Source of the DNA: Arsukibacterium sp. UBA3155
GTDB taxonomy: Bacteria > Pseudomonadota > Gammaproteobacteria > Enterobacterales > Alteromonadaceae
Assembly (NCBI GenBank): GCA_002364615.1
Contig: DEYP01000026.1
Coordinates: 118,488-182,487, forward strand
Length of the DNA: 64,000 bases
Direction of reading: 5' to 3'
Part shown: one piece after another, positions 1 through 64,000 of the stretch
How the letters are laid out: each line of letters opens with the position of its first letter
How positions within the stretch are numbered: position 1 is the stretch's first letter
Notes under the pieces: model-generated
Database searches by the model: none
Told to the model about the DNA's origin: nothing
The model's input: only the letters and a program-made list of their open reading frames with translations
Position numbers and translations under genes: made by a program

Positions 1-103
1 CATTTGAGCTGCAGTTCGGCCCACCGTCAGCGTGGTCGTCTTTAGAACTAAACCAAGCAAAAAATAACGCTGCGAAAAAAACAACTACAACAAAAATCTT
101 CAT
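1..103 (-). CDS. Small exported or membrane protein, N-terminal fragment
   Basis: The minus strand opens at 103 with ATG and stays open to the window edge for 34 codons. The start (MKIFVVVVFFAALFFAWFSS) is one hydrophobic helix, either a signal peptide or an anchor, followed by a short polar stretch DDHADGGPNC. A purine-rich AAAGGAA precedes the ATG at a reasonable distance, which supports the start. The C-terminus lies outside the window, so neither length nor family can be given. I do not recognise it. Confidence 0.5.
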   Translation of the reverse strand, partial: MKIFVVVVFFAALFFAWFSSKDDHADGGPNCSSN

Positions 104-379
104 TAACAACCCCATTCCTTTGGTTAATTTAGTTATGCTAACCAAGCTATTGCAGCTAAAAGTTTTTAGCTTCTAGCGTTTTAAAAGGTCGACAAAATAC
201 CTTAAAAATAAAGCTTATTGAAGTTAATAATATTGAAAAATCAGTAAATTTAGTGAGCAGATCCAACAGTTGATTCGCATGATTTGACTTAAACAACTGC
301 GCCCACTTTCAGCGAGTTGTAAAATTTGGGGTAGATGAAAATTAAATCGGCTGCATGCTTTACTACAGCCGGGGTCTGA

Positions 380-673
380 TTACTTGGAGTCAACAGACTT
401 AAGGTGTTTACGCCGTTCTTGCTTTTGCGCTTGTTCCATAGCTTCTTCTTCCTCGGCCAGCTCTTCATCAGACATCAGCAAACGATCATAGCCACCGGCG
501 AGTATACCGCGTTCATCATCACCCAAATCGTACTCATCTGTTAAATACTTAGCTGCGTCTTCTTTAGCGCGTTTAAGTAACCAGGCATCAAACTCCGGTG
601 TGCCGGGTTCAGGGCGAGCTTCAACGTTGTTGCTATGTACCAGCTTTGGTTTGTCTGCTTTATTGTTACTCAT
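380..673 (-). CDS. Acidic hypothetical protein paired with a GNAT-like gene
   Basis: This is a 97-residue soluble protein that I do not recognise. The start at 673 is preferred because its ATG forms an ATGA overlap with the stop of the upstream gene and has GGAG six bases before it; an in-frame ATG 12 nt further upstream lacks such a site. The protein has a basic N-terminus, a central GTPEFDAWLLKRA segment that is probably helical, and a very acidic C-terminal stretch (SDEELAEEEEAMEQ) ending in basic residues, suggesting a charged helix or coiled coil. Tight coupling to the acetyltransferase-like gene implies co-translation and perhaps a physical partnership, but no function is shown. Confidence 0.6.
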   Translation of the reverse strand: MSNNKADKPKLVHSNNVEARPEPGTPEFDAWLLKRAKEDAAKYLTDEYDLGDDERGILAGGYDRLLMSDEELAEEEEAMEQAQKQERRKHLKSVDSK

Positions 674-1212
674 AACCATCTCCAAAGATGCTCGGGGTTG
701 CTACCTTTGCTTTTCTGATAAATAAAACCTTGTTGCTGATAAAGCGAAATTAGCTTGTGATTTAACGGACGCATAATTTTAATTTGAGTCGCACCAATAG
801 CCCGAGCATATGCTTGAAAAGCAATCATCGCAATAGTAAAAACTTGGCCTGAAAGCAGTGTTTTATCAGGATTAGCTTCTATCACATCTAGTCGCATCGA
901 TTTACCCGTTTTGGTTGGGATGCCGATCGCAAGACCACATAGCGTTGCTTTACTCCAGGTGGCTACATCTAATCGGTTCGGATGCCGGGCGCTCCATGCC
1001 TGATAGTCATTGGCAAAAGACCAGGGAACCGCAGTACCTAAACCTTTTCTGCGAGCCTCCCATATCCTGGCTTGTTGTAATGCTTCAGTATCAATATGCT
1101 TTAGTGACACGATATCCCGGAAAGTCGATGGTAAAGAGGCTTGAGCCGTTACAATGGCTTGGGTTCTTAACGATTGGTATTTATTCTCGGCATGTAGATG
1201 CGCTTGGTTCAT
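670..1212 (-). CDS. GNAT-like N-acetyltransferase domain protein
   Basis: This 180-residue protein has the outline of a GNAT acetyltransferase. The segment TLCGLAIGIPTK resembles the strand after the substrate region, VFTIAMIAFQAYARAIGATQ resembles the acetyl-CoA-binding strand and helix, and LNHKLISLYQQQGFIYQK fits the C-terminal motif in which a late residue side-chain packs near CoA. The usual Q/R-x-x-G-x-G/A pyrophosphate loop is not clear, so assignment rests on overall pattern. It is first in a two-gene minus-strand operon with a small acidic protein. A toxin role is possible for GNAT and small-partner pairs, but the partner has no recognisable ribbon-helix-helix, so I do not claim it. 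Confidence 0.5.
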   Translation of the reverse strand: MNQAHLHAENKYQSLRTQAIVTAQASLPSTFRDIVSLKHIDTEALQQARIWEARRKGLGTAVPWSFANDYQAWSARHPNRLDVATWSKATLCGLAIGIPTKTGKSMRLDVIEANPDKTLLSGQVFTIAMIAFQAYARAIGATQIKIMRPLNHKLISLYQQQGFIYQKSKGSNPEHLWRWL

Positions 1213-1308
1213 AACAGTTCCTTTGCTGGGATGAATAATTAACGTGAAATATACGTTAATTTATTTCATCTTGCTACTTCGATTCACTTCTACCAAGCAA
1301 TTCGTTTA

Positions 1309-1337
1309 TTGCCGTTGGAATCTCTCCCTGCTAGCAT
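1309..1337 (+). promoter_or_regulatory. Sigma70 promoter with extended -10 for the first NERD gene
   Basis: TTGCCG at 1309-1314 and TAGCAT at 1332-1337 are separated by exactly 17 bp, and TGC directly precedes the -10, making an extended -10. The same arrangement, including the 12-base string TGCTAGCATCAG, recurs before the paralogous NERD gene at 6498. The conservation between two otherwise different upstream regions is the main support. Confidence 0.6.
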
Positions 1338-1364
1338 CAGCATTCCATATATCAGGTACGACTT

Positions 1365-2330
1365 ATGCGCTGTTGGCTGTTTACCTTATTGTTGCTTTTG
1401 TTTGGCTCGTCGCTGGCTTATGGCCAACAGCAATACTCTGAAGCTGCCTGTATTTTGCTGCAACAGCAAATTGACCGCTTTAGTAGCCAGCCACAGCTGA
1501 GTACTTACCAGGACAGCAAACGCCAGTTTGATAAGCATTGCCAGAACCCGATAGCGGCGCCAGATAAACCGCTGGTGCTAACCAATATCCCAGCTAAACC
1601 GGCAGCTAATAGCAACGCGGCTCTCCCGGTTGCACCTGCGTCTGAAAAATTTGATATCGGCGCGATGATGCTGAGTCTGTTTACGCCTTATATTCCCTAT
1701 ATCATCGGCGTGTTGTTGCTTTTAATCCTGCCCGGGTTATTAATTTCACTGATATTTGGCAATAGAGCACGGTTTTTAGGGGCGAAGGCCGAGCGGCAAC
1801 TGTACCGGCTGTTAGTGCGTGATTTACCCGCAGTCTATAAACATTACCGCAATTTAATTCTGGAAACTGCGCAAGGTGATTTAACTGAAGTTGACTATCT
1901 GGTGCTTAGCCCTGTTGGTATTTTTGTAATTGAAGTAAAAAACTACCAGGGCGGGATTGTTGGCAGTGAGCACCAACCACAGTGGACTGTGCAGCATCCC
2001 CGGCGCAAAATAAGTTTTCAAAACCCACTACAGCAAAACCTTAAACATACCGCCGCAGTAAAATTTACCTTAGGGATCGGCATGCAGGATGGTAAAACTG
2101 TGTATTCGGTAGTGGCGTTTAGTGACATGGCCGAGTTCAAAACACTATTGCCAGCACAAGTATGTAATATCCCCCAGGTAGCGGCTTATATTCAGCAATA
2201 TACTGTGCCCTGCTTTAGCGACGAGCAGTTACGCCAGTTTGTCGCCAAGCTGAATTTGGTGGCAAAAAATCAACGAGCGCTGCGTAAAGCGCATTTTCAA
2301 CAAGTTAGAAACCGCCGGAAAGAACATTAA
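1365..2330 (+). CDS. Membrane-anchored NERD-domain protein
   Basis: This 321-residue protein has a signal peptide (residues 1-20), a short extracytoplasmic region with two cysteines (YSEAACILL and FDKHC), a transmembrane segment near 108-132, and a C-terminal NERD domain from about 138. NERD is a nuclease-related PD-(D/E)xK-like fold. The catalytic-type residues are present: E143 in the first helix, D177 in EVDYLVLSPVG, and E190-x-K192 in FVIEVKN. The topology places the NERD domain in the cytoplasm if the signal peptide is cleaved. A paralogue lies 4 kb downstream. Possible roles include DNA or RNA processing at the membrane; the substrate is unknown. Confidence 0.8.
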   Translation: MRCWLFTLLLLLFGSSLAYGQQQYSEAACILLQQQIDRFSSQPQLSTYQDSKRQFDKHCQNPIAAPDKPLVLTNIPAKPAANSNAALPVAPASEKFDIGAMMLSLFTPYIPYIIGVLLLLILPGLLISLIFGNRARFLGAKAERQLYRLLVRDLPAVYKHYRNLILETAQGDLTEVDYLVLSPVGIFVIEVKNYQGGIVGSEHQPQWTVQHPRRKISFQNPLQQNLKHTAAVKFTLGIGMQDGKTVYSVVAFSDMAEFKTLLPAQVCNIPQVAAYIQQYTVPCFSDEQLRQFVAKLNLVAKNQRALRKAHFQQVRNRRKEH

Positions 2331-2407
2331 GGGTTAAGAGCGTTAAGAATCAGCTCCAACTGTTAATGTTTAAGCAAGGCCAAAAGCGTTAATCAGGCCC
2401 TTATAAG

Positions 2408-2653
2408 TTATTTAAACCGCACCTGCTGCACATGCGGGTTTGCTACCGTTACTTGCAGCAGAGCAATGTCGTCCAGCACAACCTGTAGTTTGCTATCTTT
2501 TCGTTGAATTACCAGACACTCCTGCCGGTTGTCGTTATAACAGGTAGTGTCTGCTGTACCGGTAACAATGGCGCCAGAGTGTAATGTTAGCTTAAGCGGA
2601 TAATGGTACAGACAGACAATCTCAATATAATCATGTAAGTCGCAGCTAAGCAT
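2408..2653 (-). CDS. rof: Rho-binding antiterminator, Rof/YaeO family
   Basis: This 81-residue protein matches the Rof (YaeO) pattern: an N-terminal CDLHDYIEIVCLYHYPLKLTL, then a small Sm-like beta barrel (SGAIVTGTADT, ECLVIQRKDSKLQVVLDDIALLQV). In Escherichia coli, Rof binds Rho and blocks its RNA-binding surface, reducing Rho-dependent termination. It is last in a minus-strand run after a PepSY protein and a thioesterase, 9 nt behind the latter, so it is probably co-transcribed. Family assignment is by pattern only; residues contacting Rho were not compared. Confidence 0.75.
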   Translation of the reverse strand: MLSCDLHDYIEIVCLYHYPLKLTLHSGAIVTGTADTTCYNDNRQECLVIQRKDSKLQVVLDDIALLQVTVANPHVQQVRFK

Positions 2654-2662
2654 ATTATTTTC

Positions 2663-3457
2663 CTACGCAAACACCGTTACCGTCTGCCGGCTGATGGCGG
2701 CCAGTTTACCATCGGGCTGCCACAATTTGGCGGCAATATGATGATAGCCATCGGCACCATATTCAATTTCGGCCAGGTAGCGCCACCAGTCACTGGTTTG
2801 AAAGGGTAAATCGTGGGCGATAAACTCAATGGTCCAGGTGAGTGAGCTGGCAGGCGCCGGCTTATTCAGTAAAGTAAGGCTGACGGGTGGCCAGGCATCG
2901 ACCAGTGCCAGTAATTCTAGTATGCCAGCCTGAGTGCTTTCGTCGCCAGTCAGCCGGATATCACCACCCAGCTCACGTAACGCACTGCTGCTAAAAGGCA
3001 GTTGGCCATGGGCAATGCGGTAGTCAAAGTGGGTGGTAAACTCTGGCACCGGACCTTGTTTGGGCAAGGTCTGGATTTTGTCAGTTTGGAACTGTGGTGC
3101 GGTGTCTGCGGCAAGCTGATGGGTTGACGGACGCGCCGCGCCAAAGCTTGCCAGCAGTATTAATGCCACCTGATTATCCTGGTTAATTTCTACCTGCGCC
3201 TGAATAACCGATTTACCCTGGCGCAAAATGCGCCGCGTTACGTTAGCCTGGCCGGCGTTTAGCGGTGCGACAAAAGAAACCGACACCGAACGTAGTAGCA
3301 TGGCATCCGGAATCACCGGCAATAAATGAGCCATGGCCAGTGCCGCCGCCATACCGCCAAAAACGGCCCGGCCCTGGCCCCACGCCTCTGGTACATCAAT
3401 AATGATACTGTCTGGCTTGTTGGCGTCAAACTGCTGCATAACCTGAGAAAAATGCAT
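2663..3457 (-). CDS. Thioesterase-superfamily (hot-dog fold) protein
   Basis: This 264-residue protein resembles tandem hot-dog acyl-CoA thioesterases of the TesB-like 4HBT_3 type. The N-terminal half has WGQGRAVFGGMAAALAMAH, typical of the central hot-dog helix, followed by LLRSVSVSFVAPLNAGQANVTRRILRQGKSVIQAQVEI, the characteristic strands. The C-terminal half has a second set (SLTWTIEFIAHDLPFQTSDWW; AAISRQTVTVF). It would hydrolyse acyl-CoA in the cytoplasm; chain length cannot be told from sequence. It starts 1 nt after the stop of the PepSY gene, so translation is likely coupled. Confidence 0.75.
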   Translation of the reverse strand: MHFSQVMQQFDANKPDSIIIDVPEAWGQGRAVFGGMAAALAMAHLLPVIPDAMLLRSVSVSFVAPLNAGQANVTRRILRQGKSVIQAQVEINQDNQVALILLASFGAARPSTHQLAADTAPQFQTDKIQTLPKQGPVPEFTTHFDYRIAHGQLPFSSSALRELGGDIRLTGDESTQAGILELLALVDAWPPVSLTLLNKPAPASSLTWTIEFIAHDLPFQTSDWWRYLAEIEYGADGYHHIAAKLWQPDGKLAAISRQTVTVFA

Positions 3458-3458
3458 G

Positions 3459-4187
3459 TTAATTACCCACTGTAACTGGATTGGTGTGGCGTTTTCGTGG
3501 CCGGAAGCGCTGCCATAACAGCATTATGCCGCTAAAAGTAAATAGCAGGGCACTGGCAGAGAACGTGATAAGTAGGGGGTTATTAAAATTGCTGCGATCC
3601 TGATAATCCATAATATGCAGCATCCAGAAAAAATCGAACCAGCGCCAGTTATCAGTGCGTACCCGCATGACTGCACCGGTAGCAGGGTCGAGGTAAAAAC
3701 GGCTGTTGTCACTATCGGAAAATTGTAGCTGCCAAAGCGGCGCATGCAGCTGTTGCACTTCTTGCGGCAGTTGTTGCAACAGCAGCGTGCTACTTAGCTG
3801 ACCATCACCCTGGTATTGGGCCTGGCCCAGCTGGCGGATATCCTGCTCGGTCAGTTCTGGCAGCGGCGCGCCGGTCTGGGCGTTGTAGCGATGCATTTTG
3901 CCGCTATCATTAACCAGATACACCGGCGTGGCGATAAGGGTATTATTTTGCCAGATCAGGCGTTGACTCAGGTTGAGAATAGCCTGGGCACTATGTTGCT
4001 GCAATACCTGCTGTGGGCTTACCTGTGCCTGTTGCCAGTTGGTACTGACAAGCTGGCGTAAATGTTCGCCCCTTACCTGTTCAATGGGCAACACCGCCAT
4101 CACCAGGCCACTTAAAAACCACAACGTGATTTGAATAACCAACAGCAGGCCTAACCAGTTATGCAAGGAGCGGAACAGTTTCAACAT
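3459..4187 (-). CDS. PepSY-domain membrane protein
   Basis: This 242-residue protein has an N-terminal transmembrane helix (WLGLLLVIQITLWFLSGLVM), a periplasmic PepSY-like region with a GKMHRYNAQTGAPLPEL repeat core and an SDNSRFYLDPATGAVMRVR stretch, and a C-terminal helix (LLITFSASALLFTFSGIMLL) ending in a basic tail. Such PepSY-TM proteins are often linked to iron uptake or to flavin-dependent reductases at the inner membrane. It is the first gene of an operon with a thioesterase and rof. The specific redox partner is not visible. Confidence 0.75.
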   Translation of the reverse strand: MLKLFRSLHNWLGLLLVIQITLWFLSGLVMAVLPIEQVRGEHLRQLVSTNWQQAQVSPQQVLQQHSAQAILNLSQRLIWQNNTLIATPVYLVNDSGKMHRYNAQTGAPLPELTEQDIRQLGQAQYQGDGQLSSTLLLQQLPQEVQQLHAPLWQLQFSDSDNSRFYLDPATGAVMRVRTDNWRWFDFFWMLHIMDYQDRSNFNNPLLITFSASALLFTFSGIMLLWQRFRPRKRHTNPVTVGN

Positions 4188-4365
4188 TAATTATTTTTCT
4201 TAAAATACCGTAGTTTATCAAAACAGAAAACTGATGGCGTTGCAATATTTCTAACTTCGCTATACTTTCTGCACTGATCCAACGTTAGCGAAACGTAAAA
4301 AATAATGAATAGTTTAAAAATAATCGCGGCGAATTACCGGCCTTTAAATCAGGGTATGCTTTCTC

Positions 4366-4953
4366 ATGCTGCATTCTAAAGAACTGTCTGCCCAAACCTG
4401 GCTCGATCGTCTGGATAGCTCGTCATACGGGTTACCGCTGTTGTTTTTATTATCAATGATGGAAACCTTACTGATACCTATACCGATAGAAACCATTTTA
4501 ATCCCCTGGATGCTGACGCAGCGTCGGCGGCGCTGGACCATCGCTACCGTGGCGCTGGCTGGCAACCTAACCGCTGCTGCCCTGGGATATTGGCTGGGGG
4601 TACTGGCAATGGAGCAGTGGGGTGATACCCTGGTCAGCTTTTTTGGAGGAGCTGAAGCGTTTGATAGCTTTAGTAACGACATTGAACAAAATGGTTTTAG
4701 CTCTATTATGGCGGTGGGGATAAGCCCGACGCCGTTACAAATTGCCATGCTGGCTGCCGGTGCTACGGGTTATTCCTTTCTGATGTTTTTGCTGGCGATC
4801 GGCATCTCCCGCTCGACCCGCTATTATGGACTGGCATTGCTGGTGCACTTTGCCGGTGACGCTGCGCTGAATTTATGGCAGCGTTATTCTAAGCAAATAG
4901 GTGCCTGTTTGCTGGTGCTGGCCGGTATCTGGCTCTGGTTTATCTTTAAATAA
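4366..4953 (+). CDS. YqaA/DedA-like membrane protein (VTT domain)
   Basis: This 195-residue integral membrane protein is of the VTT (SNARE-associated, DedA-related) type. The pattern LLIPIPIETILIPWM, then AGNLTAAALGYWLG, then a re-entrant region ISPTPLQIAMLAAGATGYSFLMFLLAIGISRSTRYYGLA matches small YqaA proteins. DedA relatives act as lipid flippases or proton-coupled transporters, including recycling of undecaprenyl phosphate; which applies here is unknown. The ATG at 4366 is used because the overlapping ATG ten bases upstream runs into a stop after seven codons. It is a single-gene unit facing away from the PepSY operon. Confidence 0.8.
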   Translation: MLHSKELSAQTWLDRLDSSSYGLPLLFLLSMMETLLIPIPIETILIPWMLTQRRRRWTIATVALAGNLTAAALGYWLGVLAMEQWGDTLVSFFGGAEAFDSFSNDIEQNGFSSIMAVGISPTPLQIAMLAAGATGYSFLMFLLAIGISRSTRYYGLALLVHFAGDAALNLWQRYSKQIGACLLVLAGIWLWFIFK

Positions 4954-5145
4954 ACGCATTGTTGCAACGGGCCGGATAATTAGCCAAATACACCAGTTAG
5001 TAGTGAGTTATTCCTAACTATTGGTATAACTAAATTTTAAGTCAATGATTTATATGAATATAATTTAGGCACTTATTTTGCTTCTGTATTTTGCTAAAGC
5101 AACACGACATGAAAGCTTTTAACAACAAACTAAAAAGGAAGCACT

Positions 5146-5898
5146 ATGAAAACCGGTATTCTCAGTATCGCCGCCGCAACACTATTAAGTGGTTGTGTAA
5201 TATATGTGGGCAATGGCCATGCAGGTGACAGGCAGCATGAACAGCGCAACCTTACCCTTGATGCAATAAATTTAAGCGAACTGGTGGCAGATACCGGCGC
5301 CGGCAAGCTGGAAATTATTGGTGAAGAAGGGCGGCAGACCATTGATTTACAAGCCAGTATTTACTACTACGATAGCGAAGATATCAGATTGTCATTAGTC
5401 AGCAGTGGCAACGATGCGGTGCTTGAAGCTGGCTTTGCCAATAGCTTTACCAGCGGAAACAGCCCTTATATGGATGTCGTGGTAAAAGTGCCGGCCCGGC
5501 TGGCGCTTACCCTGGAAGATGGTTCAGGCGATGCTGAAATTCGTGGCCTGCAAGGTAACCTGAATATTGAAGATGGCTCTGGCAACTTAACGATTGAGGG
5601 GGGGAATAATGCCAAAGTCGTTGATGGTTCGGGCGATCTGTATATCAGTCAGCTTCGCGGTAACTTGACCCTTGAGGATGGCTCGGGCAGTGCCTACGTT
5701 GAAAACATACAGGGCAAGGTGACGGTTGAAGATGGTTCGGGCGACCTGCAAATAAGCCAGATCGGTGGCCTGGTGACAATTGATGATGGCTCGGGTGATA
5801 TCAATGTTGATGGCGCCGGTGGTCTGACTATTCTGGACGGCGGCTCGGGTAGTTTAAATATTAACGCCATTAACGGCCCGGTCAACATCAACGATTAA
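5146..5898 (+). CDS. Repeat-built lipoprotein, DUF4097-like
   Basis: This 250-residue protein starts with a lipoprotein signal ending in LLSGC (Cys17). A first domain with NLSELVADTGAGKLEIIGEEG is followed from about residue 122 by seven repeats of 17-20 residues centred on (E/V/D)DGSG, for example EDGSGDLQISQIGGLVTI. This is a parallel beta-helix or DUF4097-like architecture, with the Asp-Gly turns stacked. It lies in the periplasm or outer membrane, attached by lipid. It has a good Shine-Dalgarno (AAAAAGGAAG) and its own terminator. Likely a surface or envelope structural protein; the ligand is unknown. Confidence 0.75.
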   Translation: MKTGILSIAAATLLSGCVIYVGNGHAGDRQHEQRNLTLDAINLSELVADTGAGKLEIIGEEGRQTIDLQASIYYYDSEDIRLSLVSSGNDAVLEAGFANSFTSGNSPYMDVVVKVPARLALTLEDGSGDAEIRGLQGNLNIEDGSGNLTIEGGNNAKVVDGSGDLYISQLRGNLTLEDGSGSAYVENIQGKVTVEDGSGDLQISQIGGLVTIDDGSGDINVDGAGGLTILDGGSGSLNINAINGPVNIND

Positions 5899-5918
5899 CC
5901 TGGCAATGTCATAAAAAA

Positions 5919-5946
5919 ACAGACGACGATAAAACACGTCGTCTGT
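5919..5946. terminator. Bidirectional intrinsic terminator
   Basis: A perfect 10-bp stem, ACAGACGACG (5919-5928) with CGTCGTCTGT (5937-5946), has an 8-nt loop, an A-run before it and a T-rich stretch after it. It lies between two convergent genes and can serve both. Confidence 0.85.
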
Positions 5947-5969
5947 TCTATTTAAAGAGCAGCGCTGCG

Positions 5970-6338
5970 TTATTCTGTTGCATACTGTTGCAGCAACGAT
6001 AGCGCCACATACTCAAGCGCTTTTGCATGACATGCACTCAGTTTTACCGGCGGTGCCACACCAGCCGCTTCTGCTTCTTGCCAGCGCATGGCGCACAAAC
6101 ACCAGTGGTCACCCGCTTTTAGCCCAGGGAAATCCCACTCTGGTTTTGCGGTAATTAAGTCGTTGCCCTGGGCCAGGGTATACTGCAAAAATGCATCGGT
6201 AAGCCTGGCACAAATAACATGGCTGCCACTGTCCTGGATGTTAGTCCGGCAGTATCCATCACGAAAGAAACCGGTAACCGGCGAGAAGCAACACGGTTGC
6301 AGTGGCTGACCCAGCACGTTAAGTGGTGAAACTGTCAT
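5970..6338 (-). CDS. DUF2237 family protein
   Basis: This 122-residue protein shows the DUF2237 signature throughout: NVLGQPLQPCCFSPVTGFFRDGYC near the start, GSHVICARLTDAFLQYTLAQGNDL in the middle, and FPGLKAGDHWCLCAMRWQEA followed by APPVKLSACHAKALEYV. Cysteines at the CC, C and CLC positions and the histidine of SACHAKAL are conserved in the family and could bind metal, but no function is established. It is monocistronic and convergent with the lipoprotein gene across the shared terminator. Confidence 0.85.
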   Translation of the reverse strand: MTVSPLNVLGQPLQPCCFSPVTGFFRDGYCRTNIQDSGSHVICARLTDAFLQYTLAQGNDLITAKPEWDFPGLKAGDHWCLCAMRWQEAEAAGVAPPVKLSACHAKALEYVALSLLQQYATE

Positions 6339-6441
6339 AGGACTCCATTTTTTGCGGTGTAAGTGAGTGACGGTGATAAGAACGCATAACCGTTAATTTA
6401 TAAAGAGAATCACCTTAAGCACCATGATGCTAAAACAGCTA

Positions 6442-6470
6442 TTGCTGCATTATGATTCCCTTGCTAGCAT
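6442..6470 (+). promoter_or_regulatory. Sigma70 promoter with extended -10 for the second NERD gene
   Basis: TTGCTG (6442-6447), a 17-bp spacer, and TGC-TAGCAT (TAGCAT at 6465-6470) mirror the promoter before the paralogue at 1365. The shared string TGCTAGCATCAG (6462-6473) indicates common ancestry of the whole gene with its promoter, or a shared regulatory demand. Confidence 0.6.
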
Positions 6471-6497
6471 CAGTTAATAATTATTACGGGACAATCT

Positions 6498-7694
6498 ATG
6501 CGTTGGATGTCATTTTTTTTGCCGCTGTTAATGCTGATTTCTGTTCAGGTGTCTGCCCTGCAACAATATTCAGAGGGCGCTTGTATTTTGCTCGACCAGC
6601 AAGTACAGCGTTTCAGCTCACAGCCGCAAAGTAGTAATTACCGCAATGCTAAAAGCGAGTATGACAAAAAATGCCTCAGGCCTACCAAAGCTAAGCCACC
6701 GGTGCAGCAAGCCCGTGGTGACAATACTGTTGTTACACCGCAGCCTCAGCAGGCTGCCCCGGAAGTCGTCAGTACCGCAGAACCTGAGCAGACGCAAACT
6801 GAAACAGAACAGGCAGAAGTGATTCAACCGGTGGCAGAACTGGCAAGCCCGGTAATCGTTGCAGAAGAACTGCTGCAAGCAGCACCTGAACCAGAGCCTG
6901 AACCAGAGCAGAGTGCTGATAACACCATGGCGGGAGTGAGCGATAGCGCTTCTGGCGGAACTGCTACGAATAATTCTGAAGCTGGCAACGCAGAAAATGA
7001 GCCGTCAGAGACGTTTGTGCCGGTGCCCGTCATTGTGCCCGCGCCAGCAGACAGCGGCGATTGGTGGCATTATGACAACCTGATAAAGCAGCTGCTAACC
7101 AATTTACCGCTGGTTATCGCCAACATTCTGGCTTTTTTACTGGCCGTGTTTTTGCTGACCAACTGGCTGGGTCTTAACCTGCCTGGCTTTAAAGGCATTT
7201 TTGCCGAATATAAATTAAACCGCTTACTACGCTGGCGTCTGGCGCGGGGTTACCGGCATTTTCGTAAACTTAAACTGCTGACAGCCAAAGAGGAACTGGT
7301 GGTGGTCGATCACCTGGTGCTTAGCCCATTTGGCATTTTTGTCATTCTGGTAAAAGGTGACCGCGGTAATATCTATGGCGAAGTGGCGCAAGCGAACTGG
7401 CAGCGGCAATACTTTGGCAGTAAAAAGCAGTTTATGAATCCGTTGCATCAGAATTTTAAAAATATGGAAGCAATTAAGCACCATTTGCAGTTGCAAGGTA
7501 CTGATTTAGCACAGCATGTACATTCTGTTGTGGCGTTTAGCCGGGTAGCACACTTTAAAACGGAAATGCCAGCCAATGTTACCTACGTTGATACCACCTC
7601 TGTTTATCTGAAAAAATTTGAAGAACCGTGCTTTGATGATGATCAGCTAAATCGATTTGCGGCGCTGCTACACCAGGCCAGTACGGCGCTTTAG
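6498..7694 (+). CDS. NERD-domain paralogue with degenerate active site
   Basis: This 398-residue protein is a paralogue of the NERD protein at 1365. Both share the N-terminus (QQYSE-ACILL-QQ--RFSSQPQ) and the C-terminal region. This copy has a long acidic Pro/Glu/Gln-rich linker (about residues 65-185, including EPEPEPEQ), a transmembrane segment near 200-225, and a NERD domain from about 231. E237, D271 and K286 are kept, but the ExK glutamate is replaced by Leu284 (FVILVKG), so nuclease activity is doubtful. Its stop codon overlaps the stop of the convergent metallopeptidase gene (shared TTAG). Confidence 0.8.
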   Translation: MRWMSFFLPLLMLISVQVSALQQYSEGACILLDQQVQRFSSQPQSSNYRNAKSEYDKKCLRPTKAKPPVQQARGDNTVVTPQPQQAAPEVVSTAEPEQTQTETEQAEVIQPVAELASPVIVAEELLQAAPEPEPEPEQSADNTMAGVSDSASGGTATNNSEAGNAENEPSETFVPVPVIVPAPADSGDWWHYDNLIKQLLTNLPLVIANILAFLLAVFLLTNWLGLNLPGFKGIFAEYKLNRLLRWRLARGYRHFRKLKLLTAKEELVVVDHLVLSPFGIFVILVKGDRGNIYGEVAQANWQRQYFGSKKQFMNPLHQNFKNMEAIKHHLQLQGTDLAQHVHSVVAFSRVAHFKTEMPANVTYVDTTSVYLKKFEEPCFDDDQLNRFAALLHQASTAL

Positions 7695-8191
7695 CGCCCG
7701 GCGCTGTCAGACAGGGTAAGAAACAAGCGTAAATCCAGCTCAAGTTGATGGTAATCGGGTTGCATATGCAGGCAAAGTTTGTAAAAGGCTTTGTTATGAT
7801 CTTTTTCCCGCAGGTGCGCCAGCTCGTGCACCACCACCATTTGCAATAATGGCAGGGGCAGTTGCTTCAGCAGGGCCGCCACCCGTATTTCATTTTTACT
7901 TTTTAATTTGCCACCCTGCACCCGGCTAATTTGGGTATGGGTACCCAGGGCGTTATTAATCACGTGAATTTTCGGGTCAAACACCACCTTACTTATCGGC
8001 TCGCTGCTTTTCAGCCATTGCCGTTTTAGCTCCATGGTTAGTTCATACAGGGCTTTATCGGTTTGCACCGCATGGCCCTGCTCCGGGTAGCGTTGTTGTA
8101 ATACCGTTCCCAGCTTGTTGTCAGCCAGCAACTGACGCACCTGCTGTTGCAGGCTATCAGAGTAATGACGAAGGTAGAGCAAATCCTGCAT
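7691..8191 (-). CDS. YgjP-like zinc metallopeptidase domain protein
   Basis: This 166-residue cytoplasmic protein contains VVVHELAHLREKDHNKAFY: the HELAH zinc motif with a downstream His (DHNKAFY) as third ligand, the arrangement of the YgjP/DUF45 (M48-like) family. The basic region SRVQGGKLKSKNEIRVAALLKQLP precedes it as in that family. Substrate is unknown; relatives are often near restriction or DNA-repair genes. It lies 2 nt downstream of the 425-residue orphan gene, so the two are probably one transcript. Confidence 0.8.
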   Translation of the reverse strand: MQDLLYLRHYSDSLQQQVRQLLADNKLGTVLQQRYPEQGHAVQTDKALYELTMELKRQWLKSSEPISKVVFDPKIHVINNALGTHTQISRVQGGKLKSKNEIRVAALLKQLPLPLLQMVVVHELAHLREKDHNKAFYKLCLHMQPDYHQLELDLRLFLTLSDSAGR

Positions 8192-8193
8192 GC

Positions 8194-9471
8194 TTAAAGC
8201 TCAGTTGGTGTTAATGTTGGTTGCTGGCCATGCGGCCATGGCACGCAGATTTCCTGTTCAAGCTTATGACAAAGCTGACCTTCGTTCAGGTAGGGAGGCT
8301 GGCCGGTGTAGGGGTTTCGATAGCGCTCAGTATTAAGCTCAGCTGCTGAGACTTCGTGCACCATAGCATGTAACAGATGTAACCTGAGATCCAGTTCGAG
8401 TTTTGGCTTCAACAGGTCAAGAAAACGCGGCACTGTAGTGTAAACCATTAATGACCCAACTACATTGCGGTAATTATAAATTGCGATACGCCATGGCTGC
8501 GAAGCCACTTTTGCTTTTTGACGAAATGCTGTATTGAGTTTCTCAGAGTGTGCTATTTGCGCTTGAAACTCCGTAGGAAGAATATCAGGGTTTAGAGTGA
8601 GTGTTTGATAAAATTGCGTCAACATATTAATAGTCATGTTTGGTTTAAATACAATCGTCGACTGTTCGGTTGCAGGAAGTATGCTGTTTATCGAATTGGC
8701 CTGATTCGCAAATTCATACTGCCAGACTTTATTCATTAAACGTTCTGTATTTGATAATGGTGCGAGAGCAGTATCGAAAACAGCCCATTCTGTGAAGCTG
8801 GCATGTTGTAATTTTATGAACAATGGCTGATATAAAGATTCGGTATGAATAATAGGTAGAACATGCAGGGTCATCTCTCCGCTATTGCGCATCAGTGAGC
8901 GCTCAATGGTCAGCAATGCAGTCAATTTAGCGGCAGCTTTATCCAGCTTATTGTCAGTAATTAAGTAATAGATTTCATTTGCAGCCAGCCGGTATAGCTT
9001 TGTCAGTTCGTCGAACTGGGGTTCGGTGATAAAAGTGTCTAAATTGGCGAAGTTATCAAAATTGACCAGCTGATAGAATGCAGCGATGATGGCCTGATAT
9101 TGTTGAATAACTAACTCGGTTTCCTGGCGCTTAACAAGCAAAAGTTGCTGACACTCTGGCATTGCCAGCTGACAATTCAAGGTTTCTAATTCTAACGTCT
9201 TTAAATCCGGCAATCCGGGATAGTGCAATGGGCTGCTTTGATAAGTTTTGTCCTGCATCGCCTGCTGATAACGTTGTAAGGCGTTTGCATAATCGGCCCC
9301 GGTCAGGTTTAAGCCTAGCAAATAGATAATCGCGTTATTTTCTAAATCAGGCTGCTGCTCAGTAAGCTTTAACCATGCTTGAGCCTCTGGTAGCAGCGGG
9401 TCATCCCGGAATAATTGATACGAAAAATAAATGAGCAACACCACTAGAATCGCAATTACTAATCGCAGCAT
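8194..9471 (-). CDS. Hypothetical single-pass membrane protein
   Basis: I do not recognise this 425-residue protein. It has one N-terminal transmembrane helix (LRLVIAILVVLLIYFSYQLF) and a long, mostly helical extracytoplasmic part with repeated motifs of aromatic and polar residues (ALQRYQQAMQ, YQAIIAAFYQLVNFDNFANLDTF). Two Cys pairs near the middle and end (LNCQLAMPECQQL; GQLCHKLEQEICVPW) suggest disulfides, which fits a periplasmic location. The reading frame looks more AT-rich than its neighbours, by eye only. It precedes the YgjP-like gene with a 2-nt gap. Confidence 0.6.
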   Translation of the reverse strand: MLRLVIAILVVLLIYFSYQLFRDDPLLPEAQAWLKLTEQQPDLENNAIIYLLGLNLTGADYANALQRYQQAMQDKTYQSSPLHYPGLPDLKTLELETLNCQLAMPECQQLLLVKRQETELVIQQYQAIIAAFYQLVNFDNFANLDTFITEPQFDELTKLYRLAANEIYYLITDNKLDKAAAKLTALLTIERSLMRNSGEMTLHVLPIIHTESLYQPLFIKLQHASFTEWAVFDTALAPLSNTERLMNKVWQYEFANQANSINSILPATEQSTIVFKPNMTINMLTQFYQTLTLNPDILPTEFQAQIAHSEKLNTAFRQKAKVASQPWRIAIYNYRNVVGSLMVYTTVPRFLDLLKPKLELDLRLHLLHAMVHEVSAAELNTERYRNPYTGQPPYLNEGQLCHKLEQEICVPWPHGQQPTLTPTEL

Positions 9472-9584
9472 TTTTGTCCTAATGAGTTATTGGCAAAATA
9501 AAGCCAACAGTAGCACAACCCTAATTAAGCGTGTAACCATTGTTACAATTCAAGCAGCTTGTCTCTGCCTCTGGCGCCTGACCG

Positions 9585-10502
9585 TCAATCAGGCAACCTT
9601 TGAAAGGTGGCTTTGGTATTGGAGGCCATAAAGTAGCTTTGCCATTGCTGCAGCGGCAACTTGTATTGCACGGTTTGATCTTTATAGCTCACGGTGGTGA
9701 GGCCGTCAGGTTGCCAGTCAAGGTGAATTAACACCGCTTCGCCGGGGGTAATATCGCTGGCCAGCGCTTTACGAAAAGGCTTGTAGCCAGGCATGATGTA
9801 TTCAATCATCAACAAGGCACTGGCTGCATCTTGTGGTTGCAGCAAAGACACCCGCAAGTAATCATTGTCCGGATCACCTATTTGTACATTGGCGTACGCG
9901 GTTACCTTTTGATCGTCAGCTAAAATGGGGGTCAGTGACATGTTGAAGCTGACACTGGCCGGCGCCATTTCCAGCGGCAGCGGATACAAACCAAAACGGC
10001 CTGGCGGCACGTTTAATGCCAGCAATTGTGGTTTGACGTTAATTGCGTTATTAACCAGCTGGCTGGGCGCGGGTGACATGCTGTGATCTGGCGTCTCGCT
10101 TATCCGATAAAAAGTATTGATGCTGCCATCTTCAGCCCTGACGCTAAACTGCGATTCATTTTGCACCAGTACTTTATTACAGATATTCTGATCATCCGGC
10201 GTGTACGGCTGTTCGGTAACAATATCGAATGTTTTATAGGTCAGATTAAGGCAAAACTGATCGCTACGCTGGCGCCAGTAACCGGTAGCAATGTATAGCA
10301 AATCATTGTCAACACCGTAACCATATACATCGCCGTTATCGAAGTATGACACGTAACTACTACACGTTTTACCGGCATCGGTGGACTGACACCATTTGCC
10401 CTGCTGGGCTTCGGCAAAGGGGGGGAACAACACCACTATTGAAGACAATATCAGTGCACTACTCAGCGCACTACTCAGCGCACAACTAAAGGTATACTTC
10501 AT
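9585..10502 (-). CDS. Secreted hypothetical protein
   Basis: This 305-residue protein has a long signal peptide (cleavage likely after PPFAEA) and no further membrane segment. The mature part begins with a Cys-rich region (KWCQSTDAGKTCSSY, FCLN, ICNK) and continues as beta-rich sequence (AYANVQIGDPDNDYLRVSLLQPQ; LIHLDWQPDGLTTVSYKDQTV), suggesting a carbohydrate-binding or lectin-like sandwich. The signal peptide contains a DNA-level tandem repeat encoding SALS-SAL. Family unknown. It is monocistronic. Confidence 0.6.
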   Translation of the reverse strand: MKYTFSCALSSALSSALILSSIVVLFPPFAEAQQGKWCQSTDAGKTCSSYVSYFDNGDVYGYGVDNDLLYIATGYWRQRSDQFCLNLTYKTFDIVTEQPYTPDDQNICNKVLVQNESQFSVRAEDGSINTFYRISETPDHSMSPAPSQLVNNAINVKPQLLALNVPPGRFGLYPLPLEMAPASVSFNMSLTPILADDQKVTAYANVQIGDPDNDYLRVSLLQPQDAASALLMIEYIMPGYKPFRKALASDITPGEAVLIHLDWQPDGLTTVSYKDQTVQYKLPLQQWQSYFMASNTKATFQRLPD

Positions 10503-10835
10503 TATTACCTCTACTACGTTAAATCTACTTCGTTACATCAGCTACGCCTTCACAATAATCAGCAATTGTACGAAAAGCAACCAATTATTGATGGCTTGTC
10601 ACTGGCAGTTTCAGCCCCTGGCACCGCGTTGTTTTAGCAACCTGAACGTTGTGGCGCATTAAAATCTCATTTGTTCTTGTTTATGCTCATGTTACTGTGT
10701 TCGTCCTGAGGTGCAGTAAGCACATTAACGCTATCGCCTGACGTGATACATGGCCGACGCCAACAGGTATTTTTTTATCCGCCAGATCAAAAATTCGCTG
10801 GCAGGCTGTATTTTTCTGCTGAATATGGAGATCCC

Positions 10836-12680
10836 ATGCACACTGCCACTCTGTTGCTGATCATGCTAAGTGCTGGCCTTGCCAGCCAATGGCTTGCCTG
10901 GCGCATTCGGATCCCCGCTATCGTGATTTTAATTGCCACCGGCCTTATTCTGGGCCCGGTGACCGGGGTAATTAATTTAGCCATGTCGCAAACCGAACTG
11001 ACCGAGCTGATAGGCATGGGGGTGGCGATTATTCTGTTTGAAGGCGGCATGGATCTGAAACTGGGTGAATTCCGGCGGGTAGGTCATGGTATTGGCCGCT
11101 TGACGATAGTGGCGCCGCCACTGGCCTGGGTGTTGGGCGCCGCCGCCGCACACTATGTCGCCGGGTTAAGCTGGCCGGTATCCTGGGTGTTGGGGGCTAT
11201 TCTGGTGGTAACCGGGCCAACCGTTATTTTACCGCTGCTGCATCAGGCCCGGCTGAACCGGGAATCGTCGTCCTTGCTAAAGTGGGAAGGGATAGTAAAC
11301 GATCCGGTTGGCGTATTGCTGGCGGTTCTGACATTTCAATATTTTACGCTGGCTGGCAGCGATTGGTCACAGGTTGCGACGGGGCTGGGTACCGCTATCG
11401 CTGTAGCGGCAGTGCTTGGCGGTGCCGGTGGCTGGCTTACTGGCTGGTTGTACCGGCGTGGTGCCGTACCGGCAAACCTGAAAGCACCGTTACTTATGGT
11501 GTGGGTATTGGGCGCGTACTGGCTAAGCAATCAGTTTCAGCATGAGGCTGGCCTGCTAACGGTTACCGTGATGGGGCTGGTCATTGGCAATATGAAGCTG
11601 GTTGAGCGCGATCCGCTACGCCGCTTTAAAGAAAACCTGACCGTCGTTTTATTGTCAGTATTGTTTATTGTTATTCCATCGCAACTGAATATTGAGCAGC
11701 TGGACTTGTTAAACTGGCGGGTAGTTGCCTTTGTGCTGGCGGTATTGCTGCTGGTGCGGCCCCTGAGTATTGCTCTGGCAACGTTAGGCGCACCAATGCG
11801 TGGCAAAGATAAAGTGCTGTTAGCCTGGATAGCGCCGCGCGGTATTGTGGCAGCAGCAACAGCCGGTATTTTTGGCCCGGCTCTGGTCGATGCCGGTTAT
11901 CCGGATGCTGCAGCGCTATTGCCGATTGTGTTCCTGATCATTATTGTTACGGTTCTGGCGCATGGTCTTACGCTGGCACCGTTGGCTCAGAAAATGTCGC
12001 TGGCAGCAAAGGAAGAAAACGGCCTGCTGATTGTTGGTGCCTCGCCGTGGACCCTGGCTCTGGCGCAGACATTAAAAAAATTAAAAGTTGATGTGGTGGT
12101 AGCCGATGGCTCTTATCAGCGGCTGAAACCGATCAGAATGAACGGCATTAAAGTGTATTATGGCGAAATTTTATCTGAGCATGCCGAGCATGAGCTGGAA
12201 GATGAGCATCTGAGTTTTTTGCTGAGCGCCACCGATAATTACTACTACAATGCCTTGGTGTGCAAGGCTCAGGGCCACGAGTTTGGCCATCACCGCACCT
12301 TTCAGCTGGCGCCGCATCAGGAGTCGGATATGAAACATAAGCGGCTTACCTTGCAACAACGCGGTTATTTCTCGTTTGAAGCAACCACCGATTTTTACAC
12401 GTTGCAGCAACGCCTGACCGACGGCTGGACCGTGCAAACTACCCGCTTAAGTAAAGACTTTGATTTGGACCGGTTACAAAGCCGGCTTGGTGAGCTGGGT
12501 AAAGACTGGATATTGCTCGGCTGTGTTTCTGCCCAGGGCGAGTTAAAAATATATTCCTGCGAACAGCGCTTTAAGCCTACCCTTGGCTGGACCTTGCTGT
12601 ATTTCGCTGATGAGAGCAAAGTGATCACCACGGAAGAAAAAGCCGATAAACAGCCAGCAGAACCAGAGAGTGCATTATGA
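10836..12680 (+). CDS. Cation/proton antiporter (CPA1/NhaP type) with C-terminal TrkA-like domain
   Basis: The start at 10836 is chosen because GGAG lies seven bases upstream and the protein then opens directly with the first membrane helix (LLLIMLSAGLASQWLAW); longer readings add a non-homologous leader. The 614-residue product has about 12 helices with ILFEGGMDL and VTGPTVILPLL, the antiporter core signatures, followed by a cytoplasmic nucleotide-binding TrkA-N-like domain (GLLIVGASPWTLALAQTLKKLKVDVVVADG). It exchanges Na+ or K+ for protons at the inner membrane. The glutaminase gene follows 30 nt downstream, and the pair may contribute to pH and osmotic balance. Confidence 0.85.
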   Translation: MHTATLLLIMLSAGLASQWLAWRIRIPAIVILIATGLILGPVTGVINLAMSQTELTELIGMGVAIILFEGGMDLKLGEFRRVGHGIGRLTIVAPPLAWVLGAAAAHYVAGLSWPVSWVLGAILVVTGPTVILPLLHQARLNRESSSLLKWEGIVNDPVGVLLAVLTFQYFTLAGSDWSQVATGLGTAIAVAAVLGGAGGWLTGWLYRRGAVPANLKAPLLMVWVLGAYWLSNQFQHEAGLLTVTVMGLVIGNMKLVERDPLRRFKENLTVVLLSVLFIVIPSQLNIEQLDLLNWRVVAFVLAVLLLVRPLSIALATLGAPMRGKDKVLLAWIAPRGIVAAATAGIFGPALVDAGYPDAAALLPIVFLIIIVTVLAHGLTLAPLAQKMSLAAKEENGLLIVGASPWTLALAQTLKKLKVDVVVADGSYQRLKPIRMNGIKVYYGEILSEHAEHELEDEHLSFLLSATDNYYYNALVCKAQGHEFGHHRTFQLAPHQESDMKHKRLTLQQRGYFSFEATTDFYTLQQRLTDGWTVQTTRLSKDFDLDRLQSRLGELGKDWILLGCVSAQGELKIYSCEQRFKPTLGWTLLYFADESKVITTEEKADKQPAEPESAL

Positions 12681-12710
12681 TGGCTAGCAAGTTCAGGCAA
12701 CGGGGGGAAA

Positions 12711-13637
12711 ATGGATCATCGCGCTGATTTAACCCCGATGCTGCAGCAGTTGCTGACTGAATGCAGGCCATTGTACCAACAGGGCAAAGTCGCCAATTAT
12801 ATCCCGGCTCTGGCTCAGGTGGCACCGCAACATGCTGCGGTTGCCGTGGCAACACTGGACGGCCAGGTGCATAGTGCGGGCGATGCGCAGCAGAATTTTT
12901 CGTTGCAAAGTATCTCCAAAATTTTTGGTCTGGTTATGGCCATGAACCGACTGGATGACGACTTGTGGCAGCGGGTGAACATGGAGCCGTCAGGTCAGCC
13001 GTTTAATTCTATTGTCCAGCTGGAGTGGGAGCAGGGTATTCCGCGCAACCCGGTCATTAATGCCGGCGCCATTTTGGTAGCGGATGTGCTGGTAAGTCAT
13101 TACTCAGCAAGTAAAACGGCTTTTTTGACTTTTTTGCGGCGCCTTACCGGCGAAGAGAATATTTACGCTGATCAGCAGGTGTATTTATCTGAGCTGGAGC
13201 ACGGAAATCGTAACGCTGCACTGGCGTATCTGATGAAAAGCTTTGGTAATATTGAAGCCGAGGTTCCGTTGGTGCTGGAGCATTACTTTCATCAATGTGC
13301 CACGGCAATTAATTGTCAGCAGTTGGCCCGCAGCCTTTTATTTCTGGCGAATCGCGGGGTGCAGCCACACAGTAACGAGCAAATTTGCAGCCGGCGTGAT
13401 GCCCACCGGGTAAATGCGATTTTATCCACCAGCGGTATGTATGATCAATCCGGTGAATTTGCTTTTCAGGTTGGCCTGCCCGCGAAAAGCGGTGTGGGTG
13501 GCGCCATCGTTGCGATAGTGCCGCAGTTTGGAGTGATCACCGCCTGGAGCCCACCGCTAAACCGCTTTGGTAATTCGGTGGTGGCCATGCAACTTATCAG
13601 GCAACTGGCTGATGAGCTGGGGCTATCATTATTCTGA
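12711..13637 (+). CDS. glsA: Glutaminase (serine-dependent beta-lactamase fold)
   Basis: This 308-residue enzyme hydrolyses glutamine to glutamate and ammonia. It has the family length and motifs: catalytic S67-x-x-K70 in FSLQSISKIF, then QGIPRNPVINAGAI, and KSGVGGAIVAIVP in the C-terminal half. A strong GGGGGG run precedes the ATG. It is likely co-transcribed with the upstream antiporter. In enterobacteria, glutaminase supports acid resistance by making ammonia, so pairing with a proton antiporter is suggestive, but this is inference. Confidence 0.9.
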   Translation: MDHRADLTPMLQQLLTECRPLYQQGKVANYIPALAQVAPQHAAVAVATLDGQVHSAGDAQQNFSLQSISKIFGLVMAMNRLDDDLWQRVNMEPSGQPFNSIVQLEWEQGIPRNPVINAGAILVADVLVSHYSASKTAFLTFLRRLTGEENIYADQQVYLSELEHGNRNAALAYLMKSFGNIEAEVPLVLEHYFHQCATAINCQQLARSLLFLANRGVQPHSNEQICSRRDAHRVNAILSTSGMYDQSGEFAFQVGLPAKSGVGGAIVAIVPQFGVITAWSPPLNRFGNSVVAMQLIRQLADELGLSLF

Positions 13638-13679
13638 GGCTGTCATTGTTCTGTGTAAATGACCCCAGCCTGGCAGCGC

Positions 13680-14270
13680 TTACTGATGTTTACCGGGTGT
13701 CCAGCCTTTTGCTCCAAGCAAGGCTTCGCCTGAGGCAACTGCGCCTTCTTCCAGCGAGGTAGCCATAGAATCATTCCAGCGGTTCAGATAGCCAAAAAGG
13801 GCGATAACCCCCATAATTTCTACAATTTCGCCATCATCCCAGTACTGGTGCATCTGGTTCTGAATGACCTCGTCAACCGCATTAGGAACCTGGGACGCTG
13901 CAATGGCTAATTCGAGTGCGGTCCGTTCGGCGGCACTAAATGCCGGATGGGTTCGAAATTGCCAGATATTGGCAAGCTGCTCGTCAGGGGCACCATAGCG
14001 CTCGGCTGCCCGAATGGTATGGGCCTGACAATAACGGCACCCCGTGGCATAACTCGACACATAAGCGATTAGCCGCTTCAGCGCAGAAGTAACCCGGCCG
14101 TTGTTCTCCATTACTGCCATATTCAATTGAATAAACGCTTTGGCAATAGCCGGCCGGTGGCTCATTGTCAGCACACTGTTCGGGCAAAAGCCCAGGGTTT
14201 CATTGAAGAAGCGGGCCAGTTCAGCCACATCGGGGTTGGCATCAGCAGTTAAGGGGGGCACAAAAGCCAT
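13680..14270 (-). CDS. AhpD/carboxymuconolactone decarboxylase-like protein
   Basis: This 196-residue helical protein carries the AhpD core: ATGCRYCQAHTIRAAERYGAPDEQ, with CxxC and a following His, the redox motif of alkylhydroperoxidase-like proteins. The first part (FFNETLGFCPNSVLTMSHRPAIAKAFIQLNMAVM) matches the peroxidase-related branch. Such proteins reduce peroxides using the two cysteines and an external thiol. It is a single-gene unit convergent with glsA. Confidence 0.85.
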   Translation of the reverse strand: MAFVPPLTADANPDVAELARFFNETLGFCPNSVLTMSHRPAIAKAFIQLNMAVMENNGRVTSALKRLIAYVSSYATGCRYCQAHTIRAAERYGAPDEQLANIWQFRTHPAFSAAERTALELAIAASQVPNAVDEVIQNQMHQYWDDGEIVEIMGVIALFGYLNRWNDSMATSLEEGAVASGEALLGAKGWTPGKHQ

Positions 14271-14366
14271 AGTAGATCCTGATAAGTGTAGTTAGATTAG
14301 GCTAATGTAGCATCTGCAGAATGTTAATACACCATAACGGTTTTGCCGTAGTGAGCCGCCGGTTTG

Positions 14367-15539
14367 TCAGTGTCCTGTCGTTGCAGCAATGGTATAAGTG
14401 CAAATCTGGTTACGGCCGCTGTTTTTCGCTTTATACAGCGCTTGATCGGCCTGCAGTAATAATTCCTGACAGTTATTGCTGACGCTGTTGCTGGCTAAGC
14501 CGGCACTGATGGTAAGCTGTAGCTCAGGATAATCCGGTAGTGCAGCGCGTTCTATTTCCTGACGAATACGGCAGGTTATTTGTTTAGCGGCATGCAGATC
14601 GGTATCAGGTAAACACACGACAAATTCTTCACCACCGTAGCGAAACAGTAAATCGTAGCTTCGTAACTGCGCGGTGGTTATCGCAGCAATATGACAAAGT
14701 GCAGCATCGCCTGCAAGATGGCCATGCTTATCATTAACCTGTTTAAAATGGTCAATGTCAAATATCACTAGACTGCAGGGTCTTGCCAGACGCTGACAAT
14801 GATCAAGTTCTGCGCTGATTTTCTGCTCCATGGCGCGACGGTTGAGCAGGCCAGTTAATGCATCGCGCTCTGAATGCTGCTGGAACGTCAGCTGCTGATG
14901 TCGGTAAACCAGTAAAATACTGCTGCCGAATACCAGTAGTGCAAAGGTGGTCAGGCCAAAAAAGCCAACGTTGTGGACAAAGGTATGGTTATCCCACAAG
15001 CCTAATTGCCATTTCTCTGACAATATCAGCAGGAATCGAAAGCTTATTTGAGTAATGTTAAATACAAAGGCAAGTTTAAGTGCCAGGTAAACGCCAGTTA
15101 AGTCAGTGTGACGTTGCCTGAAGAGTAAATACAGGCTAAGTGTATTGAGAACAACGATCACCGGAAAATTTAACACTAAGCGATTAGCAGTAGCTGCCAT
15201 GACTACATCACTAAAATGCATGATGAAAGTAAGCAGTGCAAGAATCACAAACCATCGCCGCTTCAGCGGCAGTCGAAAATACTGATACAAACCAGCGAGC
15301 AATGCCAGGTGCAGGCTTATTATTAGCGTATTGCTAAGTGCAGGCGTTGACCAGTAAGGAAGGGGTAAGCCAAGGTGATATAAGGTGCTCAGGCTAGAGC
15401 TGGCAAACATGCAGCTGGCTGCAATGGCCCAGTACAACAGGTAATGCTGGTGTTTATCTGCCAGATAAAGCAACCACAACAACGTGCCTGCGCCGCCAGC
15501 AATAAACACATTAACGATGGTTAAAGTAAGTACATCCAT
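14367..15539 (-). CDS. Diguanylate cyclase with 7-helix membrane sensor
   Basis: This 390-residue protein has about seven transmembrane helices (residues 1-215) followed by a GGDEF domain from about 230. The active site reads RYGGEEFVV, a functional GGEEF form, and RSYD five residues before it is an intact RxxD inhibitory site, so product feedback by cyclic di-GMP is likely. The domain start SERDALTGLLNRRAMEQ is canonical. It makes cyclic di-GMP from two GTP at the inner membrane. The signal sensed by the membrane part is unknown. It stands alone on its strand. Confidence 0.9.
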   Translation of the reverse strand: MDVLTLTIVNVFIAGGAGTLLWLLYLADKHQHYLLYWAIAASCMFASSSLSTLYHLGLPLPYWSTPALSNTLIISLHLALLAGLYQYFRLPLKRRWFVILALLTFIMHFSDVVMAATANRLVLNFPVIVVLNTLSLYLLFRQRHTDLTGVYLALKLAFVFNITQISFRFLLILSEKWQLGLWDNHTFVHNVGFFGLTTFALLVFGSSILLVYRHQQLTFQQHSERDALTGLLNRRAMEQKISAELDHCQRLARPCSLVIFDIDHFKQVNDKHGHLAGDAALCHIAAITTAQLRSYDLLFRYGGEEFVVCLPDTDLHAAKQITCRIRQEIERAALPDYPELQLTISAGLASNSVSNNCQELLLQADQALYKAKNSGRNQICTYTIAATTGH

Positions 15540-15687
15540 TTACTTATGTTCCGCTTGTAGGTTCAGCCGAACATTAGCATGTTTGTATCCAAAAGCGAAT
15601 ATGAAAAACAGCTAACAGCCTCTTGGTTTGATCTACATTAAACTACTGGCAAGTTATGCTGTTAGTATGTCCCACGTCTCCGTTGGC

Positions 15688-15942
15688 TCAGCGTTTATAT
15701 TGGGTAGGACAATAAGCCCGATTTATTTCCGGATGGCGTAATTTCAAATGTTTGGTTTTACGACCGCTTACCCGGGCGCGCCATAGGCGAAACGAGCCGG
15801 CTTTAAGCTCACGGCGCATAATTTTAATCAGGTCCGGTTCGCTTACACCATACAATTGCTCAATGGCTTCAAACGGGGTGCGGTCTTCCCAGGCCATTTC
15901 AATAACGCGGGATAAATCCGCAGCATTTAACTCAATACTCAT
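15688..15942 (-). CDS. TIGR03643/DUF2805 small protein
   Basis: This 84-residue basic protein matches TIGR03643: VIEMAWEDRTPFEAIEQLYGVSEPDLIKIMR followed by LKAGSFRLWRARVSGRKTKHLK. The first part resembles a helix-turn-helix, and the basic second half suggests nucleic acid binding, but no function is established for the family. Its ATG overlaps the stop of the bicupin gene by four bases, so they are translationally coupled. Confidence 0.85.
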   Translation of the reverse strand: MSIELNAADLSRVIEMAWEDRTPFEAIEQLYGVSEPDLIKIMRRELKAGSFRLWRARVSGRKTKHLKLRHPEINRAYCPTQYKR

Positions 15943-16646
15943 TGGCTGGTTGCCTGTTCACTTGTAATAAATTTATCACCCAGTAAACCAGCGCCCAGAT
16001 GGCCCACTTTGACATAAATCAGCGCCCCCTCTGCACCGGTAAACGGTGCATGCTGGCTGTAGCGGGGGCTACGTAACCAGCTGCCAGCCGGATACTGCCC
16101 TTGTTCGTCGCAGAACAAGCCTTCAAGCACCAGTATTTCTTCGCCGCCAACATGCATATGGCGATTAAAGTGGGTATTTGGCGCCCAGCGCACTAAGGCC
16201 GTACTAACGCCATCATGTTCATGCAGTGGTAACACAGATAACCCTGGCACCAGCCCCGGTCGCCATTGCTGTGCATGGGTGTCGATAACCAGCTGTTGCT
16301 GATCGCTGCCAGCAAACTGCCATAGTTTTACTAACAGAGTACAGCCATCACGTGAAAACGGTTGATGTGACGTACCTGGCGGATTGCGCAGGTAAGTACC
16401 CGCCGGATAATCGCCATGCTCATCGCTGAACACGCCTTCGAGCACCAGAATTTCTTCGCCGCCGTCATGCGTATGGCTGCTATAACCGCTGCCAGCAGCG
16501 TACCGGACGATGCTGGTAGCACGGGCCACTTCACCACCTGCCCGATCCAGCATCATTCTGCTTACTCCCGAAAGCGGGGAGTCAACAAACTGATACTGCT
16601 CAGGCAAAATAACCGCCCGTTGGTTAAAGTCGCTGTTTAATTGCAT
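15939..16646 (-). CDS. ChrR-like bicupin protein
   Basis: This 235-residue protein is a tandem duplication of a ChrR-type cupin. Copy one has SSHTHDGGEEILVLEGVFSDEHGDYPAGTYLRNPPGTSH, and copy two has NRHMHVGGEEILVLEGLFCDEQGQYPAGSWLRSPRYSQH. Each retains the HxH, Glu and late His that bind a metal. In Rhodobacter ChrR the cupin acts in singlet-oxygen response as part of an anti-sigma factor, but here there is no anti-sigma domain and no sigma factor nearby, so an enzymatic or sensor role is equally likely. It forms an operon with the TIGR03643 gene. Confidence 0.85.
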   Translation of the reverse strand: MQLNSDFNQRAVILPEQYQFVDSPLSGVSRMMLDRAGGEVARATSIVRYAAGSGYSSHTHDGGEEILVLEGVFSDEHGDYPAGTYLRNPPGTSHQPFSRDGCTLLVKLWQFAGSDQQQLVIDTHAQQWRPGLVPGLSVLPLHEHDGVSTALVRWAPNTHFNRHMHVGGEEILVLEGLFCDEQGQYPAGSWLRSPRYSQHAPFTGAEGALIYVKVGHLGAGLLGDKFITSEQATSQ

Positions 16647-16659
16647 TAGCGGTTAACCC

Positions 16660-17031
16660 TTAACCGAAATGACAAAAACACAATTTGTTGCCATCAACAT
16701 CTTTTACATAGGCGCCATAAAACTTACCAGCAATCCGCTGGCCAGGCGCGCCATCACAGCTTGCCCCCAGCGCAATGGCTTTGTGGTAAAGCGCATCCAC
16801 TTTTTCTTTTGAACCAGGCTGAAATGACACCATGTTGCCATTCCCAGGACTTGCAGGTTGCTTGTTAAACGGCTCACAAATGGCCAGCATGGGTTGCGCC
16901 ATGCTTTTACCCAAAAAAGCGATACGGCCCATATCCATTAGCACTTTTGAGCCAAGGTCGGCAAATAGTTCACTGTAAAATGCTTTGGCCGCGGTTAAAT
17001 CGTTTACACCCAGTGTGACATATCCAATCAT
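16660..17031 (-). CDS. VOC-family (glyoxalase-like) protein
   Basis: This 123-residue protein shows the paired beta-alpha-beta-beta-beta units of the vicinal oxygen chelate fold: MIGYVTLGVNDLTAAKAFYSELF in unit one and VDALYHKAIALGASCDGAPG with GAYVKDVDGNKLCF in unit two. The metal ligands of true glyoxalase I are not all evident, so the reaction is unknown. It lies 13 nt upstream of the bicupin gene on the same strand, probably the first gene of that operon. Confidence 0.85.
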   Translation of the reverse strand: MIGYVTLGVNDLTAAKAFYSELFADLGSKVLMDMGRIAFLGKSMAQPMLAICEPFNKQPASPGNGNMVSFQPGSKEKVDALYHKAIALGASCDGAPGQRIAGKFYGAYVKDVDGNKLCFCHFG

Positions 17032-17243
17032 GAAATTACTCCGGTTAAGTTAAACATCTGCTGATGGTGACTGCTTACGACACCAGCAAGAGATTGGAGC
17101 AGTAAGCCGTCACTTTTATTTTTAAGCGTTCCGGGCAGCGGTTGCACAGAGCGCAACGACTTTAATGTCTGCAGTTTTTACGGCTTAAATCTAACGCTTT
17201 GCCGCCGCAAACGCTATTGTCAGTCATTACAGAATAGTCTAAC

Positions 17244-18644
17244 TCAGTCTGGCCGGTTCGGTATCCCTGACAAAGTAATGAATACATCGAGGCCGCCTAT
17301 CATGTTAACCTTAAATTCCAGACTGCCCTTATGCAACTCCACAATATGTTTAACGATAGATAACCCCAGGCCGGCACCTTCTGTTTGCTGATGTTGTTGA
17401 TGGCGATAAAACCGGTTACCCAGTCGACTGGGGTCAGCCTCAGTGTTACCGCTATTACTAATTTTGATCAGTATATGCTGGTGGCTATCCTGTCTGCTCA
17501 GGATCACCACTGTGCCATCAGCGGGGGAGTACTTAGCGGCGTTATCCAGCACATTTCGCAGCACACTTTGCAATAGCGTGTTGTCACCATATATCTGACA
17601 ACTATCATCAAGTTCCAGCTGCCAGGTTACTTTATCCAGCAATTTAGCCGGCAACTGTGACAGACTGTGATGCAGCAGTGGCGTCACTGCTATTGCTGTG
17701 CAATCGAGATGCTGCAGATGGTCGAGCCTGGCGATCGACAGCAACTGATTAACCAGATGCGACATGCGTTTGCTGCCTTCTGTAATGGCATTTACTGCTT
17801 CAGTTACTTCAGCCGGATCACTGGCGCTACTAAGGTTTTGGGCATGCAGCTGCAAAATACTCAGGGGGGTGCGCAGTTCATGCGAGGCGTCGGCAATAAA
17901 ACGTTTTTCTTGTTGCAAGTAGCTATAGATCCGTTGCAGTAAGCTGTTAATTGCGCTTTGAATAGGTTGCAATTCACTCGGCAGTGCCAGCTTTATTTCA
18001 TGTAATTGCTCAGGGGTTTTATTGGCTACTTGCTGTTGTAACAATTGCAATGGGCGAAGTCCCAGCTTTATCACCAGATAAATTAACAGGCTAAGCGGTA
18101 ACATCATAAACAAAATAGGCCGTACCTGAGCCTGTGCAATATGGGCACCCATTTCCTGGCGGATATCTTCGCGCTGGGCAGTAAAAATCCATAAATCTTC
18201 TGCCGGCACAAAGTAGCTGAACGTCACCCACAACACACCATGCTCAGTGATTTCATGGTAACCCGCTTCGCGTTTTGGCGTTGGAAATTGCAACGCATTT
18301 TCTGACAACATAATTAGTTTGTCGCCACGTTGTGCCTGAAACGCAATTTTCCCTTCATACTTGTGGCCATCAAGTAACCGCTCCTGTTGGGCAGTAAGTG
18401 ACTCGCCCATGTCAGTAATGTGCGGCACTGCCACTACGACGGGCTGATTGTCAGTATTGGGCAAGGGACTGCTGCTAAGCAGCAAACTTATTAGTTTGGC
18501 GCTTCTGGCCAGCTCAGCATCGTAAATTTCGTTGAGCTCATGCAGTGCGTCACTATAAGTCAGGTAAGCGTTAACGCTCAATGCGCCAAGCATTAGCAGA
18601 TTAATCCCGATCAACAGGTAAACTTTAATACTGTTAATTGCCAT
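17244..18644 (-). CDS. Sensor histidine kinase, PmrB/QseC type
   Basis: This 466-residue kinase has two membrane helices (about 7-30 and 175-197) enclosing a periplasmic domain, then a HAMP-like region, the dimerisation H-box FIADASHELRTPLS (phosphorylated His255), and an ATPase domain with N-box (LRNVLDNAAKYSP) and GAGLGLSIVKHIVELH. The periplasmic start HELNEIYDAELARSAKL is typical of QseC/PmrB kinases and contains an ExxE (E36-E39); ExxE binds iron in PmrB, but a single occurrence is weak evidence. Its start overlaps the regulator gene by 11 bp. It is expected to phosphorylate that regulator. Confidence 0.85.
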   Translation of the reverse strand: MAINSIKVYLLIGINLLMLGALSVNAYLTYSDALHELNEIYDAELARSAKLISLLLSSSPLPNTDNQPVVVAVPHITDMGESLTAQQERLLDGHKYEGKIAFQAQRGDKLIMLSENALQFPTPKREAGYHEITEHGVLWVTFSYFVPAEDLWIFTAQREDIRQEMGAHIAQAQVRPILFMMLPLSLLIYLVIKLGLRPLQLLQQQVANKTPEQLHEIKLALPSELQPIQSAINSLLQRIYSYLQQEKRFIADASHELRTPLSILQLHAQNLSSASDPAEVTEAVNAITEGSKRMSHLVNQLLSIARLDHLQHLDCTAIAVTPLLHHSLSQLPAKLLDKVTWQLELDDSCQIYGDNTLLQSVLRNVLDNAAKYSPADGTVVILSRQDSHQHILIKISNSGNTEADPSRLGNRFYRHQQHQQTEGAGLGLSIVKHIVELHKGSLEFKVNMIGGLDVFITLSGIPNRPD

Positions 18645-19302
18645 AATGGCTTACCAGCATATAACCCACACCACGAACGGTTTTGATGACTTCAGAAGTG
18701 AGTTTTTTACGTAGGTTGTGAATATGTACCTCTATGGCATTACTTTCCGTTTCGCCATCCCAGCCATAGCTAAGCTCTTCAAGGTGCTGGCGCGACAATA
18801 TACGATCGGGTTTAAGCATAAATTCTTTTAACAGCATAAATTCGCGTCGGGTCAGCGTGACATCATGCTGCTGAAACTGGCAGTGATGGTTGCTCAGATT
18901 TAAGCTAATACCGGCCAACTGTAAGCTGTCATCGACTCGCTGCTCCTTTCGGCGGCACAGCACCCTAATCCGCGCTTCCAGCTCCAACACATCGATAGGT
19001 TTTACCAGATAATCGTCGGCACCGGTGTTTAGGGCCGTAAGTTTAGTATCAAGCTGCCCCTGTGCTGTGAGTACCAAAATGGGCATAACGACAGCGGAGT
19101 GGCGCAATTGACGAATGATATCCAGCGCAAAGCCATCAGGCAGGCCTAAATCCAGGATCATTAAAGCAAAATCGCTGTCTTGTGCGGCTATCAGTGCCTG
19201 CTTACCCGTGCTGCAATGCTCTGGCTGATAGCCCATCCGTTTCAGGCGGGTAATCATTCCCTGTGCCAGTAACTCATCATCTTCTACCAGTAAAATACGC
19301 AT
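18634..19302 (-). CDS. OmpR-family response regulator, PmrA/QseB type
   Basis: This 222-residue regulator has a receiver domain (acidic pocket VEDDE, phosphoacceptor D51 in LMILDLGLPDG, TAQGQ, and K in DDYLVKP) and a winged-helix DNA-binding domain (LTRREFMLLKEFMLKPDRILSRQHLEELSYGWDGETESNAIEVHIHNLRKKL, region 140-200). This subtype binds direct repeats of TTAAG-like half-sites spaced one helical turn apart. Such repeats occur near dgkA, eptA and the tlpA cluster, making it the best local candidate to bind them. It lies 117 nt downstream of eptA on the same strand. Confidence 0.88.
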   Translation of the reverse strand: MRILLVEDDELLAQGMITRLKRMGYQPEHCSTGKQALIAAQDSDFALMILDLGLPDGFALDIIRQLRHSAVVMPILVLTAQGQLDTKLTALNTGADDYLVKPIDVLELEARIRVLCRRKEQRVDDSLQLAGISLNLSNHHCQFQQHDVTLTRREFMLLKEFMLKPDRILSRQHLEELSYGWDGETESNAIEVHIHNLRKKLTSEVIKTVRGVGYMLVSHYGN

Positions 19303-19419
19303 TTAATATACCCAATAGATCCTGATAGGAACGCACAATGCGGTTTATCTAACCATCATACAACAAGGTGCAAAATAAACCTGCCGTACGTCGTTTTTAG
19401 TACTATAACCTTTTCTTTA

Positions 19420-21057
19420 CTATGACAGAGTACAAGGCCAGATAAAATCTAGCCGTGCATCTTTGCTGCTGCTGGTTACTTCAAATAGCGAAAGTACAGA
19501 ATTAAACACATAGTCATGAGACAAGCCTTTTTGTTGGCTGATACAGTCGGTATTTAAAGCCAGACGCCGGGTAAAACTTTTAGACAGCCACAACAGCATT
19601 GGCACTTTGGTTTGCGCGTCCGGCGCCATCCAGTAAGGTAAACCATGCAAATATACGCCGTTCTCGCCTAACGACTCGCCATGGTCTGACACATACAACA
19701 TTGCCGTATCAAACTCATCAGATAAACCGTCCAGTAATGATATGGTGCTATTTAGCAGCTCATCAGCAGCAACAATGGCGTTGTCATACGCATTAATAAT
19801 ATGTTGCGGTTGACACTCGCTGAGCAAGTTACTTTTACACTCGGGCAAAAAGTGTTTGTGTTGAATTTCGCTACGCTTGTAGTACTCCGGGCCATGGTTG
19901 CCTTGCTGGTGCAACACGACAAAAATTGGCTGGTTATCGTTTTTGGTTTGCGCAATTTCCTGTCGTAAATTATGTAACAAAGCCATATCCGGACAAGCCC
20001 CTTCTTCGCAATCGAAGGTGCTGTTATCCGCAAAGCTATGATCAATTACCACTCTGTTGCACATGCTTTTGCACCCGGAGTTATTGTTGCGCCAGATAAC
20101 CTTTACTCCCGCCCGCGCTAACACATCCAGCACATTGTCGGAATGCTTTGCCAGATTATCATTGTAGTTAGCTTTATTCAGGTAGCTTAACAAGCAGGGT
20201 ACCGACACCGCAGTAGCAGTGCCGCAAGCGTCGATAGCACCAAAATTAATCAGATCGCGTTGCGCCAGCAGCGGGGTGGTATTGCGCAGGTAGCTGTTAA
20301 TACCCAAGTGATCAGCCCGAAGGGTTTCACCCAGAACCATGATTACCAGCTTCGGTTTATTTGCCTGCGGAATTATTTGCGCATCCTCGGCGTATTGGAT
20401 AAACGCCGTCGGATGACCTTCCGCAATTTTACTTTGTATTACGCCCACTGCTGCAGCAAGGGCATTCAGCGGGACCGCCTGATGTTTAAGATAGCGGTGC
20501 TGTCGAAATACACCAGCAAAGTTTTGGTACTGTGATGCAGCCAGCCCTGAGACTAACGCAACCACAATAAAAAGTAGTGCGCTGTATCGTTTAACGCTGC
20601 GGCTTAGAGAGCGTTGTTGCGGTTTTATCCAGAACAGCAAAGCCAGTGGCAATAGCAGATAGCCGACAAAGTAAGGCAGCATGGCACTGCTTAATAAGCC
20701 GGTCACTTCATGGCTGTCTGTTTCCAGCGCGTTAATCAGCATGCTTTTATCCAGCAGTACACCGTATTGTTGCATAAAATACTGGCTGATAGCTGCTATA
20801 ATAATCAAAGTACTTAACCAGACTTTTTGAAAGTTTCCGATGCTAAATAGCTGACAAATAAATATATTAAGCAAAAACAATAATGCCATCAGCGGCAAAG
20901 ACAGTTGCCAGCCACCTAAAGGTAGAATGCTCTTTATAAAGCTTTGGTTAAACATCAGGGTAAGCAGCAGCGCAACACTTATACTGAGCAGCTCACGCGT
21001 TATTTCAGACTGCATTACCTTTAATCGTGTTGGTGAGATGGAAATGTCGAGGTTCAT
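19420..21057 (-). CDS. eptA: Lipid A phosphoethanolamine transferase, EptA/MCR type
   Basis: This 545-residue enzyme has five N-terminal membrane helices (to about residue 175) and a periplasmic alkaline-phosphatase-like domain. Key residues are all visible: E244 in GETLRADH, nucleophile T280 in CGTATAVSVPC, H388 in GNHGPEY, D458-H459 in SDHGES and H471. Cysteines at 278/288, 350/355 and 407/415 are positioned for disulfides. It moves phosphoethanolamine from phosphatidylethanolamine to lipid A, lowering negative charge and polymyxin binding, and releases diacylglycerol, which DgkA upstream can recycle. A PmrA-like box precedes it. Confidence 0.9.
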   Translation of the reverse strand: MNLDISISPTRLKVMQSEITRELLSISVALLLTLMFNQSFIKSILPLGGWQLSLPLMALLFLLNIFICQLFSIGNFQKVWLSTLIIIAAISQYFMQQYGVLLDKSMLINALETDSHEVTGLLSSAMLPYFVGYLLLPLALLFWIKPQQRSLSRSVKRYSALLFIVVALVSGLAASQYQNFAGVFRQHRYLKHQAVPLNALAAAVGVIQSKIAEGHPTAFIQYAEDAQIIPQANKPKLVIMVLGETLRADHLGINSYLRNTTPLLAQRDLINFGAIDACGTATAVSVPCLLSYLNKANYNDNLAKHSDNVLDVLARAGVKVIWRNNNSGCKSMCNRVVIDHSFADNSTFDCEEGACPDMALLHNLRQEIAQTKNDNQPIFVVLHQQGNHGPEYYKRSEIQHKHFLPECKSNLLSECQPQHIINAYDNAIVAADELLNSTISLLDGLSDEFDTAMLYVSDHGESLGENGVYLHGLPYWMAPDAQTKVPMLLWLSKSFTRRLALNTDCISQQKGLSHDYVFNSVLSLFEVTSSSKDARLDFIWPCTLS

Positions 21058-21106
21058 AAAGTTACCGCACTAATGCTAAATGTAGCAGTCAGTGTGTGTC
21101 TTTGAG

Positions 21107-21123
21107 CTTAAGGAATACTTAAC
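21107..21123 (-). promoter_or_regulatory. PmrA-box-like direct repeat before eptA
   Basis: On the minus strand the sequence reads GTTAAG-TATTC-CTTAAG; only the first base departs from YTTAAK-N5-YTTAAK. Ten bases further on the minus strand is a weak -10-like CACACT. It sits in the 69-nt gap between the PAP2 and eptA genes, so it could give eptA an internal promoter. Confidence 0.5.
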
Positions 21124-21126
21124 CGT

Positions 21127-21834
21127 TTAGCGCTGACTCGACGTTGTTTTATTATTGTCCGGGGTAAACAACATAAAGCAAAATTTTGCCGATAACATAC
21201 ACAAGGTCAGTGTGGTTAAATCATGTGATAAAAAATGAGCACCACGCAGCTGTTGCGCCAGACCGAGGATCACACCCAATATCAGGCCGGTCGCTAAAGC
21301 GGTAAATTGCCACTGAGGTTTTACTTTTTTGAAAAAATAAAAGAGTGCCAGCCACGCATAGCCAACACTCGCGTGTCCTGCGGGAAAGCATTGCCTATAA
21401 GGTAAGTATGATGGTCGGTTTTGTAATAAGTGAAAGTAAGGTTCAGCACCGCCAAACATGGTCAGGTCCCATGGACAAGCAATATTGGTAATGGCTTTTA
21501 AGTACGCGACCATTACAAAAGAGACGAATAAAGACAGGCTTAAGGCCGCAAAGCTGTCGGCCAGCAACTTATGGCTGCTGCGTTTTAGGTTAAAGTAGCC
21601 AGTGAGTAACAGTACCAGCGCGCAGGCGACATAATTTAAAATGCGGGCGTCTTTATGCAGAATATTCTCTGTAAACCAATGTTGTTGTAATGACCACTGG
21701 TAGCCCTCTAAGGCGTAAAATTTATTGGCAAGCCAGATGTCGCCGCCACCCATATCTAAAATCAGCAGGGCGATGAGGTATAACAGTAACAACCGGTATA
21801 CCGTTCTGTCACTGATGTAGGCTTTTATTACCAC
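21127..21834 (-). CDS. PAP2-family membrane phosphatase
   Basis: This 235-residue protein has about six membrane helices and the three PAP2 motifs: KAITNIACPWD (motif 1, with Cys where Arg of the classical KxxxxxxRP stands), CFPAGHASVGY (motif 2, His acid) and RGAHFLSHDLTT (motif 3, catalytic His). The altered motif 1 (TNIxCPW) is common in PAP2 proteins encoded beside phosphoethanolamine transferases. Likely substrates are lipid A phosphates, phosphatidate or isoprenoid diphosphates at the outer face of the inner membrane. Its start overlaps the end of dgkA by 7 bp. Confidence 0.85.
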   Translation of the reverse strand: MVIKAYISDRTVYRLLLLYLIALLILDMGGGDIWLANKFYALEGYQWSLQQHWFTENILHKDARILNYVACALVLLLTGYFNLKRSSHKLLADSFAALSLSLFVSFVMVAYLKAITNIACPWDLTMFGGAEPYFHLLQNRPSYLPYRQCFPAGHASVGYAWLALFYFFKKVKPQWQFTALATGLILGVILGLAQQLRGAHFLSHDLTTLTLCMLSAKFCFMLFTPDNNKTTSSQR

Positions 21835-22196
21835 AGAATAACTAGCCAGACAGCACCGGCGCCAAGCAGCGTGATCAGCACAGCAGCTGATGCCAGATCT
21901 TTGGCTTTACCACTAAGCTCATGATACTCGGCACCAATGCGGTCAACGACAGTTTCAACGGCGGTATTCAGCAGTTCGACTATAAGCACCAGCAATGCAC
22001 TTAGCAACAACATGCTACGTTCGGCAGCGCTGATATCCAGCCAGAAAATGATGAGCAGCAGCGGGATGAGCGCGGCAATTTCCTGCCTTAATGCCGCTTC
22101 GGTTTTTAAACCGGCCGCCAAGCCCTGCCAGGAATACTTACTTGCATAAAACAACCTGCTTAAACCTTTTGCTTCAGATTTCATCGTTTTTTTCAC
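21828..22196 (-). CDS. dgkA: Diacylglycerol kinase
   Basis: This 122-residue protein with three membrane helices has the DgkA signatures: amphipathic start SRLFYASKYSWQGLAAGLKTEAALRQE and the active-site helix region ELLNTAVETVVDRIG followed by YHELSGKAKDLASAAV. It phosphorylates diacylglycerol to phosphatidate with ATP. Placement ahead of eptA fits a salvage role, because phosphoethanolamine transfer and phosphoglycerol transfer both release diacylglycerol. It is the first gene of the five-gene minus-strand run ending with the histidine kinase, and has a PmrA-like box just upstream. Confidence 0.92.
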   Translation of the reverse strand: MKKTMKSEAKGLSRLFYASKYSWQGLAAGLKTEAALRQEIAALIPLLLIIFWLDISAAERSMLLLSALLVLIVELLNTAVETVVDRIGAEYHELSGKAKDLASAAVLITLLGAGAVWLVILW

Positions 22197-22213
22197 CTTT
22201 AATCAACCACATT

Positions 22214-22262
22214 AGTATCGCCGTTTTATCTTAAGAAAAGCTTAAGCTTAGTGCTCTAGCAT
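22214..22262. promoter_or_regulatory. Divergent promoter with perfect PmrA-like box
   Basis: CTTAAG (22230-22235), AAAAG, CTTAAG (22241-22246) is a perfect YTTAAK-N5-YTTAAK repeat, and because CTTAAG is self-complementary it reads on both strands. Rightward, TAGCAT (22257-22262) lies exactly 10 nt after the repeat, toward the LTA-synthase gene. Leftward, GATACT (22219-22214) also lies exactly 10 nt away, toward dgkA. One operator could therefore drive both directions. Confidence 0.65.
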
Positions 22263-22299
22263 CAAATAACCTTATGCTGTGAAGTGATTATTACCGGTA

Positions 22300-24249
22300 A
22301 TGAAAAAAAACTTACGCTCTGTATCAGGCCCTTATTATTTGTTAGTTGTAATGACAATAATGATTTTGCTGTTGTTGTCGGTAAGCCGCATAGGATTGTT
22401 TGTCTGGCAATATGATCGGATTAGTGCCGTGGCATCCGTTTGGCCACTCTTAATACAAGGTGTGCGGGCTGATTTGATACTGGTTGGATTGTGGTTGGTG
22501 ATACCTTTGCTGCTGGCGCCATTTTTGACAGCTGGTAAATGGTTTAGTGTCTGGCGCTGGTTTTGCTATGGCTGGGCCTTGATGGGACTGACGCTATTTA
22601 TCTTTGTGGAGCTTTCTACCCCGCAATTTATTCTGCAATACGATATCCGGCCAAACCGTCTTTACATTGAATATCTGAAGTATCCAGAAGAAGTCTTCAG
22701 TACCTTATGGCAAGGCTTCAGAGCGATGCTGCTTGGTGGCATTGCGGTTACTGCACTACTTATTTGGTGCGCAAATACACTACTGCAGCGGGTTCGTCTT
22801 CGCACCGAGCCCTATCAGAAGAAAACCTTTTGGCTGACCTGGCCCGTGCTGCTGGTCGTGGTATTTGGCATGATCCGCTCTACCACTGAGCATCGTCCTG
22901 CTAACCCTGCACTATTTGCAGTTACCAGTGATGCGTTGGTCAACTCACTGGTGATAAATTCGCCTTATTCAGTACTGTACGCTATTTACAGCCTTAAACA
23001 TGAAGCGAACTCCAGTGAAATCTACGGTAAGTTACCGTTTGATGAAATGCTGGCGCTGGCGCTGGACTGGCCCTGGCTAAAACAGGCTGTATTTACTGAT
23101 CCGGGTTTACCTACTTTGCACTACAGTCAAGCTACCGCAAAACGGGCGAAGCCGCTCAATCTGGTGATCATCCTTGAAGAAAGTCTTGGTGCTACCTTTG
23201 TTGAATCGCTCGGCGGTGTTGCCGTTACACCCGAGTTAGAAAAGCTGAAGCATGACGGCTGGTGGTTTGAGCAAATGTATGCCACCGGTACCCGCTCGGT
23301 GCGCGGTATAGAAGCAGTGGTGTCAGGCTTTATGCCAACACCGGCCCAAAGCGTGGTTAAGTTGTCGTTAGCTCAGCAAAATTTTTATACGCTGGGTAGC
23401 ACGCTGTCGCAACAAGGCTATAACACCAGCTTTATTTACGGTGGCGAAGCGCATTTTGACAATATGCGCAGTTATTTTACCGGTAATGGCATTGAGCAGG
23501 TGATTGATTTGCCCCAAATGGACAATCCGGTTTTTGTTGGTAGCTGGGGCGCCAGTGATGAAGATTTATTTACCGCTGCCTCTAAGCATCTGGACGAGAT
23601 GCATCAGCACCAACGCCCGTTCTTCAGCCTGGTGTTTAGCTCGTCCAACCATACGCCGTTTGAGTTCCCGGATGGGCGTATCGATTTACATGAACAACCA
23701 AAACAAACTGTGAATAATGCGGTTAAGTATGCCGATTATTCCTTAGGCAAGTTTATTGCCCATGCAAGGCAGCAACCTTATTGGCAGAATACGCTGTTTC
23801 TGATTGTTGCTGACCATGACAACCGGGTGTATGGCAACAATCTGGTACCAGTAGAGAAGTTTCATATTCCGGCATTAATCTTGGGTGCTGATGTTATACC
23901 CAAACGGATTAAACCGGTTGCCAGCCAGATCGACCTCGCGCCTACCTTATTGTCTTTGATGGGGATAAATGCTCAGACACCACTGATTGGCCGTGATTTT
24001 AGTCATGATGACATCAGCCCGGGGCGCGCGTTAATGCAGTTTGATCAGTATTTTGCATTAATGGAGCAGCAACAACTGACTATTTTACGGCCACAGCAAA
24101 ATGCGGTAAGTGGTGTATACGATCCGGTAGGTAAAAAACTAACGCTGTCGGATCAGGCGCCATCGGCAACACAGACTAAACGCGCGTTGGCTCAGGTGTT
24201 GCTGCCGTCTTATCTATATCGGCAGCAGCAATACCATTTAGTTAATTAA
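22300..24249 (+). CDS. LTA-synthase-family phosphoglycerol/phosphoethanolamine transferase
   Basis: This 649-residue membrane protein has about five N-terminal helices and a periplasmic sulfatase-like domain from about residue 285. Metal and nucleophile sites appear in LVIILEESLGATF, ATGTRSVRGIEAVVSGF (catalytic Thr), SSSNHTPFEFP and VADHDNRVYG. Gram-negative members transfer phosphoglycerol from phosphatidylglycerol to periplasmic glucans or other glycans. The substrate here is unknown; divergence from dgkA across a shared PmrA-like box suggests co-regulation with lipid A modification, with diacylglycerol as by-product. Confidence 0.85.
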   Translation: MKKNLRSVSGPYYLLVVMTIMILLLLSVSRIGLFVWQYDRISAVASVWPLLIQGVRADLILVGLWLVIPLLLAPFLTAGKWFSVWRWFCYGWALMGLTLFIFVELSTPQFILQYDIRPNRLYIEYLKYPEEVFSTLWQGFRAMLLGGIAVTALLIWCANTLLQRVRLRTEPYQKKTFWLTWPVLLVVVFGMIRSTTEHRPANPALFAVTSDALVNSLVINSPYSVLYAIYSLKHEANSSEIYGKLPFDEMLALALDWPWLKQAVFTDPGLPTLHYSQATAKRAKPLNLVIILEESLGATFVESLGGVAVTPELEKLKHDGWWFEQMYATGTRSVRGIEAVVSGFMPTPAQSVVKLSLAQQNFYTLGSTLSQQGYNTSFIYGGEAHFDNMRSYFTGNGIEQVIDLPQMDNPVFVGSWGASDEDLFTAASKHLDEMHQHQRPFFSLVFSSSNHTPFEFPDGRIDLHEQPKQTVNNAVKYADYSLGKFIAHARQQPYWQNTLFLIVADHDNRVYGNNLVPVEKFHIPALILGADVIPKRIKPVASQIDLAPTLLSLMGINAQTPLIGRDFSHDDISPGRALMQFDQYFALMEQQQLTILRPQQNAVSGVYDPVGKKLTLSDQAPSATQTKRALAQVLLPSYLYRQQQYHLVN

Positions 24250-24315
24250 CCATTACCTTAAGCAATAAGGATAGTTTAAGGTTGATAGCTACAATATGCA
24301 TTCGGAGCAAAGCAG

Positions 24316-25005
24316 ATGATCCACAAACAAAAGCACCGCTCGCATCGCATTGGCTGGCTCCGCGCAGCGGTGCTGGGCGCAAATGATGGCATTGTATCAA
24401 CCGCCAGTCTGATTATTGGCGTGGCTGCCGCCAGTACCACGCATGCCAGTGTCATGCTGGCGGGTGTTGCCGGCCTGGTTGCCGGGGCAATGTCGATGGC
24501 AGCAGGTGAGTATGTATCTGTGAGCTCGCAGGCGGATACTGAACAGGCGGATCTTGAGCTGGAAAAAATATCATTGGCCCAGAACCCACTGAGCGAACAA
24601 AATGAGCTGGCTGAAATTTACCGGAAAAGAGGAATAGCGCCGGATCTGGCACATAAAGTTGCCGGGCAACTCATGGCGCACGATGCGTTGGGCGCGCATG
24701 CCCGCGACGAAATTGGCATTTCAGCTACAGGCACTGCCCGGCCTGTTCAGGCTGCACTCTCCTCTGCTGCAACCTTTACCATAGGCGCTGCTCTGCCACT
24801 GCTGGTTGCCTGGGTGATGCCCGGCTCCTATCTGATTTACGCCGTTGCTTTATTCTCGCTATGTTTTCTAGCGGGCCTGGGTGCACTTGCCGCGCACGCA
24901 GGCGGTGCTCCCCGCGCGCGAGGTGCAGCAAGGGTTACCTTTTGGGGCGCGCTGGCAATGGCACTGACCGCGCTGGTTGGCAGTATTTTTCGGGTGGCGG
25001 TCTGA
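24316..25005 (+). CDS. VIT1/CCC1-family Fe2+/Mn2+ transporter
   Basis: This 229-residue protein has five membrane helices and the VIT signature: LRAAVLGANDGIVSTASLIIGVAAA, then AGAMSMAAGEYVSVSSQADTE, with acidic residues continuing into a cytoplasmic helix (LELEKISLAQNPLSEQNELAEIYRKRG). VIT/CCC1 proteins move Fe2+ or Mn2+ out of the cytoplasm in exchange for protons. It lies 66 nt downstream of the LTA-synthase-like gene on the same strand and might be co-transcribed. This is of interest because PmrAB-type systems respond to iron. Confidence 0.88.
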   Translation: MIHKQKHRSHRIGWLRAAVLGANDGIVSTASLIIGVAAASTTHASVMLAGVAGLVAGAMSMAAGEYVSVSSQADTEQADLELEKISLAQNPLSEQNELAEIYRKRGIAPDLAHKVAGQLMAHDALGAHARDEIGISATGTARPVQAALSSAATFTIGAALPLLVAWVMPGSYLIYAVALFSLCFLAGLGALAAHAGGAPRARGAARVTFWGALAMALTALVGSIFRVAV

Positions 25006-25150
25006 CTCTGTATTTCCCTGCTTTCCAGTTAGCCGCAACCGCGGACAACTCCATTAACATTAGCATTCCAAGTAGCGGTTGCCTCTCTCTATCTTTTTCT
25101 ACCCCTCGTCTTTTTTCTATTCCTTGCTGAATTTCATCGTTGTAGCGTCG

Positions 25151-25183
25151 CTTAAGGTTTGCTTAAGCAAACACCGTTAGCGT
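25151..25183 (+). promoter_or_regulatory. PmrA-like box and -10 before the TlpA-DUF4266-DUF3570-ApbE cluster
   Basis: CTTAAG (25151-25156), GTTTG, CTTAAG (25162-25167) is a second perfect YTTAAK-N5-YTTAAK repeat, followed after exactly 10 nt by TAGCGT (25178-25183), a weak -10. The gene start is 25 nt further, behind GGAGG. The identical geometry to the dgkA promoter suggests the same regulator. Confidence 0.6.
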
Positions 25184-25207
25184 GAATGCAGACGTTTCGG
25201 AGGTGCT

Positions 25208-25699
25208 ATGCAGTATTGGAAAATAAGTGGCTTGCTAATCGGGTTTTTGCTCAGTTGCCTGACAGTTAGCAGCGTTTCGGCGACAGAGCTCAGCGATTTG
25301 CCGGGCAGCCCGGTTAGTACTATGCAGCAGTTGAACGGCAAAGTCGTGCTGGTCGACTTCTGGGCGTCGTGGTGTGCACCTTGTCGCAAGTCATTTCCCT
25401 GGTTGAACACGATGCACCAGCAATACGCAGAGCGCGGTTTACTGGTGCTGGCGGTAAATGAAGATAGCGATCGTGCACAGGCCAGCCGGTTTTTGCAGCA
25501 AGTGCCAGCGCAGTTTGCGGTGCTGTATGACAGCAACGGCACTGTAGCAGAGAAATTTCAGTTGCCCGGCATGCCCAGTAGCTTTTTGATTGATAAAAAA
25601 GGCCAGGTCCGTTACCGCCATATTGGTTTTAAACAGGCGGATATTGCTGACTATGAAGCCAAGATCCGCCAATTACTGGCAGAGGAGTCGCTCGAATGA
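25208..25699 (+). CDS. TlpA-like thioredoxin, exported
   Basis: This 163-residue protein has a signal peptide (cleavage likely after VSA near residue 25) and a thioredoxin domain of the TlpA/ResA type: VVLVDFWASWCAPCRKSF with redox C56 and C59, then NEDSDRAQASRFLQQ and a cis-Pro loop LPGMPSSFLIDKKG. It would act as a periplasmic thiol reductant. It is the first gene of a four-gene operon and overlaps the DUF4266 gene by ATGA, so its likely client is the cysteine pair at the end of that lipoprotein (inference). Confidence 0.88.
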   Translation: MQYWKISGLLIGFLLSCLTVSSVSATELSDLPGSPVSTMQQLNGKVVLVDFWASWCAPCRKSFPWLNTMHQQYAERGLLVLAVNEDSDRAQASRFLQQVPAQFAVLYDSNGTVAEKFQLPGMPSSFLIDKKGQVRYRHIGFKQADIADYEAKIRQLLAEESLE

Positions 25700-25926
25700 A
25701 ACTGAAAAAAATATTAGGTGCTGGCCTGACACTCTTGCTGCTTAGCCAGCTGACTGCATGCAGTACTTTGGGTGTTAAACCGTGGCAGCGTGACACGCTG
25801 GCTAAAGAAGAAATGGCTCTAAACAGTGCACCATTAGACAACCGGTTGGATGACCATATTTATTTTAGTAAAGAAGGCAGCAGCGGTGGCCGCAGCTTTG
25901 CCGGTGGAGGTTGCGGATGCAATTAA
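25696..25926 (+). CDS. DUF4266 lipoprotein with C-terminal CGC
   Basis: This 76-residue protein has a lipoprotein signal (LLLLSQLTAC, lipidated Cys about residue 22) and a mature part of only about 55 residues. It matches DUF4266: KPWQRDTLAKEEMALN, then DDHIYFSKEGSSGGRSFAGGGCGCN at the end. The conserved Gly-rich tail with a C-G-C pair is the striking feature; it could be a redox or metal site, or an attachment point. The GGAGG of its own tail codons doubles as the ribosome binding site of the next gene. Function is unknown. Confidence 0.82.
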   Translation: MKLKKILGAGLTLLLLSQLTACSTLGVKPWQRDTLAKEEMALNSAPLDNRLDDHIYFSKEGSSGGRSFAGGGCGCN

Positions 25927-27206
25927 AACAACTGGCAAATATCAGCATGGCGCTGGCAGCGGCCAGCTGTGCTGCACTGGGTCAACAAGCCGAGGCGGGC
26001 ACCTTACTGGATGACTGGCAGTTTAACAGCGCTATTTTGCTGTATAACGAGACCGATCGGGTGAGTGCCGGCGAAGGTATTCTGACAGCACGCGGCGATT
26101 TTGGTGATGATAAATATCTTAATCTGGGGCTGGTGGTGGACGCACTGACCGGCGCATCGGCTACTGGTGCTGTGGCGCAACCTTACGTGCAAAGTTTTAC
26201 CCGGCCATCAGGGCGTGGCAGCTATGATGTCGCAGCCGGCGTTACACCGATGGATGACACCTTTCATGACACCCGGGTGCAGCTGGACGCCAGTTGGGAG
26301 CAGCCGATAGCAGCAAATTGGCGGGCTAGCGGCGGTGGTCATTTATCAAAAGAGTATGATTATTTATCGATGGGACTTAATGGCTCTCTGGCGCGGGATT
26401 TTAACCAAAAAAACACCACCGTATCGTTGGGGCTAGGCTACAGCCACGACACCATTTCACCTGAAGGTGGTATTGCCGCAGCCTTTGCGCCGATGCTGTT
26501 GCGCAGCGACTATGCCGATGACAGCAGTTATCAGGCGGCGTTTGACGCGACACGCGATCGCGCCGATGATACCAAAGATACACTTGATGTGTTGTTAGGC
26601 CTGACCCAGGTAATTAACCGCAACTGGTTAATGCAGCTGAACTATTCATTCAGCCTGGCCGATGGCTATATGACCGACCCGTTTAAGTTGGTGAGTGTGA
26701 TAAATGCCAATGGTGAAGTACAGCAAAACCTGTACGAAAGCCGGCCGGACCAGCGCACTAAGCACAGTTTATACTGGCAGAATAAACTACATGTTCGCGG
26801 CAGCTACCTGGATGCATCTTACCGCTATATGTGGGATGACTGGGAACTGTCATCACATACGGCGGATTTGAAATGGCGGTTGCCAATGACAGACCGATGG
26901 TATATCGAACCACAGTTCCGATACTATCAGCAAAGTGCGGCAGAGTTTTATCAACCGTTTATATTGCAGGCTGAACCATTGCCGCAATATGTCAGTGCCG
27001 ATTACCGCATTGGTAAAATGAATACCTACACCCTGGGAGCAAAATTTGGCACTAAGTTGGCGCAAGGCAATGAGCTATCATTTCGGATAGCGCTATACCA
27101 GCAGAACCCACAAAATGATGGTGTGGCTGCACCGGGTGTATTGGCGAATGTTGAACTGTACGAAAAAGTGACCGCGGTGATGGCTCAGGTAAGCTATTCT
27201 TTTTAG
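25917..27206 (+). CDS. DUF3570 outer-membrane protein with flavinylation-like motif
   Basis: The ATG at 25917 is chosen because GGAGG ends six bases upstream; an in-frame TTG two codons earlier lies too close to that site. The 429-residue protein has a signal peptide (cleavage after QQAEA) and then alternating beta strands rich in aromatic residues ending in VMAQVSYSF, typical of an outer-membrane barrel. It matches DUF3570. Near residues 75-83 it carries DALTGASAT, which resembles the Dxx(S/T)GA(S/T)x(S/T) motif to which ApbE attaches FMN. It overlaps the DUF4266 gene by 10 bp. Confidence 0.82.
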   Translation: MQLKQLANISMALAAASCAALGQQAEAGTLLDDWQFNSAILLYNETDRVSAGEGILTARGDFGDDKYLNLGLVVDALTGASATGAVAQPYVQSFTRPSGRGSYDVAAGVTPMDDTFHDTRVQLDASWEQPIAANWRASGGGHLSKEYDYLSMGLNGSLARDFNQKNTTVSLGLGYSHDTISPEGGIAAAFAPMLLRSDYADDSSYQAAFDATRDRADDTKDTLDVLLGLTQVINRNWLMQLNYSFSLADGYMTDPFKLVSVINANGEVQQNLYESRPDQRTKHSLYWQNKLHVRGSYLDASYRYMWDDWELSSHTADLKWRLPMTDRWYIEPQFRYYQQSAAEFYQPFILQAEPLPQYVSADYRIGKMNTYTLGAKFGTKLAQGNELSFRIALYQQNPQNDGVAAPGVLANVELYEKVTAVMAQVSYSF

Positions 27207-27229
27207 GTTACAATTGGCAAGGAGGGCCA

Positions 27230-28129
27230 ATGGTCGCTATTGCTGTTAATGCCGGGAAAAATTGTACAGTCGGCCAGTTCCGTGCCATGGCCAGCCCCTG
27301 CGAAATATTGCTGGAGGCACCAAACATGAGCTTATGCCGGCAGTTAACGCAGCTCGCCGCCGCTGAAACTGAACGCATTGAACAAAAATACAGCCGCTAT
27401 CGTCGCAGCAGTGTACTAAGCCAGCTGAACCGCAATGCCGGCAGCTGGCAAACACTGGATCCAGAAACCTCGCAGCTGCTGGCGTTTGCTGACAGCTGCT
27501 ATCAATTGAGTGATGGCTTATTTGATATTAGCAGCGGCATTTTACGCCGGATCTGGACATTTGATGGCTCAGACAAGCTGGCCAGCCAATCGAAAATTGA
27601 TGCCTTGCTGCCCCATGTTGGCTGGGACAAAGTTCTGCGCGACACTAACCGTATTATGCTGCCCTATGCTATGGAGCTGGATCTGGGCGGCATTGCCAAG
27701 GAATATGCGGTAGATAAAGTATTGCAGTTGCTTAGTCAGCAATTTGCTGCAGATGATCTGCCAAGTCTGGTGGTTAACTTTGGCGGTGACATGCGCTGCA
27801 GCCGGCCAAGAGAGGACGGCACGTTATGGCGTATAGGTATTGAAAACCCCACATTGGCCGATCAGGCAATTTCGGCCGTTGGTCTGAGTAAAGGGGCACT
27901 TGCCAGCAGTGGAGACAGCCGACGCTTTTTACTGAAAGATGGCACGCGTTATAGCCATATTCTTCACCCAAAAACCGGCTGGCCTATTACTGATGCGCCA
28001 CGTTCCGTCACCGTCGCTGCACCAAATTGTCTGCTGGCAGGCATGTTGGCGACGACTGCCTTGTTGCACGGCAGTCACGCTGAAGCCTTTTTACAGGCGC
28101 AGCACTGCCAATACTGGTTAGTAATGTAA
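27230..28129 (+). CDS. apbE: FAD:protein FMN transferase
   Basis: This 299-residue protein has the ApbE features: MASPCEILL near the start, IEQKYSRYRRSSVLSQLNRNAG, SDGLFDISSGILRRIW, ELDLGGIAKEYAVDK and SSGDSRRFLLKDGTRYSHILHPKTGWPI. ApbE takes FMN from FAD and attaches it to a Thr or Ser of a target protein. Unlike many ApbE proteins it shows no clear signal peptide, yet its presumed target is exported; the start is well supported by GGAGGG, so this is a real puzzle. It is last in the TlpA-DUF4266-DUF3570 operon. Confidence 0.9.
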   Translation: MVAIAVNAGKNCTVGQFRAMASPCEILLEAPNMSLCRQLTQLAAAETERIEQKYSRYRRSSVLSQLNRNAGSWQTLDPETSQLLAFADSCYQLSDGLFDISSGILRRIWTFDGSDKLASQSKIDALLPHVGWDKVLRDTNRIMLPYAMELDLGGIAKEYAVDKVLQLLSQQFAADDLPSLVVNFGGDMRCSRPREDGTLWRIGIENPTLADQAISAVGLSKGALASSGDSRRFLLKDGTRYSHILHPKTGWPITDAPRSVTVAAPNCLLAGMLATTALLHGSHAEAFLQAQHCQYWLVM

Positions 28130-28136
28130 CTGAACA

Positions 28137-28952
28137 TTAGAGCTGGTGCAGCGACATAAACTGGTCTGCCGGTAGCTGATCAAATTGTTGCATCAGTTCA
28201 CTGAAAATTTTGCTATCACTTAATTTATCTAACGAGGCTATGACCTCAGCCAAAGTGTCGTCTTGCAAACGGCAACATTGCTGATAGCGGGCGATAAGCG
28301 CGGTTAATTGGCCTTTACCCTGTTGCTGCAGCTGACGGTCAGCCACCACAAAAAACTGTGCCCCGCCCCAGTAACCGGCAGGAAAACGACGCTGGCCCAG
28401 CAACATTGCAGCGCGCTTTGCCATACTTGTGGGTTGCTGATAGTGCTGGCGCTGTGGTGAAAACTTAGTACGGATAGCCTCAACAGCACTCTCGATAAGC
28501 CCGGCTTGCTGCATGATCTGATACTGCATAAAGCTGGCAAAACCTTCGGCAAACCAGGCATTAGAACGCCCCAGATATGGCAACGCCAGATGGGCTATTT
28601 CATGATATGCGGTCCAGTCTTGCTTAAACTGTTGCAAGCTGAACGCCGGTTCTACATAAAAGTGGATTTGCTGGCTGTTGTCTCGCCAGGTATTGGCCCA
28701 GGGCACCGGTTCGTTCGCCGGGCGCCGGTAAATATAGAGTTGCATGGTAAAAGGATAAGGGCCCAATACTGCCAGAGTGCTGGCGGCACTTTGTTCTAGC
28801 CAGCTGATGAGTTTGGCTTGTTCAACCGCGGTAAAGCCCTGTTGCCAATGCAGCTCAAAAGCTGTTTCTTGCGCGATACTATTATTACTAGCAGCACTAC
28901 AACTGCCGCTGTAACTTAACAGCAGCAGTAGCAACGGCAGCCACTTAGCCAT
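28137..28952 (-). CDS. Secreted gluzincin-type peptidase
   Basis: The start at 28952 gives a clean signal peptide (MAKWLPLLLLLLSYSGSCSAA), and overlaps the RND gene stop by 8 bp; longer readings add a leader inside the RND gene. The 271-residue product has YHEIAHLALPYLGRSNAWFAEGFASF: HExxH followed after about 18 residues by Glu, the gluzincin zinc site of M1-like peptidases. The domain is much smaller than full M1 enzymes. It is probably a periplasmic metallopeptidase translated after the RND permease. Confidence 0.75.
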   Translation of the reverse strand: MAKWLPLLLLLLSYSGSCSAASNNSIAQETAFELHWQQGFTAVEQAKLISWLEQSAASTLAVLGPYPFTMQLYIYRRPANEPVPWANTWRDNSQQIHFYVEPAFSLQQFKQDWTAYHEIAHLALPYLGRSNAWFAEGFASFMQYQIMQQAGLIESAVEAIRTKFSPQRQHYQQPTSMAKRAAMLLGQRRFPAGYWGGAQFFVVADRQLQQQGKGQLTALIARYQQCCRLQDDTLAEVIASLDKLSDSKIFSELMQQFDQLPADQFMSLHQL

Positions 28953-31900
28953 AAGTAGGCTGCTTGTTATCAGCTTTAGCACCAGCGTTGCCTTGATTTT
29001 TAGAGCGGTGCAGCCTTTCACCCAATACTAGCATGCAGGGTGTTAAAAACAGAGTAAGCAAGGTGGCAAAGGTTAAACCGCCGGCAATGGCGCTGGATAA
29101 CTGGGTCCACCATTGGGTCGATGGCGCGCCAAAGCCAAGGCTTGGCTCCAGCAGATTGACGTTTACGGCCAGTACCATAGGCATTAAACCCAGCACCGTA
29201 GTAATAGATGTCAGTAACACCGGGCGTAAGCGCAGGCAGCCGGTTTCCAGTGCGGCTTCAGTTGCAGACATGCCGCTGTCGCGCAGTTGGTTAAAGGTGT
29301 CTATCAGTACAATGTTATTATTTACCACAATACCGGCCAGACCAATAATTCCCATACCTACCATTACGATACCAAAGCTCTGGCCGTTCACCAGCAGGCC
29401 CAGTAATACCCCGGCGGTCGAAAATACGATGGCCGACAACACCAGTAGGCTCTGGTACCAGCTGTTAAATTGCACCAGTAAAATCATCAGCATTAAAAAG
29501 ATAGCTGTGGCAAAGGCGCCCATTAGAAAGGTCATGGCTTCTTGCTGATCAGCACTTTCACCGGCGGTTTTCACATTTACGTTGTCGGGCAGTTTCATGT
29601 CACTGGCCAGTAAGGCCTGTAAGCGCTCACTAACCTGAGCACCCGGCGTCAAATCGCTTTTTATGGTAACCGCCCGGTTACCGTCAATTCGCTTAATAAC
29701 ACTGGTTTTAGGCGCGGCTACCCGTTCGACAAAGTTGCTTAACGGGACCTGGCCGCGCGGCGTCTGAATAGTCAGCCGGCCCAATTGATCCAAGGAGCGC
29801 CACTGCTGCGGAAACCTAACCCGGATATCCACTTCGTCGCTGGCATATTCGGGCCGGAACTTGGCCAACAATAAGCCATTACTGACCATTTGCACCGCGT
29901 TGCCTACCGTTAGCACATCGGCACCAAAGCGCGCTGCTGCTGCCCGATCGACTTCAATTCGCCATTCAATTCCAGGCAGGCTGCGGTCATCCTCAATATC
30001 GACAAACCCTTCCATTTGCTGCATCTGGCTGACAATGGTGCTTACCGCCTGCTCGGTGGCTGCTGCCTCGCTGCTGCTTACCTGCAGCTCTATTGGCTTA
30101 CCGGCAGCAGGGCCTTCCTGTTGCTGGCGAAACTCCAGAATAACACCCGGGATATCGTCGGTAAGCATACGCATATCAGCCAGAATTGCCGCGGCTTTAC
30201 GTCGCTCAAACCAGTCAATAAACTGAAACTGCAAAGTACCAACCACATCCGGTGCCAGCTCGCCGCTACTACTGGCCAGCGAGCGGGCATACAGCGCTTT
30301 AACTTCCGCTAACCCCAGCAACCGCTGCTCGACCTGTTTAAGCAAGGCGTCTTTTTCATAAATAGACATATCGCCCCGTGCCCGAACCCATACCTGAGCA
30401 GACTCGGGTTCAACATCCGGAAAAAATTCCATACCATGGTTAAACTGACTGTAGGCCACAAAAATAAGGGCCATAGCGCCCAGCAAGCCGGCCAGAGTAA
30501 GCCCCGGATGGCGCAGCAGGCGACTGAGTAAGCTGCGATAGGCTTTGCCTGGCCTGCTGGCTTCGATTTGATGCGGTGCTGGCCTGGCCCGGCTGATGCC
30601 GCCCATGACCGGCAGGAAAATCAGTGCCATAAACAAGGATGCCAGCAAGCACAGGATCACGGTAGCCGGTAAATACTTCATAAACTGGCCGACGACGCCG
30701 GGCCAGAACAACAGCGGCATAAACACCACGATAGTGGTAGCAGTAGATGCAATAATCGGCCATGCCATGCGCCCGGCAGCATTGGCCCAGGCTTGTTTTG
30801 GTGTCTGGCCTTCACCCAGGTTACGATCGGCCAGTTCACTGACTACTACCGCGCCATCAACCAGCATGCCGGCCACCAGAATAAGCGCGAACAGCACGAT
30901 AATATTCATGGTGAAGCCTAAGGCGGAAATCATCAGAATACCGGCAAAAAATGCGCCAGGAATGGTAATGCCCACCAGCAAGGCCGAGCGCACACCCATG
31001 GTCGCGACAATCAGGATCAGCACCAGCACCACCGCAGTTAACACGTTGTTCAGCAGATCTGACAGCATGTTTTTCACTTCTTTGGACTGGTCCATAATGT
31101 AGTTAATGTGCATGCCATCCGGAAACTGACTGCTGGCTTGTTCGATGAGTGCTTTGGTTTGTTCTATGGTTGAAATAATGTTGGCACCGCTGCGTTTTTT
31201 TACTTCCAGCACCACGGCTGGCTGGCCGTTAATCCTGGCAAAACCAAGTGGATCTTTAAAGCTACGGCTAATGGTCGCGACATCACCAAAGGTAATCACG
31301 GTATCGCCATTTACTTTGATAGGCATGGATAACACGTCATCTAAATCTTCGATAACGCCCGGTACTTTCATGGCAAAGCGGCCGGCACCGGTATCCAGGC
31401 TGCCGGCAGCCACCAGCCGGTTATTATTGGACACCAGACTGAACAGCTGCTGGTAATCCAGCCCATAACCTTCCAGCACTTGCGGGTCGACGACAATTTC
31501 CAGCATGTCTTCGCGATCGCCACCAATATCGACTTCCAGCACTTCAGGTATGGCTTCAATATTCTCTTGTAGCTCGCGGGCGATATAGACCAGCTGGCTT
31601 TCTGACACCGGCCCGGATAAGCCCACAGATAACACCGGGAATAAACCAACGTTAATCTCATTGACGGTGGGTTCATCCGCCTCACTGGGTAATTTGGCCC
31701 GCGCCGCGTCCACTTTAACCCGCACATCGGCCAGGGCCTGATCAGCATCAAAACCGGCATCAAACTCCAGCATTACTGAAGCATGACCTTCGCTGGCAGT
31801 CGCGGTCATTTTCTTTATACCCTCCAGCGAGCGCAGTTCATGCTCCATCGGCCTTACCAGTAAGCGCTCGCCATCTTCCGGGCTAATGCCATCGAGTGAC

Positions 31901-32049
31901 ATCGAGACATACATCATCGGAATAGCCACATCGGGGTTGGCTTCTTTGGGAATAGTTTGATAAGCGGTAATACCAGCGATAAATAAAAACAGCAGCAGCA
32001 TTAAACTGGCACGGCTGCGGCTTATTGCGGCCTGAATAATGGCATTCAT
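28945..32049 (-). CDS. RND efflux pump permease
   Basis: This 1034-residue inner-membrane permease has the usual RND layout: one helix, a large periplasmic loop, six helices, a second loop and five helices. It opens with SRASLMLLLFLFIAGITAYQTIPKEANPDVAIPMMYV. Motif A-like GMLVDGAVVVSELADRN holds one of the two usual TM4 aspartates; the second is Gly, as in several non-AcrB subfamilies. It exports drugs or other small molecules with proton influx. It overlaps the adaptor gene by ATGA. No outer-membrane channel gene is nearby, so it must use a TolC-like partner elsewhere. Confidence 0.92.
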   Translation of the reverse strand: MNAIIQAAISRSRASLMLLLFLFIAGITAYQTIPKEANPDVAIPMMYVSMSLDGISPEDGERLLVRPMEHELRSLEGIKKMTATASEGHASVMLEFDAGFDADQALADVRVKVDAARAKLPSEADEPTVNEINVGLFPVLSVGLSGPVSESQLVYIARELQENIEAIPEVLEVDIGGDREDMLEIVVDPQVLEGYGLDYQQLFSLVSNNNRLVAAGSLDTGAGRFAMKVPGVIEDLDDVLSMPIKVNGDTVITFGDVATISRSFKDPLGFARINGQPAVVLEVKKRSGANIISTIEQTKALIEQASSQFPDGMHINYIMDQSKEVKNMLSDLLNNVLTAVVLVLILIVATMGVRSALLVGITIPGAFFAGILMISALGFTMNIIVLFALILVAGMLVDGAVVVSELADRNLGEGQTPKQAWANAAGRMAWPIIASTATTIVVFMPLLFWPGVVGQFMKYLPATVILCLLASLFMALIFLPVMGGISRARPAPHQIEASRPGKAYRSLLSRLLRHPGLTLAGLLGAMALIFVAYSQFNHGMEFFPDVEPESAQVWVRARGDMSIYEKDALLKQVEQRLLGLAEVKALYARSLASSSGELAPDVVGTLQFQFIDWFERRKAAAILADMRMLTDDIPGVILEFRQQQEGPAAGKPIELQVSSSEAAATEQAVSTIVSQMQQMEGFVDIEDDRSLPGIEWRIEVDRAAAARFGADVLTVGNAVQMVSNGLLLAKFRPEYASDEVDIRVRFPQQWRSLDQLGRLTIQTPRGQVPLSNFVERVAAPKTSVIKRIDGNRAVTIKSDLTPGAQVSERLQALLASDMKLPDNVNVKTAGESADQQEAMTFLMGAFATAIFLMLMILLVQFNSWYQSLLVLSAIVFSTAGVLLGLLVNGQSFGIVMVGMGIIGLAGIVVNNNIVLIDTFNQLRDSGMSATEAALETGCLRLRPVLLTSITTVLGLMPMVLAVNVNLLEPSLGFGAPSTQWWTQLSSAIAGGLTFATLLTLFLTPCMLVLGERLHRSKNQGNAGAKADNKQPTYG

Positions 32050-33134
32050 GGCCTTGCCCCGGCAGCCTGCGGTTTAACTCTTACGCTGTCACCGGTTTTA
32101 ACAAAGCCGGCACCCTGAGTAATTATTCTGGCCCGTTGTGGTAAACCACTGACTCTGGCACCTTCGTTATTGGCACTTAAAATAGTTACCGGGTAAAACA
32201 CCACCTGTTGTTGCTCGTTTACCACTGACACGCCGAGCTTGCCGGTATTATCCAGGCTAAGCAACGCCGGTGATATAAGATGTGCTTCCACCGGGGACAA
32301 TTGCACGGTAACAGTAGCACTGCCGCCCGCTACGCGCAGTAATTGCGGGTTGGCTACCGTCACTTCAATGTAAAAGCTGCGGGTGGCGGTATCTGCAGCA
32401 AAGCTGATAAAACTGAGGGTACCGGAAAGTTCTCTGCCATCGAGTAAACTCAGCGCTACGTTCTGACCCTCTGCCAATGCCGTAACATGTTGTTGTGGGA
32501 TTTGGGCAGTGACTTTTAATTTATCTATTTGCATTAGATCAAGCAGTTCAGTACCAACTTGGACCCCATCGCCTACTTCAACATGCCTGCGATCGACCAT
32601 GCCGTCAAATGGCGCGACCGGCTCAATTTGTTGCAACGCAAGCCGGGCACGTTCAAATTCTGCCTCGGCTTGTGCCAGCTCGCTTTGCAGCCGCGTTAGA
32701 TCGGTCGCCGATAAAAACTGCGATTTACTCAAGGCGCGTGCGCTGGCAAGCTCGTCCTGCCGTAAGGTGAGGTTGGCTTTAGCTTGCGCCAACAATGCAC
32801 TGCGGCCTTCGTCAGACAAGCGCAATAACTTATCACCTTTCGCAACCCTTTCACCCTGCTCAGCGAGTACGTCGGTTACCGTTCCGGCTTGCTGTGAGGT
32901 AATACTGACGCTACGCCATGGCAATATTTGTCCCTGAGCAACCTGAGTTAATTGATAAGGCTCGGCTTCAGACCAGCGGGTTTCTACCAGCGGTAATTGT
33001 TGCTCGGGAACTTGCTGCTCAGCCGGAGCCTGTTTTTTAGCGCTGTAGTTATCGCCACTGAGCAGCCAGAGCAACAAAGCTAAAGCCAGAACTACGGCAA
33101 TAATGACGGGAGAGGCAGCGAACTTTTTAAACAT
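32046..33134 (-). CDS. RND pump periplasmic adaptor
   Basis: This 362-residue protein (start at 33134, with AAGGA seven bases before) has an N-terminal membrane helix (IIAVVLALALLLWLL), a barrel-sandwich half (SITSQQAGTVTDVLAEQGERVAKGDKLLRL), a coiled-coil hairpin (LAQAKANLTLRQDELASARALSKSQFL to ELAQAEAEFERARLAL), the second sandwich half (APFDGMVDRRHVEVGDGVQVGTELL) and a beta-barrel. It links the permease to an outer-membrane channel. It leads the adaptor-permease-peptidase operon. Confidence 0.92.
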   Translation of the reverse strand: MFKKFAASPVIIAVVLALALLLWLLSGDNYSAKKQAPAEQQVPEQQLPLVETRWSEAEPYQLTQVAQGQILPWRSVSITSQQAGTVTDVLAEQGERVAKGDKLLRLSDEGRSALLAQAKANLTLRQDELASARALSKSQFLSATDLTRLQSELAQAEAEFERARLALQQIEPVAPFDGMVDRRHVEVGDGVQVGTELLDLMQIDKLKVTAQIPQQHVTALAEGQNVALSLLDGRELSGTLSFISFAADTATRSFYIEVTVANPQLLRVAGGSATVTVQLSPVEAHLISPALLSLDNTGKLGVSVVNEQQQVVFYPVTILSANNEGARVSGLPQRARIITQGAGFVKTGDSVRVKPQAAGARP

Positions 33135-33413
33135 GAACAATCCTTGGTGAGAACGATAAATATTACAGGGCCAACACCGTTGAAATATACCTACATGAAT
33201 GAATGTCAGCAATAGCAGAACTGTAACCAAATATGGTCATCGACCTGCTGCTTATTGCTATTTATCGCTAAAGCCCTTGTTTTTGGGCAAGCCAGACCAA
33301 TTAAGTTGAAACTGATTAACAGCGGCAAATACCGCCTCCCTGATTAAACCGGGGCTAGATAGCGACAGCGTAAGTGCCGTCAACTGAATGAATACTAACT
33401 AACAGGATATAGC

Positions 33414-34469
33414 ATGGCTAATTTATTCGACCCGATAAAAGTGGGAGATTTACAATTACCCAACCGGATTATTATGGCACCGTTAACCCGCTGTCGTGCC
33501 GATGCCGGCAGGGTGCCTAATGATTTGATGGTTGAATATTATCGCCAGCGTGCCACTGCCGGGCTTATTATAACCGAAGCAACCTCAGTTAGCCCCATGG
33601 GTGTTGGCTATCCGGCTACGCCGGGCATTTGGTCGGATGAACAAGTTGCAGGTTGGCAAAAAATCACAACTGCGGTGCATCAGGCTGGCGGGCGCATTAT
33701 GCTGCAGCTGTGGCATGTTGGCCGTATTTCAGACCCGCATTATTTAGACGGTGAGCTGCCGGTAGCGCCCAGTGCCATTGCAGCAGAGGGCCATGTTAGT
33801 TTACTGCGGCCGAAAAAAGCCTTTGTTACCCCCAGAGCACTGGCAACTGATGAGATTGCTGGCATTGTTGAAGCGTATCGACTGGGGGCAGAAAATGCCA
33901 AAAAAGCCGGTTTTGATGGCGTGGAAATTCATGGTGCCAACGGCTATTTGCTTGATCAATTTTTGCAAGATGGTAGCAACCAGCGAAACGATAAGTATGG
34001 TGGCAGTATTGAAAACCGCGCCAGGCTAATGCTGGAAGTGACCGATGCGGTTGTCTCGGTGTGGGGCGCTGGCCGGGTTGGCATGCATTTAGCCCCCAGG
34101 GCTGATGCGCATAGCATGGGAGATTCACACCGCAGTGATACCTTTGGTTACGTGGCGCAGCAGCTGGGCAAAAGACAGCTTGCCTTTATTTGTTCCCGGG
34201 AAGCACAAGGTGATGACAGCTTAGGGCCAAAACTCAAACAATTGTTTGGCGGTGTCTATATTAGTAATGAGCAGTTTAATAAAGCCAGCGCCAACGCCCT
34301 TATCGCCAGCGGCGATGCTGATGCCGTAGCCTTTGGGGTGCCGTATATCGCGAACCCGGATTTAGTGGCGCGCTTTGCCAAGGATGCCGACTTGAATACC
34401 GCAAAACCAGAGCTATTTTATGGTGGTGGTGCAGAGGGGTACACTGACTATCCGGCGCTGGCTGATTAA
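33414..34469 (+). CDS. nemA: Old yellow enzyme / alkene reductase
   Basis: This 351-residue flavoenzyme is a TIM barrel of the OYE family. FMN and substrate residues appear in MAPLTRCRADAGRVPN, IMLQLWHVGRIS, EIHGANGYLLDQFLQDGSNQRNDKYGG (His and Asn that bind the substrate carbonyl) and FGVPYIANPDLVARF. It reduces activated C=C bonds with NAD(P)H, and relatives degrade N-ethylmaleimide and nitrate esters. It has its own unit between the divergent efflux operon and a convergent gene. The exact substrate is not predictable; the symbol reflects family similarity only. Confidence 0.88.
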   Translation: MANLFDPIKVGDLQLPNRIIMAPLTRCRADAGRVPNDLMVEYYRQRATAGLIITEATSVSPMGVGYPATPGIWSDEQVAGWQKITTAVHQAGGRIMLQLWHVGRISDPHYLDGELPVAPSAIAAEGHVSLLRPKKAFVTPRALATDEIAGIVEAYRLGAENAKKAGFDGVEIHGANGYLLDQFLQDGSNQRNDKYGGSIENRARLMLEVTDAVVSVWGAGRVGMHLAPRADAHSMGDSHRSDTFGYVAQQLGKRQLAFICSREAQGDDSLGPKLKQLFGGVYISNEQFNKASANALIASGDADAVAFGVPYIANPDLVARFAKDADLNTAKPELFYGGGAEGYTDYPALAD

Positions 34470-34504
34470 TACTGACAAGCGTATTCAGGTTTGCGTTTTC
34501 ACTT

Positions 34505-34547
34505 TAAAAAAGCGTGTGCCCCCAGACATTATGCTGTTGGGGGCACA
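34505..34547 (-). terminator. Intrinsic terminator, minus strand
   Basis: A perfect 10-bp stem, TGTGCCCCCA (34515-34524) with TGGGGGCACA (34538-34547), is followed on the minus strand by CGC and a run of six T. It would end the gene at 34585-35097. Confidence 0.7.
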
Positions 34548-34584
34548 TTGAGTATCTGTCGACTGAACTTATAGCACAATCGCA

Positions 34585-35097
34585 TTAAGCCTCGTAACGT
34601 TCACCATCTTTGGCGGTAAAGCACTTTTCACTCTGGCATCCTTTGTTTACCTGTTTTCCGGTTAACATACTGAACCACGGCTCGCCGGTTTGTTTTGCCT
34701 GCAGCTGAATATCGTCGATACCGGCACAGTCTTTTTCGCCATTACCGCCATGGCGGTTTAACACCAGCTCGACATGGCGGCCTTCATTCACCAGCACCAG
34801 CGATTCCGGTGCTTCGCGATGACCGCTTAGTGCCACAAACTGCGCCGGGTTTTGCAGGCCACTTTTGCTGCCATCGGCAAAAAAGGCCAGCATATGCTGA
34901 AAATACACCATGTAACAGACAACATCTTTATGCGAGCCATAGGCCAGCGGAAAGGTTTTGTCTAAAAAGCCTTTTGAGTAATCCATGATTTGTTTCACAT
35001 GGCACTCGTTCAGCTGATTAATAACGCTAAGCTCGGTCGCCATCCAGGCAGTTTGGTTTGGCGTGTTTTGGCTGTGGGTTGGGGCCAGTGTAGTCAT
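34585..35097 (-). CDS. Hypothetical protein divergent from DUF3612 regulator
   Basis: I do not recognise this 170-residue soluble protein. The start at 35097 is supported by GAGGAT upstream. Notable stretches are WMATELSVINQLNECHVKQIMDYSKGF and a central part with LSGHREAPESLVLVNEGRHVELVLNRHGG, followed by a Cys pair (GCQSEKCF) near the end. From memory, proteins with this central segment sit beside malate synthase and isocitrate lyase genes in Vibrio and Alteromonas, which would fit the neighbouring regulator, but those enzymes are not in this window. Confidence 0.65.
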   Translation of the reverse strand: MTTLAPTHSQNTPNQTAWMATELSVINQLNECHVKQIMDYSKGFLDKTFPLAYGSHKDVVCYMVYFQHMLAFFADGSKSGLQNPAQFVALSGHREAPESLVLVNEGRHVELVLNRHGGNGEKDCAGIDDIQLQAKQTGEPWFSMLTGKQVNKGCQSEKCFTAKDGERYEA

Positions 35098-35143
35098 GTT
35101 GTTATCCTCGTTTTTGTCGGGTATTGGTAATCTCATCAAGCAG

Positions 35144-35235
35144 GCTTGGAATCCTGTTGGCGCAGCCACAGAGTGTCTGAGCGGATGCGCCAGCAGGAGC
35201 GAGTTGCTGTGGCGAGCACGGCAGGAATTGCAAGC
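35144..35235 (-). repeat. Dispersed 92-bp imperfect palindrome, copy A
   Basis: The minus strand reads GCTTGCAATTCC... then GCTCGCCACAG, a variable middle, GCTCAGACACTCTGTGGC, and ...GGATTCCAAGC. Inner inverted ends GCCACAG/CTGTGGC are at 35207-35213 and 35165-35171, giving a 49-bp core identical in length to copy B. It fills much of the gap between two divergent genes. Confidence 0.75.
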
Positions 35236-35360
35236 CGTGCTCTGTGCAACTTCATTATGTTCCTGTTCCTAATGAGCTTGTTGCTATCGGTTAAAAACTA
35301 GTCTAGGCTAAAAATCAGCATAATTTCACAATAAAAATTTTACAGTGTGAATTTTACAAA

Positions 35361-36866
35361 ATGAAAATAAACAAAAGCTTACTTAGAAAGTCCCATTTCT
35401 TAGGAACCAAGATAAGAAACCTGAGAAAACGTAACAACTTAACGATGGAAGATTTATCTACCCGCTGTATCAGGGTTAACCCCGAGCAGGCACCGTCGGT
35501 GTCATATTTGTCGATGATAGAGCGGGGCAAGCGCACGCCAGGCATTGAAATGCTGGAGGTCATCGCCGAAGTTTTTCAAAAAGACCTGGACTGGTTTTTA
35601 GATGGTGAGGATAGCGAGCAGGATCTAACGCCGCAAAAAGGCAGCCGCGGTGGCATTAGTGGTATGGCGTTAGAGCCGGGCTTTTTGTTTTCTAACGACA
35701 TTTTGCAAATTGCGATACCAGAAATGTTGTCGCAAACCGGCACCAGTGGCAAGCAGTTTGCTCAGTTACTTATCAGGGCCCATCAGGAGCATCATCAGAA
35801 CCACTTTCCTGAGCTGGAGCGAGCGGCAGAAGACGTTGGCCAGAAGCGTATGCCACTGAGTGTTGATGAACTGATGGCCATTGTGAAGCAACTGGGACTC
35901 AAAGTCAGCTGGTTTACCGAGCCACCAAAAGAGCTGCTGGATGAGCTTGGCGTGTTATCGAAAAACGTCTCGACGTCTTTTTTTACGCCACCTGATACCC
36001 TGCATTTAAACCGGCTATTACAGAATTTTCCTACCCGCTTAAAATACGAACTGGCAGTGCATATTGGCCATACGGTTTTGCACAATAAAGACGGCGTGAA
36101 AAGCAGCATGACGGTAGGAGGCACCCATGACGATGAGATGTCGCAATCCACCGCCGTGCAACCACAGGATATTCTGCACGCCTGGCGCGATTTTGAATCA
36201 AGCTTTTTTGCCGGCGCCCTGCTGTGCCCCAAGTTACCCTTTCGTCAGTTACTGGACCGCCAGGGCTATGAAATCAGCAGCCATCAGCAGGCGGGGGTGT
36301 CTGCCTCTGTGGCCATGCGACGAATGACGGCGGTGTCACCTTATGCGCATTGGCATTATTTTGATGCGTATACTCCAGGCAAACTAAAGGCGGTGTATCG
36401 AGGCAATGGCATACCTTTGCCCTGGGGCAATATGCGTCAGGTAGAAGACCCTTGTCAGCATTGGGCCGTGTTTCGGATGTTTGATGTTGACGGCGTAGCC
36501 AGTAGTGCGCAGCTATCATTGCTTGATGTGAATGGCAAACCACGGATTTACTGCTGCGAATCGACCAAAGTTAATGACTTGGCAGGCAACAATCATGTGT
36601 TGTGCGCCGGGATTGATCTGAATCCGGCGTTGTTAGCGCAGGGTGTGGATGCCGATGCCATGGCCAGCGAGCTTAAGCAGCTATGTATCAATAGCGTTGG
36701 CGGCGCCAGAGTACCTAGAGCTATCCAGACCTCGCTCACCAGCGTGGCAAATATTCTGAATATAAATTGGGTGGCGCGCAGCTTGCAAAAGCCGGCACAG
36801 CTTATTTGTGCCAGGGGTAATAGCTGCCCGCGCAGCCCGGGTTGCTACGACTGTCCCAGCGTCTAA
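35361..36866 (+). CDS. DUF3612 transcriptional regulator with XRE helix-turn-helix
   Basis: This 501-residue regulator begins with an XRE-type helix-turn-helix (FLGTKIRNLRKRNNLTMEDLSTRC, SYLSMIERGKRTPGIEMLEVIAEVF), followed by DUF3612 and an ImmA-like region seen in short-chain-acyl regulators such as ScfR and RamB (HIGHTVLH, then FFAGALLCPKLPF). The C-terminus has four cysteines, C483, C489, C495 and C498 (ICARGNSCPRSPGCYDCPSV), a likely metal or Fe-S site. Regulators of this type control acetate or glyoxylate metabolism, so acnB 2.6 kb downstream is a fitting neighbour, but direct control is not shown. Confidence 0.8.
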   Translation: MKINKSLLRKSHFLGTKIRNLRKRNNLTMEDLSTRCIRVNPEQAPSVSYLSMIERGKRTPGIEMLEVIAEVFQKDLDWFLDGEDSEQDLTPQKGSRGGISGMALEPGFLFSNDILQIAIPEMLSQTGTSGKQFAQLLIRAHQEHHQNHFPELERAAEDVGQKRMPLSVDELMAIVKQLGLKVSWFTEPPKELLDELGVLSKNVSTSFFTPPDTLHLNRLLQNFPTRLKYELAVHIGHTVLHNKDGVKSSMTVGGTHDDEMSQSTAVQPQDILHAWRDFESSFFAGALLCPKLPFRQLLDRQGYEISSHQQAGVSASVAMRRMTAVSPYAHWHYFDAYTPGKLKAVYRGNGIPLPWGNMRQVEDPCQHWAVFRMFDVDGVASSAQLSLLDVNGKPRIYCCESTKVNDLAGNNHVLCAGIDLNPALLAQGVDADAMASELKQLCINSVGGARVPRAIQTSLTSVANILNINWVARSLQKPAQLICARGNSCPRSPGCYDCPSV

Positions 36867-36995
36867 TTTAACCCCAATATATTCTGTTACAACTTGCTGC
36901 TGGCAGAGATTTGGCTTTGCTCTGCAGCAGCGGTAATATAGCGGCGATAGCTTAACCCTTCCCCTATTCCAGATTTGTAGTTCAGGAAAACGATA

Positions 36996-39065
36996 ATGAA
37001 AAAAATAAGTATTATTGCCGCTGGTGTTGCGCTGGCTTTAGGTTTAACGGCGTGTAGTGACTCTACCTCCACCCAGAACAATGAGCCCGTAGCAGCGCAA
37101 CAGCAAGCGCCGCGGGTATCCGGTGTCGATAGCCAGTATTTTGATCCGGCAGTAAAATTCAGTGAAGATTTCTTTTTGGCGGTAAACGGCAAATGGCTGG
37201 CTGAAACCGCCATTCCGGCTGACAAAGCGTCTTATGGCTCGTTTCACATTCTAAATGACAACTCACAGCAAGCCGTTAAAGCCATTATTGATGAAGTGTC
37301 AGCCCGCACCGATTTAAAAGCGGGCTCTGATGAGCAGAAATTAGGGCATTTTTACAACAGCTTTATGGATGAAGCAACAATTGAAAAGCTTGGTTTAAGC
37401 CCGCTGCAGCCGCAATTAGATGCCATTAGCTCTCTGGAGAATAAAGAACAGTTACCAGGGTTGTTTGCCCGTTTGCAACGCGATGGCGTTGCTATTCCAT
37501 TTGGCTGGTTCATTAATAACGATGCGAAAAACTCTACCGAATACGCGGTATATCTGAGCCAGGGCGGCTTAGGTCTGCCAGATCGTGACTATTATTTTAA
37601 CGATGACGAAAAATCGTTAAAGCTGATTGCCGACTACAAAGCTTATTTAACCGATATGTTCAGCATGGCCGGCAATGATGACGCGCCGGCGGCGGCCGAG
37701 CGGGTATTTGCCCTGGAAAAAGCCCTGGCCGAACATCACTGGACCCGGTTAGATAACCGTAATGCCGATAAAACGTACAACAAGATGGCGACCTCTGAGC
37801 TGAACAACAGCATGGGTAGTTTTGACTGGGCCGCCTTTGCTAATGACGTCAAGCTGGCTGAAGTGAATGATATTATTGTGCGTCAACCAAGCTACTTCGA
37901 AGGTTTTGCCAAGGTATTTGCAGCAACAGACTTACAAAGCTGGCAGGATTATTTAAGCCTGAAAACCATTCATGGCTATGCCGATAAACTGAGCAGCAAT
38001 TTTGCTGACCGTCGTTTTGCTTTCTATGGCACCACCTTAAGTGGTACCGAGCAACAACAACCACGCTGGAAGCGAGGGGTAGATGCGGCAGACCAGGTAT
38101 TAGGCGAGCTGACAGGTAAGCTGTATGTTGAGCGCCATTTTACGCCACAAGCCAAAGCACGGATGGAAGAGTTGGTGGCTAACATTATCAAGGCTTATGA
38201 AATCTCGATTAATGAGCTGGAATGGATGACCGAAGAAACTAAAGTGGCAGCCCAGGATAAGCTGAGTAAATTTACCCCGAAAATCGGTTATCCGGATAAA
38301 TGGAAAGATTATTCTGCGTTAGAAATTAAAGCAGATGATTTAGTCGGTAACTTTATCCGTGCCAGCCACCATGGTTACGACGAAATGGTGGCGAAATTAG
38401 GCCAGCCTATCGATAAAGGCGAGTGGTTTATGACGCCGCAAACGGTAAATGCGTACTACAACCCGGTAAACAACGAAATTGTGTTCCCTGCCGCTATTCT
38501 GCAACCCCCGTTCTTTAATATGGATGCAGACGACGCGGTAAACTATGGCGGTATTGGTGGGGTTATCGGCCATGAAATTGGCCATGGTTTTGATGATCAG
38601 GGAGCCAAATACGATGGTGATGGTAACTTACGTAACTGGTGGACAGAGCAGGATAAGGGCCAGTTCCAGGCGCGTGGTGCTAAGCTAATTGGCCAGTACA
38701 ACAAGTTTGAACCGCTACCGGGTGTTAATGTAAACGGTGCAGTGGCACTGGGCGAAAATATCGGTGATTTAGGCGGCATGACGGTAGCGCTGAAAGCGTA
38801 TAAATTGTCGCTGGAAGGAAAAGACGCACCAGTAATGGACGGCTTTACCGGTGAACAGCGGTTCTTTATCAGCTGGGCCCAGGTATGGCGTACTAAGTTC
38901 CGCGAAGAAGCGCTGCGTCGCCAGTTAAGCACCGGGCCACACTCGCCGGCGCATTACCGGGTCATTGGCGTACTGCCGAATATTCCTGAGTTTTACCCTG
39001 CCTTTGATATAAAAGAAGGCGATGCGATGTATATTGCGCCGGAGCAGCGCGTTAAAATCTGGTAA
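36996..39065 (+). CDS. pepO: M13 (neprilysin/PepO) metallopeptidase, lipoprotein
   Basis: This 689-residue protein has a lipoprotein signal (LALGLTAC) and the full M13 architecture. The substrate-binding motif VNAYYNPVNNEIVFPA precedes the zinc site GHEIGHGFDDQGAKYDGDGN (HExxH near residue 525), and ENIGDLGGM supplies the third ligand Glu. The C-terminus ends in VKIW, as is typical. It cleaves short peptides in the periplasm or at the outer membrane. It stands as a single gene with its own start signals (CAGGAAAACGATA before ATG). Confidence 0.92.
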   Translation: MKKISIIAAGVALALGLTACSDSTSTQNNEPVAAQQQAPRVSGVDSQYFDPAVKFSEDFFLAVNGKWLAETAIPADKASYGSFHILNDNSQQAVKAIIDEVSARTDLKAGSDEQKLGHFYNSFMDEATIEKLGLSPLQPQLDAISSLENKEQLPGLFARLQRDGVAIPFGWFINNDAKNSTEYAVYLSQGGLGLPDRDYYFNDDEKSLKLIADYKAYLTDMFSMAGNDDAPAAAERVFALEKALAEHHWTRLDNRNADKTYNKMATSELNNSMGSFDWAAFANDVKLAEVNDIIVRQPSYFEGFAKVFAATDLQSWQDYLSLKTIHGYADKLSSNFADRRFAFYGTTLSGTEQQQPRWKRGVDAADQVLGELTGKLYVERHFTPQAKARMEELVANIIKAYEISINELEWMTEETKVAAQDKLSKFTPKIGYPDKWKDYSALEIKADDLVGNFIRASHHGYDEMVAKLGQPIDKGEWFMTPQTVNAYYNPVNNEIVFPAAILQPPFFNMDADDAVNYGGIGGVIGHEIGHGFDDQGAKYDGDGNLRNWWTEQDKGQFQARGAKLIGQYNKFEPLPGVNVNGAVALGENIGDLGGMTVALKAYKLSLEGKDAPVMDGFTGEQRFFISWAQVWRTKFREEALRRQLSTGPHSPAHYRVIGVLPNIPEFYPAFDIKEGDAMYIAPEQRVKIW

Positions 39066-39165
39066 GCCATTGCCCATCGGGTAATGATTTTCTGCTACAA
39101 TGCTCGGGTTGGATAGGAAACTATTCAGCCCTTTTTTGTACGATAGGCTAAGTGTTTAGGCTGTC

Positions 39166-39258
39166 GGTTACAATTCCCGCCCTGGCTCGCCACAGCAACT
39201 CACAAATGCTTGCGCATTTGCTCAGACACTCTGTGGCGCCCAGTTCGGGATTCTAACC
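39166..39258 (+). repeat. Dispersed 93-bp imperfect palindrome, copy B
   Basis: Outer arms GGTTACAATTCCCG (39166 on) and CGGGATTCTAACC (ending 39258) are inverted; inner arms GCCACAG (39189-39195) and CTGTGGC (39231-39237) bound a 49-bp core. The centre is a clean hairpin, CAAATGC-TTGC-GCATTTG. It lies in the 413-bp gap before acnB; the rest of that gap shows no gene and probably holds the acnB promoter. Confidence 0.8.
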
Positions 39259-39478
39259 TCTGCTGCAAGATTTGATTTGTTAGTCAGCGAGGTCTGACCA
39301 CTATAAGTAAAAATACAGAACATTAGCTTTCATATTCATGCTGCTTATACCCACTATAAGCGGCGTGGCTAAAGGGCGGATGTCAATTTGGCCCGAATTT
39401 TTATATAATCGCGCCCATTCATTCTAAGAATGACGCCGCAGTAGCAAGACTGCCGGCAACGACCAAGAGGATCATACT

Positions 39479-42076
39479 GTGCTACAACAATATCGCGAAC
39501 ATGTGGCCGAGCGCGCAGCGCAAGGTATACCGCCAAAGCCGCTCAATGCCGAGCAGGTAGCCGCCTTAGTTGAACTGTTAAAAAATCCGCCAAAAGGCGA
39601 AGAAGAAACGCTGTTAGATTTATTGATTAACCGGGTACCACCGGGCGTAGATGAAGCCGCTTATGTTAAAGCCGGCTTTTTAGCCGCACTTACCAAAGGT
39701 GAAGTTAGCTGCAGTCTGATCAACGCTGAGCGTGCCACTGAACTGTTAGGCACTATGATGGGTGGTTATAACATTCAACCATTAATCAGCCTGTTAGATG
39801 ACGCTAAGCTGGCACCTATTGCTGCTAAAGCGCTATCACATACTTTGCTTATTTTTGATGCATTTCATGATGTCACTGAAAAAGCAGATGCCGGTAATAG
39901 CCACGCTAAACAAGTGGTGCAAAGCTGGGCTGATGCCGAGTGGTTTGAAAGTAAGCCTGCACTGGCGGAAAAAATTACTGTTACGGTATTTAAAGTGTCT
40001 GGCGAGACCAACACTGATGATTTGTCGCCAGCACCTGATGCCTGGTCACGGCCGGATATCCCGCTGCATGCCTTAGCCATGCTAAAAAATGCCCGTGAAG
40101 GCATTAACCCGGATCAAGCAGGTACAGTTGGACCAATTAAGCAGTTAGACGAGCTGAATAAAAAAGGCTTTCCGCTGGCGTATGTTGGCGATGTGGTTGG
40201 TACCGGCTCGTCACGTAAATCAGCCACTAACTCAGTGTTGTGGTTTATGGGTGATGATATTCCCTACGTGCCGAATAAGCGCGGTGGCGGTTTTGTGTTA
40301 GGTGGCAAAATTGCCCCTATCTTCTTTAACACCATGGAAGATTCTGGTGCACTGCCAATTGAAGTTGACGTTAACAACCTTGAAATGGGCGATGTCATCG
40401 ATATTCTGCCATTCGAAGGCAAAGTAGTCCGTCATGGCACGGATGAAGTGCTGGCTGAATTCGCTCTGGCAACCGACGTATTAATTGACGAAGTGCGCGC
40501 CGGTGGCCGTATTCCATTAATCATTGGTCGTGGTTTAACCGACCGTGCCCGTGAATTTTTAGGTCATGGCCCATCTGATAAATTCCGCCGGCCACTGCCA
40601 AAAACTGATTCAGGCAAAGGCTTTACGCTGGCTCAGAAAATGGTTGGTAAAGCGTGCGGCGTAACCGGTATTCGTCCGGGCACCTACTGTGAGCCGAAAA
40701 TGACTACTGTGGGCTCGCAGGATACTACCGGCCCGATGACTCGTGATGAGCTAAAAGACTTAGCCTGTTTAGGTTTCTCAGCCGATTTAACCATGCAGTC
40801 GTTCTGTCATACCGCCGCTTATCCTAAGCCGGTTGACGTGGATACGCACCATACCCTGCCAGATTTTATTATGAACCGTGGCGGTGTTGCGTTGCGTCCG
40901 GGTGATGGCATTATTCACAGCTGGTTAAACCGGATGTTACTGCCCGATACCGTAGGCACCGGTGGCGATTCGCACACCCGTTTCCCTATTGGTATTTCGT
41001 TCCCGGCAGGTTCTGGTTTAGTGGCGTTTGCTGCGGCGACCGGCGTTATGCCACTGGATATGCCAGAGTCGGTTTTAGTGCGCTTTAAAGGCGAGATGCA
41101 GCCAGGTATTACCCTGCGTGACTTAGTACATGCTATTCCGTACATGGCGATTCAGAAAGGCTTGTTAACCGTTGATAAGAAAGGCAAGAAGAACATTTTC
41201 TCTGGCCGTATTCTGGAGATCGAAGGCTTACCAAACTTAACCGTAGAGCAGGCTTTTGAATTATCAGATGCTTCTGCTGAGCGTTCAGCGGCTGGCTGTA
41301 CTATCAAGCTATCTGACTCGTCAATTGCTGAGTACTTAGAATCAAACATTGTTATGCTTAAATGGATGATTTCTGAAGGCTATGGTGATGTGCGTACTAT
41401 TGAGCGTCGTATTCAGGCGATGCAAGCCTGGCTTAAAGATCCACAGTTAATGGCTGCCGATGCCGATGCTGAGTACAGCGAAATTATCGAGATTGACCTG
41501 GCCGATATTAAAGAGCCGGTACTGTGTGCACCAAATGATCCGGATGATGCACGCTTACTGTCTGAAGTAGCTGGCGACAAGATTGACGAAGTGTTTATCG
41601 GTTCTTGTATGACTAACATTGGCCATTTCCGTGCCGCCGGTAAGTTGCTGGATAAATACAAAGGCCAGCTGCCAACCCGCTTATGGATAGCACCGCCAAC
41701 CAAGATGGACCAGGCGCAGTTAACAGAAGAAGGGTATTACAGCATTTTCGGTAAAGTCGGCGCCCGCACTGAAATGCCAGGCTGTTCCCTGTGTATGGGT
41801 AACCAGGCACGCGTAGCCGAGAACTCAACGGTAGTATCGACCTCTACCCGTAACTTCCCGAACCGCTTAGGGCAGGGTGCTAATGTGTATTTAGCCTCAG
41901 CCGAATTAGCGGCTGTAGCCTCTATCATTGGTAAGTTACCAACGGTAGCCGAGTATCTGGAATATGCGAAGCAAATCGATGCAACCGCGGCCGATACGTA
42001 CCGTTACCTGAACTTCCATCAGATGCCGCAGTACACCAAAAAAGCGGATAACGTGATTATTCAGCAAGCGGTGTAA
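39479..42076 (+). CDS. acnB: Bifunctional aconitate hydratase 2 / 2-methylisocitrate dehydratase
   Basis: This 865-residue TCA-cycle enzyme interconverts citrate and isocitrate with a [4Fe-4S] cluster; AcnB also dehydrates 2-methylisocitrate. The start is GTG, with GAGG upstream, and the length equals that of E. coli AcnB. The N-terminal HEAT-like domain ([15 protein letters not shown]) and swivel domain ([20 protein letters not shown]) precede the core. Cluster cysteines are in [12 protein letters not shown] and [11 protein letters not shown] (about 711, 770 and 773). AcnB can bind mRNA when the cluster is lost. yacL follows, as in E. coli. Confidence 0.97.
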
Positions 42077-42092
42077 TCAGCTCTGTTGTGCT

Positions 42093-42119
42093 AAAGGCCT
42101 GCAACTGCAGGCCTTTTTT
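42093..42119 (+). terminator. Intrinsic terminator after acnB
   Basis: AAAGGCCTGCA (42093-42103) and TGCAGGCCTTT (42106-42116) form an 11-bp stem with a tight loop and run into TTTTTT. It separates acnB from yacL. Confidence 0.85.
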
Positions 42120-42190
42120 CTGCTCGCTTAAATATTGTGAGCAACTACAATTCTAGCAGCGACCGGCTGATAGATTATTTGCGTAGGCGT

Positions 42191-42282
42191 GCTTGCACCG
42201 CCCACTGGGCTCGCCACAGTAACTCGCTCCCGCTTGGCGCGTCCGCTCAGACACCCTGTGTCGCTCCATTGGGGATACAAGC
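42191..42282 (+). repeat. Dispersed 92-bp imperfect palindrome, copy C
   Basis: GCTTGCACCGCC, GGGCTCGCCACAG (GCCACAG at 42213-42219), AACTCGCTCC, then GCTCAGACACCCTGTGTC (to 42262) and GGGGATACAAGC match copies A and B. The core is 50 bp, with one mismatch in the inner stem. It is in frame with yacL and makes a spurious N-terminal extension of that gene. Confidence 0.75.
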
Positions 42283-42340
42283 TCGCCAGGGTAAAACGCC
42301 GCAAATAACCATCAGCCTATTTCTTCGTACGGAAAGAAGT

Positions 42341-42727
42341 ATGGATTACGATTTTATTTTTGATCGCACAACCCGCCAGTTTAGCATCCGGCTTGCTGGC
42401 GAACATGAAGTGTTAGGCCGGTTTTTACTGGATGAATTTGGCCAGCAGGCCGAGACCTATTCAGCACTGTTGCAACAACTGAGTTCACTAACGCCTCAGC
42501 AAAGTATGCTGTATCAGGGCAGGGAGTTTTTACTGGAGGTAGATAACAGCGAAGTAACGTTAAGCCACAACAGTCTGTTTTATCAAAATACCGATGAGCA
42601 AGCTGGCCAACTGCAAGCGCTGGCTGAAGACGACTTACAGCTGGACGAGCAAGGCATGACCAGCCAATGCGGCCTGGATGATTTTCTGCTATTGCTGCGC
42701 GAGTGGCAGCAATTCCTGGCCGATTAA
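42341..42727 (+). CDS. yacL: UPF0231 family protein YacL
   Basis: This 128-residue acidic protein (start MDYDFIFDRTTRQFSIRLAGEHEVLGRFL) matches UPF0231. GGAAAG lies before ATG 42341, which is preferred over a reading from 42137 that runs through a repeat element. Conserved end: MTSQCGLDDFLLLLREWQQFL. It follows acnB in many gammaproteobacteria, and its role is unknown. Confidence 0.85.
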   Translation: MDYDFIFDRTTRQFSIRLAGEHEVLGRFLLDEFGQQAETYSALLQQLSSLTPQQSMLYQGREFLLEVDNSEVTLSHNSLFYQNTDEQAGQLQALAEDDLQLDEQGMTSQCGLDDFLLLLREWQQFLAD

Positions 42728-42732
42728 CCGAC

Positions 42733-45700
42733 TTAAACTTGTAACGGCAGCACTACCGTGAAGCGTGTACCTTCGCCGGGGGTGCTACTGACTTTAACAC
42801 TGCCCCCCAGTTTCTGGGTAATAAGGTTAAATACAATATGTAAGCCCAGGCCGGTACCACCCTGATGGCGGTTGGTGGTAAAGAAGGGGTCAAATATCCG
42901 CTCGATATACTCATCGTCGATACCTGCTCCGTTGTCGGCAAATACTATTTCAACCAGATCACCCTGTTTGCGGCAATGAATGGTTATTTCACCACTGGCG
43001 CGGTCTTTAAAACCATGAACAACAGCGTTCTGAGTAAAGTTAGTAATTATCTGACCAATGGTGCCGGGAAAGCTGTTCATTTCAATATTGTCCGGGCAAT
43101 CCATTTGCAGCCTGATTTTCCGGTTACGCCACATCAGGCTCAGACTGTCGAGCAATTCATCCAGATACTTCGCCAGATTAAACTGCCGTTGATTATCTGC
43201 CGTTAGGTCAACCGATACTTGCTTAAAATTGGCAATCAACTGCGCCGCACGCTGCAAATTATTATCAAGCAACAGCCCGGCCTGGACTAACTTATTTAAA
43301 TAATTATCCAACTCCCGACGACGAATGTTACCGCCTGCCAATTTTTGCAACAGTATTCGACTTTCTTCGGTTACTACGCTGTTTGCCGTTAATGCCACCC
43401 CCAATGGGGTGTTTACCTCATGTGCCACGCCGGCAACTAATTGGCCTAAGGCCGCCATCTTTTCGGTCCGCACCAACTCTTTTACGGTTGACTCCAGTTG
43501 CTGCAAGGTTTGCTCGGTTCGGCTTTTAGATTCTTGCAACGCCCTGGTGCGCTCATTCAGTGTTTCGGTTCGTTGTTCGACTAACCAGGCCATTTCTTCC
43601 TGTTGTTTACGCAGGTTTTTTGAACGAAGCAGATGTAATCCAAGCATTATGAGCAGCAGTACACTAACCAGCAAAATTCTGGCCAGCCATGTTTCCCACC
43701 ATAATGGTAATACTCTAATTTTCAGGGTGGTTTCATCGCTCCAGCCTGGCGGGTCCAGCCCGGCACGAAGCCGGAATTGATAGTCGCCTGGTGGTAAGCG
43801 CTCAAAGGTGGCACTGCGACCGTTGGCATTGCGGGTGACCCAGCCAGATGTCACCGGATCGAGTCGGTACTGGAAATTTACCTGAGCGGTTTCAACAAAT
43901 TCCCGGGTGGAGTAGTGCACACTGAAACTACGATTATCCGTAGCCGGAATTGTTAATTCCGTATCTGGTATTGCTGCTTGTTGACCATTTACTTCAATTT
44001 CTAATATAGCTGGCACGGCAATAGCCCCGGCGGAATAAGCCAGCACCTGCTGAGGCTGAAAGAGGGTAAAACCATCCATACCACCAAATACGATAGTGCC
44101 GTCGGCCATAACAGTGCTAGCTGCGTTAATATAGTCACTGCGCAGGGCGCCATGCTGATAACCAAAATTCCGAAAACGGTTTGTTAAAGGGTTAAATGCC
44201 GAAATACCAAAAGCACTACTTACCCAGATATTACCGGCCTGATCGAGTTCTGCAGCCTTAAGCTGGCCGCTGGCTAAACCTTCGGCTTCAGCATATTGTC
44301 TGAAGCGGACGGCAGTGGGATCAGCAAATGATGCCGGCAGCATTAATTCAAATAACCCGGTACCATTGGTTGCCAGCCAGTGACGATTATCAGAACTTTG
44401 CAAATAAGCCATGGGTGCTGATGGCAGTGTCAGTGCAGTGCCGTTCTCGCCTGATGCAAGATTGTGTTCATAGATCAGGCTACCATCCGCAGCGTTAAAC
44501 CATGATAAGCCCTGGTAAGAGCCCACCAGCATGTAATGCTCTTTGACAGGCTGAATAAAAGTAATGGCGCGGCTGAACCGGTATTGCGCAACAATGTTCT
44601 GATTTGTTTCATCCAGTATGACAAGGCCAAACTGGTCAATTGCCAGCCACAAGTGATTATCAGTGCTGTAAAGCCTGCGTACCGGGCCAGGTGGAACTTC
44701 AGGTGGCAACGGCACTTGCCGGTAATTGCCGTTAGCAGGTGTAACCGCAATAATGCCCTGACCATGGCCAAACCATATTTCGTCAGTGCGCTGCAAGGTG
44801 CAAAAAAAGGTTAAGCCTTTGCTGCTGGTGTCTGCCAGATTAAAGCTTGCAGTCGTTGAATCAAGAGTAAAAAGGCCATCAGCCGTCCCTGCCCAGATTG
44901 TATTATTATAGCTTGCCAGACTGATGGTAGCGGGGTTCCTGGCGGTATCCATTAAGGCCAAATCGCGGCTGATACTAATAAATAGGTTATTTGCCAGATT
45001 AAGACGGGATACCCCACCATTCCAGGTACCAACCCAGATACTGCCATCCTGATCTTGCAGCAGGGCGGTGACTTTACCATTGCCGAGGCTGGCCGGATTA
45101 TTACGCTGATGCTGGTATGACACTTGCTGATGCCAGCGACCGTTTTGCTGTGTCAGGCGACTTAAGCCATGCTGGGTACCTACCCAGATGTCACCTTTAT
45201 TATCCACGGTGATACTGCGAATTTCTTTGCTTATTAAGCCATTGTTGTAGCTCGTAATCTCAAGCTGGGTCCAATTATCAGCTGTGGGCTCCAGCATCAG
45301 CAAACCTTCGCGTTCCAGCCCTACCCATAATCTGTCGGCTTTATCATGAAATAGCGTCATAACGGATGCATCGGGAAACGGGAAAAGACCATCTACGCTG
45401 AACTGCTCACTATTACGGTCAAAGAATAGCAGACCGCGCGGTGTGCCCAACCATAAATTGCCTTCATTGCCAGCAGCCGATAAAGCGGTAATATAACGCT
45501 TGCTATCACCATACCATTGCACTTGGCGAGAAGCTCCTTGCAACATCGCTAACCCCTGGTTAGTACCAATCCATAATCGTTGCTGCTTATCAAGGTGCAG
45601 AGACAGCACCAGCGGCTCTGCATCACTGCCGTTTTTTGCCAGACGGATGTTTTCAAAGGTACCCGCTACCGGATTAAAGTGGTTCAGGCCATTTAGTGTG

Positions 45701-46029
45701 CCGACCCAAAGCATACCCTGCTGATCAACTAGCAGCGAAGTAACAAAGTTATCACTGAGTGATTGGCTTAACTGCTGCTCGGGGAAAAACACTTTGACAT
45801 CAAAACCGTCGTATCGATTCAGACCACTTTGGGTGCCTATCCAGATATTGCCGGTATGATCCTGTGCAAGGGAGGTGACGGTAGTTTGTGATAAACCCTG
45901 CTCAATATCGATGCGGGCAAAACGTGACGCTGAGGGTACCTCCATAGCCGGGGATGCAAATAGGAAAAACGGCAACGTTGCCAGCAGTACCAGCTTAACA
46001 AAGGAACATAGTTTTAAAACCAAGTACAT
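42733..46029 (-). CDS. Propeller-type sensor histidine kinase (Reg_prop, Y_Y_Y, HATPase)
   Basis: This 1098-residue protein has a signal peptide, two seven-bladed propellers of Reg_prop repeats (DHTGNIWIGTQSGLNRYDG, DNKGDIWVGTQHGLSRL, DQDGSIWVGTWNGGVSRL), a Y_Y_Y domain (FQYRLDPVTSGWV, LPPGDYQFRLRA), one membrane helix near 790-810, a coiled coil, and a kinase core with H-box GVAHEVNTPLG and ATPase TGLGLHIVFNLI. Unlike many hybrid two-component systems of this architecture it lacks receiver and AraC domains, so its partner regulator must be elsewhere. Such sensors often detect oligosaccharides in the periplasm. Confidence 0.88.
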   Translation of the reverse strand: MYLVLKLCSFVKLVLLATLPFFLFASPAMEVPSASRFARIDIEQGLSQTTVTSLAQDHTGNIWIGTQSGLNRYDGFDVKVFFPEQQLSQSLSDNFVTSLLVDQQGMLWVGTLNGLNHFNPVAGTFENIRLAKNGSDAEPLVLSLHLDKQQRLWIGTNQGLAMLQGASRQVQWYGDSKRYITALSAAGNEGNLWLGTPRGLLFFDRNSEQFSVDGLFPFPDASVMTLFHDKADRLWVGLEREGLLMLEPTADNWTQLEITSYNNGLISKEIRSITVDNKGDIWVGTQHGLSRLTQQNGRWHQQVSYQHQRNNPASLGNGKVTALLQDQDGSIWVGTWNGGVSRLNLANNLFISISRDLALMDTARNPATISLASYNNTIWAGTADGLFTLDSTTASFNLADTSSKGLTFFCTLQRTDEIWFGHGQGIIAVTPANGNYRQVPLPPEVPPGPVRRLYSTDNHLWLAIDQFGLVILDETNQNIVAQYRFSRAITFIQPVKEHYMLVGSYQGLSWFNAADGSLIYEHNLASGENGTALTLPSAPMAYLQSSDNRHWLATNGTGLFELMLPASFADPTAVRFRQYAEAEGLASGQLKAAELDQAGNIWVSSAFGISAFNPLTNRFRNFGYQHGALRSDYINAASTVMADGTIVFGGMDGFTLFQPQQVLAYSAGAIAVPAILEIEVNGQQAAIPDTELTIPATDNRSFSVHYSTREFVETAQVNFQYRLDPVTSGWVTRNANGRSATFERLPPGDYQFRLRAGLDPPGWSDETTLKIRVLPLWWETWLARILLVSVLLLIMLGLHLLRSKNLRKQQEEMAWLVEQRTETLNERTRALQESKSRTEQTLQQLESTVKELVRTEKMAALGQLVAGVAHEVNTPLGVALTANSVVTEESRILLQKLAGGNIRRRELDNYLNKLVQAGLLLDNNLQRAAQLIANFKQVSVDLTADNQRQFNLAKYLDELLDSLSLMWRNRKIRLQMDCPDNIEMNSFPGTIGQIITNFTQNAVVHGFKDRASGEITIHCRKQGDLVEIVFADNGAGIDDEYIERIFDPFFTTNRHQGGTGLGLHIVFNLITQKLGGSVKVSSTPGEGTRFTVVLPLQV

Positions 46030-46150
46030 AAGTAAACCTTGGGTGCTGAAGCAACGAATAACGTTGTTATCTTATCTAAGCATAGTCGGAAATGTTACCG
46101 CTGTAATCCCCGATGCAGGTGTTTTACCCTGCACAGTCAACGGGAATAAC

Positions 46151-46167
46151 TGCACCAAAATGATGCA
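46151..46167 (+). promoter_or_regulatory. NtrC-binding-site-like palindrome
   Basis: TGCACCA-AAA-TGATGCA differs by one base from the NtrC consensus TGCACCA-N3-TGGTGCA. It lies about 75 bp upstream of the sigma54-like element of glnK. A second looser palindrome, TGCAGG...CCTGCA (46114-46133), is 17 bp further upstream. Confidence 0.6.
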
Positions 46168-46230
46168 AGTTAACAGCTAAAACCAATTAATGTAAATGTA
46201 AATCATTGTATTTAATGTAAAAAACAAAAG

Positions 46231-46245
46231 TGGCACAAGGTTTCC
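46231..46245 (+). promoter_or_regulatory. Sigma54-like promoter of glnK-amtB
   Basis: TGGCAC-AAGGT-TTCC matches the sigma54 pattern TGGCAC-N5-TTGC except for one base in the -12 box. Spacing of the -24 and -12 elements is correct. Position relative to glnK (46292) and the upstream NtrC-like site fits nitrogen control. Confidence 0.55.
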
Positions 46246-46255
46246 TTGTATTTGA

Positions 46256-46630
<375 letters not shown>

Positions 46631-46642
46631 AGGAGCCCTGTC

Positions 46643-47914
46643 ATGCAAGAACAAATTTTTCACCTCCAATATGCCATGGACACCTTTTACTTCTTAATTT
46701 GCGGAGTATTGGTTATGTGGATGGCCGCAGGCTTTTCTATGCTGGAAGCTGGCCTGGTCCGTTCGAAAAACACCACAGAAATTCTGACTAAAAACGTCGC
46801 GTTATATTCGATCGCCTGCATTATGTATATGGTGTGTGGTTATGCGCTGATGTATGGCGGTGAGTTTTTCTTAAGCGGCATCAATGCAGTTGATGTTGAT
46901 GCTACCCTGACCAGTTTCACTGAGCGTGAAGATGGTTTTACGGGTGGTGCAGTATATTCAACTGCCTCAGATTTTTTCTTCCAGGTTGTTTTCGTGGCAA
47001 CCGCTATGTCAATTGTCTCAGGTGCAGTGGCCGAACGCATGAAACTGTGGGCCTTCCTGGCGTTTGCCGTAGTAATGACGGGTGTTATCTACCCGATGGA
47101 AGGTAGCTGGACCTGGGGTGGCAACGCCGTATTTGGTTTATATACTCTTGGTGACTTAGGTTTCTCTGATTTTGCCGGCTCGGGTATTGTTCACATGGCG
47201 GGTGCATCTGCGGCGTTAGCTGGTGTGTTGTTGCTTGGTGCGCGGAAGGGCAAATATGGCAAAGACGGTAAAATCAATGCGATACCAGGCGCTAACATGC
47301 CACTGGCAACCCTGGGTACCTTAGTACTGTGGATGGGCTGGTTTGGCTTTAATGGTGGTTCAGTGCTGAAGTTAGGCGATATCAGTAATGCTAATGCGGT
47401 GGCCGTGGTGTTTCTAAATACTAATGCCGCTGCCGCTGCTGGCGCCGTTGCCGCGTTAATATTGTCAGTAGTGCTGTTTCGTAAAGCCGATTTAACCATG
47501 GCGTTAAACGGGGCACTAGCGGGTTTAGTCGCTATTACTGCAGAACCTTCTACTCCAACACCATTACAGGCCACGTTATTTGGTGCTATCGGTGGTTTGC
47601 TGGTGGTAGCATCAATCATTGGTTTAGATAAGCTGAAAATCGATGACCCGGTAGGGGCCATTTCGGTACACGGTGTGGTGGGTTTACTGGGCTTGTTATT
47701 GGTACCCGTAACCAACAGTAACAGCAGCTTTACCGGTCAGCTGATTGGTGCTGCGACCATATTTGTATGGGTATTTGTTACCAGCTTGATCGTTTGGTAT
47801 GTACTTAAACTGGTGATGGGTATCCGGGTCAGTGAGCAGGCAGAGTATGAAGGCGTGGATGCCTCAGAGTGTGGCATTGAAGCCTATCCTGAGTTTGTCT
47901 CGTCGGTAAAGTAA
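46643..47914 (+). CDS. amtB: Ammonium transporter
   Basis: This 423-residue channel has eleven helices and the Amt signatures: MWMAAGFSMLEAGLVRSKNT, YPMEGSWTWGG, DFAGSGIVHMAGASAALAG (first pore His) and SVHGVVGLLGLL (second pore His). It conducts ammonium across the inner membrane and is gated by GlnK. It starts with AAAGGAG nine bases upstream. Unlike E. coli AmtB it has no obvious cleavable signal peptide, as it begins MQEQIFHLQYAMDTFYFL. Confidence 0.95.
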   Translation: MQEQIFHLQYAMDTFYFLICGVLVMWMAAGFSMLEAGLVRSKNTTEILTKNVALYSIACIMYMVCGYALMYGGEFFLSGINAVDVDATLTSFTEREDGFTGGAVYSTASDFFFQVVFVATAMSIVSGAVAERMKLWAFLAFAVVMTGVIYPMEGSWTWGGNAVFGLYTLGDLGFSDFAGSGIVHMAGASAALAGVLLLGARKGKYGKDGKINAIPGANMPLATLGTLVLWMGWFGFNGGSVLKLGDISNANAVAVVFLNTNAAAAAGAVAALILSVVLFRKADLTMALNGALAGLVAITAEPSTPTPLQATLFGAIGGLLVVASIIGLDKLKIDDPVGAISVHGVVGLLGLLLVPVTNSNSSFTGQLIGAATIFVWVFVTSLIVWYVLKLVMGIRVSEQAEYEGVDASECGIEAYPEFVSSVK

Positions 47915-47955
47915 GTTTGTAAATCTATCCTTGTCCATTGTCGAATAGTTTGACG

Positions 47956-47983
47956 CCCCGTGGTAATTACTGCGGGGTTTTTT
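47956..47983 (+). terminator. Intrinsic terminator after amtB
   Basis: CCCCG (47956-47960) pairs with CGGGG (47973-47977), with an inner GGTAATTAC palindrome, followed by a T run to 47983. Confidence 0.75.
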
Positions 47984-47999
47984 ATACCCTTATTACTTA

Positions 48000-48093
48000 A
48001 CGCTGCAGCTATGTTGACTTCACTCACTCGGTCCAATTACACAGGCAAGCTATGCTTTTGGGCATTCGCTTACTTGTCGACTTACTGCAGCGT
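48000..48093. repeat. 94-bp element with perfect 9-bp terminal inverted repeats
   Basis: ACGCTGCAG (48000-48008) and CTGCAGCGT (48085-48093) bound an asymmetric interior with ACTCACTCGGTCC and GCTATGCTTTTGGGCATT. It lies between the amtB terminator and the tandem repeat, with no coding potential. Confidence 0.55.
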
Positions 48094-48117
48094 CAATTAC
48101 TTTGGATAAAATTTTTG

Positions 48118-48180
48118 GTGAAGTGTGAAGTGTGAAGTGTGAAGTGTGAAGTGTGAAGTGTGAAGTGTGAAGTGTGAAAT
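48118..48180. repeat. Heptamer tandem repeat GTGAAGT
   Basis: Eight exact copies of GTGAAGT occupy 48118-48173, followed by one copy with a single change (GTGAAAT, 48174-48180). The 7-bp period is not a codon multiple and the stretch is non-coding. It sits just beyond the 3' end of the CsrB-like RNA and could vary in length between strains. Confidence 0.95.
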
Positions 48181-48192
48181 TTACTGTGGGCC

Positions 48193-48563
48193 AGAAAAGC
48201 GAAAGGCCGCAAACTGCGCGGCCACTTTCGGTTCTGATTCAGCTAATCCGTACTGTTACTCATCCTGAGTAAATCTTCCCTGGCTCCATCCCGGAGGGTC
48301 CAACGGCATCATGCCGGGTCCTGCTATCCTTAACTATTACCACCGTGTAATAGTAAACTCATCCTGAGTTATTCCTGGGTCGTCCCTGTTGTTCTGCGCG
48401 TGTGAAGCAAGCAAAACGGCCGTCCTGGCGTTGCATCCTGCAATATCATCCTGATATTACGTGCCCTTCCCGGGGCGTGTCCTTTAATCTTCCTTGTGCT
48501 ATCCTAGCCTTGATTTGCTTCCTGCAAATCTGACTGACTTCCTGTCAGCTGTCATCCGTTGAC
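48193..48563 (-). ncRNA. csrB: CsrB-type regulatory RNA
   Basis: On the minus strand this roughly 370-nt stretch holds about 20 GGA triplets, many as CAGGA(T/A/C), with several in loops of short hairpins (for example ACTCAGGATGAGT and GATATTGCAGGATGCAACG). This is the hallmark of CsrB/CsrC RNAs, which sequester the regulator CsrA. A -10-like CATAAT lies at 48575-48570, and a terminator stem (GAAAGTGGCCGC with GCGGCCTTTC, 48229-48201) followed by TTTT ends it. There is no open frame. Exact ends are estimates. csrA is not in the window. Confidence 0.85.
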
Positions 48564-48732
48564 GAAGCTATTATGCAATGAATAACGGTTGGCGGGGACA
48601 TGGTTTGAGAAATAAACCGGCTGTAATAATATTGTAAACTAACAATGGTTTTAAAAATGCTATGTATATCATCTGCTTAGTGTAGTTTCTTGTTTTGTGG
48701 TATGCAGAAAATAGCGTTTAAACTTACCTTTT

Positions 48733-48750
48733 TGTGAGATATATCTCACA
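48733..48750. promoter_or_regulatory. GacA/UvrY-like 18-bp palindrome
   Basis: TGTGAG-ATATAT-CTCACA is a perfect palindrome in the form of the GacA/UvrY site (TGTAAG-N6-CTTACA), about 180 bp upstream of the csrB start. In E. coli, UvrY also binds far upstream of csrB. It equally lies 87 bp upstream of the Dyp peroxidase gene. Confidence 0.55.
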
Positions 48751-48836
48751 CGGCAATCAGGTTTTCGCCTTCGGATCCGGCAAGTAGACAGTCCAGCTAA
48801 ACATAATAGCGAGCAAAACTAAATTCAGGGAAGGAA

Positions 48837-49796
48837 ATGGCAAGAGAACAACTAGGCATATGCGCAGAGGCTAATTTACATGCCAGCTATTTGCTGTTTA
48901 ATGCGATAGAAGGGCATGAAGCTTCCTTGCGGCAAAAGTTGGCGCGGGTGGCTCAGTTGTTGGCTCGACTAGCAGAACATTTTTCAGAAGCTCAACTGAC
49001 CGGGGTAGTCGCTATTGGCGCAGACTACTGGGATAGCCTGTATCCGGGAGCGAGGCCGCAGGGGCTGCAACCCTTTCCGTTGCTGGCCAGTGACCATTTG
49101 GCCCAGACTGAAGTATGGGCTGATTTATTTATTCAAATCAGGTCTGACAGACTGGATGTCAATTATATTGCCTGTCAGCAAATATGTCAGATAGTGAAGA
49201 ATCATGTTGATTTACTGGAGCAACTTCAGGGGTTTCGTTATCTGGATGGTCGGGATTTGACCGGGTTTATCGACACCCCGCATAACCCGAAAGGCAGCCG
49301 CAAGCGGCAACTGGCACTGGTTGACGCGACGAATCAACCGGTGTTCGCTGCAGGCAGTTATCTGTATTTACAACGTTGGCATTATGACATGGCGCATTGG
49401 CAACAACTGGATATCTGCCAGCAGGAAGAGATAATGGGGATCAGTAAAATAGAGGGTATGGTATTAGCATCACCGCGCTTACATCAAAACAGCCATACCC
49501 TAACCAGCCGAATGGGAAATATAGATAGTACGCCATCGCTGGTGATGCAAAATATGCCATTTGCACAAAATAATATCCAGGGGCTAATCAGCTTGAGCTA
49601 TGCGGGTGAACCAGAGCGCTTTAGTCAGCAACTAAGTTATCAACTTGGCTATCGGCAAAATCACTCAGAAAAACCGCAGCCATTACACAACCAGTACGAT
49701 TTATTCTTTGATTTCTGCCACGCTGACTTGTGTGCCGCTTTTTTTGCGCCGTCACTCAGTTTTCTGGAAATGGCATGTCTGCCAGCCAGTGGTTAA
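48837..49796 (+). CDS. Dyp-type peroxidase, divergent active site
   Basis: This 319-residue protein aligns by eye with YfeX-like Dyp peroxidases: FRYLDGRDLTGFIDTPHNP, then GSYLYLQRWHYDM, and RLHQNSH with the probable haem ligand His220. Two canonical features differ. The GxxDG motif reads GFID-T, keeping Asp146 but not the glycine. The distal Arg, expected 17 residues after the haem His, is Met237 in SLVMQNMPF. Peroxidase activity may be altered. It has GGAAGG before its start and stands alone, divergent from csrB. Confidence 0.85.
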   Translation: MAREQLGICAEANLHASYLLFNAIEGHEASLRQKLARVAQLLARLAEHFSEAQLTGVVAIGADYWDSLYPGARPQGLQPFPLLASDHLAQTEVWADLFIQIRSDRLDVNYIACQQICQIVKNHVDLLEQLQGFRYLDGRDLTGFIDTPHNPKGSRKRQLALVDATNQPVFAAGSYLYLQRWHYDMAHWQQLDICQQEEIMGISKIEGMVLASPRLHQNSHTLTSRMGNIDSTPSLVMQNMPFAQNNIQGLISLSYAGEPERFSQQLSYQLGYRQNHSEKPQPLHNQYDLFFDFCHADLCAAFFAPSLSFLEMACLPASG

Positions 49797-49804
49797 TTAC
49801 CAAG

Positions 49805-50272
49805 CTATACTTTTTCAAATAGTTCTGTGACTTTACCCAGGGTGAAATTAATATTTTTCACGCTGATCGGCGCAATAAATATGGTGTCATCACCTGCAAT
49901 AGTACCAAGCACGCCCTCTGCTTTGCCAACTGAATCAAGTAAGCGTGCGATCAGTTGCGCAGCTCCCGGACTGGTTCGGATAATAATCATGACATCGTTA
50001 TGTTCAATATCCAGCACCAACTGACGCAACGGGCTTTTAGTTGTCGGTACACCTAGCTCCGGCGGCAAACTATATACCATTTCTTGCCGCGCATTGCGGG
50101 TACGCACAGCGCCATATTTACTTAGCATTCTGGACACTTTTGACTGACTGACGTTATCAAAACCGTCACTTTTAAGGGCATCGACGATTTCACTTTGTGA
50201 GCCAAAACTTTCTGTTTTCAGTATTGCTTTAAATGCCTGAATTAAGGCTTCCTGCTTCGAGTGTTTTGTCAT
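49805..50272 (-). CDS. argR: Arginine repressor
   Basis: This 155-residue regulator (start [18 protein letters not shown]) has an N-terminal winged helix ([36 protein letters not shown]) and a C-terminal hexamerisation and arginine-binding domain ([28 protein letters not shown]). Length matches E. coli ArgR (156). It represses arginine synthesis genes. Its divergence from mdh is the conserved order in many gammaproteobacteria. I saw no clear ARG box in the gap. Confidence 0.95.
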
Positions 50273-50459
50273 GATTGCTGTTTCTTGTTGTTGGGAGCTG
50301 GCTAATAGTAACAAATTCGGCTCATCAGTACAGTTTGTCAGGTAAACAAGACGAAAATTGGCTAAAATGGTTAGACTTTAGGCTTAAGCCGTTTGTAATT
50401 ACCGCGCCATTTCAGTATTGTTGGCGCGTTTCAACTTACCCTGACATATGGAGAAAATC

Positions 50460-51398
50460 ATGAAAGTTGCCGTATTAGGTGCTGCCGGCGGTATTGGCCA
50501 GGCATTGTCGTTATTATTGAAATTAGATTTACCTGCGGGTACTGATCTTGCTTTATACGATCTGGCGCCTGTAACGCCTGGCGTTGCCGTTGATTTAAGC
50601 CATATCCCGACTGCAGTAACCGTAAAAGGTTATGGCAAAGAGAATTTAAATGATGCACTGGTCGGCGCAGATATCGTCATGATCCCTGCAGGCATGCCCC
50701 GTAAGCCTGGCATGGACCGTTCTGACTTATTTAATATTAATGCTGGTGTGGTAAAAACTCTGGCCGAAGCGATTGTGCAGCAATGCCCTAAAGCCCTGGT
50801 AGGTATTATTACAAATCCGGTTAATACCACTGTGGCAATTGCCGCTGATGTGTTTAAAAAAGCAGGTACCTATGACCCACGTCGTCTGTTCGGTGTGACT
50901 ACGCTTGATGTGATCCGGGCTGAGACCTTTATCGGTGAGCTAAAAGGTAAGAATCCACAGGATGTCACGGTTCCGGTTATCGGTGGCCATAGCGGCACGA
51001 CCATTTTACCGTTGTTATCTCAGGTCAACGGTGTCAGCTTCAGTGATGAAGAAGTGGCATCTCTAACTCATCGAATTCAAAATGCCGGTACTGAAGTAGT
51101 TGAAGCTAAAGCCGGTGGTGGATCGGCTACCCTGTCTATGGGTCAGGCTGCTGCCCGGTTCTGCCTATCGCTGATTAAAGGTTTGCAGGGCGAGTCAGTC
51201 ACTGAATATGCTTATGTAGAAGGCGACGGCGAACACGCACGCTTTTTTGCTCAGCCATTGGTGCTGGGTAAAAATGGCGTAGAGAAATTGCTGCCAATTG
51301 GTCAGCTTAGCCATTTCGAACAAAAAGCCATGAGCGATATGTTAGGCACCTTAAAAGCCGATATTACGCTTGGCGAAGAGTTTGTCATCAATAACTAA
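50460..51398 (+). CDS. mdh: Malate dehydrogenase
   Basis: This 312-residue NAD-dependent TCA enzyme has the Rossmann loop [17 protein letters not shown], the substrate arginines in [16 protein letters not shown], the catalytic His in [15 protein letters not shown] and the Asp in [12 protein letters not shown]. Length equals that of E. coli Mdh. GGAGA lies seven bases before the ATG at 50460; an ATG 12 nt upstream lies within this ribosome site. Ends before a strong terminator. Confidence 0.97.
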
Positions 51399-51414
51399 GA
51401 TTCTGACACAAAGC

Positions 51415-51440
51415 AAAAAGGCGCTGACAGCGCCTTTTTT
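51415..51440. terminator. Bidirectional terminator between mdh and ispB
   Basis: AAAAA, GGCGCT (51420-51425), loop GAC, AGCGCC (51429-51434), TTTTTT. It serves both convergent genes. Confidence 0.9.
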
Positions 51441-51463
51441 ATTAGCATCACACAAGGAAACTG

Positions 51464-52435
51464 CTAATGACTGCGAGAGACGGCCATATTGGCTAAGGCA
51501 ATTAATGCCTGTTTGTACGCGGATTCAGGGATAGTATCCAGTGCCCGACGCGCTTTTTCCGCTTCCTGCTCGGCAATAGCCCGGGTATAGCCGAAGGCAT
51601 CTGTTTGCGTCATCGCTGCCAGAATTTCATCTAAATAAGCCATACCATTACCGTCAACAATGGCGCTTTGAATAAGTGCTTGCTGAGTTGGTGTACCATG
51701 TTTTAAGGCATGAATAAGCGGCAAGGTCGGTTTACCTTCTGCCAAGTCATCGCCGATGTTCTTACCGAGCTCAGCTGCGTCAGCCTGGTAATCCAATACG
51801 TCATCAATCAGCTGAAATGCGGTACCCAAGTGCATACCATATTGTTTCATGCTGTTCACCACATCTTCAGGTTGCTCAGCAATAATAGCAGCTAACTGAG
51901 TGGCAGCTTCAAACAGCTTAGCGGTTTTGCAGTAAATTACCTGCATATAGCTTTGCTCGCTGGTCTGGGGGTCGTTAACGTTCATTAGCTGTAGCACTTC
52001 GCCTTCAGCAATTACATTCGTAGCGTCAGCCAGAATTTGCATAATGCGCATGTCGTCCAACGCTACCATCATCTGAAATGAACGGCTGTATAGAAAGTCG
52101 CCTACCAGCACGCTGGCTTGGTTACCAAATACCGCATTGGCTGTTTGTTTGCCGCGGCGCAGGGTAGACTCGTCCACTACGTCGTCATGCAGCAGAGTAG
52201 AGGTATGAATAAATTCGATAATAGCGGCAACGCTAAGATGTTTATTGCCCTGATAACCTAAAGCCCTGGCGGCCAATACGGCTAACAGTGGTCGTAATCG
52301 CTTGCCGCCACTATTGACTATATAGATACCCAATTGATTGATCAGTGCCACGTCTGAAGTCAACTGAGAAAAAATGTGCTGGTTTACTTCGGCCATATCA
52401 GCGTCGCTGAGCTGGCGTATGTCGTCAAGCGTCAT
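51464..52435 (-). CDS. ispB: Octaprenyl diphosphate synthase
   Basis: This 323-residue trans-prenyltransferase builds the polyprenyl side chain of ubiquinone and menaquinone. It has the first aspartate-rich motif LLHDDVVDESTLRRG, the second FQLIDDVLDYQAD, and GGKRLRPLL near the N-terminus. Small residues before the first motif allow a long product, but the chain length cannot be fixed by eye. It is divergent from rplU, the usual order in E. coli. Confidence 0.94.
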   Translation of the reverse strand: MTLDDIRQLSDADMAEVNQHIFSQLTSDVALINQLGIYIVNSGGKRLRPLLAVLAARALGYQGNKHLSVAAIIEFIHTSTLLHDDVVDESTLRRGKQTANAVFGNQASVLVGDFLYSRSFQMMVALDDMRIMQILADATNVIAEGEVLQLMNVNDPQTSEQSYMQVIYCKTAKLFEAATQLAAIIAEQPEDVVNSMKQYGMHLGTAFQLIDDVLDYQADAAELGKNIGDDLAEGKPTLPLIHALKHGTPTQQALIQSAIVDGNGMAYLDEILAAMTQTDAFGYTRAIAEQEAEKARRALDTIPESAYKQALIALANMAVSRSH

Positions 52436-52672
52436 GAAAAAAAACTGCTAAACCCCAAGAATGGCGGCAATTCTACACTATAGTAGCGGTTGGCAGAAAG
52501 GGAAACTCGATCCTTTTCACCGATGTTTGGCCACTACGTGATCTTTTTAATAATTGTGCTTGCGGCTATGTTATAAATTGCGTACAATTCGCGCCCTGTG
52601 ATTTGAATTAAACACGCCCCTGATGCCTTACTAATAGAGCATAGCGCAGGCGTGGCTTGTACGGAGTTAACT

Positions 52673-52981
52673 ATGTACGCGGTTTTCCAAAGTGGTGGCA
52701 AACAACACCGTGTGACGGAAGGTCAAACGCTTCGTCTAGAAAAACTAGACTTAGAAACCGGCGCAACGATTGAATTTACCCCGCTGATGATCGCCAATGG
52801 CGAAGAAATTAGCATCGGTGCCCCTTTAGTTGAAGGTGGCAAGGTAGTAGCGGAAGTGGTCAATCATGGCCGTGGCGATAAGCTTAAAATCGTTAAATTC
52901 CGTCGTCGTAAACATTCACGTAAACAGATGGGTCACCGTCAATGGTTTACTGAAGTTAAAATTACCAGCATCAGCGCGTAA
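52673..52981 (+). CDS. rplU: 50S ribosomal protein L21
   Basis: This 102-residue protein starts [14 protein letters not shown] with GGAG eight bases upstream. Conserved features include the [31 protein letters not shown] tail region that binds 23S rRNA. rpmA follows 15 nt later. Confidence 0.97.
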
Positions 52982-52996
52982 CAGGAGTATCGACAC

Positions 52997-53254
52997 ATGG
53001 CAAGTAAAAAAGGTGTAGGTAGCACTCGTAACGGTCGCGATTCAGAATCTAAACGTTTAGGTGTTAAGCGTTTTGGTGGTGAGTCGGTATTAGCTGGTAG
53101 CATCATTGTGCGTCAACGTGGAACACGTTTCCACGCCGGTAGCAATGTAGGCATCGGTAAAGACCATACTTTATTCGCTTTAACTGAAGGTAAAGTGAAG
53201 TTTGAAGTAAAAGGCGAGTACAACCGTAAATTCGTTAGCATCGTTAGCGAATAA
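52997..53254 (+). CDS. rpmA: 50S ribosomal protein L27
   Basis: This 85-residue protein begins [22 protein letters not shown]. The N-terminal tail reaches the peptidyl-transferase centre and, as in most Proteobacteria, needs no leader cleavage. It is co-transcribed with rplU and ends at a strong terminator. Confidence 0.97.
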
Positions 53255-53272
53255 GTAAACTATATTGAAAAA

Positions 53273-53297
53273 ACCCCGCCTGGTGCGGGGTTTTTTT
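53273..53297 (+). terminator. Intrinsic terminator after rpmA
   Basis: ACCCCGC (53273-53279) and GCGGGGT (53285-53291) form the stem, followed by seven T. Confidence 0.92.
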
Positions 53298-53368
53298 ATA
53301 AATTTTCTCCCCTCCCAATCACATGGGTTATACTTAGCGGCTACGGCATGCGCCTATGTTTTTTATAG

Positions 53369-54547
<1,179 letters not shown>

Positions 54548-54555
54548 GGTTTGAC

Positions 54556-55044
54556 ATGAAAATAGCGATGATTGCCGCAATGGCAAAGCAACGCGTCATT
54601 GGCAAAGATAATCAGATGCCCTGGCATATGCCTGCAGATTTGCAGCATTTTAAAGCGGTCACGCTTGGCAAGCCAGTATTGATGGGGCGTAAGACCTTCG
54701 AGTCTATTGGCCGGCCGCTGCCGGGTAGGCGTAATTTGGTGGTGAGCAGAACAATACCTGCCCAGACCCGGGGCGTTGAGTGGTTTAGCAGTGTCGACCT
54801 GGCGCTTGCAGCCGCTTCCAGCAATAACGAAGTGATGGTGATTGGCGGTGGTGAAATCTACCGGCAGTGCCTGCCATTGGCAGATACCCTGTATTTGACA
54901 GAAATTGAGTTAATGGTTGAGGGTGATGCCTACTTTCCGGATTATCAGCAAGCCGCAAACTGGCAGCTGGTGGCCGAGGAACAGCATCAGGCTGATGCAG
55001 CTAATCCCTATTCCTATCGTTTTATCACCTTACAGCGAAATTAG
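54556..55044 (+). CDS. folA: Dihydrofolate reductase
   Basis: This 162-residue enzyme reduces dihydrofolate with NADPH. It has MIAAMAKQRVIGKDNQMPWHMPADLQHF, with the catalytic acidic residue in PADLQHF, then VLMGRKTFESIGRPLPGRRN and VIGGGEIYRQCLP. It shares a transcript with obgE. Confidence 0.95.
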   Translation: MKIAMIAAMAKQRVIGKDNQMPWHMPADLQHFKAVTLGKPVLMGRKTFESIGRPLPGRRNLVVSRTIPAQTRGVEWFSSVDLALAAASSNNEVMVIGGGEIYRQCLPLADTLYLTEIELMVEGDAYFPDYQQAANWQLVAEEQHQADAANPYSYRFITLQRN

Positions 55045-55118
55045 TAGTCGTCAGGTATTTGCACAGCTTGTAACATGTTGCTAAGATGCTGGTTGACGAT
55101 CCAGCTGAGGAGTAGTAA

Positions 55119-55499
55119 ATGAGATTGGTGCCCACCTTATTATGCACAGCCGTATTAAGTGCAGCTGTTGTTATGTCACCGGTAGCTGTCGCAGATCAAC
55201 AGTTAGCCGCTTCAATGTGCGATTATGTTGCGGCTAACGATAGAAACCGTTTACGTAAAGTACTCAGTGACTACCGCCTACGGCTTCGCAATATTTATGA
55301 TGGTGTTGTTTGTAATGGCGAGCCGTTAATCCGCCATGCTTTTAAAAGCAATGCTCCTGATGTCGGCGAATTTATTGTCAGACAGTTACCTGGTTCGCAG
55401 GTCACTGATTCAGGTGATATTGCCTGGGCTGAAAGCAACGGCTATGCAGACTCGCCGTTACTGGCAGCACTGAAAGACCGAGCGGGTGCTGGTGATTAA
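55119..55499 (+). CDS. DUF3718 exported protein
   Basis: This 126-residue protein has a signal peptide (cleaved after PVAVA) and the DUF3718 pattern SMCDYVAANDRNRLRKVLSDYRLRLRNIYDGVVCNGEPLIRHA, with two cysteines that likely form a disulfide. The family is found mainly in Alteromonadales and has no known function. It stands alone with a GAGGAG site and a terminator. Confidence 0.85.
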   Translation: MRLVPTLLCTAVLSAAVVMSPVAVADQQLAASMCDYVAANDRNRLRKVLSDYRLRLRNIYDGVVCNGEPLIRHAFKSNAPDVGEFIVRQLPGSQVTDSGDIAWAESNGYADSPLLAALKDRAGAGD

Positions 55500-55519
55500 C
55501 GTTTATAGGAAGCAAAAAA

Positions 55520-55545
55520 AATCCGCTTATTAAGCGGATTTTTTA
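55520..55545. terminator. Bidirectional terminator
   Basis: AATCCGCTTA (55520-55529) pairs with TAAGCGGATT (55531-55540), with an A-run before and a T-run after, between convergent genes. Confidence 0.88.
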
Positions 55546-55561
55546 TTATCTGTTTAAAGCG

Positions 55562-57574
55562 CTATACCCTGAATTGCGCTACTGATTGACGCAGCTCTTC
55601 AGCAAGTCGTGCGACTTCATGGCTTGAGTCAGATGTCTGCTCAGCGCCAGAAGCTGTCTCTTCAGCAATCGCAACAATTGACTCTAATAACTGGCTAATT
55701 TCATTTGATACCTGGTTCTGCTCTTTAGCCGCACCAGAGATTTGCTCGCTCATATCGTGAGCTAAATGAACAGCATGGGTAATAGAATCAAGCGCAGAGG
55801 TGGCCACTTCGGTTTGGGTAACGCAATTTTCTGCCTGTTTTTTACCCTTGTTCATGGCTTCAACCGCTGCCTGAGCACCACTTTGCAGCACTTGGATCAT
55901 TGCCTGAATTTCCTGAGTAGACGCTTGGGTCTTACTGGCCAGTGAGCGTACTTCGTCAGCAACTACCGCAAAGCCACGACCTTGTTCTCCCGCGCGCGCT
56001 GCTTCAATTGCAGCATTTAGCGCCAGCAAGTTTGTTTGTTCAGCTATACCTCGGATAACGTCCAGAATGCTGCCAATTGAAGCGCTATCTTTATGTAATT
56101 TATTAATCACGACAGACGCTTGCTCAACCTCTTTTGACAGTTGGATAATAGTACTCTTATTATCCAACGATATTCCTTTTACCCGTTCTGCTTCTTTATC
56201 TGCATTCTTAATTTCTGCCAGAGCGTCGTTAGAGCTTTGTAATACACCCTGTGAGGTACTGCTCATTTCAGTAGTGGCGGTCGCAGCCTGGGTAACCTGT
56301 GATTTCTGCTCGCGAATTGCCTGTGTTGTCTGAACGGTAATGGCAGAAGTTTGCTCTGAAGCCGCTGCCAGCTGAGTAGAGCGCGAGATAATACCCTGAA
56401 TAAGTTGCTGCAGATTGCTCACTACAGTATTAACGTTGCGAGCTAACTCACCAAATTCATCTTTCGAAGTTGCATTGAGGGTTTTCGTCAAGTCACCGGA
56501 AGCTACTACACCCAGCATGCTATTAACTTCAGCCAATGGTTTGACGATGCGTCTGACCGTAACTGTTGCAATAAACACAGAGAGAATAATTGAAATAATA
56601 ACGACGATGAAGATCCAAGTGATAGCGTTAGCAACTCCTGAAGTCGCATTTTGTTCAATTTCCTCTGCCGCATTTCTGGTCAGGTTAAGCAGAGTATCTA
56701 ATCGTTGCATACCAGTCTGGGTGTATTGATTTGCGGTGGTTAATTGAGCCTCTGCATCTGCGGTGCCCGCTAGGAGTTGTACTTTCAAAGCAGGAATTCC
56801 GTCAGCACCTTCCAGAAAGCCTGAAATTTGCTGTACTTTGTCAGCAATGTCCGCGGTCATTGTCACAGCACTACCAGCTTGTTGCTGGATAACAGCAACC
56901 TGCTCGCGCAGCTCCTGTAAACGAAAGGCAATTTCATTACTCACGGTGGCTACGGTGGTATCGGTTTCTGTGCGGTTCAGATCTATTACGTTATTAATAA
57001 GCGTATTAATACCCGTTTCTATCTGGGTAGCTGCTTCATAAGCACGGGGAAATCTACGCTGAACATCACGCACGTCAGTGAAGTCGAGGATAAGTGAGGC
57101 CATATCATCAGCGCTAAATTCCAGATCGTTCATTTTGCTGGTAATCGTGCCACGTAACCGAATGTTGCTGTCTAAGCGGCGTTGCAGGTTCGTGCTGGCT
57201 TCAAGGAAATTTCGGTAAGTCTCACTGACTTGCTCGGCCCCTTCCCGTAGTTCTGGATGCTGTTCTATAGCCTGGCGCAGTGCATTGGCTGCTCTTTCGT
57301 AAATCACTTTTTCTTCAGCAAAGCGTTGATTAACTGCCGCCGTTTTTTCCAGCGTGTCGGCATAAAAACCCTGGAGACTGGCACGACTCATCGTAATAAA
57401 TTCGGTCTTCATCGTCGCACTGTTTTCCAGTGCTGGAATAGAAACCTCATTAACTTCAGTGGTTGCGTTACTAATATTATTTAAACTGATATAGGCGGTA
57501 ACACCAATAAACAGCAGTAACAGGGAAATGATGGCAAAACCACCCATCACCCGCAACGCTACGGTTAACTTCAT
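55562..57574 (-). CDS. Methyl-accepting chemotaxis protein
   Basis: This 670-residue chemoreceptor (start 57574 behind GGGAG) has two membrane helices (about 7-30 and 315-340) around a long helical periplasmic sensor domain, a HAMP domain ([22 protein letters not shown]) and the signalling hairpin tip [32 protein letters not shown]. It controls CheA. The ligand is unknown, and no cytochrome or PAS site is visible. A single-gene unit. Confidence 0.94.
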
Positions 57575-57674
57575 AATAACTCCCACTTTAGTGTTTTATA
57601 TAACGCACATTAGCTTAAGATTTACTGCTTAACAAGACCGCATAAGTTGTTTTGATGCAGCAGCGATAAACAGC

Positions 57675-58478
57675 TTATTTAGCAGCGGCAACACTGTAGC
57701 GCTGTTGCCGCTCGATGCAATAGGCGGTAAGTGTATTACCCCAGACACAGCCTGTATCCAGAGCATGAATATCCTGAACCGGACTATAGCCGTTTAGCGC
57801 CGCCCAATGCCCAAAAAAGAGTTCCGGATGCGTTTTATTGCGCCAGAATTCATACCAGGGTACTAATTCACTTTGCTTCAGCGGGCTACCTTTTTCCTGT
57901 AAGCTCAATGCGCCATCAGGCTGACAAAACCGCATTCTGGTACAGGCATTGATGGTAAAGCGCCAACGCTGCTGCTCAGTATGGGCCTGCTGCCAGGTGG
58001 CCGGTGTATCGCCGTACATAATAGCAAATATTTGTTCTGGCTGATGCTTTAATTGCTTGCTAACTGCTGCAGCTGCTGCCTCTGCCTCATTTAATGTCCA
58101 TTCGGGTGCGAGCCCGGCATGCACCATCCATTGTTTTTTATCGGTGCTTTGATGGATCAATGGCAGTTGTAACAGCCAGCCAACAAGCTCTTCCAGATTG
58201 GGTGCTTGTTGCAATTGCTCCAGTTTGTCTGAAGGCTTTATACTACCAAAACCAAAATAGCTGGCCAGAAAATGCAAATCGTGATTACCCAACACGCATT
58301 TAGCTGTATCGCCCAGTGTCTTGATAAAGTTTAAGGTCGCAAGAGAATCGGTGCCGCGTGCGATCAGATCGCCACAGAACCACAGTTGATCATCAGCGGG
58401 ATTAAAGTTGACATGCACCAGCAAGCGTTGCAGTGCATCGTAACATCCCTGGACATCACCGATTACATAGGTGGCCAT
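57675..58478 (-). CDS. apaH: Symmetrical diadenosine tetraphosphatase
   Basis: This 267-residue metallophosphatase cleaves Ap4A to two ADP and can decap RNA. It has the motifs YVIGDVQGCYDAL, FCGDLIARGTDSLATL, LGNHDLHFL and a late His pair (FGHWAALNG). The ATG shares one base with the apaG stop (TGATG), so translation is coupled. Confidence 0.96.
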   Translation of the reverse strand: MATYVIGDVQGCYDALQRLLVHVNFNPADDQLWFCGDLIARGTDSLATLNFIKTLGDTAKCVLGNHDLHFLASYFGFGSIKPSDKLEQLQQAPNLEELVGWLLQLPLIHQSTDKKQWMVHAGLAPEWTLNEAEAAAAAVSKQLKHQPEQIFAIMYGDTPATWQQAHTEQQRWRFTINACTRMRFCQPDGALSLQEKGSPLKQSELVPWYEFWRNKTHPELFFGHWAALNGYSPVQDIHALDTGCVWGNTLTAYCIERQQRYSVAAAK

Positions 58479-58855
58479 CAGTTCAGAATGTTAGGCATGG
58501 CCAGCCTGAATACGGGTATCGCGGCATTGAATCTTTGTTCAGAGTGGCTGATCATTTCGTAATGGCCCTGCATTGTTCCGACCGGGGTTTCCAGCACGGC
58601 ACCACTGGTATAACTATAGCTTGACCCCGGAGCAAGTTCTGGTTGTTCACCTACTACGCCATCTCCGTAGACTTCAGCCTGTTTGCCATTGGCGTCAGTA
58701 ATCAGCCAGTAGCGTTTCAGTAAGGACACGGCTTCTTTGCTGAAATTTTCGATAGTAATGGTATAAGCAAAAACAAAGCGATTTTCTGCAGGATCAGATT
58801 GTGCACCCAAATAAAAATTATCGACCTTTACCTGAATATCAAACTGCTCACTCAT
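58478..58855 (-). CDS. apaG: ApaG protein
   Basis: This 125-residue beta-sandwich protein (start [11 protein letters not shown]) is of the ApaG family: [22 protein letters not shown] and GTMQGHYEM are conserved. Its biochemical role is unclear, possibly nucleotide binding. It overlaps rsmA by 8 bp and apaH by one base. Confidence 0.94.
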
Positions 58856-59663
58856 CTTTACCTTCCTGCTCTGCCAACCATTGCGCCACCTTAATAAAAC
58901 CACTAACAGGTAACTGTTCCGGTCTGATAGTAGGATCGATACCCAAAGCACTTATCTGCTCTGCAGTGGCAAAATTACTAAAGCCGTTGCGTAAGGTTTT
59001 ACGGCGCTGATTAAAAGCTTCTAAACATACTCTGTTTAGTATGGCGGGATCAACTTTTGCTCTGTCGGCTATCGGGTAAGGTATTAACCGGACCACCGCA
59101 GAATCGACTTTAGGAGCAGGGATAAAAGCGCCTGGTCCTACTTCAACCACAGGTATCGCCTGGCAATAATATTGGGTCATAACACTAAGGCGACCAAAAG
59201 TCTTACTACCATGGCTGGCCGTCATACGCTGCACGACTTCTTTTTGCAGCATAAAATGCATGTTGTTGATATGGTCAGCAAATTCGAATAAATGAAACAG
59301 CAGGGGCGTAGAAATATTATAGGGCAGGTTACCAAAGATTTTCAGTTTCTGGCCGGGAGCCAGTAACGCAGCAAAATCGAATTTCATGGCGTCTGCCTGA
59401 TGTACGGTCAGCTTGTCAGCCAGCGTCGGATGTTGCTGTAAACGTTCGGCCAGGTCACGATCGAGTTCTACCACAATTAGCTTACCAGCAGCTTCAGCAA
59501 CCGGTTCGGTAAGGGCGCCCAGCCCTGGACCAATTTCAACCAGCACATCTGTCGATTTAGGAGCAATAGCTTTAACGATTCTGCCGATGACATGGGGGTC
59601 GTGTAAAAAGTTCTGGCCAAAACGTTTTCGGGCGCGATGGCCCTGATGAACATTGTCTGTCAT
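58848..59663 (-). CDS. rsmA: 16S rRNA dimethyladenosine transferase
   Basis: This 271-residue enzyme dimethylates two adjacent adenines near the 3' end of 16S rRNA with SAM. It has [13 protein letters not shown] loop [13 protein letters not shown], catalytic [12 protein letters not shown] and [14 protein letters not shown]. Its start is 3 nt after pdxA. Confidence 0.97.
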
Positions 59664-59666
59664 AAA

Positions 59667-60650
59667 TTAATTCACTTGTTGAGCCAGAGTAATAGCTTGA
59701 TTAACCGCATGAAATAAGCTGCCAGGATCAGCCTTGCCACTTCCGGCAAGATCCAGAGCGGTACCATGATCAACCGAAGTACGAATTAGCGGCAAGCCTA
59801 GGCTAATATTGACCGAACGACCAAAGCCTTTATATTTTAGCACCGGTAACCCCTGGTCATGGTACATCGCCAGTACGGCATCTGCGTCATCCAGATATTT
59901 GGGCTGAAACAAGGTATCAGCCGGCAGTGGACCGATTAAATCAATGCCTTCTGAGCGCAACTCGTCCAGGGTTGGACTGATAATATCCAGCTCCTCCCGT
60001 CCCAGATGGCCATCTTCACCGGCATGAGGGTTCAGGCCACAAACATAAATTCGTGGCTTAGCGATCGCAAATTTATGTTGCAGGTCGTGATGCAGTATAG
60101 TGATCACTTTTAGCAGGCGGTCCCGGGTAATGGCTTTAGCAACATATGCCAGAGGAATATGGGTCGTTGCCAGCGCCACCCGCAAGCCTTCAGTGGCCAG
60201 CATCATTACCACGTACGGGGTGTTTGACTGATGCGCAAAGAATTCAGTATGACCACTGAAAGGAATACCAGCTCGGTTAATAATACCTTTGTGTACAGGG
60301 CCGGTAACAACCGCCGCAAACTCCTCGCTGATGGCATTTTCGCCAGCAAATTGCAGTGTATTTACCACATACTGACCATTGGCGACATTAAGTACACCAG
60401 GCTCAACGGGCTCGCTCAGGGCAAAATCAGCGACAGTCAGCGTGCCCGCCGCCTGAGCTTTGGCGGGTAACGCGCTGTCATAAGGTAATAACCTGAGGTC
60501 AACACCCAATAACGCTGCCCGGCTGCTCAGCAGTTCTGCGTTGCCACATACCACCAGTTCAACCGGCCAATTCTGGCGGGCAAGCGCTACAACCAGATCA
60601 GGACCGATGCCAGCGGGTTCACCGGGAGTAATGGCAATGCGCAATGTCAT
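59667..60650 (-). CDS. pdxA: 4-hydroxythreonine-4-phosphate dehydrogenase
   Basis: This 327-residue enzyme of vitamin B6 synthesis has [13 protein letters not shown], substrate region [11 protein letters not shown], metal His in THIPL and [14 protein letters not shown], and [15 protein letters not shown]. Its ATG directly follows the surA stop (TAGATG), so the two are coupled. Confidence 0.96.
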
Positions 60651-61940
60651 CTAACTCTCCGGTAGTACGTCAATGAAGGCTTCGTCGCGTATTTCTTTCA
60701 GAAAATTTGCGGACTCTTCATTGAAACGACGGTTGTAGATCATCCGGTAAACCTGGTCGCGCTTTTTATCAGCCGTTGCATCTACCACGCGCTTATCCAG
60801 TACCTGGGCAATATGCCAGCCGTGCTCTGTCCTGAAAGGCTCACTAATCTCGCTGGGTTCCAATCGCATTAACGTATCACGGAATGCCGGAACAAATACC
60901 TGTGGTTCACTCCAGCCCAAATCACCACCATTCATTTTTGAGCCCGGATCTTCAGAATGCTGTTTGGCCAATTCGGCAAAATCGGCCTCACCGGCGCGAA
61001 GTTTAGTGACAAACTGATTCAGGGTATTGCGTGCGCGTTCTTCACTAAGAATAATAGACGGCTTGATTAAAATGTGGCGTGATTTGATTTCCTGAATTTC
61101 AGCAACGTTTTCGCCGCGGATATCAAAAATAGTTAATATATGAAAACCGGCACCAGAGCGCATTGGGCCAATTAAATCGCCTTTCTTCTTCTCGCGAATG
61201 CTTTCTGAAAACAGGGTTGGCATTTCATTAATGTTCATAAAGCCAAGCTCACCGCCTTCCAGCGCTTTGCCACCTGAAGAGGATGCAATGGCAATTCGTT
61301 TAAAGTCACTGCCGCTTTGTAGCAGTTCCATTACTTTATCAGCCCGATCTTTAGCTGCACTGATATCGTCCGGTGTCGCCTGACTGGGGATGGCAATCAG
61401 GATATGCCCGAGGTTGTATTCCTCACTGACAGCACCTTGTTCTTCCATTAATTTCAGCAGACTGTCAACTTCCTGCGGGCTGATATAAATGCGCCGTTGC
61501 ACACTGCCGCGGACCACTTCATTAGTAATAATTTCTTCTCTGAGTTTTTCTCTGAACCGCGCATAATTACCTTCTTCAGCTTCAACTTGCCGACGAAATG
61601 CTTCGAGACTGAGATTTTCACCCTGAGCGATATTGCGAATCGTATCGTCAAGCTGTGCATCACTAATTTGCAACCCCATTCGCTCGGCAAGCTGCAGCTG
61701 CAGGCTGCTTAAAATCAGACGCTCCAGGGCCTGGGTGCGCAATGCCTGATCAGAGGGAAGGGTTTGCCCCTGGGCCTCTGCGTTACGTTTTACCCGGTTT
61801 ACCACATCATCGATATCGCTTTGTAAAACAACACTATTATCAACAATAGCGGCAACCCGATCGATCTCCTTTACGGCTGCACTACTGGAAAAACTTAATA
61901 CACCGATAAAAGCCAGACAGATTACTTGCTGTAACTTCAT
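60651..61940 (-). CDS. surA: Periplasmic chaperone and peptidyl-prolyl isomerase SurA
   Basis: This 429-residue protein has a signal peptide, an N-terminal chaperone domain (DRVAAIVDNSVVLQSDI), two parvulin domains (EYNLGHILIAIP... and IKSRHILIKPS... with NGGDLGWSEPQVFVPAF) and a C-terminal helix. It escorts outer-membrane barrels, including LptD encoded just upstream. Gap to lptD is 11 nt. Confidence 0.96.
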   Translation of the reverse strand: MKLQQVICLAFIGVLSFSSSAAVKEIDRVAAIVDNSVVLQSDIDDVVNRVKRNAEAQGQTLPSDQALRTQALERLILSSLQLQLAERMGLQISDAQLDDTIRNIAQGENLSLEAFRRQVEAEEGNYARFREKLREEIITNEVVRGSVQRRIYISPQEVDSLLKLMEEQGAVSEEYNLGHILIAIPSQATPDDISAAKDRADKVMELLQSGSDFKRIAIASSSGGKALEGGELGFMNINEMPTLFSESIREKKKGDLIGPMRSGAGFHILTIFDIRGENVAEIQEIKSRHILIKPSIILSEERARNTLNQFVTKLRAGEADFAELAKQHSEDPGSKMNGGDLGWSEPQVFVPAFRDTLMRLEPSEISEPFRTEHGWHIAQVLDKRVVDATADKKRDQVYRMIYNRRFNEESANFLKEIRDEAFIDVLPES

Positions 61941-61951
61941 AAATTCCTACA

Positions 61952-64000
61952 CTAATTAGTTAGTAAATACGGCCTGCGGTACCCGAAAATGCCATTTGAT
62001 AACATGTCTGATACGCCAAAACCTGCTTTATCACCAAAGCCTTTTAACACAAATTGCAAACTAAGGCCGCTGTCCAGTTCGCCAAACTGCAGCGCATTGT
62101 CAATACTGGTATCGAGATTTGCCACAATATGGCGTCTGGCTACCAATCGAACCGCCCAGCAGCAGGATTCATATTGCACACCAAAATTGGCATCTATCAT
62201 ACGATGATTTGTGACATCACGATAGTAACTGGCAATAAGCTGCCAATCTTTTGCCAACGGCACTGTGCCCAGTACACCCACTTGCTGAATTTCTAAGCCT
62301 GAGACCGCTCGGGTGTAGCGATGGTTCAATTGCAGCATGGTATTCTCACTGCCCCGGTAGTCGAGACTGGCATTACTCTTAATAATTCGTTCACCATCAA
62401 TATCATACTGAGTTGCGGCACTAAAATACCATTTACGGTACCAATGCCAGATCATTTCAGCAGCCAGCACAGAATCAGTTGCTGTTTGGTTTTCGGTAAG
62501 GTTGTCAGCCGCCTCGACCGGGTCTTCCAGAAAAAAGATTTGACCCAGACTAAATCGAAATAACTCGTTATCAATATTGTCGTAAAAGCGGGTGGTCCAG
62601 CCAACAGTGAGCTGATTCGCTTCGTTTATTCTGTCTATGCCAGAGAAACGATTTTCCCGGAACAAGCCATGGTAGTCATCCTGTAACCGGGTAGTATCAT
62701 ACAAGCCAATATTATTTTGCTGCCGGTAAGGAATATATAAATATTGAACTTGCGGTTCAAACGTTTGCAATGCGGGTTCACCGAACCAGTCATATTCCCG
62801 CTCCAGATTTAACCGGCTGTAAAGTCGTATTTTGGGTAACGCCCGCTGCACCGAGGTATCAATATCAGCGGTATTATTATCACTTTCCTGCTGATAATAG
62901 GTATACAGCATACTTGCCTCAGCAGTAAATTCGAGTGCCGGGGTGACAAAAGGTAGACGTAACTTTGGTTCAACGTGTATGCGGTCAGCGTTTTGAATTA
63001 AGGCATTATCATTTTCAAAATGAGCATAGCTGGCTTGCCATACCAGCTGAAGGGGTTTAAACAGCTGCAAAGGTCTGGCAGAGTTTAGTTGTAATTCTGG
63101 TAACATTTTATAGGCGTCGGCAAAGTTACCCAGGATTTCGAACCCCTGTAGCCTGAGCTGACTATTAATATTTTCGCCATAATGAGCAAGGGTTGCTTCA
63201 CGATAGAGTTGAGTATCACTCTGGTTGGCGTAATCGGAGCCTAGTTCAGTAATGTATGCATCGTCACTAACGTCAGTAAAGTCGATATAACCCCGCCAGC
63301 TACTTGTGAAATCAGAGCGGTGGTTTAAATGACTTAGGTAACGACTGCCGAAATTATCTGGCTTTTCATTATCTGTACCGAGGTATTCAAGTTGCATAAT
63401 GCCCTGATGGGCTGCTGTCAGATAACGAAATTCTGATTTGAGCTGGGTGCCGCGTTTACTCATATAGCGGGGGGTTAGGGTAATATCGTAGTTTTCGGCT
63501 AAATTAACATAGTAGGGAAGCTCAACATCAAGCCCCAATAACTGAGAACTGCTTATCTTCGGTAACAGCAAACCGGTCTTTCTTTGCTCGTTTACCGGAA
63601 ACGTCATGTAGGGTAAATAGAATACCGGAATGTCTTTGATTTTAAAAACAGCGTTGCTGGCCGCCCCCCAGCCTTCTCCCTCATTAATTTTAATGTCGCT
63701 GGCGTGCAAGGCCCAACTAGTATCTTCGGTAGGGCAAGTAGTAAATAATGCCTGGTCCAGGCGGATTTGTTCCGGGCTGGCCTGCAGGCTTTGGGCAAAG
63801 CCCCGGCCCGCCTGCGCTAAAAACTGATAGTGCGCGTCGGTTATCAAGGCATTGTTATCAGCGGTATTGGCGCGAAAAGAGCTGGCGGACACTTTTAAAC
63901 TACTATCAAAATATTCAATACCACCCTCAGCAAAAATTTGCTGTTCATTGCGACTGAAGCGGGCGGCGGGTGCCGTTAGCAAGGTATCACGATGGATAAT
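61952..64000 (-). CDS. lptD: LPS-assembly protein LptD, C-terminal part (cut by window edge)
   Basis: The frame is open to base 64000 and continues beyond it, so about 682 C-terminal codons are seen. The start of the visible part is the end of the OstA jelly-roll (FAEGGIEYFDSSLKVSA), followed by CPTEDTSWALHA (disulfide Cys) and a 26-strand barrel with NFGVQYESCCWAVRLVARR, which carries the paired cysteines. LptD inserts LPS into the outer leaflet. It heads the lptD-surA-pdxA-rsmA-apaG-apaH operon. Confidence 0.96.
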   Translation of the reverse strand: MIHRDTLLTAPAARFSRNEQQIFAEGGIEYFDSSLKVSASSFRANTADNNALITDAHYQFLAQAGRGFAQSLQASPEQIRLDQALFTTCPTEDTSWALHASDIKINEGEGWGAASNAVFKIKDIPVFYLPYMTFPVNEQRKTGLLLPKISSSQLLGLDVELPYYVNLAENYDITLTPRYMSKRGTQLKSEFRYLTAAHQGIMQLEYLGTDNEKPDNFGSRYLSHLNHRSDFTSSWRGYIDFTDVSDDAYITELGSDYANQSDTQLYREATLAHYGENINSQLRLQGFEILGNFADAYKMLPELQLNSARPLQLFKPLQLVWQASYAHFENDNALIQNADRIHVEPKLRLPFVTPALEFTAEASMLYTYYQQESDNNTADIDTSVQRALPKIRLYSRLNLEREYDWFGEPALQTFEPQVQYLYIPYRQQNNIGLYDTTRLQDDYHGLFRENRFSGIDRINEANQLTVGWTTRFYDNIDNELFRFSLGQIFFLEDPVEAADNLTENQTATDSVLAAEMIWHWYRKWYFSAATQYDIDGERIIKSNASLDYRGSENTMLQLNHRYTRAVSGLEIQQVGVLGTVPLAKDWQLIASYYRDVTNHRMIDANFGVQYESCCWAVRLVARRHIVANLDTSIDNALQFGELDSGLSLQFVLKGFGDKAGFGVSDMLSNGIFGYRRPYLLTN

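Follow-up and report, generated by a model that had tools for sequence, protein, structure and literature searches.

A candidate single-site member of the TlpA-DUF4266-DUF3570-ApbE flavin system in Arsukibacterium sp. UBA3155

Background

In the study by Meheust et al. (eLife 2021; PMC8238504), the DUF3570 protein of Chlorobium luteolum was flavinylated by its own ApbE in E. coli; this protein carries two [S/T]GA[S/T] motifs, and its flavinylation sites were mapped by Ser-to-Ala changes. The same study describes gene clusters encoding DUF3570, DUF4266, a thioredoxin-like protein and ApbE, either linked to DsbD or not (316 without DsbD), and reports VIT1 in 25 DUF3570 clusters. DUF3570 flavinylation by ApbE and the clusters with DUF4266 and thioredoxin are already known from this work, and the association of both families with ApbE, mentioned in the original prediction for the present locus, is correct. 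For ApbE itself, the available parts of PMC12052999 describe the Vibrio cholerae enzyme, which flavinylates NqrC and whose triad Asp (Asp285) is described as conserved, as well as a cytosolic ApbE of Klebsiella pneumoniae with a soluble fumarate reductase as target. DUF3570 is not named in the available part of PMC11334425.

Results

The analysed window is a stretch of 64,000 nt of Arsukibacterium sp. UBA3155 (contig DEYP01000026.1, 118,488-182,487, forward strand), and all coordinates are positions in this window. A four-gene operon on the + strand (25208-28129) encodes TlpA, a DUF4266 lipoprotein, DUF3570 and ApbE. The TlpA/ResA-like thioredoxin (25208..25699, + strand) has the motif WCAPC and a hydrophobic N-terminal segment (N-terminal hydropathy 2.59); its Pfam matches were Redoxin (1e-23) and AhpC-TSA (1.3e-20), and PF13899 was absent among them. 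The DUF4266 lipoprotein (25696..25926, + strand; Pfam 7.6e-24) has the lipobox LTAC, recognized by eye, and the C-terminus GGGCGCN. The DUF3570 gene (25917..27206, + strand; Pfam 8.4e-157, 522.8 bits vs. a cut-off of 25) starts with an ATG located within the last codons of the DUF4266 gene; the ORF tool had set the start at a TTG at 25911, two codons 5' of the ATG chosen here. The fourth gene (27230..28129, + strand) encodes an ApbE FMN transferase (PF02424, 1.9e-66, 224.8 bits vs. a cut-off of 25.6). Pfam matches and the GGGCGCN end confirmed the ApbE, TlpA and small CGC lipoprotein that had been proposed for the DUF3570 operon. Two DsbD_TM proteins are encoded in the genome, and DsbD is absent from the window cluster, as the profile matched only on contigs C21 and C1 whereas the window lies on contig C3.

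The motif DALTGAS, originally noticed near residue 75 of DUF3570, occupies residues 75-81 (26139..26159, + strand), and Ser81 is predicted to carry FMN. When residues 28-429 were shuffled, 462 of 100,000 shuffles contained D..[ST]GA[ST] (0.46%); thus, the motif in one protein alone is weak evidence. An alignment of DUF3570 homologues had been suggested as a check. D-x-x-[ST]-G-x-S was kept in all 80 relatives and the strict form D..[ST]GA[ST] in 78 of them, the exceptions being DSLTGSS (L106) and DSLTGPS (L103). Residues D75, L77, G79 and S81 showed zero entropy in the 75 sequences of alignment A2, which comprises the window and 74 of the 80 loci (L032, L035, L057, L082, L085 and L103 were left out, L103 being the sole GPS sequence among these); a further alignment, A3, comprises 51 of the 80 loci and the window. 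Among the 47 class A barrels of a broader set, the strict motif was present in 39; six had S for A, and two were further broken (DVLIGAS, DVMTGPS).

DUF3570 is the only operon protein carrying the flavinylation motif, and the window DUF3570 contains a single [S/T]GA[S/T]. A second such site was not found in this protein; the aligned place reads SGRG (residues 98-101; 26208..26219, + strand), which by alignment and spacing is probably a degenerate second site, with S98 and G99 invariant in alignment A2. A single site was not upheld as a rule for class A, as the class A barrel of L124 has a second SGAS.

According to the AlphaFold2 (AF2) model (mean pLDDT 88.5) and Pfam, DUF3570 is predicted to be a 16-stranded outer-membrane β-barrel with a signal peptide, where the strands were counted on the model with short strands within loops excluded. 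Judged by strand alternation, all long loops lie on one side. The less hydrophobic strand face was more conserved in 15 of the 16 strands, and S81 is on that face; Ser81 probably faces the lumen near the outer mouth of the barrel, an orientation derived from residue alternation and not from coordinates. In the model, the motif is part of strand 3. This position, together with the common S for the motif G in class B barrels (see below), would also fit a chance or purely structural β-strand sequence that binds no flavin. Retention of D-x-x-[ST]-G-x-S in 80/80 loci, the ApbE gene in the operon and the mapped flavinylation in a relative render this explanation highly improbable. Good support for covalent flavinylation of an outer-membrane protein, as originally proposed, comes from the conserved motif, the operon ApbE, the barrel model and the published flavinylation of the relative.

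A Foldseek search of the model against the PDB returned FadL, chain B of the Mtr complex and TonB receptors with query TM scores of 0.32-0.48 (best 50 of 860 matches); a specific fold relative was rejected, since only generic barrels were among these best 50. No sequence relative of DUF3570 was found in the PDB up to an E value of 1. Cys is absent after residue 35 of DUF3570 in 75/75 aligned sequences. As the mature barrel is Cys-free, the flavin would be the sole target open to the CGC tail of DUF4266.

The DUF4266 gene is located directly upstream of DUF3570 in 80/80 loci and its product ends in GGCGCN in 80/80 relatives; DUF4266 was present in 90/95 DUF3570 genomes but in 0/274 other genomes. 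The AF2 model of the 76-residue protein was poor overall (mean pLDDT 63.3), with residues 63-76 below 50, and the CGC tail is predicted to be disordered. TlpA was present in 69 and ApbE in 71 of the 80 loci; TlpA was not found in 11 and ApbE not in nine loci, where some contigs end early. A putative thiol relay in which electrons would flow from TlpA to the CGC tail is plausible.

The genome contains a second DUF3570 operon of the DUF3570B type (class B; G000:C5, L112). Like the window operon it encodes TlpA, DUF4266 with CGC and DUF3570, but it adds a diheme HZS-alpha-like protein and other envelope genes, the ApbE closest to it, encoded at a distance of 16 kb, has a hydrophobic N-terminus, and the barrel motif reads DTVSGAS instead of DALTGAS. 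The class A and B counts derive from 104 DUF3570 rows from fetched loci, the window itself excluded; six duplicate loci and rows of ≤95 bits or ≤700 bases were dropped. The aligned site of class B barrels, as read from the rows, was [ST]SA[ST] in 35 of 49, had G in five and was different in nine, and some 'strict' class B motif matches fall outside the aligned site. DUF4266 was found in 43 of the 49 class B loci, with CGC at the end in 43/43. A thioredoxin-like gene lay beside DUF3570 in at least 45/49 class B and at least 35/47 class A rows; these neighbour counts are lower bounds because flanks of the first loci were only 1.5 kb long. A flavin-free class B was not adopted, as 24/24 picked class B hits lie in genomes with an ApbE, 10/24 having one within 30 kb (the picks are hits in genomes also searched for ApbE, with the weak or partial G076 and G136 hits excluded).

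CXC motifs are also known to bind metals, and the CGC tail could be a metal binder or a barrel-folding aid rather than an electron relay to the flavin. In agreement with such a role, class B operons keep the CGC of DUF4266 even though their flavin motif is usually altered; the frequent thioredoxin-like neighbours in both classes, in contrast, fit thiol chemistry, and we consider metal binding or folding assistance the less probable function.

The operon ApbE differs from exported ApbEs in several respects. Neither a signal peptide nor a lipobox was recognized in the window protein, and a signal peptide was likewise missing in 69/71 relatives, as judged by hydropathy and not by SignalP; no hydrophobic segment was found by hydropathy in the window ApbE region back to the upstream in-frame stop. 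This feature, like the single canonical site of the barrel, had been missed by the original prediction. An N-terminal hydrophobic stretch above 1.6 occurred in only 2/72 operon ApbEs, both with N-terminal extensions, whereas 29/31 ApbEs fetched outside such operons had a stretch above 2.0 (the 31 include the genome's own L192 and L193 as well as L209 and L215, which repeat class B neighbours; incomplete ApbEs at the fragment ends near L121, L162 and L181 were left out). Since no export signal was recognized on the operon ApbE, flavinylation of DUF3570 probably precedes its export.

The alignment showed that the triad Ser, the triad His and the FAD-binding DxGG motif are intact in the operon ApbE. 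The triad Asp, however, is absent in the window ApbE, with Gly at its place, and [AS]G is found there in 72/72 operon ApbEs; this place was set from its distance to His (28 residues) and from an alignment with Asp-bearing exported ApbEs. Gly at this position was detected in 65/72 operon ApbEs by pattern and in 72/72 by alignment, the pattern reading having failed in 7/72. Furthermore, K-E replaces K-G in 72/72 operon ApbEs (GIAKE in the window); in the outside ApbEs the pattern reading failed at this place in 13/31. Since the missing Asp is described as conserved, activity of the operon ApbE is not certain, but the occurrence of both replacements throughout suggests that these operon ApbEs form a functional subtype.

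Alternatively, a different ApbE of the genome, one that is exported, might attach the FMN in the periplasm, the operon ApbE then serving a cytosolic target or being inactive. Two further ApbEs with hydrophobic N-termini (L192, L193) and the Gly at the Asp place would allow this. We regard it as unlikely in view of the intact Ser, His and DxGG motifs, the occurrence of ApbE in 71/80 loci as the signal-less type save the two extended proteins, the subtype-like replacements, and the restriction of the flavinylation motif to DUF3570 among the operon proteins.

A VIT1-family transporter (24316..25005, + strand; Pfam) adjoins the operon upstream, and the published VIT1-containing clusters (PMC8238504) could likewise point to an assimilatory ferric reductase linked to iron uptake. 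In 22/80 loci, moreover, neighbouring genes encoded a cupredoxin, a 252-residue protein and a membrane protein of 266 residues with weak similarity to EfeU. Against this function, VIT1 occurs in just 4/80 relatives and was dropped as a core partner, and the FTR1/EfeU match of the 266-residue protein reached 18.4 bits vs. a curated cut-off of 255 and is a hint only. ExxE was present in the putative periplasmic part of 27/52 neighbouring histidine kinases, giving no clear iron sensor, and iron sensing by this two-component system was dropped. A ferric reductase is thus an unlikely assignment. Metal-site terms were not found in PMC4767422. Of the thiol relay and electron-transfer module put forward originally, the TlpA/CGC relay is plausible and also suggested in PMC8238504; metal reduction was not supported beyond the neighbourhood hints from VIT1, cupredoxin and the weakly EfeU-like protein.

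Discussion

With a probability of roughly 0.6, we assign the operon to the known TlpA-DUF4266-DUF3570-ApbE flavin system, as a member with one site in which flavinylation would be cytosolic and electrons would pass from thiols to flavin. The sequence itself shows the four genes, the flavinylation motif, the conserved CGC end of DUF4266 and the lack of a recognizable signal in ApbE. New compared with the published work, and mostly inferred, are the barrel model with Ser81, the Cys-free barrel, the single site, the signal-less ApbE and the second DUF3570 operon.

In the proposed mechanism, ApbE would add FMN to Ser81 while DUF3570 is still an unfolded precursor in the cytosol. Sec would export the FMN-bearing precursor, and its insertion into the outer membrane would place the FMN inside the barrel, close to the extracellular opening of the lumen. 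Periplasmic TlpA would be re-reduced by a DsbD-type protein whose gene lies elsewhere in the genome, and would hand electrons to the DUF4266 lipoprotein at its flexible CGC tail. This tail could reach into the barrel from the periplasmic side and reduce FMN, from which electrons would pass to a putative cell-surface acceptor; this direction of electron flow is a proposal.

More tentatively, and with some doubt, signal-less ApbEs of the GIAKE, Asp-to-Gly subtype might flavinylate the precursors of outer-membrane barrels before these leave the cytosol. A covalent flavoprotein would then pass Sec and form a lumen-lined, cytochrome-free conduit in the outer membrane, supplied with electrons by the CGC arm of a lipoprotein; DUF3570B operons, in which the ApbEs are exported and the partner is a diheme protein, might be the periplasmically flavinylated counterpart. 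If true, a barrel loaded with flavin could take the place of multiheme cytochromes in moving electrons across the outer membrane, and Sec export would leave covalent FMN intact. With its one site and no Cys, the barrel would, together with the 76-residue CGC lipoprotein, provide a small system in marine Alteromonadales and Shewanella for testing how electrons pass from thiols to flavin at the cell surface.

Compared with the clusters of Meheust et al., as described in PMC8238504, the window operon has the same families, a CXC end of DUF4266 and, as is sometimes the case there, VIT1 nearby. It differs in the one canonical site of the barrel, as opposed to two in C. luteolum DUF3570, in a thioredoxin of the Redoxin/AhpC-TSA type, whereas PF13899 is cited for those clusters, and in having no adjacent DsbD, unlike the DsbD subset. 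The missing signal peptide was noted on the window ApbE, the ApbEs of those clusters standing outside this comparison. In most aligned exported ApbEs, GIAKG or close variants are found in place of GIAKE. The window protein shares the ApbE family and the triad Ser and His with the V. cholerae enzyme, as far as the available parts of PMC12052999 describe it, but has no lipoprotein signal and Gly for Asp285. It resembles the K. pneumoniae ApbE of the same source in having no signal peptide, whereas the target there is a soluble fumarate reductase and here would be an exported outer-membrane barrel.

Operon layout and conservation of the flavinylation motif

Four genes, each with a strong Pfam match, are arranged in tandem on the + strand: a TlpA-like gene (25208-25699), DUF4266 (25696-25926), DUF3570 (25917-27206) and ApbE (27230-28129), the span running from the TlpA-like gene start to the ApbE stop. 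TlpA and DUF4266 overlap by ATGA, and the DUF3570 ATG sits within the final DUF4266 codons, GGATGCAATTAA. With DALTGAS at DUF3570 residues 75-81, the gene set and motif of the original prediction were confirmed. Directly upstream of the operon, a VIT1-family transporter is encoded at 24316-25005.

A single motif match arose by chance in 462 of 100,000 shuffles of the window DUF3570; since this is not very rare, conservation was taken as the test. A profile scan of genome contigs yielded 534 candidate stretches and from these 519 relatives, of which the best 80 were kept, the closest coming from Arsukibacterium and Rheinheimera, which makes the window Arsukibacterium-like. An ATG at the DUF3570/DUF4266 overlap place was found in 51/80 of these loci. 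The motif D-x-x-[ST]-G-A-[ST] was strictly kept in 78/80 barrels of this best-80 set, L106 (DSLTGSS) and L103 (DSLTGPS) being the exceptions. In a wider set of 47 barrels of the window type (class A) from other genera, 39 had the strict motif, six had S in place of A (L004, L005, L015, L029, L125, L149) and two were broken otherwise (L136 DVLIGAS, L145 DVMTGPS). Elsewhere in the window, at 52748 (+), another match, DLETGAT, lies within a 124-residue open frame.

Another DUF3570 type (L122, L126, L127) has two sites spaced 20-21 residues apart. The counterpart place in the window protein, 20 residues further, reads S98-G99-R100-G101. S98 and G99 are invariant across the DUF3570 alignment (75 sequences: the window and 74 of the best 80 loci), and the A-[ST] needed to complete a second motif is absent at this place of the window protein. 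We infer that the window DUF3570 probably carries a single FMN. Because the class A barrel L124 has a second SGAS, a single site is not a class A rule.

Gene partners

Among the best 80 of the 519 relatives, DUF4266 lay immediately upstream of DUF3570 and ended in GGCGCN in every case, while ApbE was present in 71 and TlpA in 69 loci (some contigs end early). When 369 genomes of the class were searched, DUF3570 was found in 95 and DUF4266 in 90, all 90 also having DUF3570; the pair is thus close to obligate.

Within the fetched DNA of the same 80 loci, a response regulator occurred in 46 and a kinase in 41, and 22 contained a cupredoxin, a weakly EfeU-like membrane protein and a 252-residue protein. 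This set (e.g. L047:7287-9115 and 21 other loci) mostly follows ApbE and the two-component pair, in some loci preceding TlpA. VIT1 was near 4/80 loci (some contigs end early), namely L032-L035 of Arsukibacterium, at two different positions. The two-component genes and the cupredoxin set hint at metal-related regulation without proving it, and the proposed role in metal reduction is unsupported.

A signal-less ApbE subtype

The window ApbE starts 18 residues ahead of the conserved AMAS, and no signal is encoded in the in-frame stretch between this start and the preceding stop. A hydrophobic 12-mer (>1.6) before the domain was found in 2/72 operon ApbEs (window and 71 relatives), in both cases (L063 and L068) where the longest ORF extends the N-terminus. 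As a control, the same measure exceeded 1.6 in 48/52 DUF4266 and 36/40 DUF3570 proteins (alignment rows starting with Met). Values above 2.0 were reached by 29/31 ApbEs fetched elsewhere in the class and by 5/5 judgeable ApbEs beside barrels of another type (class B). All 72 operon ApbEs have K-E in the DxGGxxKEY motif and, unlike V. cholerae ApbE, [AS]-G at the place of its Asp285, an assignment based on the distance from the catalytic His and on the alignment. Among 38 more signal-less ApbEs from DUF3570 loci, 35 combine this E with G at the triad-Asp place and three have E with that place unread; E occurred in 0/18 readable outside ApbEs.

Linkage of a signal-less ApbE to an exported barrel implies that FMN would be put on DUF3570 before export. 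According to a review (PMC12052999), cytosolic ApbEs exist, one serving a soluble fumarate reductase, and a 7-residue linear motif is enough for ApbE, which makes the unfolded precursor a feasible substrate.

Predicted barrel structure and the thiol partner

An AlphaFold2 model of DUF3570 (75 sequences; mean pLDDT 88.5) has sixteen barrel strands by our count, short strands inside loops being omitted; Foldseek returned generic barrels among the matches listed. On the basis of strand alternation, the model's long loops (83-111, 181-217, 251-278, 340-367, 399-417) are on one side, opposite the termini. In outer-membrane proteins this side is usually the cell exterior, and by that rule it would be so here, DALTGAS being modelled at the outer end of strand 3. 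Each strand was split according to hydrophobicity into two faces, and in 15/16 strands the less hydrophobic one was more conserved (mean entropy 0.77 vs 1.58). D75, L77, G79 and S81 are on this face, and the flavin site is therefore predicted to face the barrel lumen.

None of the 75 aligned sequences has a cysteine in mature DUF3570, leaving the flavin as the only group with which the CGC tail could exchange electrons. For DUF4266 the model is poor (mean pLDDT 63.3), its tail being disordered from residue 63. The thiol relay originally proposed is plausible.

Other DUF3570 types

A second TlpA-DUF4266-DUF3570 operon is on another contig of the source genome (C5; L112:250-12502), where an HZS-alpha-like diheme protein (868 residues, two CxxCH and an HZS_alpha domain), SH3/OMP-like proteins, TlpA, DUF4266, a class B DUF3570 and further envelope proteins including a TPR protein are encoded. 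An HZS-like gene was at most 6.5 kb away in 38/49 class B rows, and ApbE within 2.5 kb in 5/49 versus 31/47 class A rows. The aligned site, read from the printed rows, was D-x-[IVM]-[ST]-S-A-[ST] in 35 of the 49, had G in five and differed otherwise in nine. ApbE was within 30 kb in 10 of 24 class B examples checked, and somewhere in the genome in all 24. A further type (L113, L114, L115; ~900 residues) reads DTWSGATP, and these fetched stretches contain a DUF4266 ending in CGCY and a signal-less ApbE.

Comparison with the published system

C. luteolum DUF3570 is flavinylated by its ApbE, and clusters with DsbD, thioredoxin-like proteins and a DUF4266 whose CXC may cycle have been described; 316 clusters lack DsbD, and 25 contain VIT1 (Meheust et al. 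2021, eLife, PMC8238504). The central interpretation of the original prediction was thus already published, and flavinylation of the window DUF3570 is right by homology. The words 'barrel' and 'porin' are absent from the main text of PMC8238504, where the single 'outer membrane' concerns siderophore transporters. What merits testing is the signal-less ApbE subtype and the putative lumenal site. The window operon is a new member of the published system; whereas the C. luteolum DUF3570 is reported there to have two [S/T]GA[S/T] motifs, both modified, the window protein has one canonical site.
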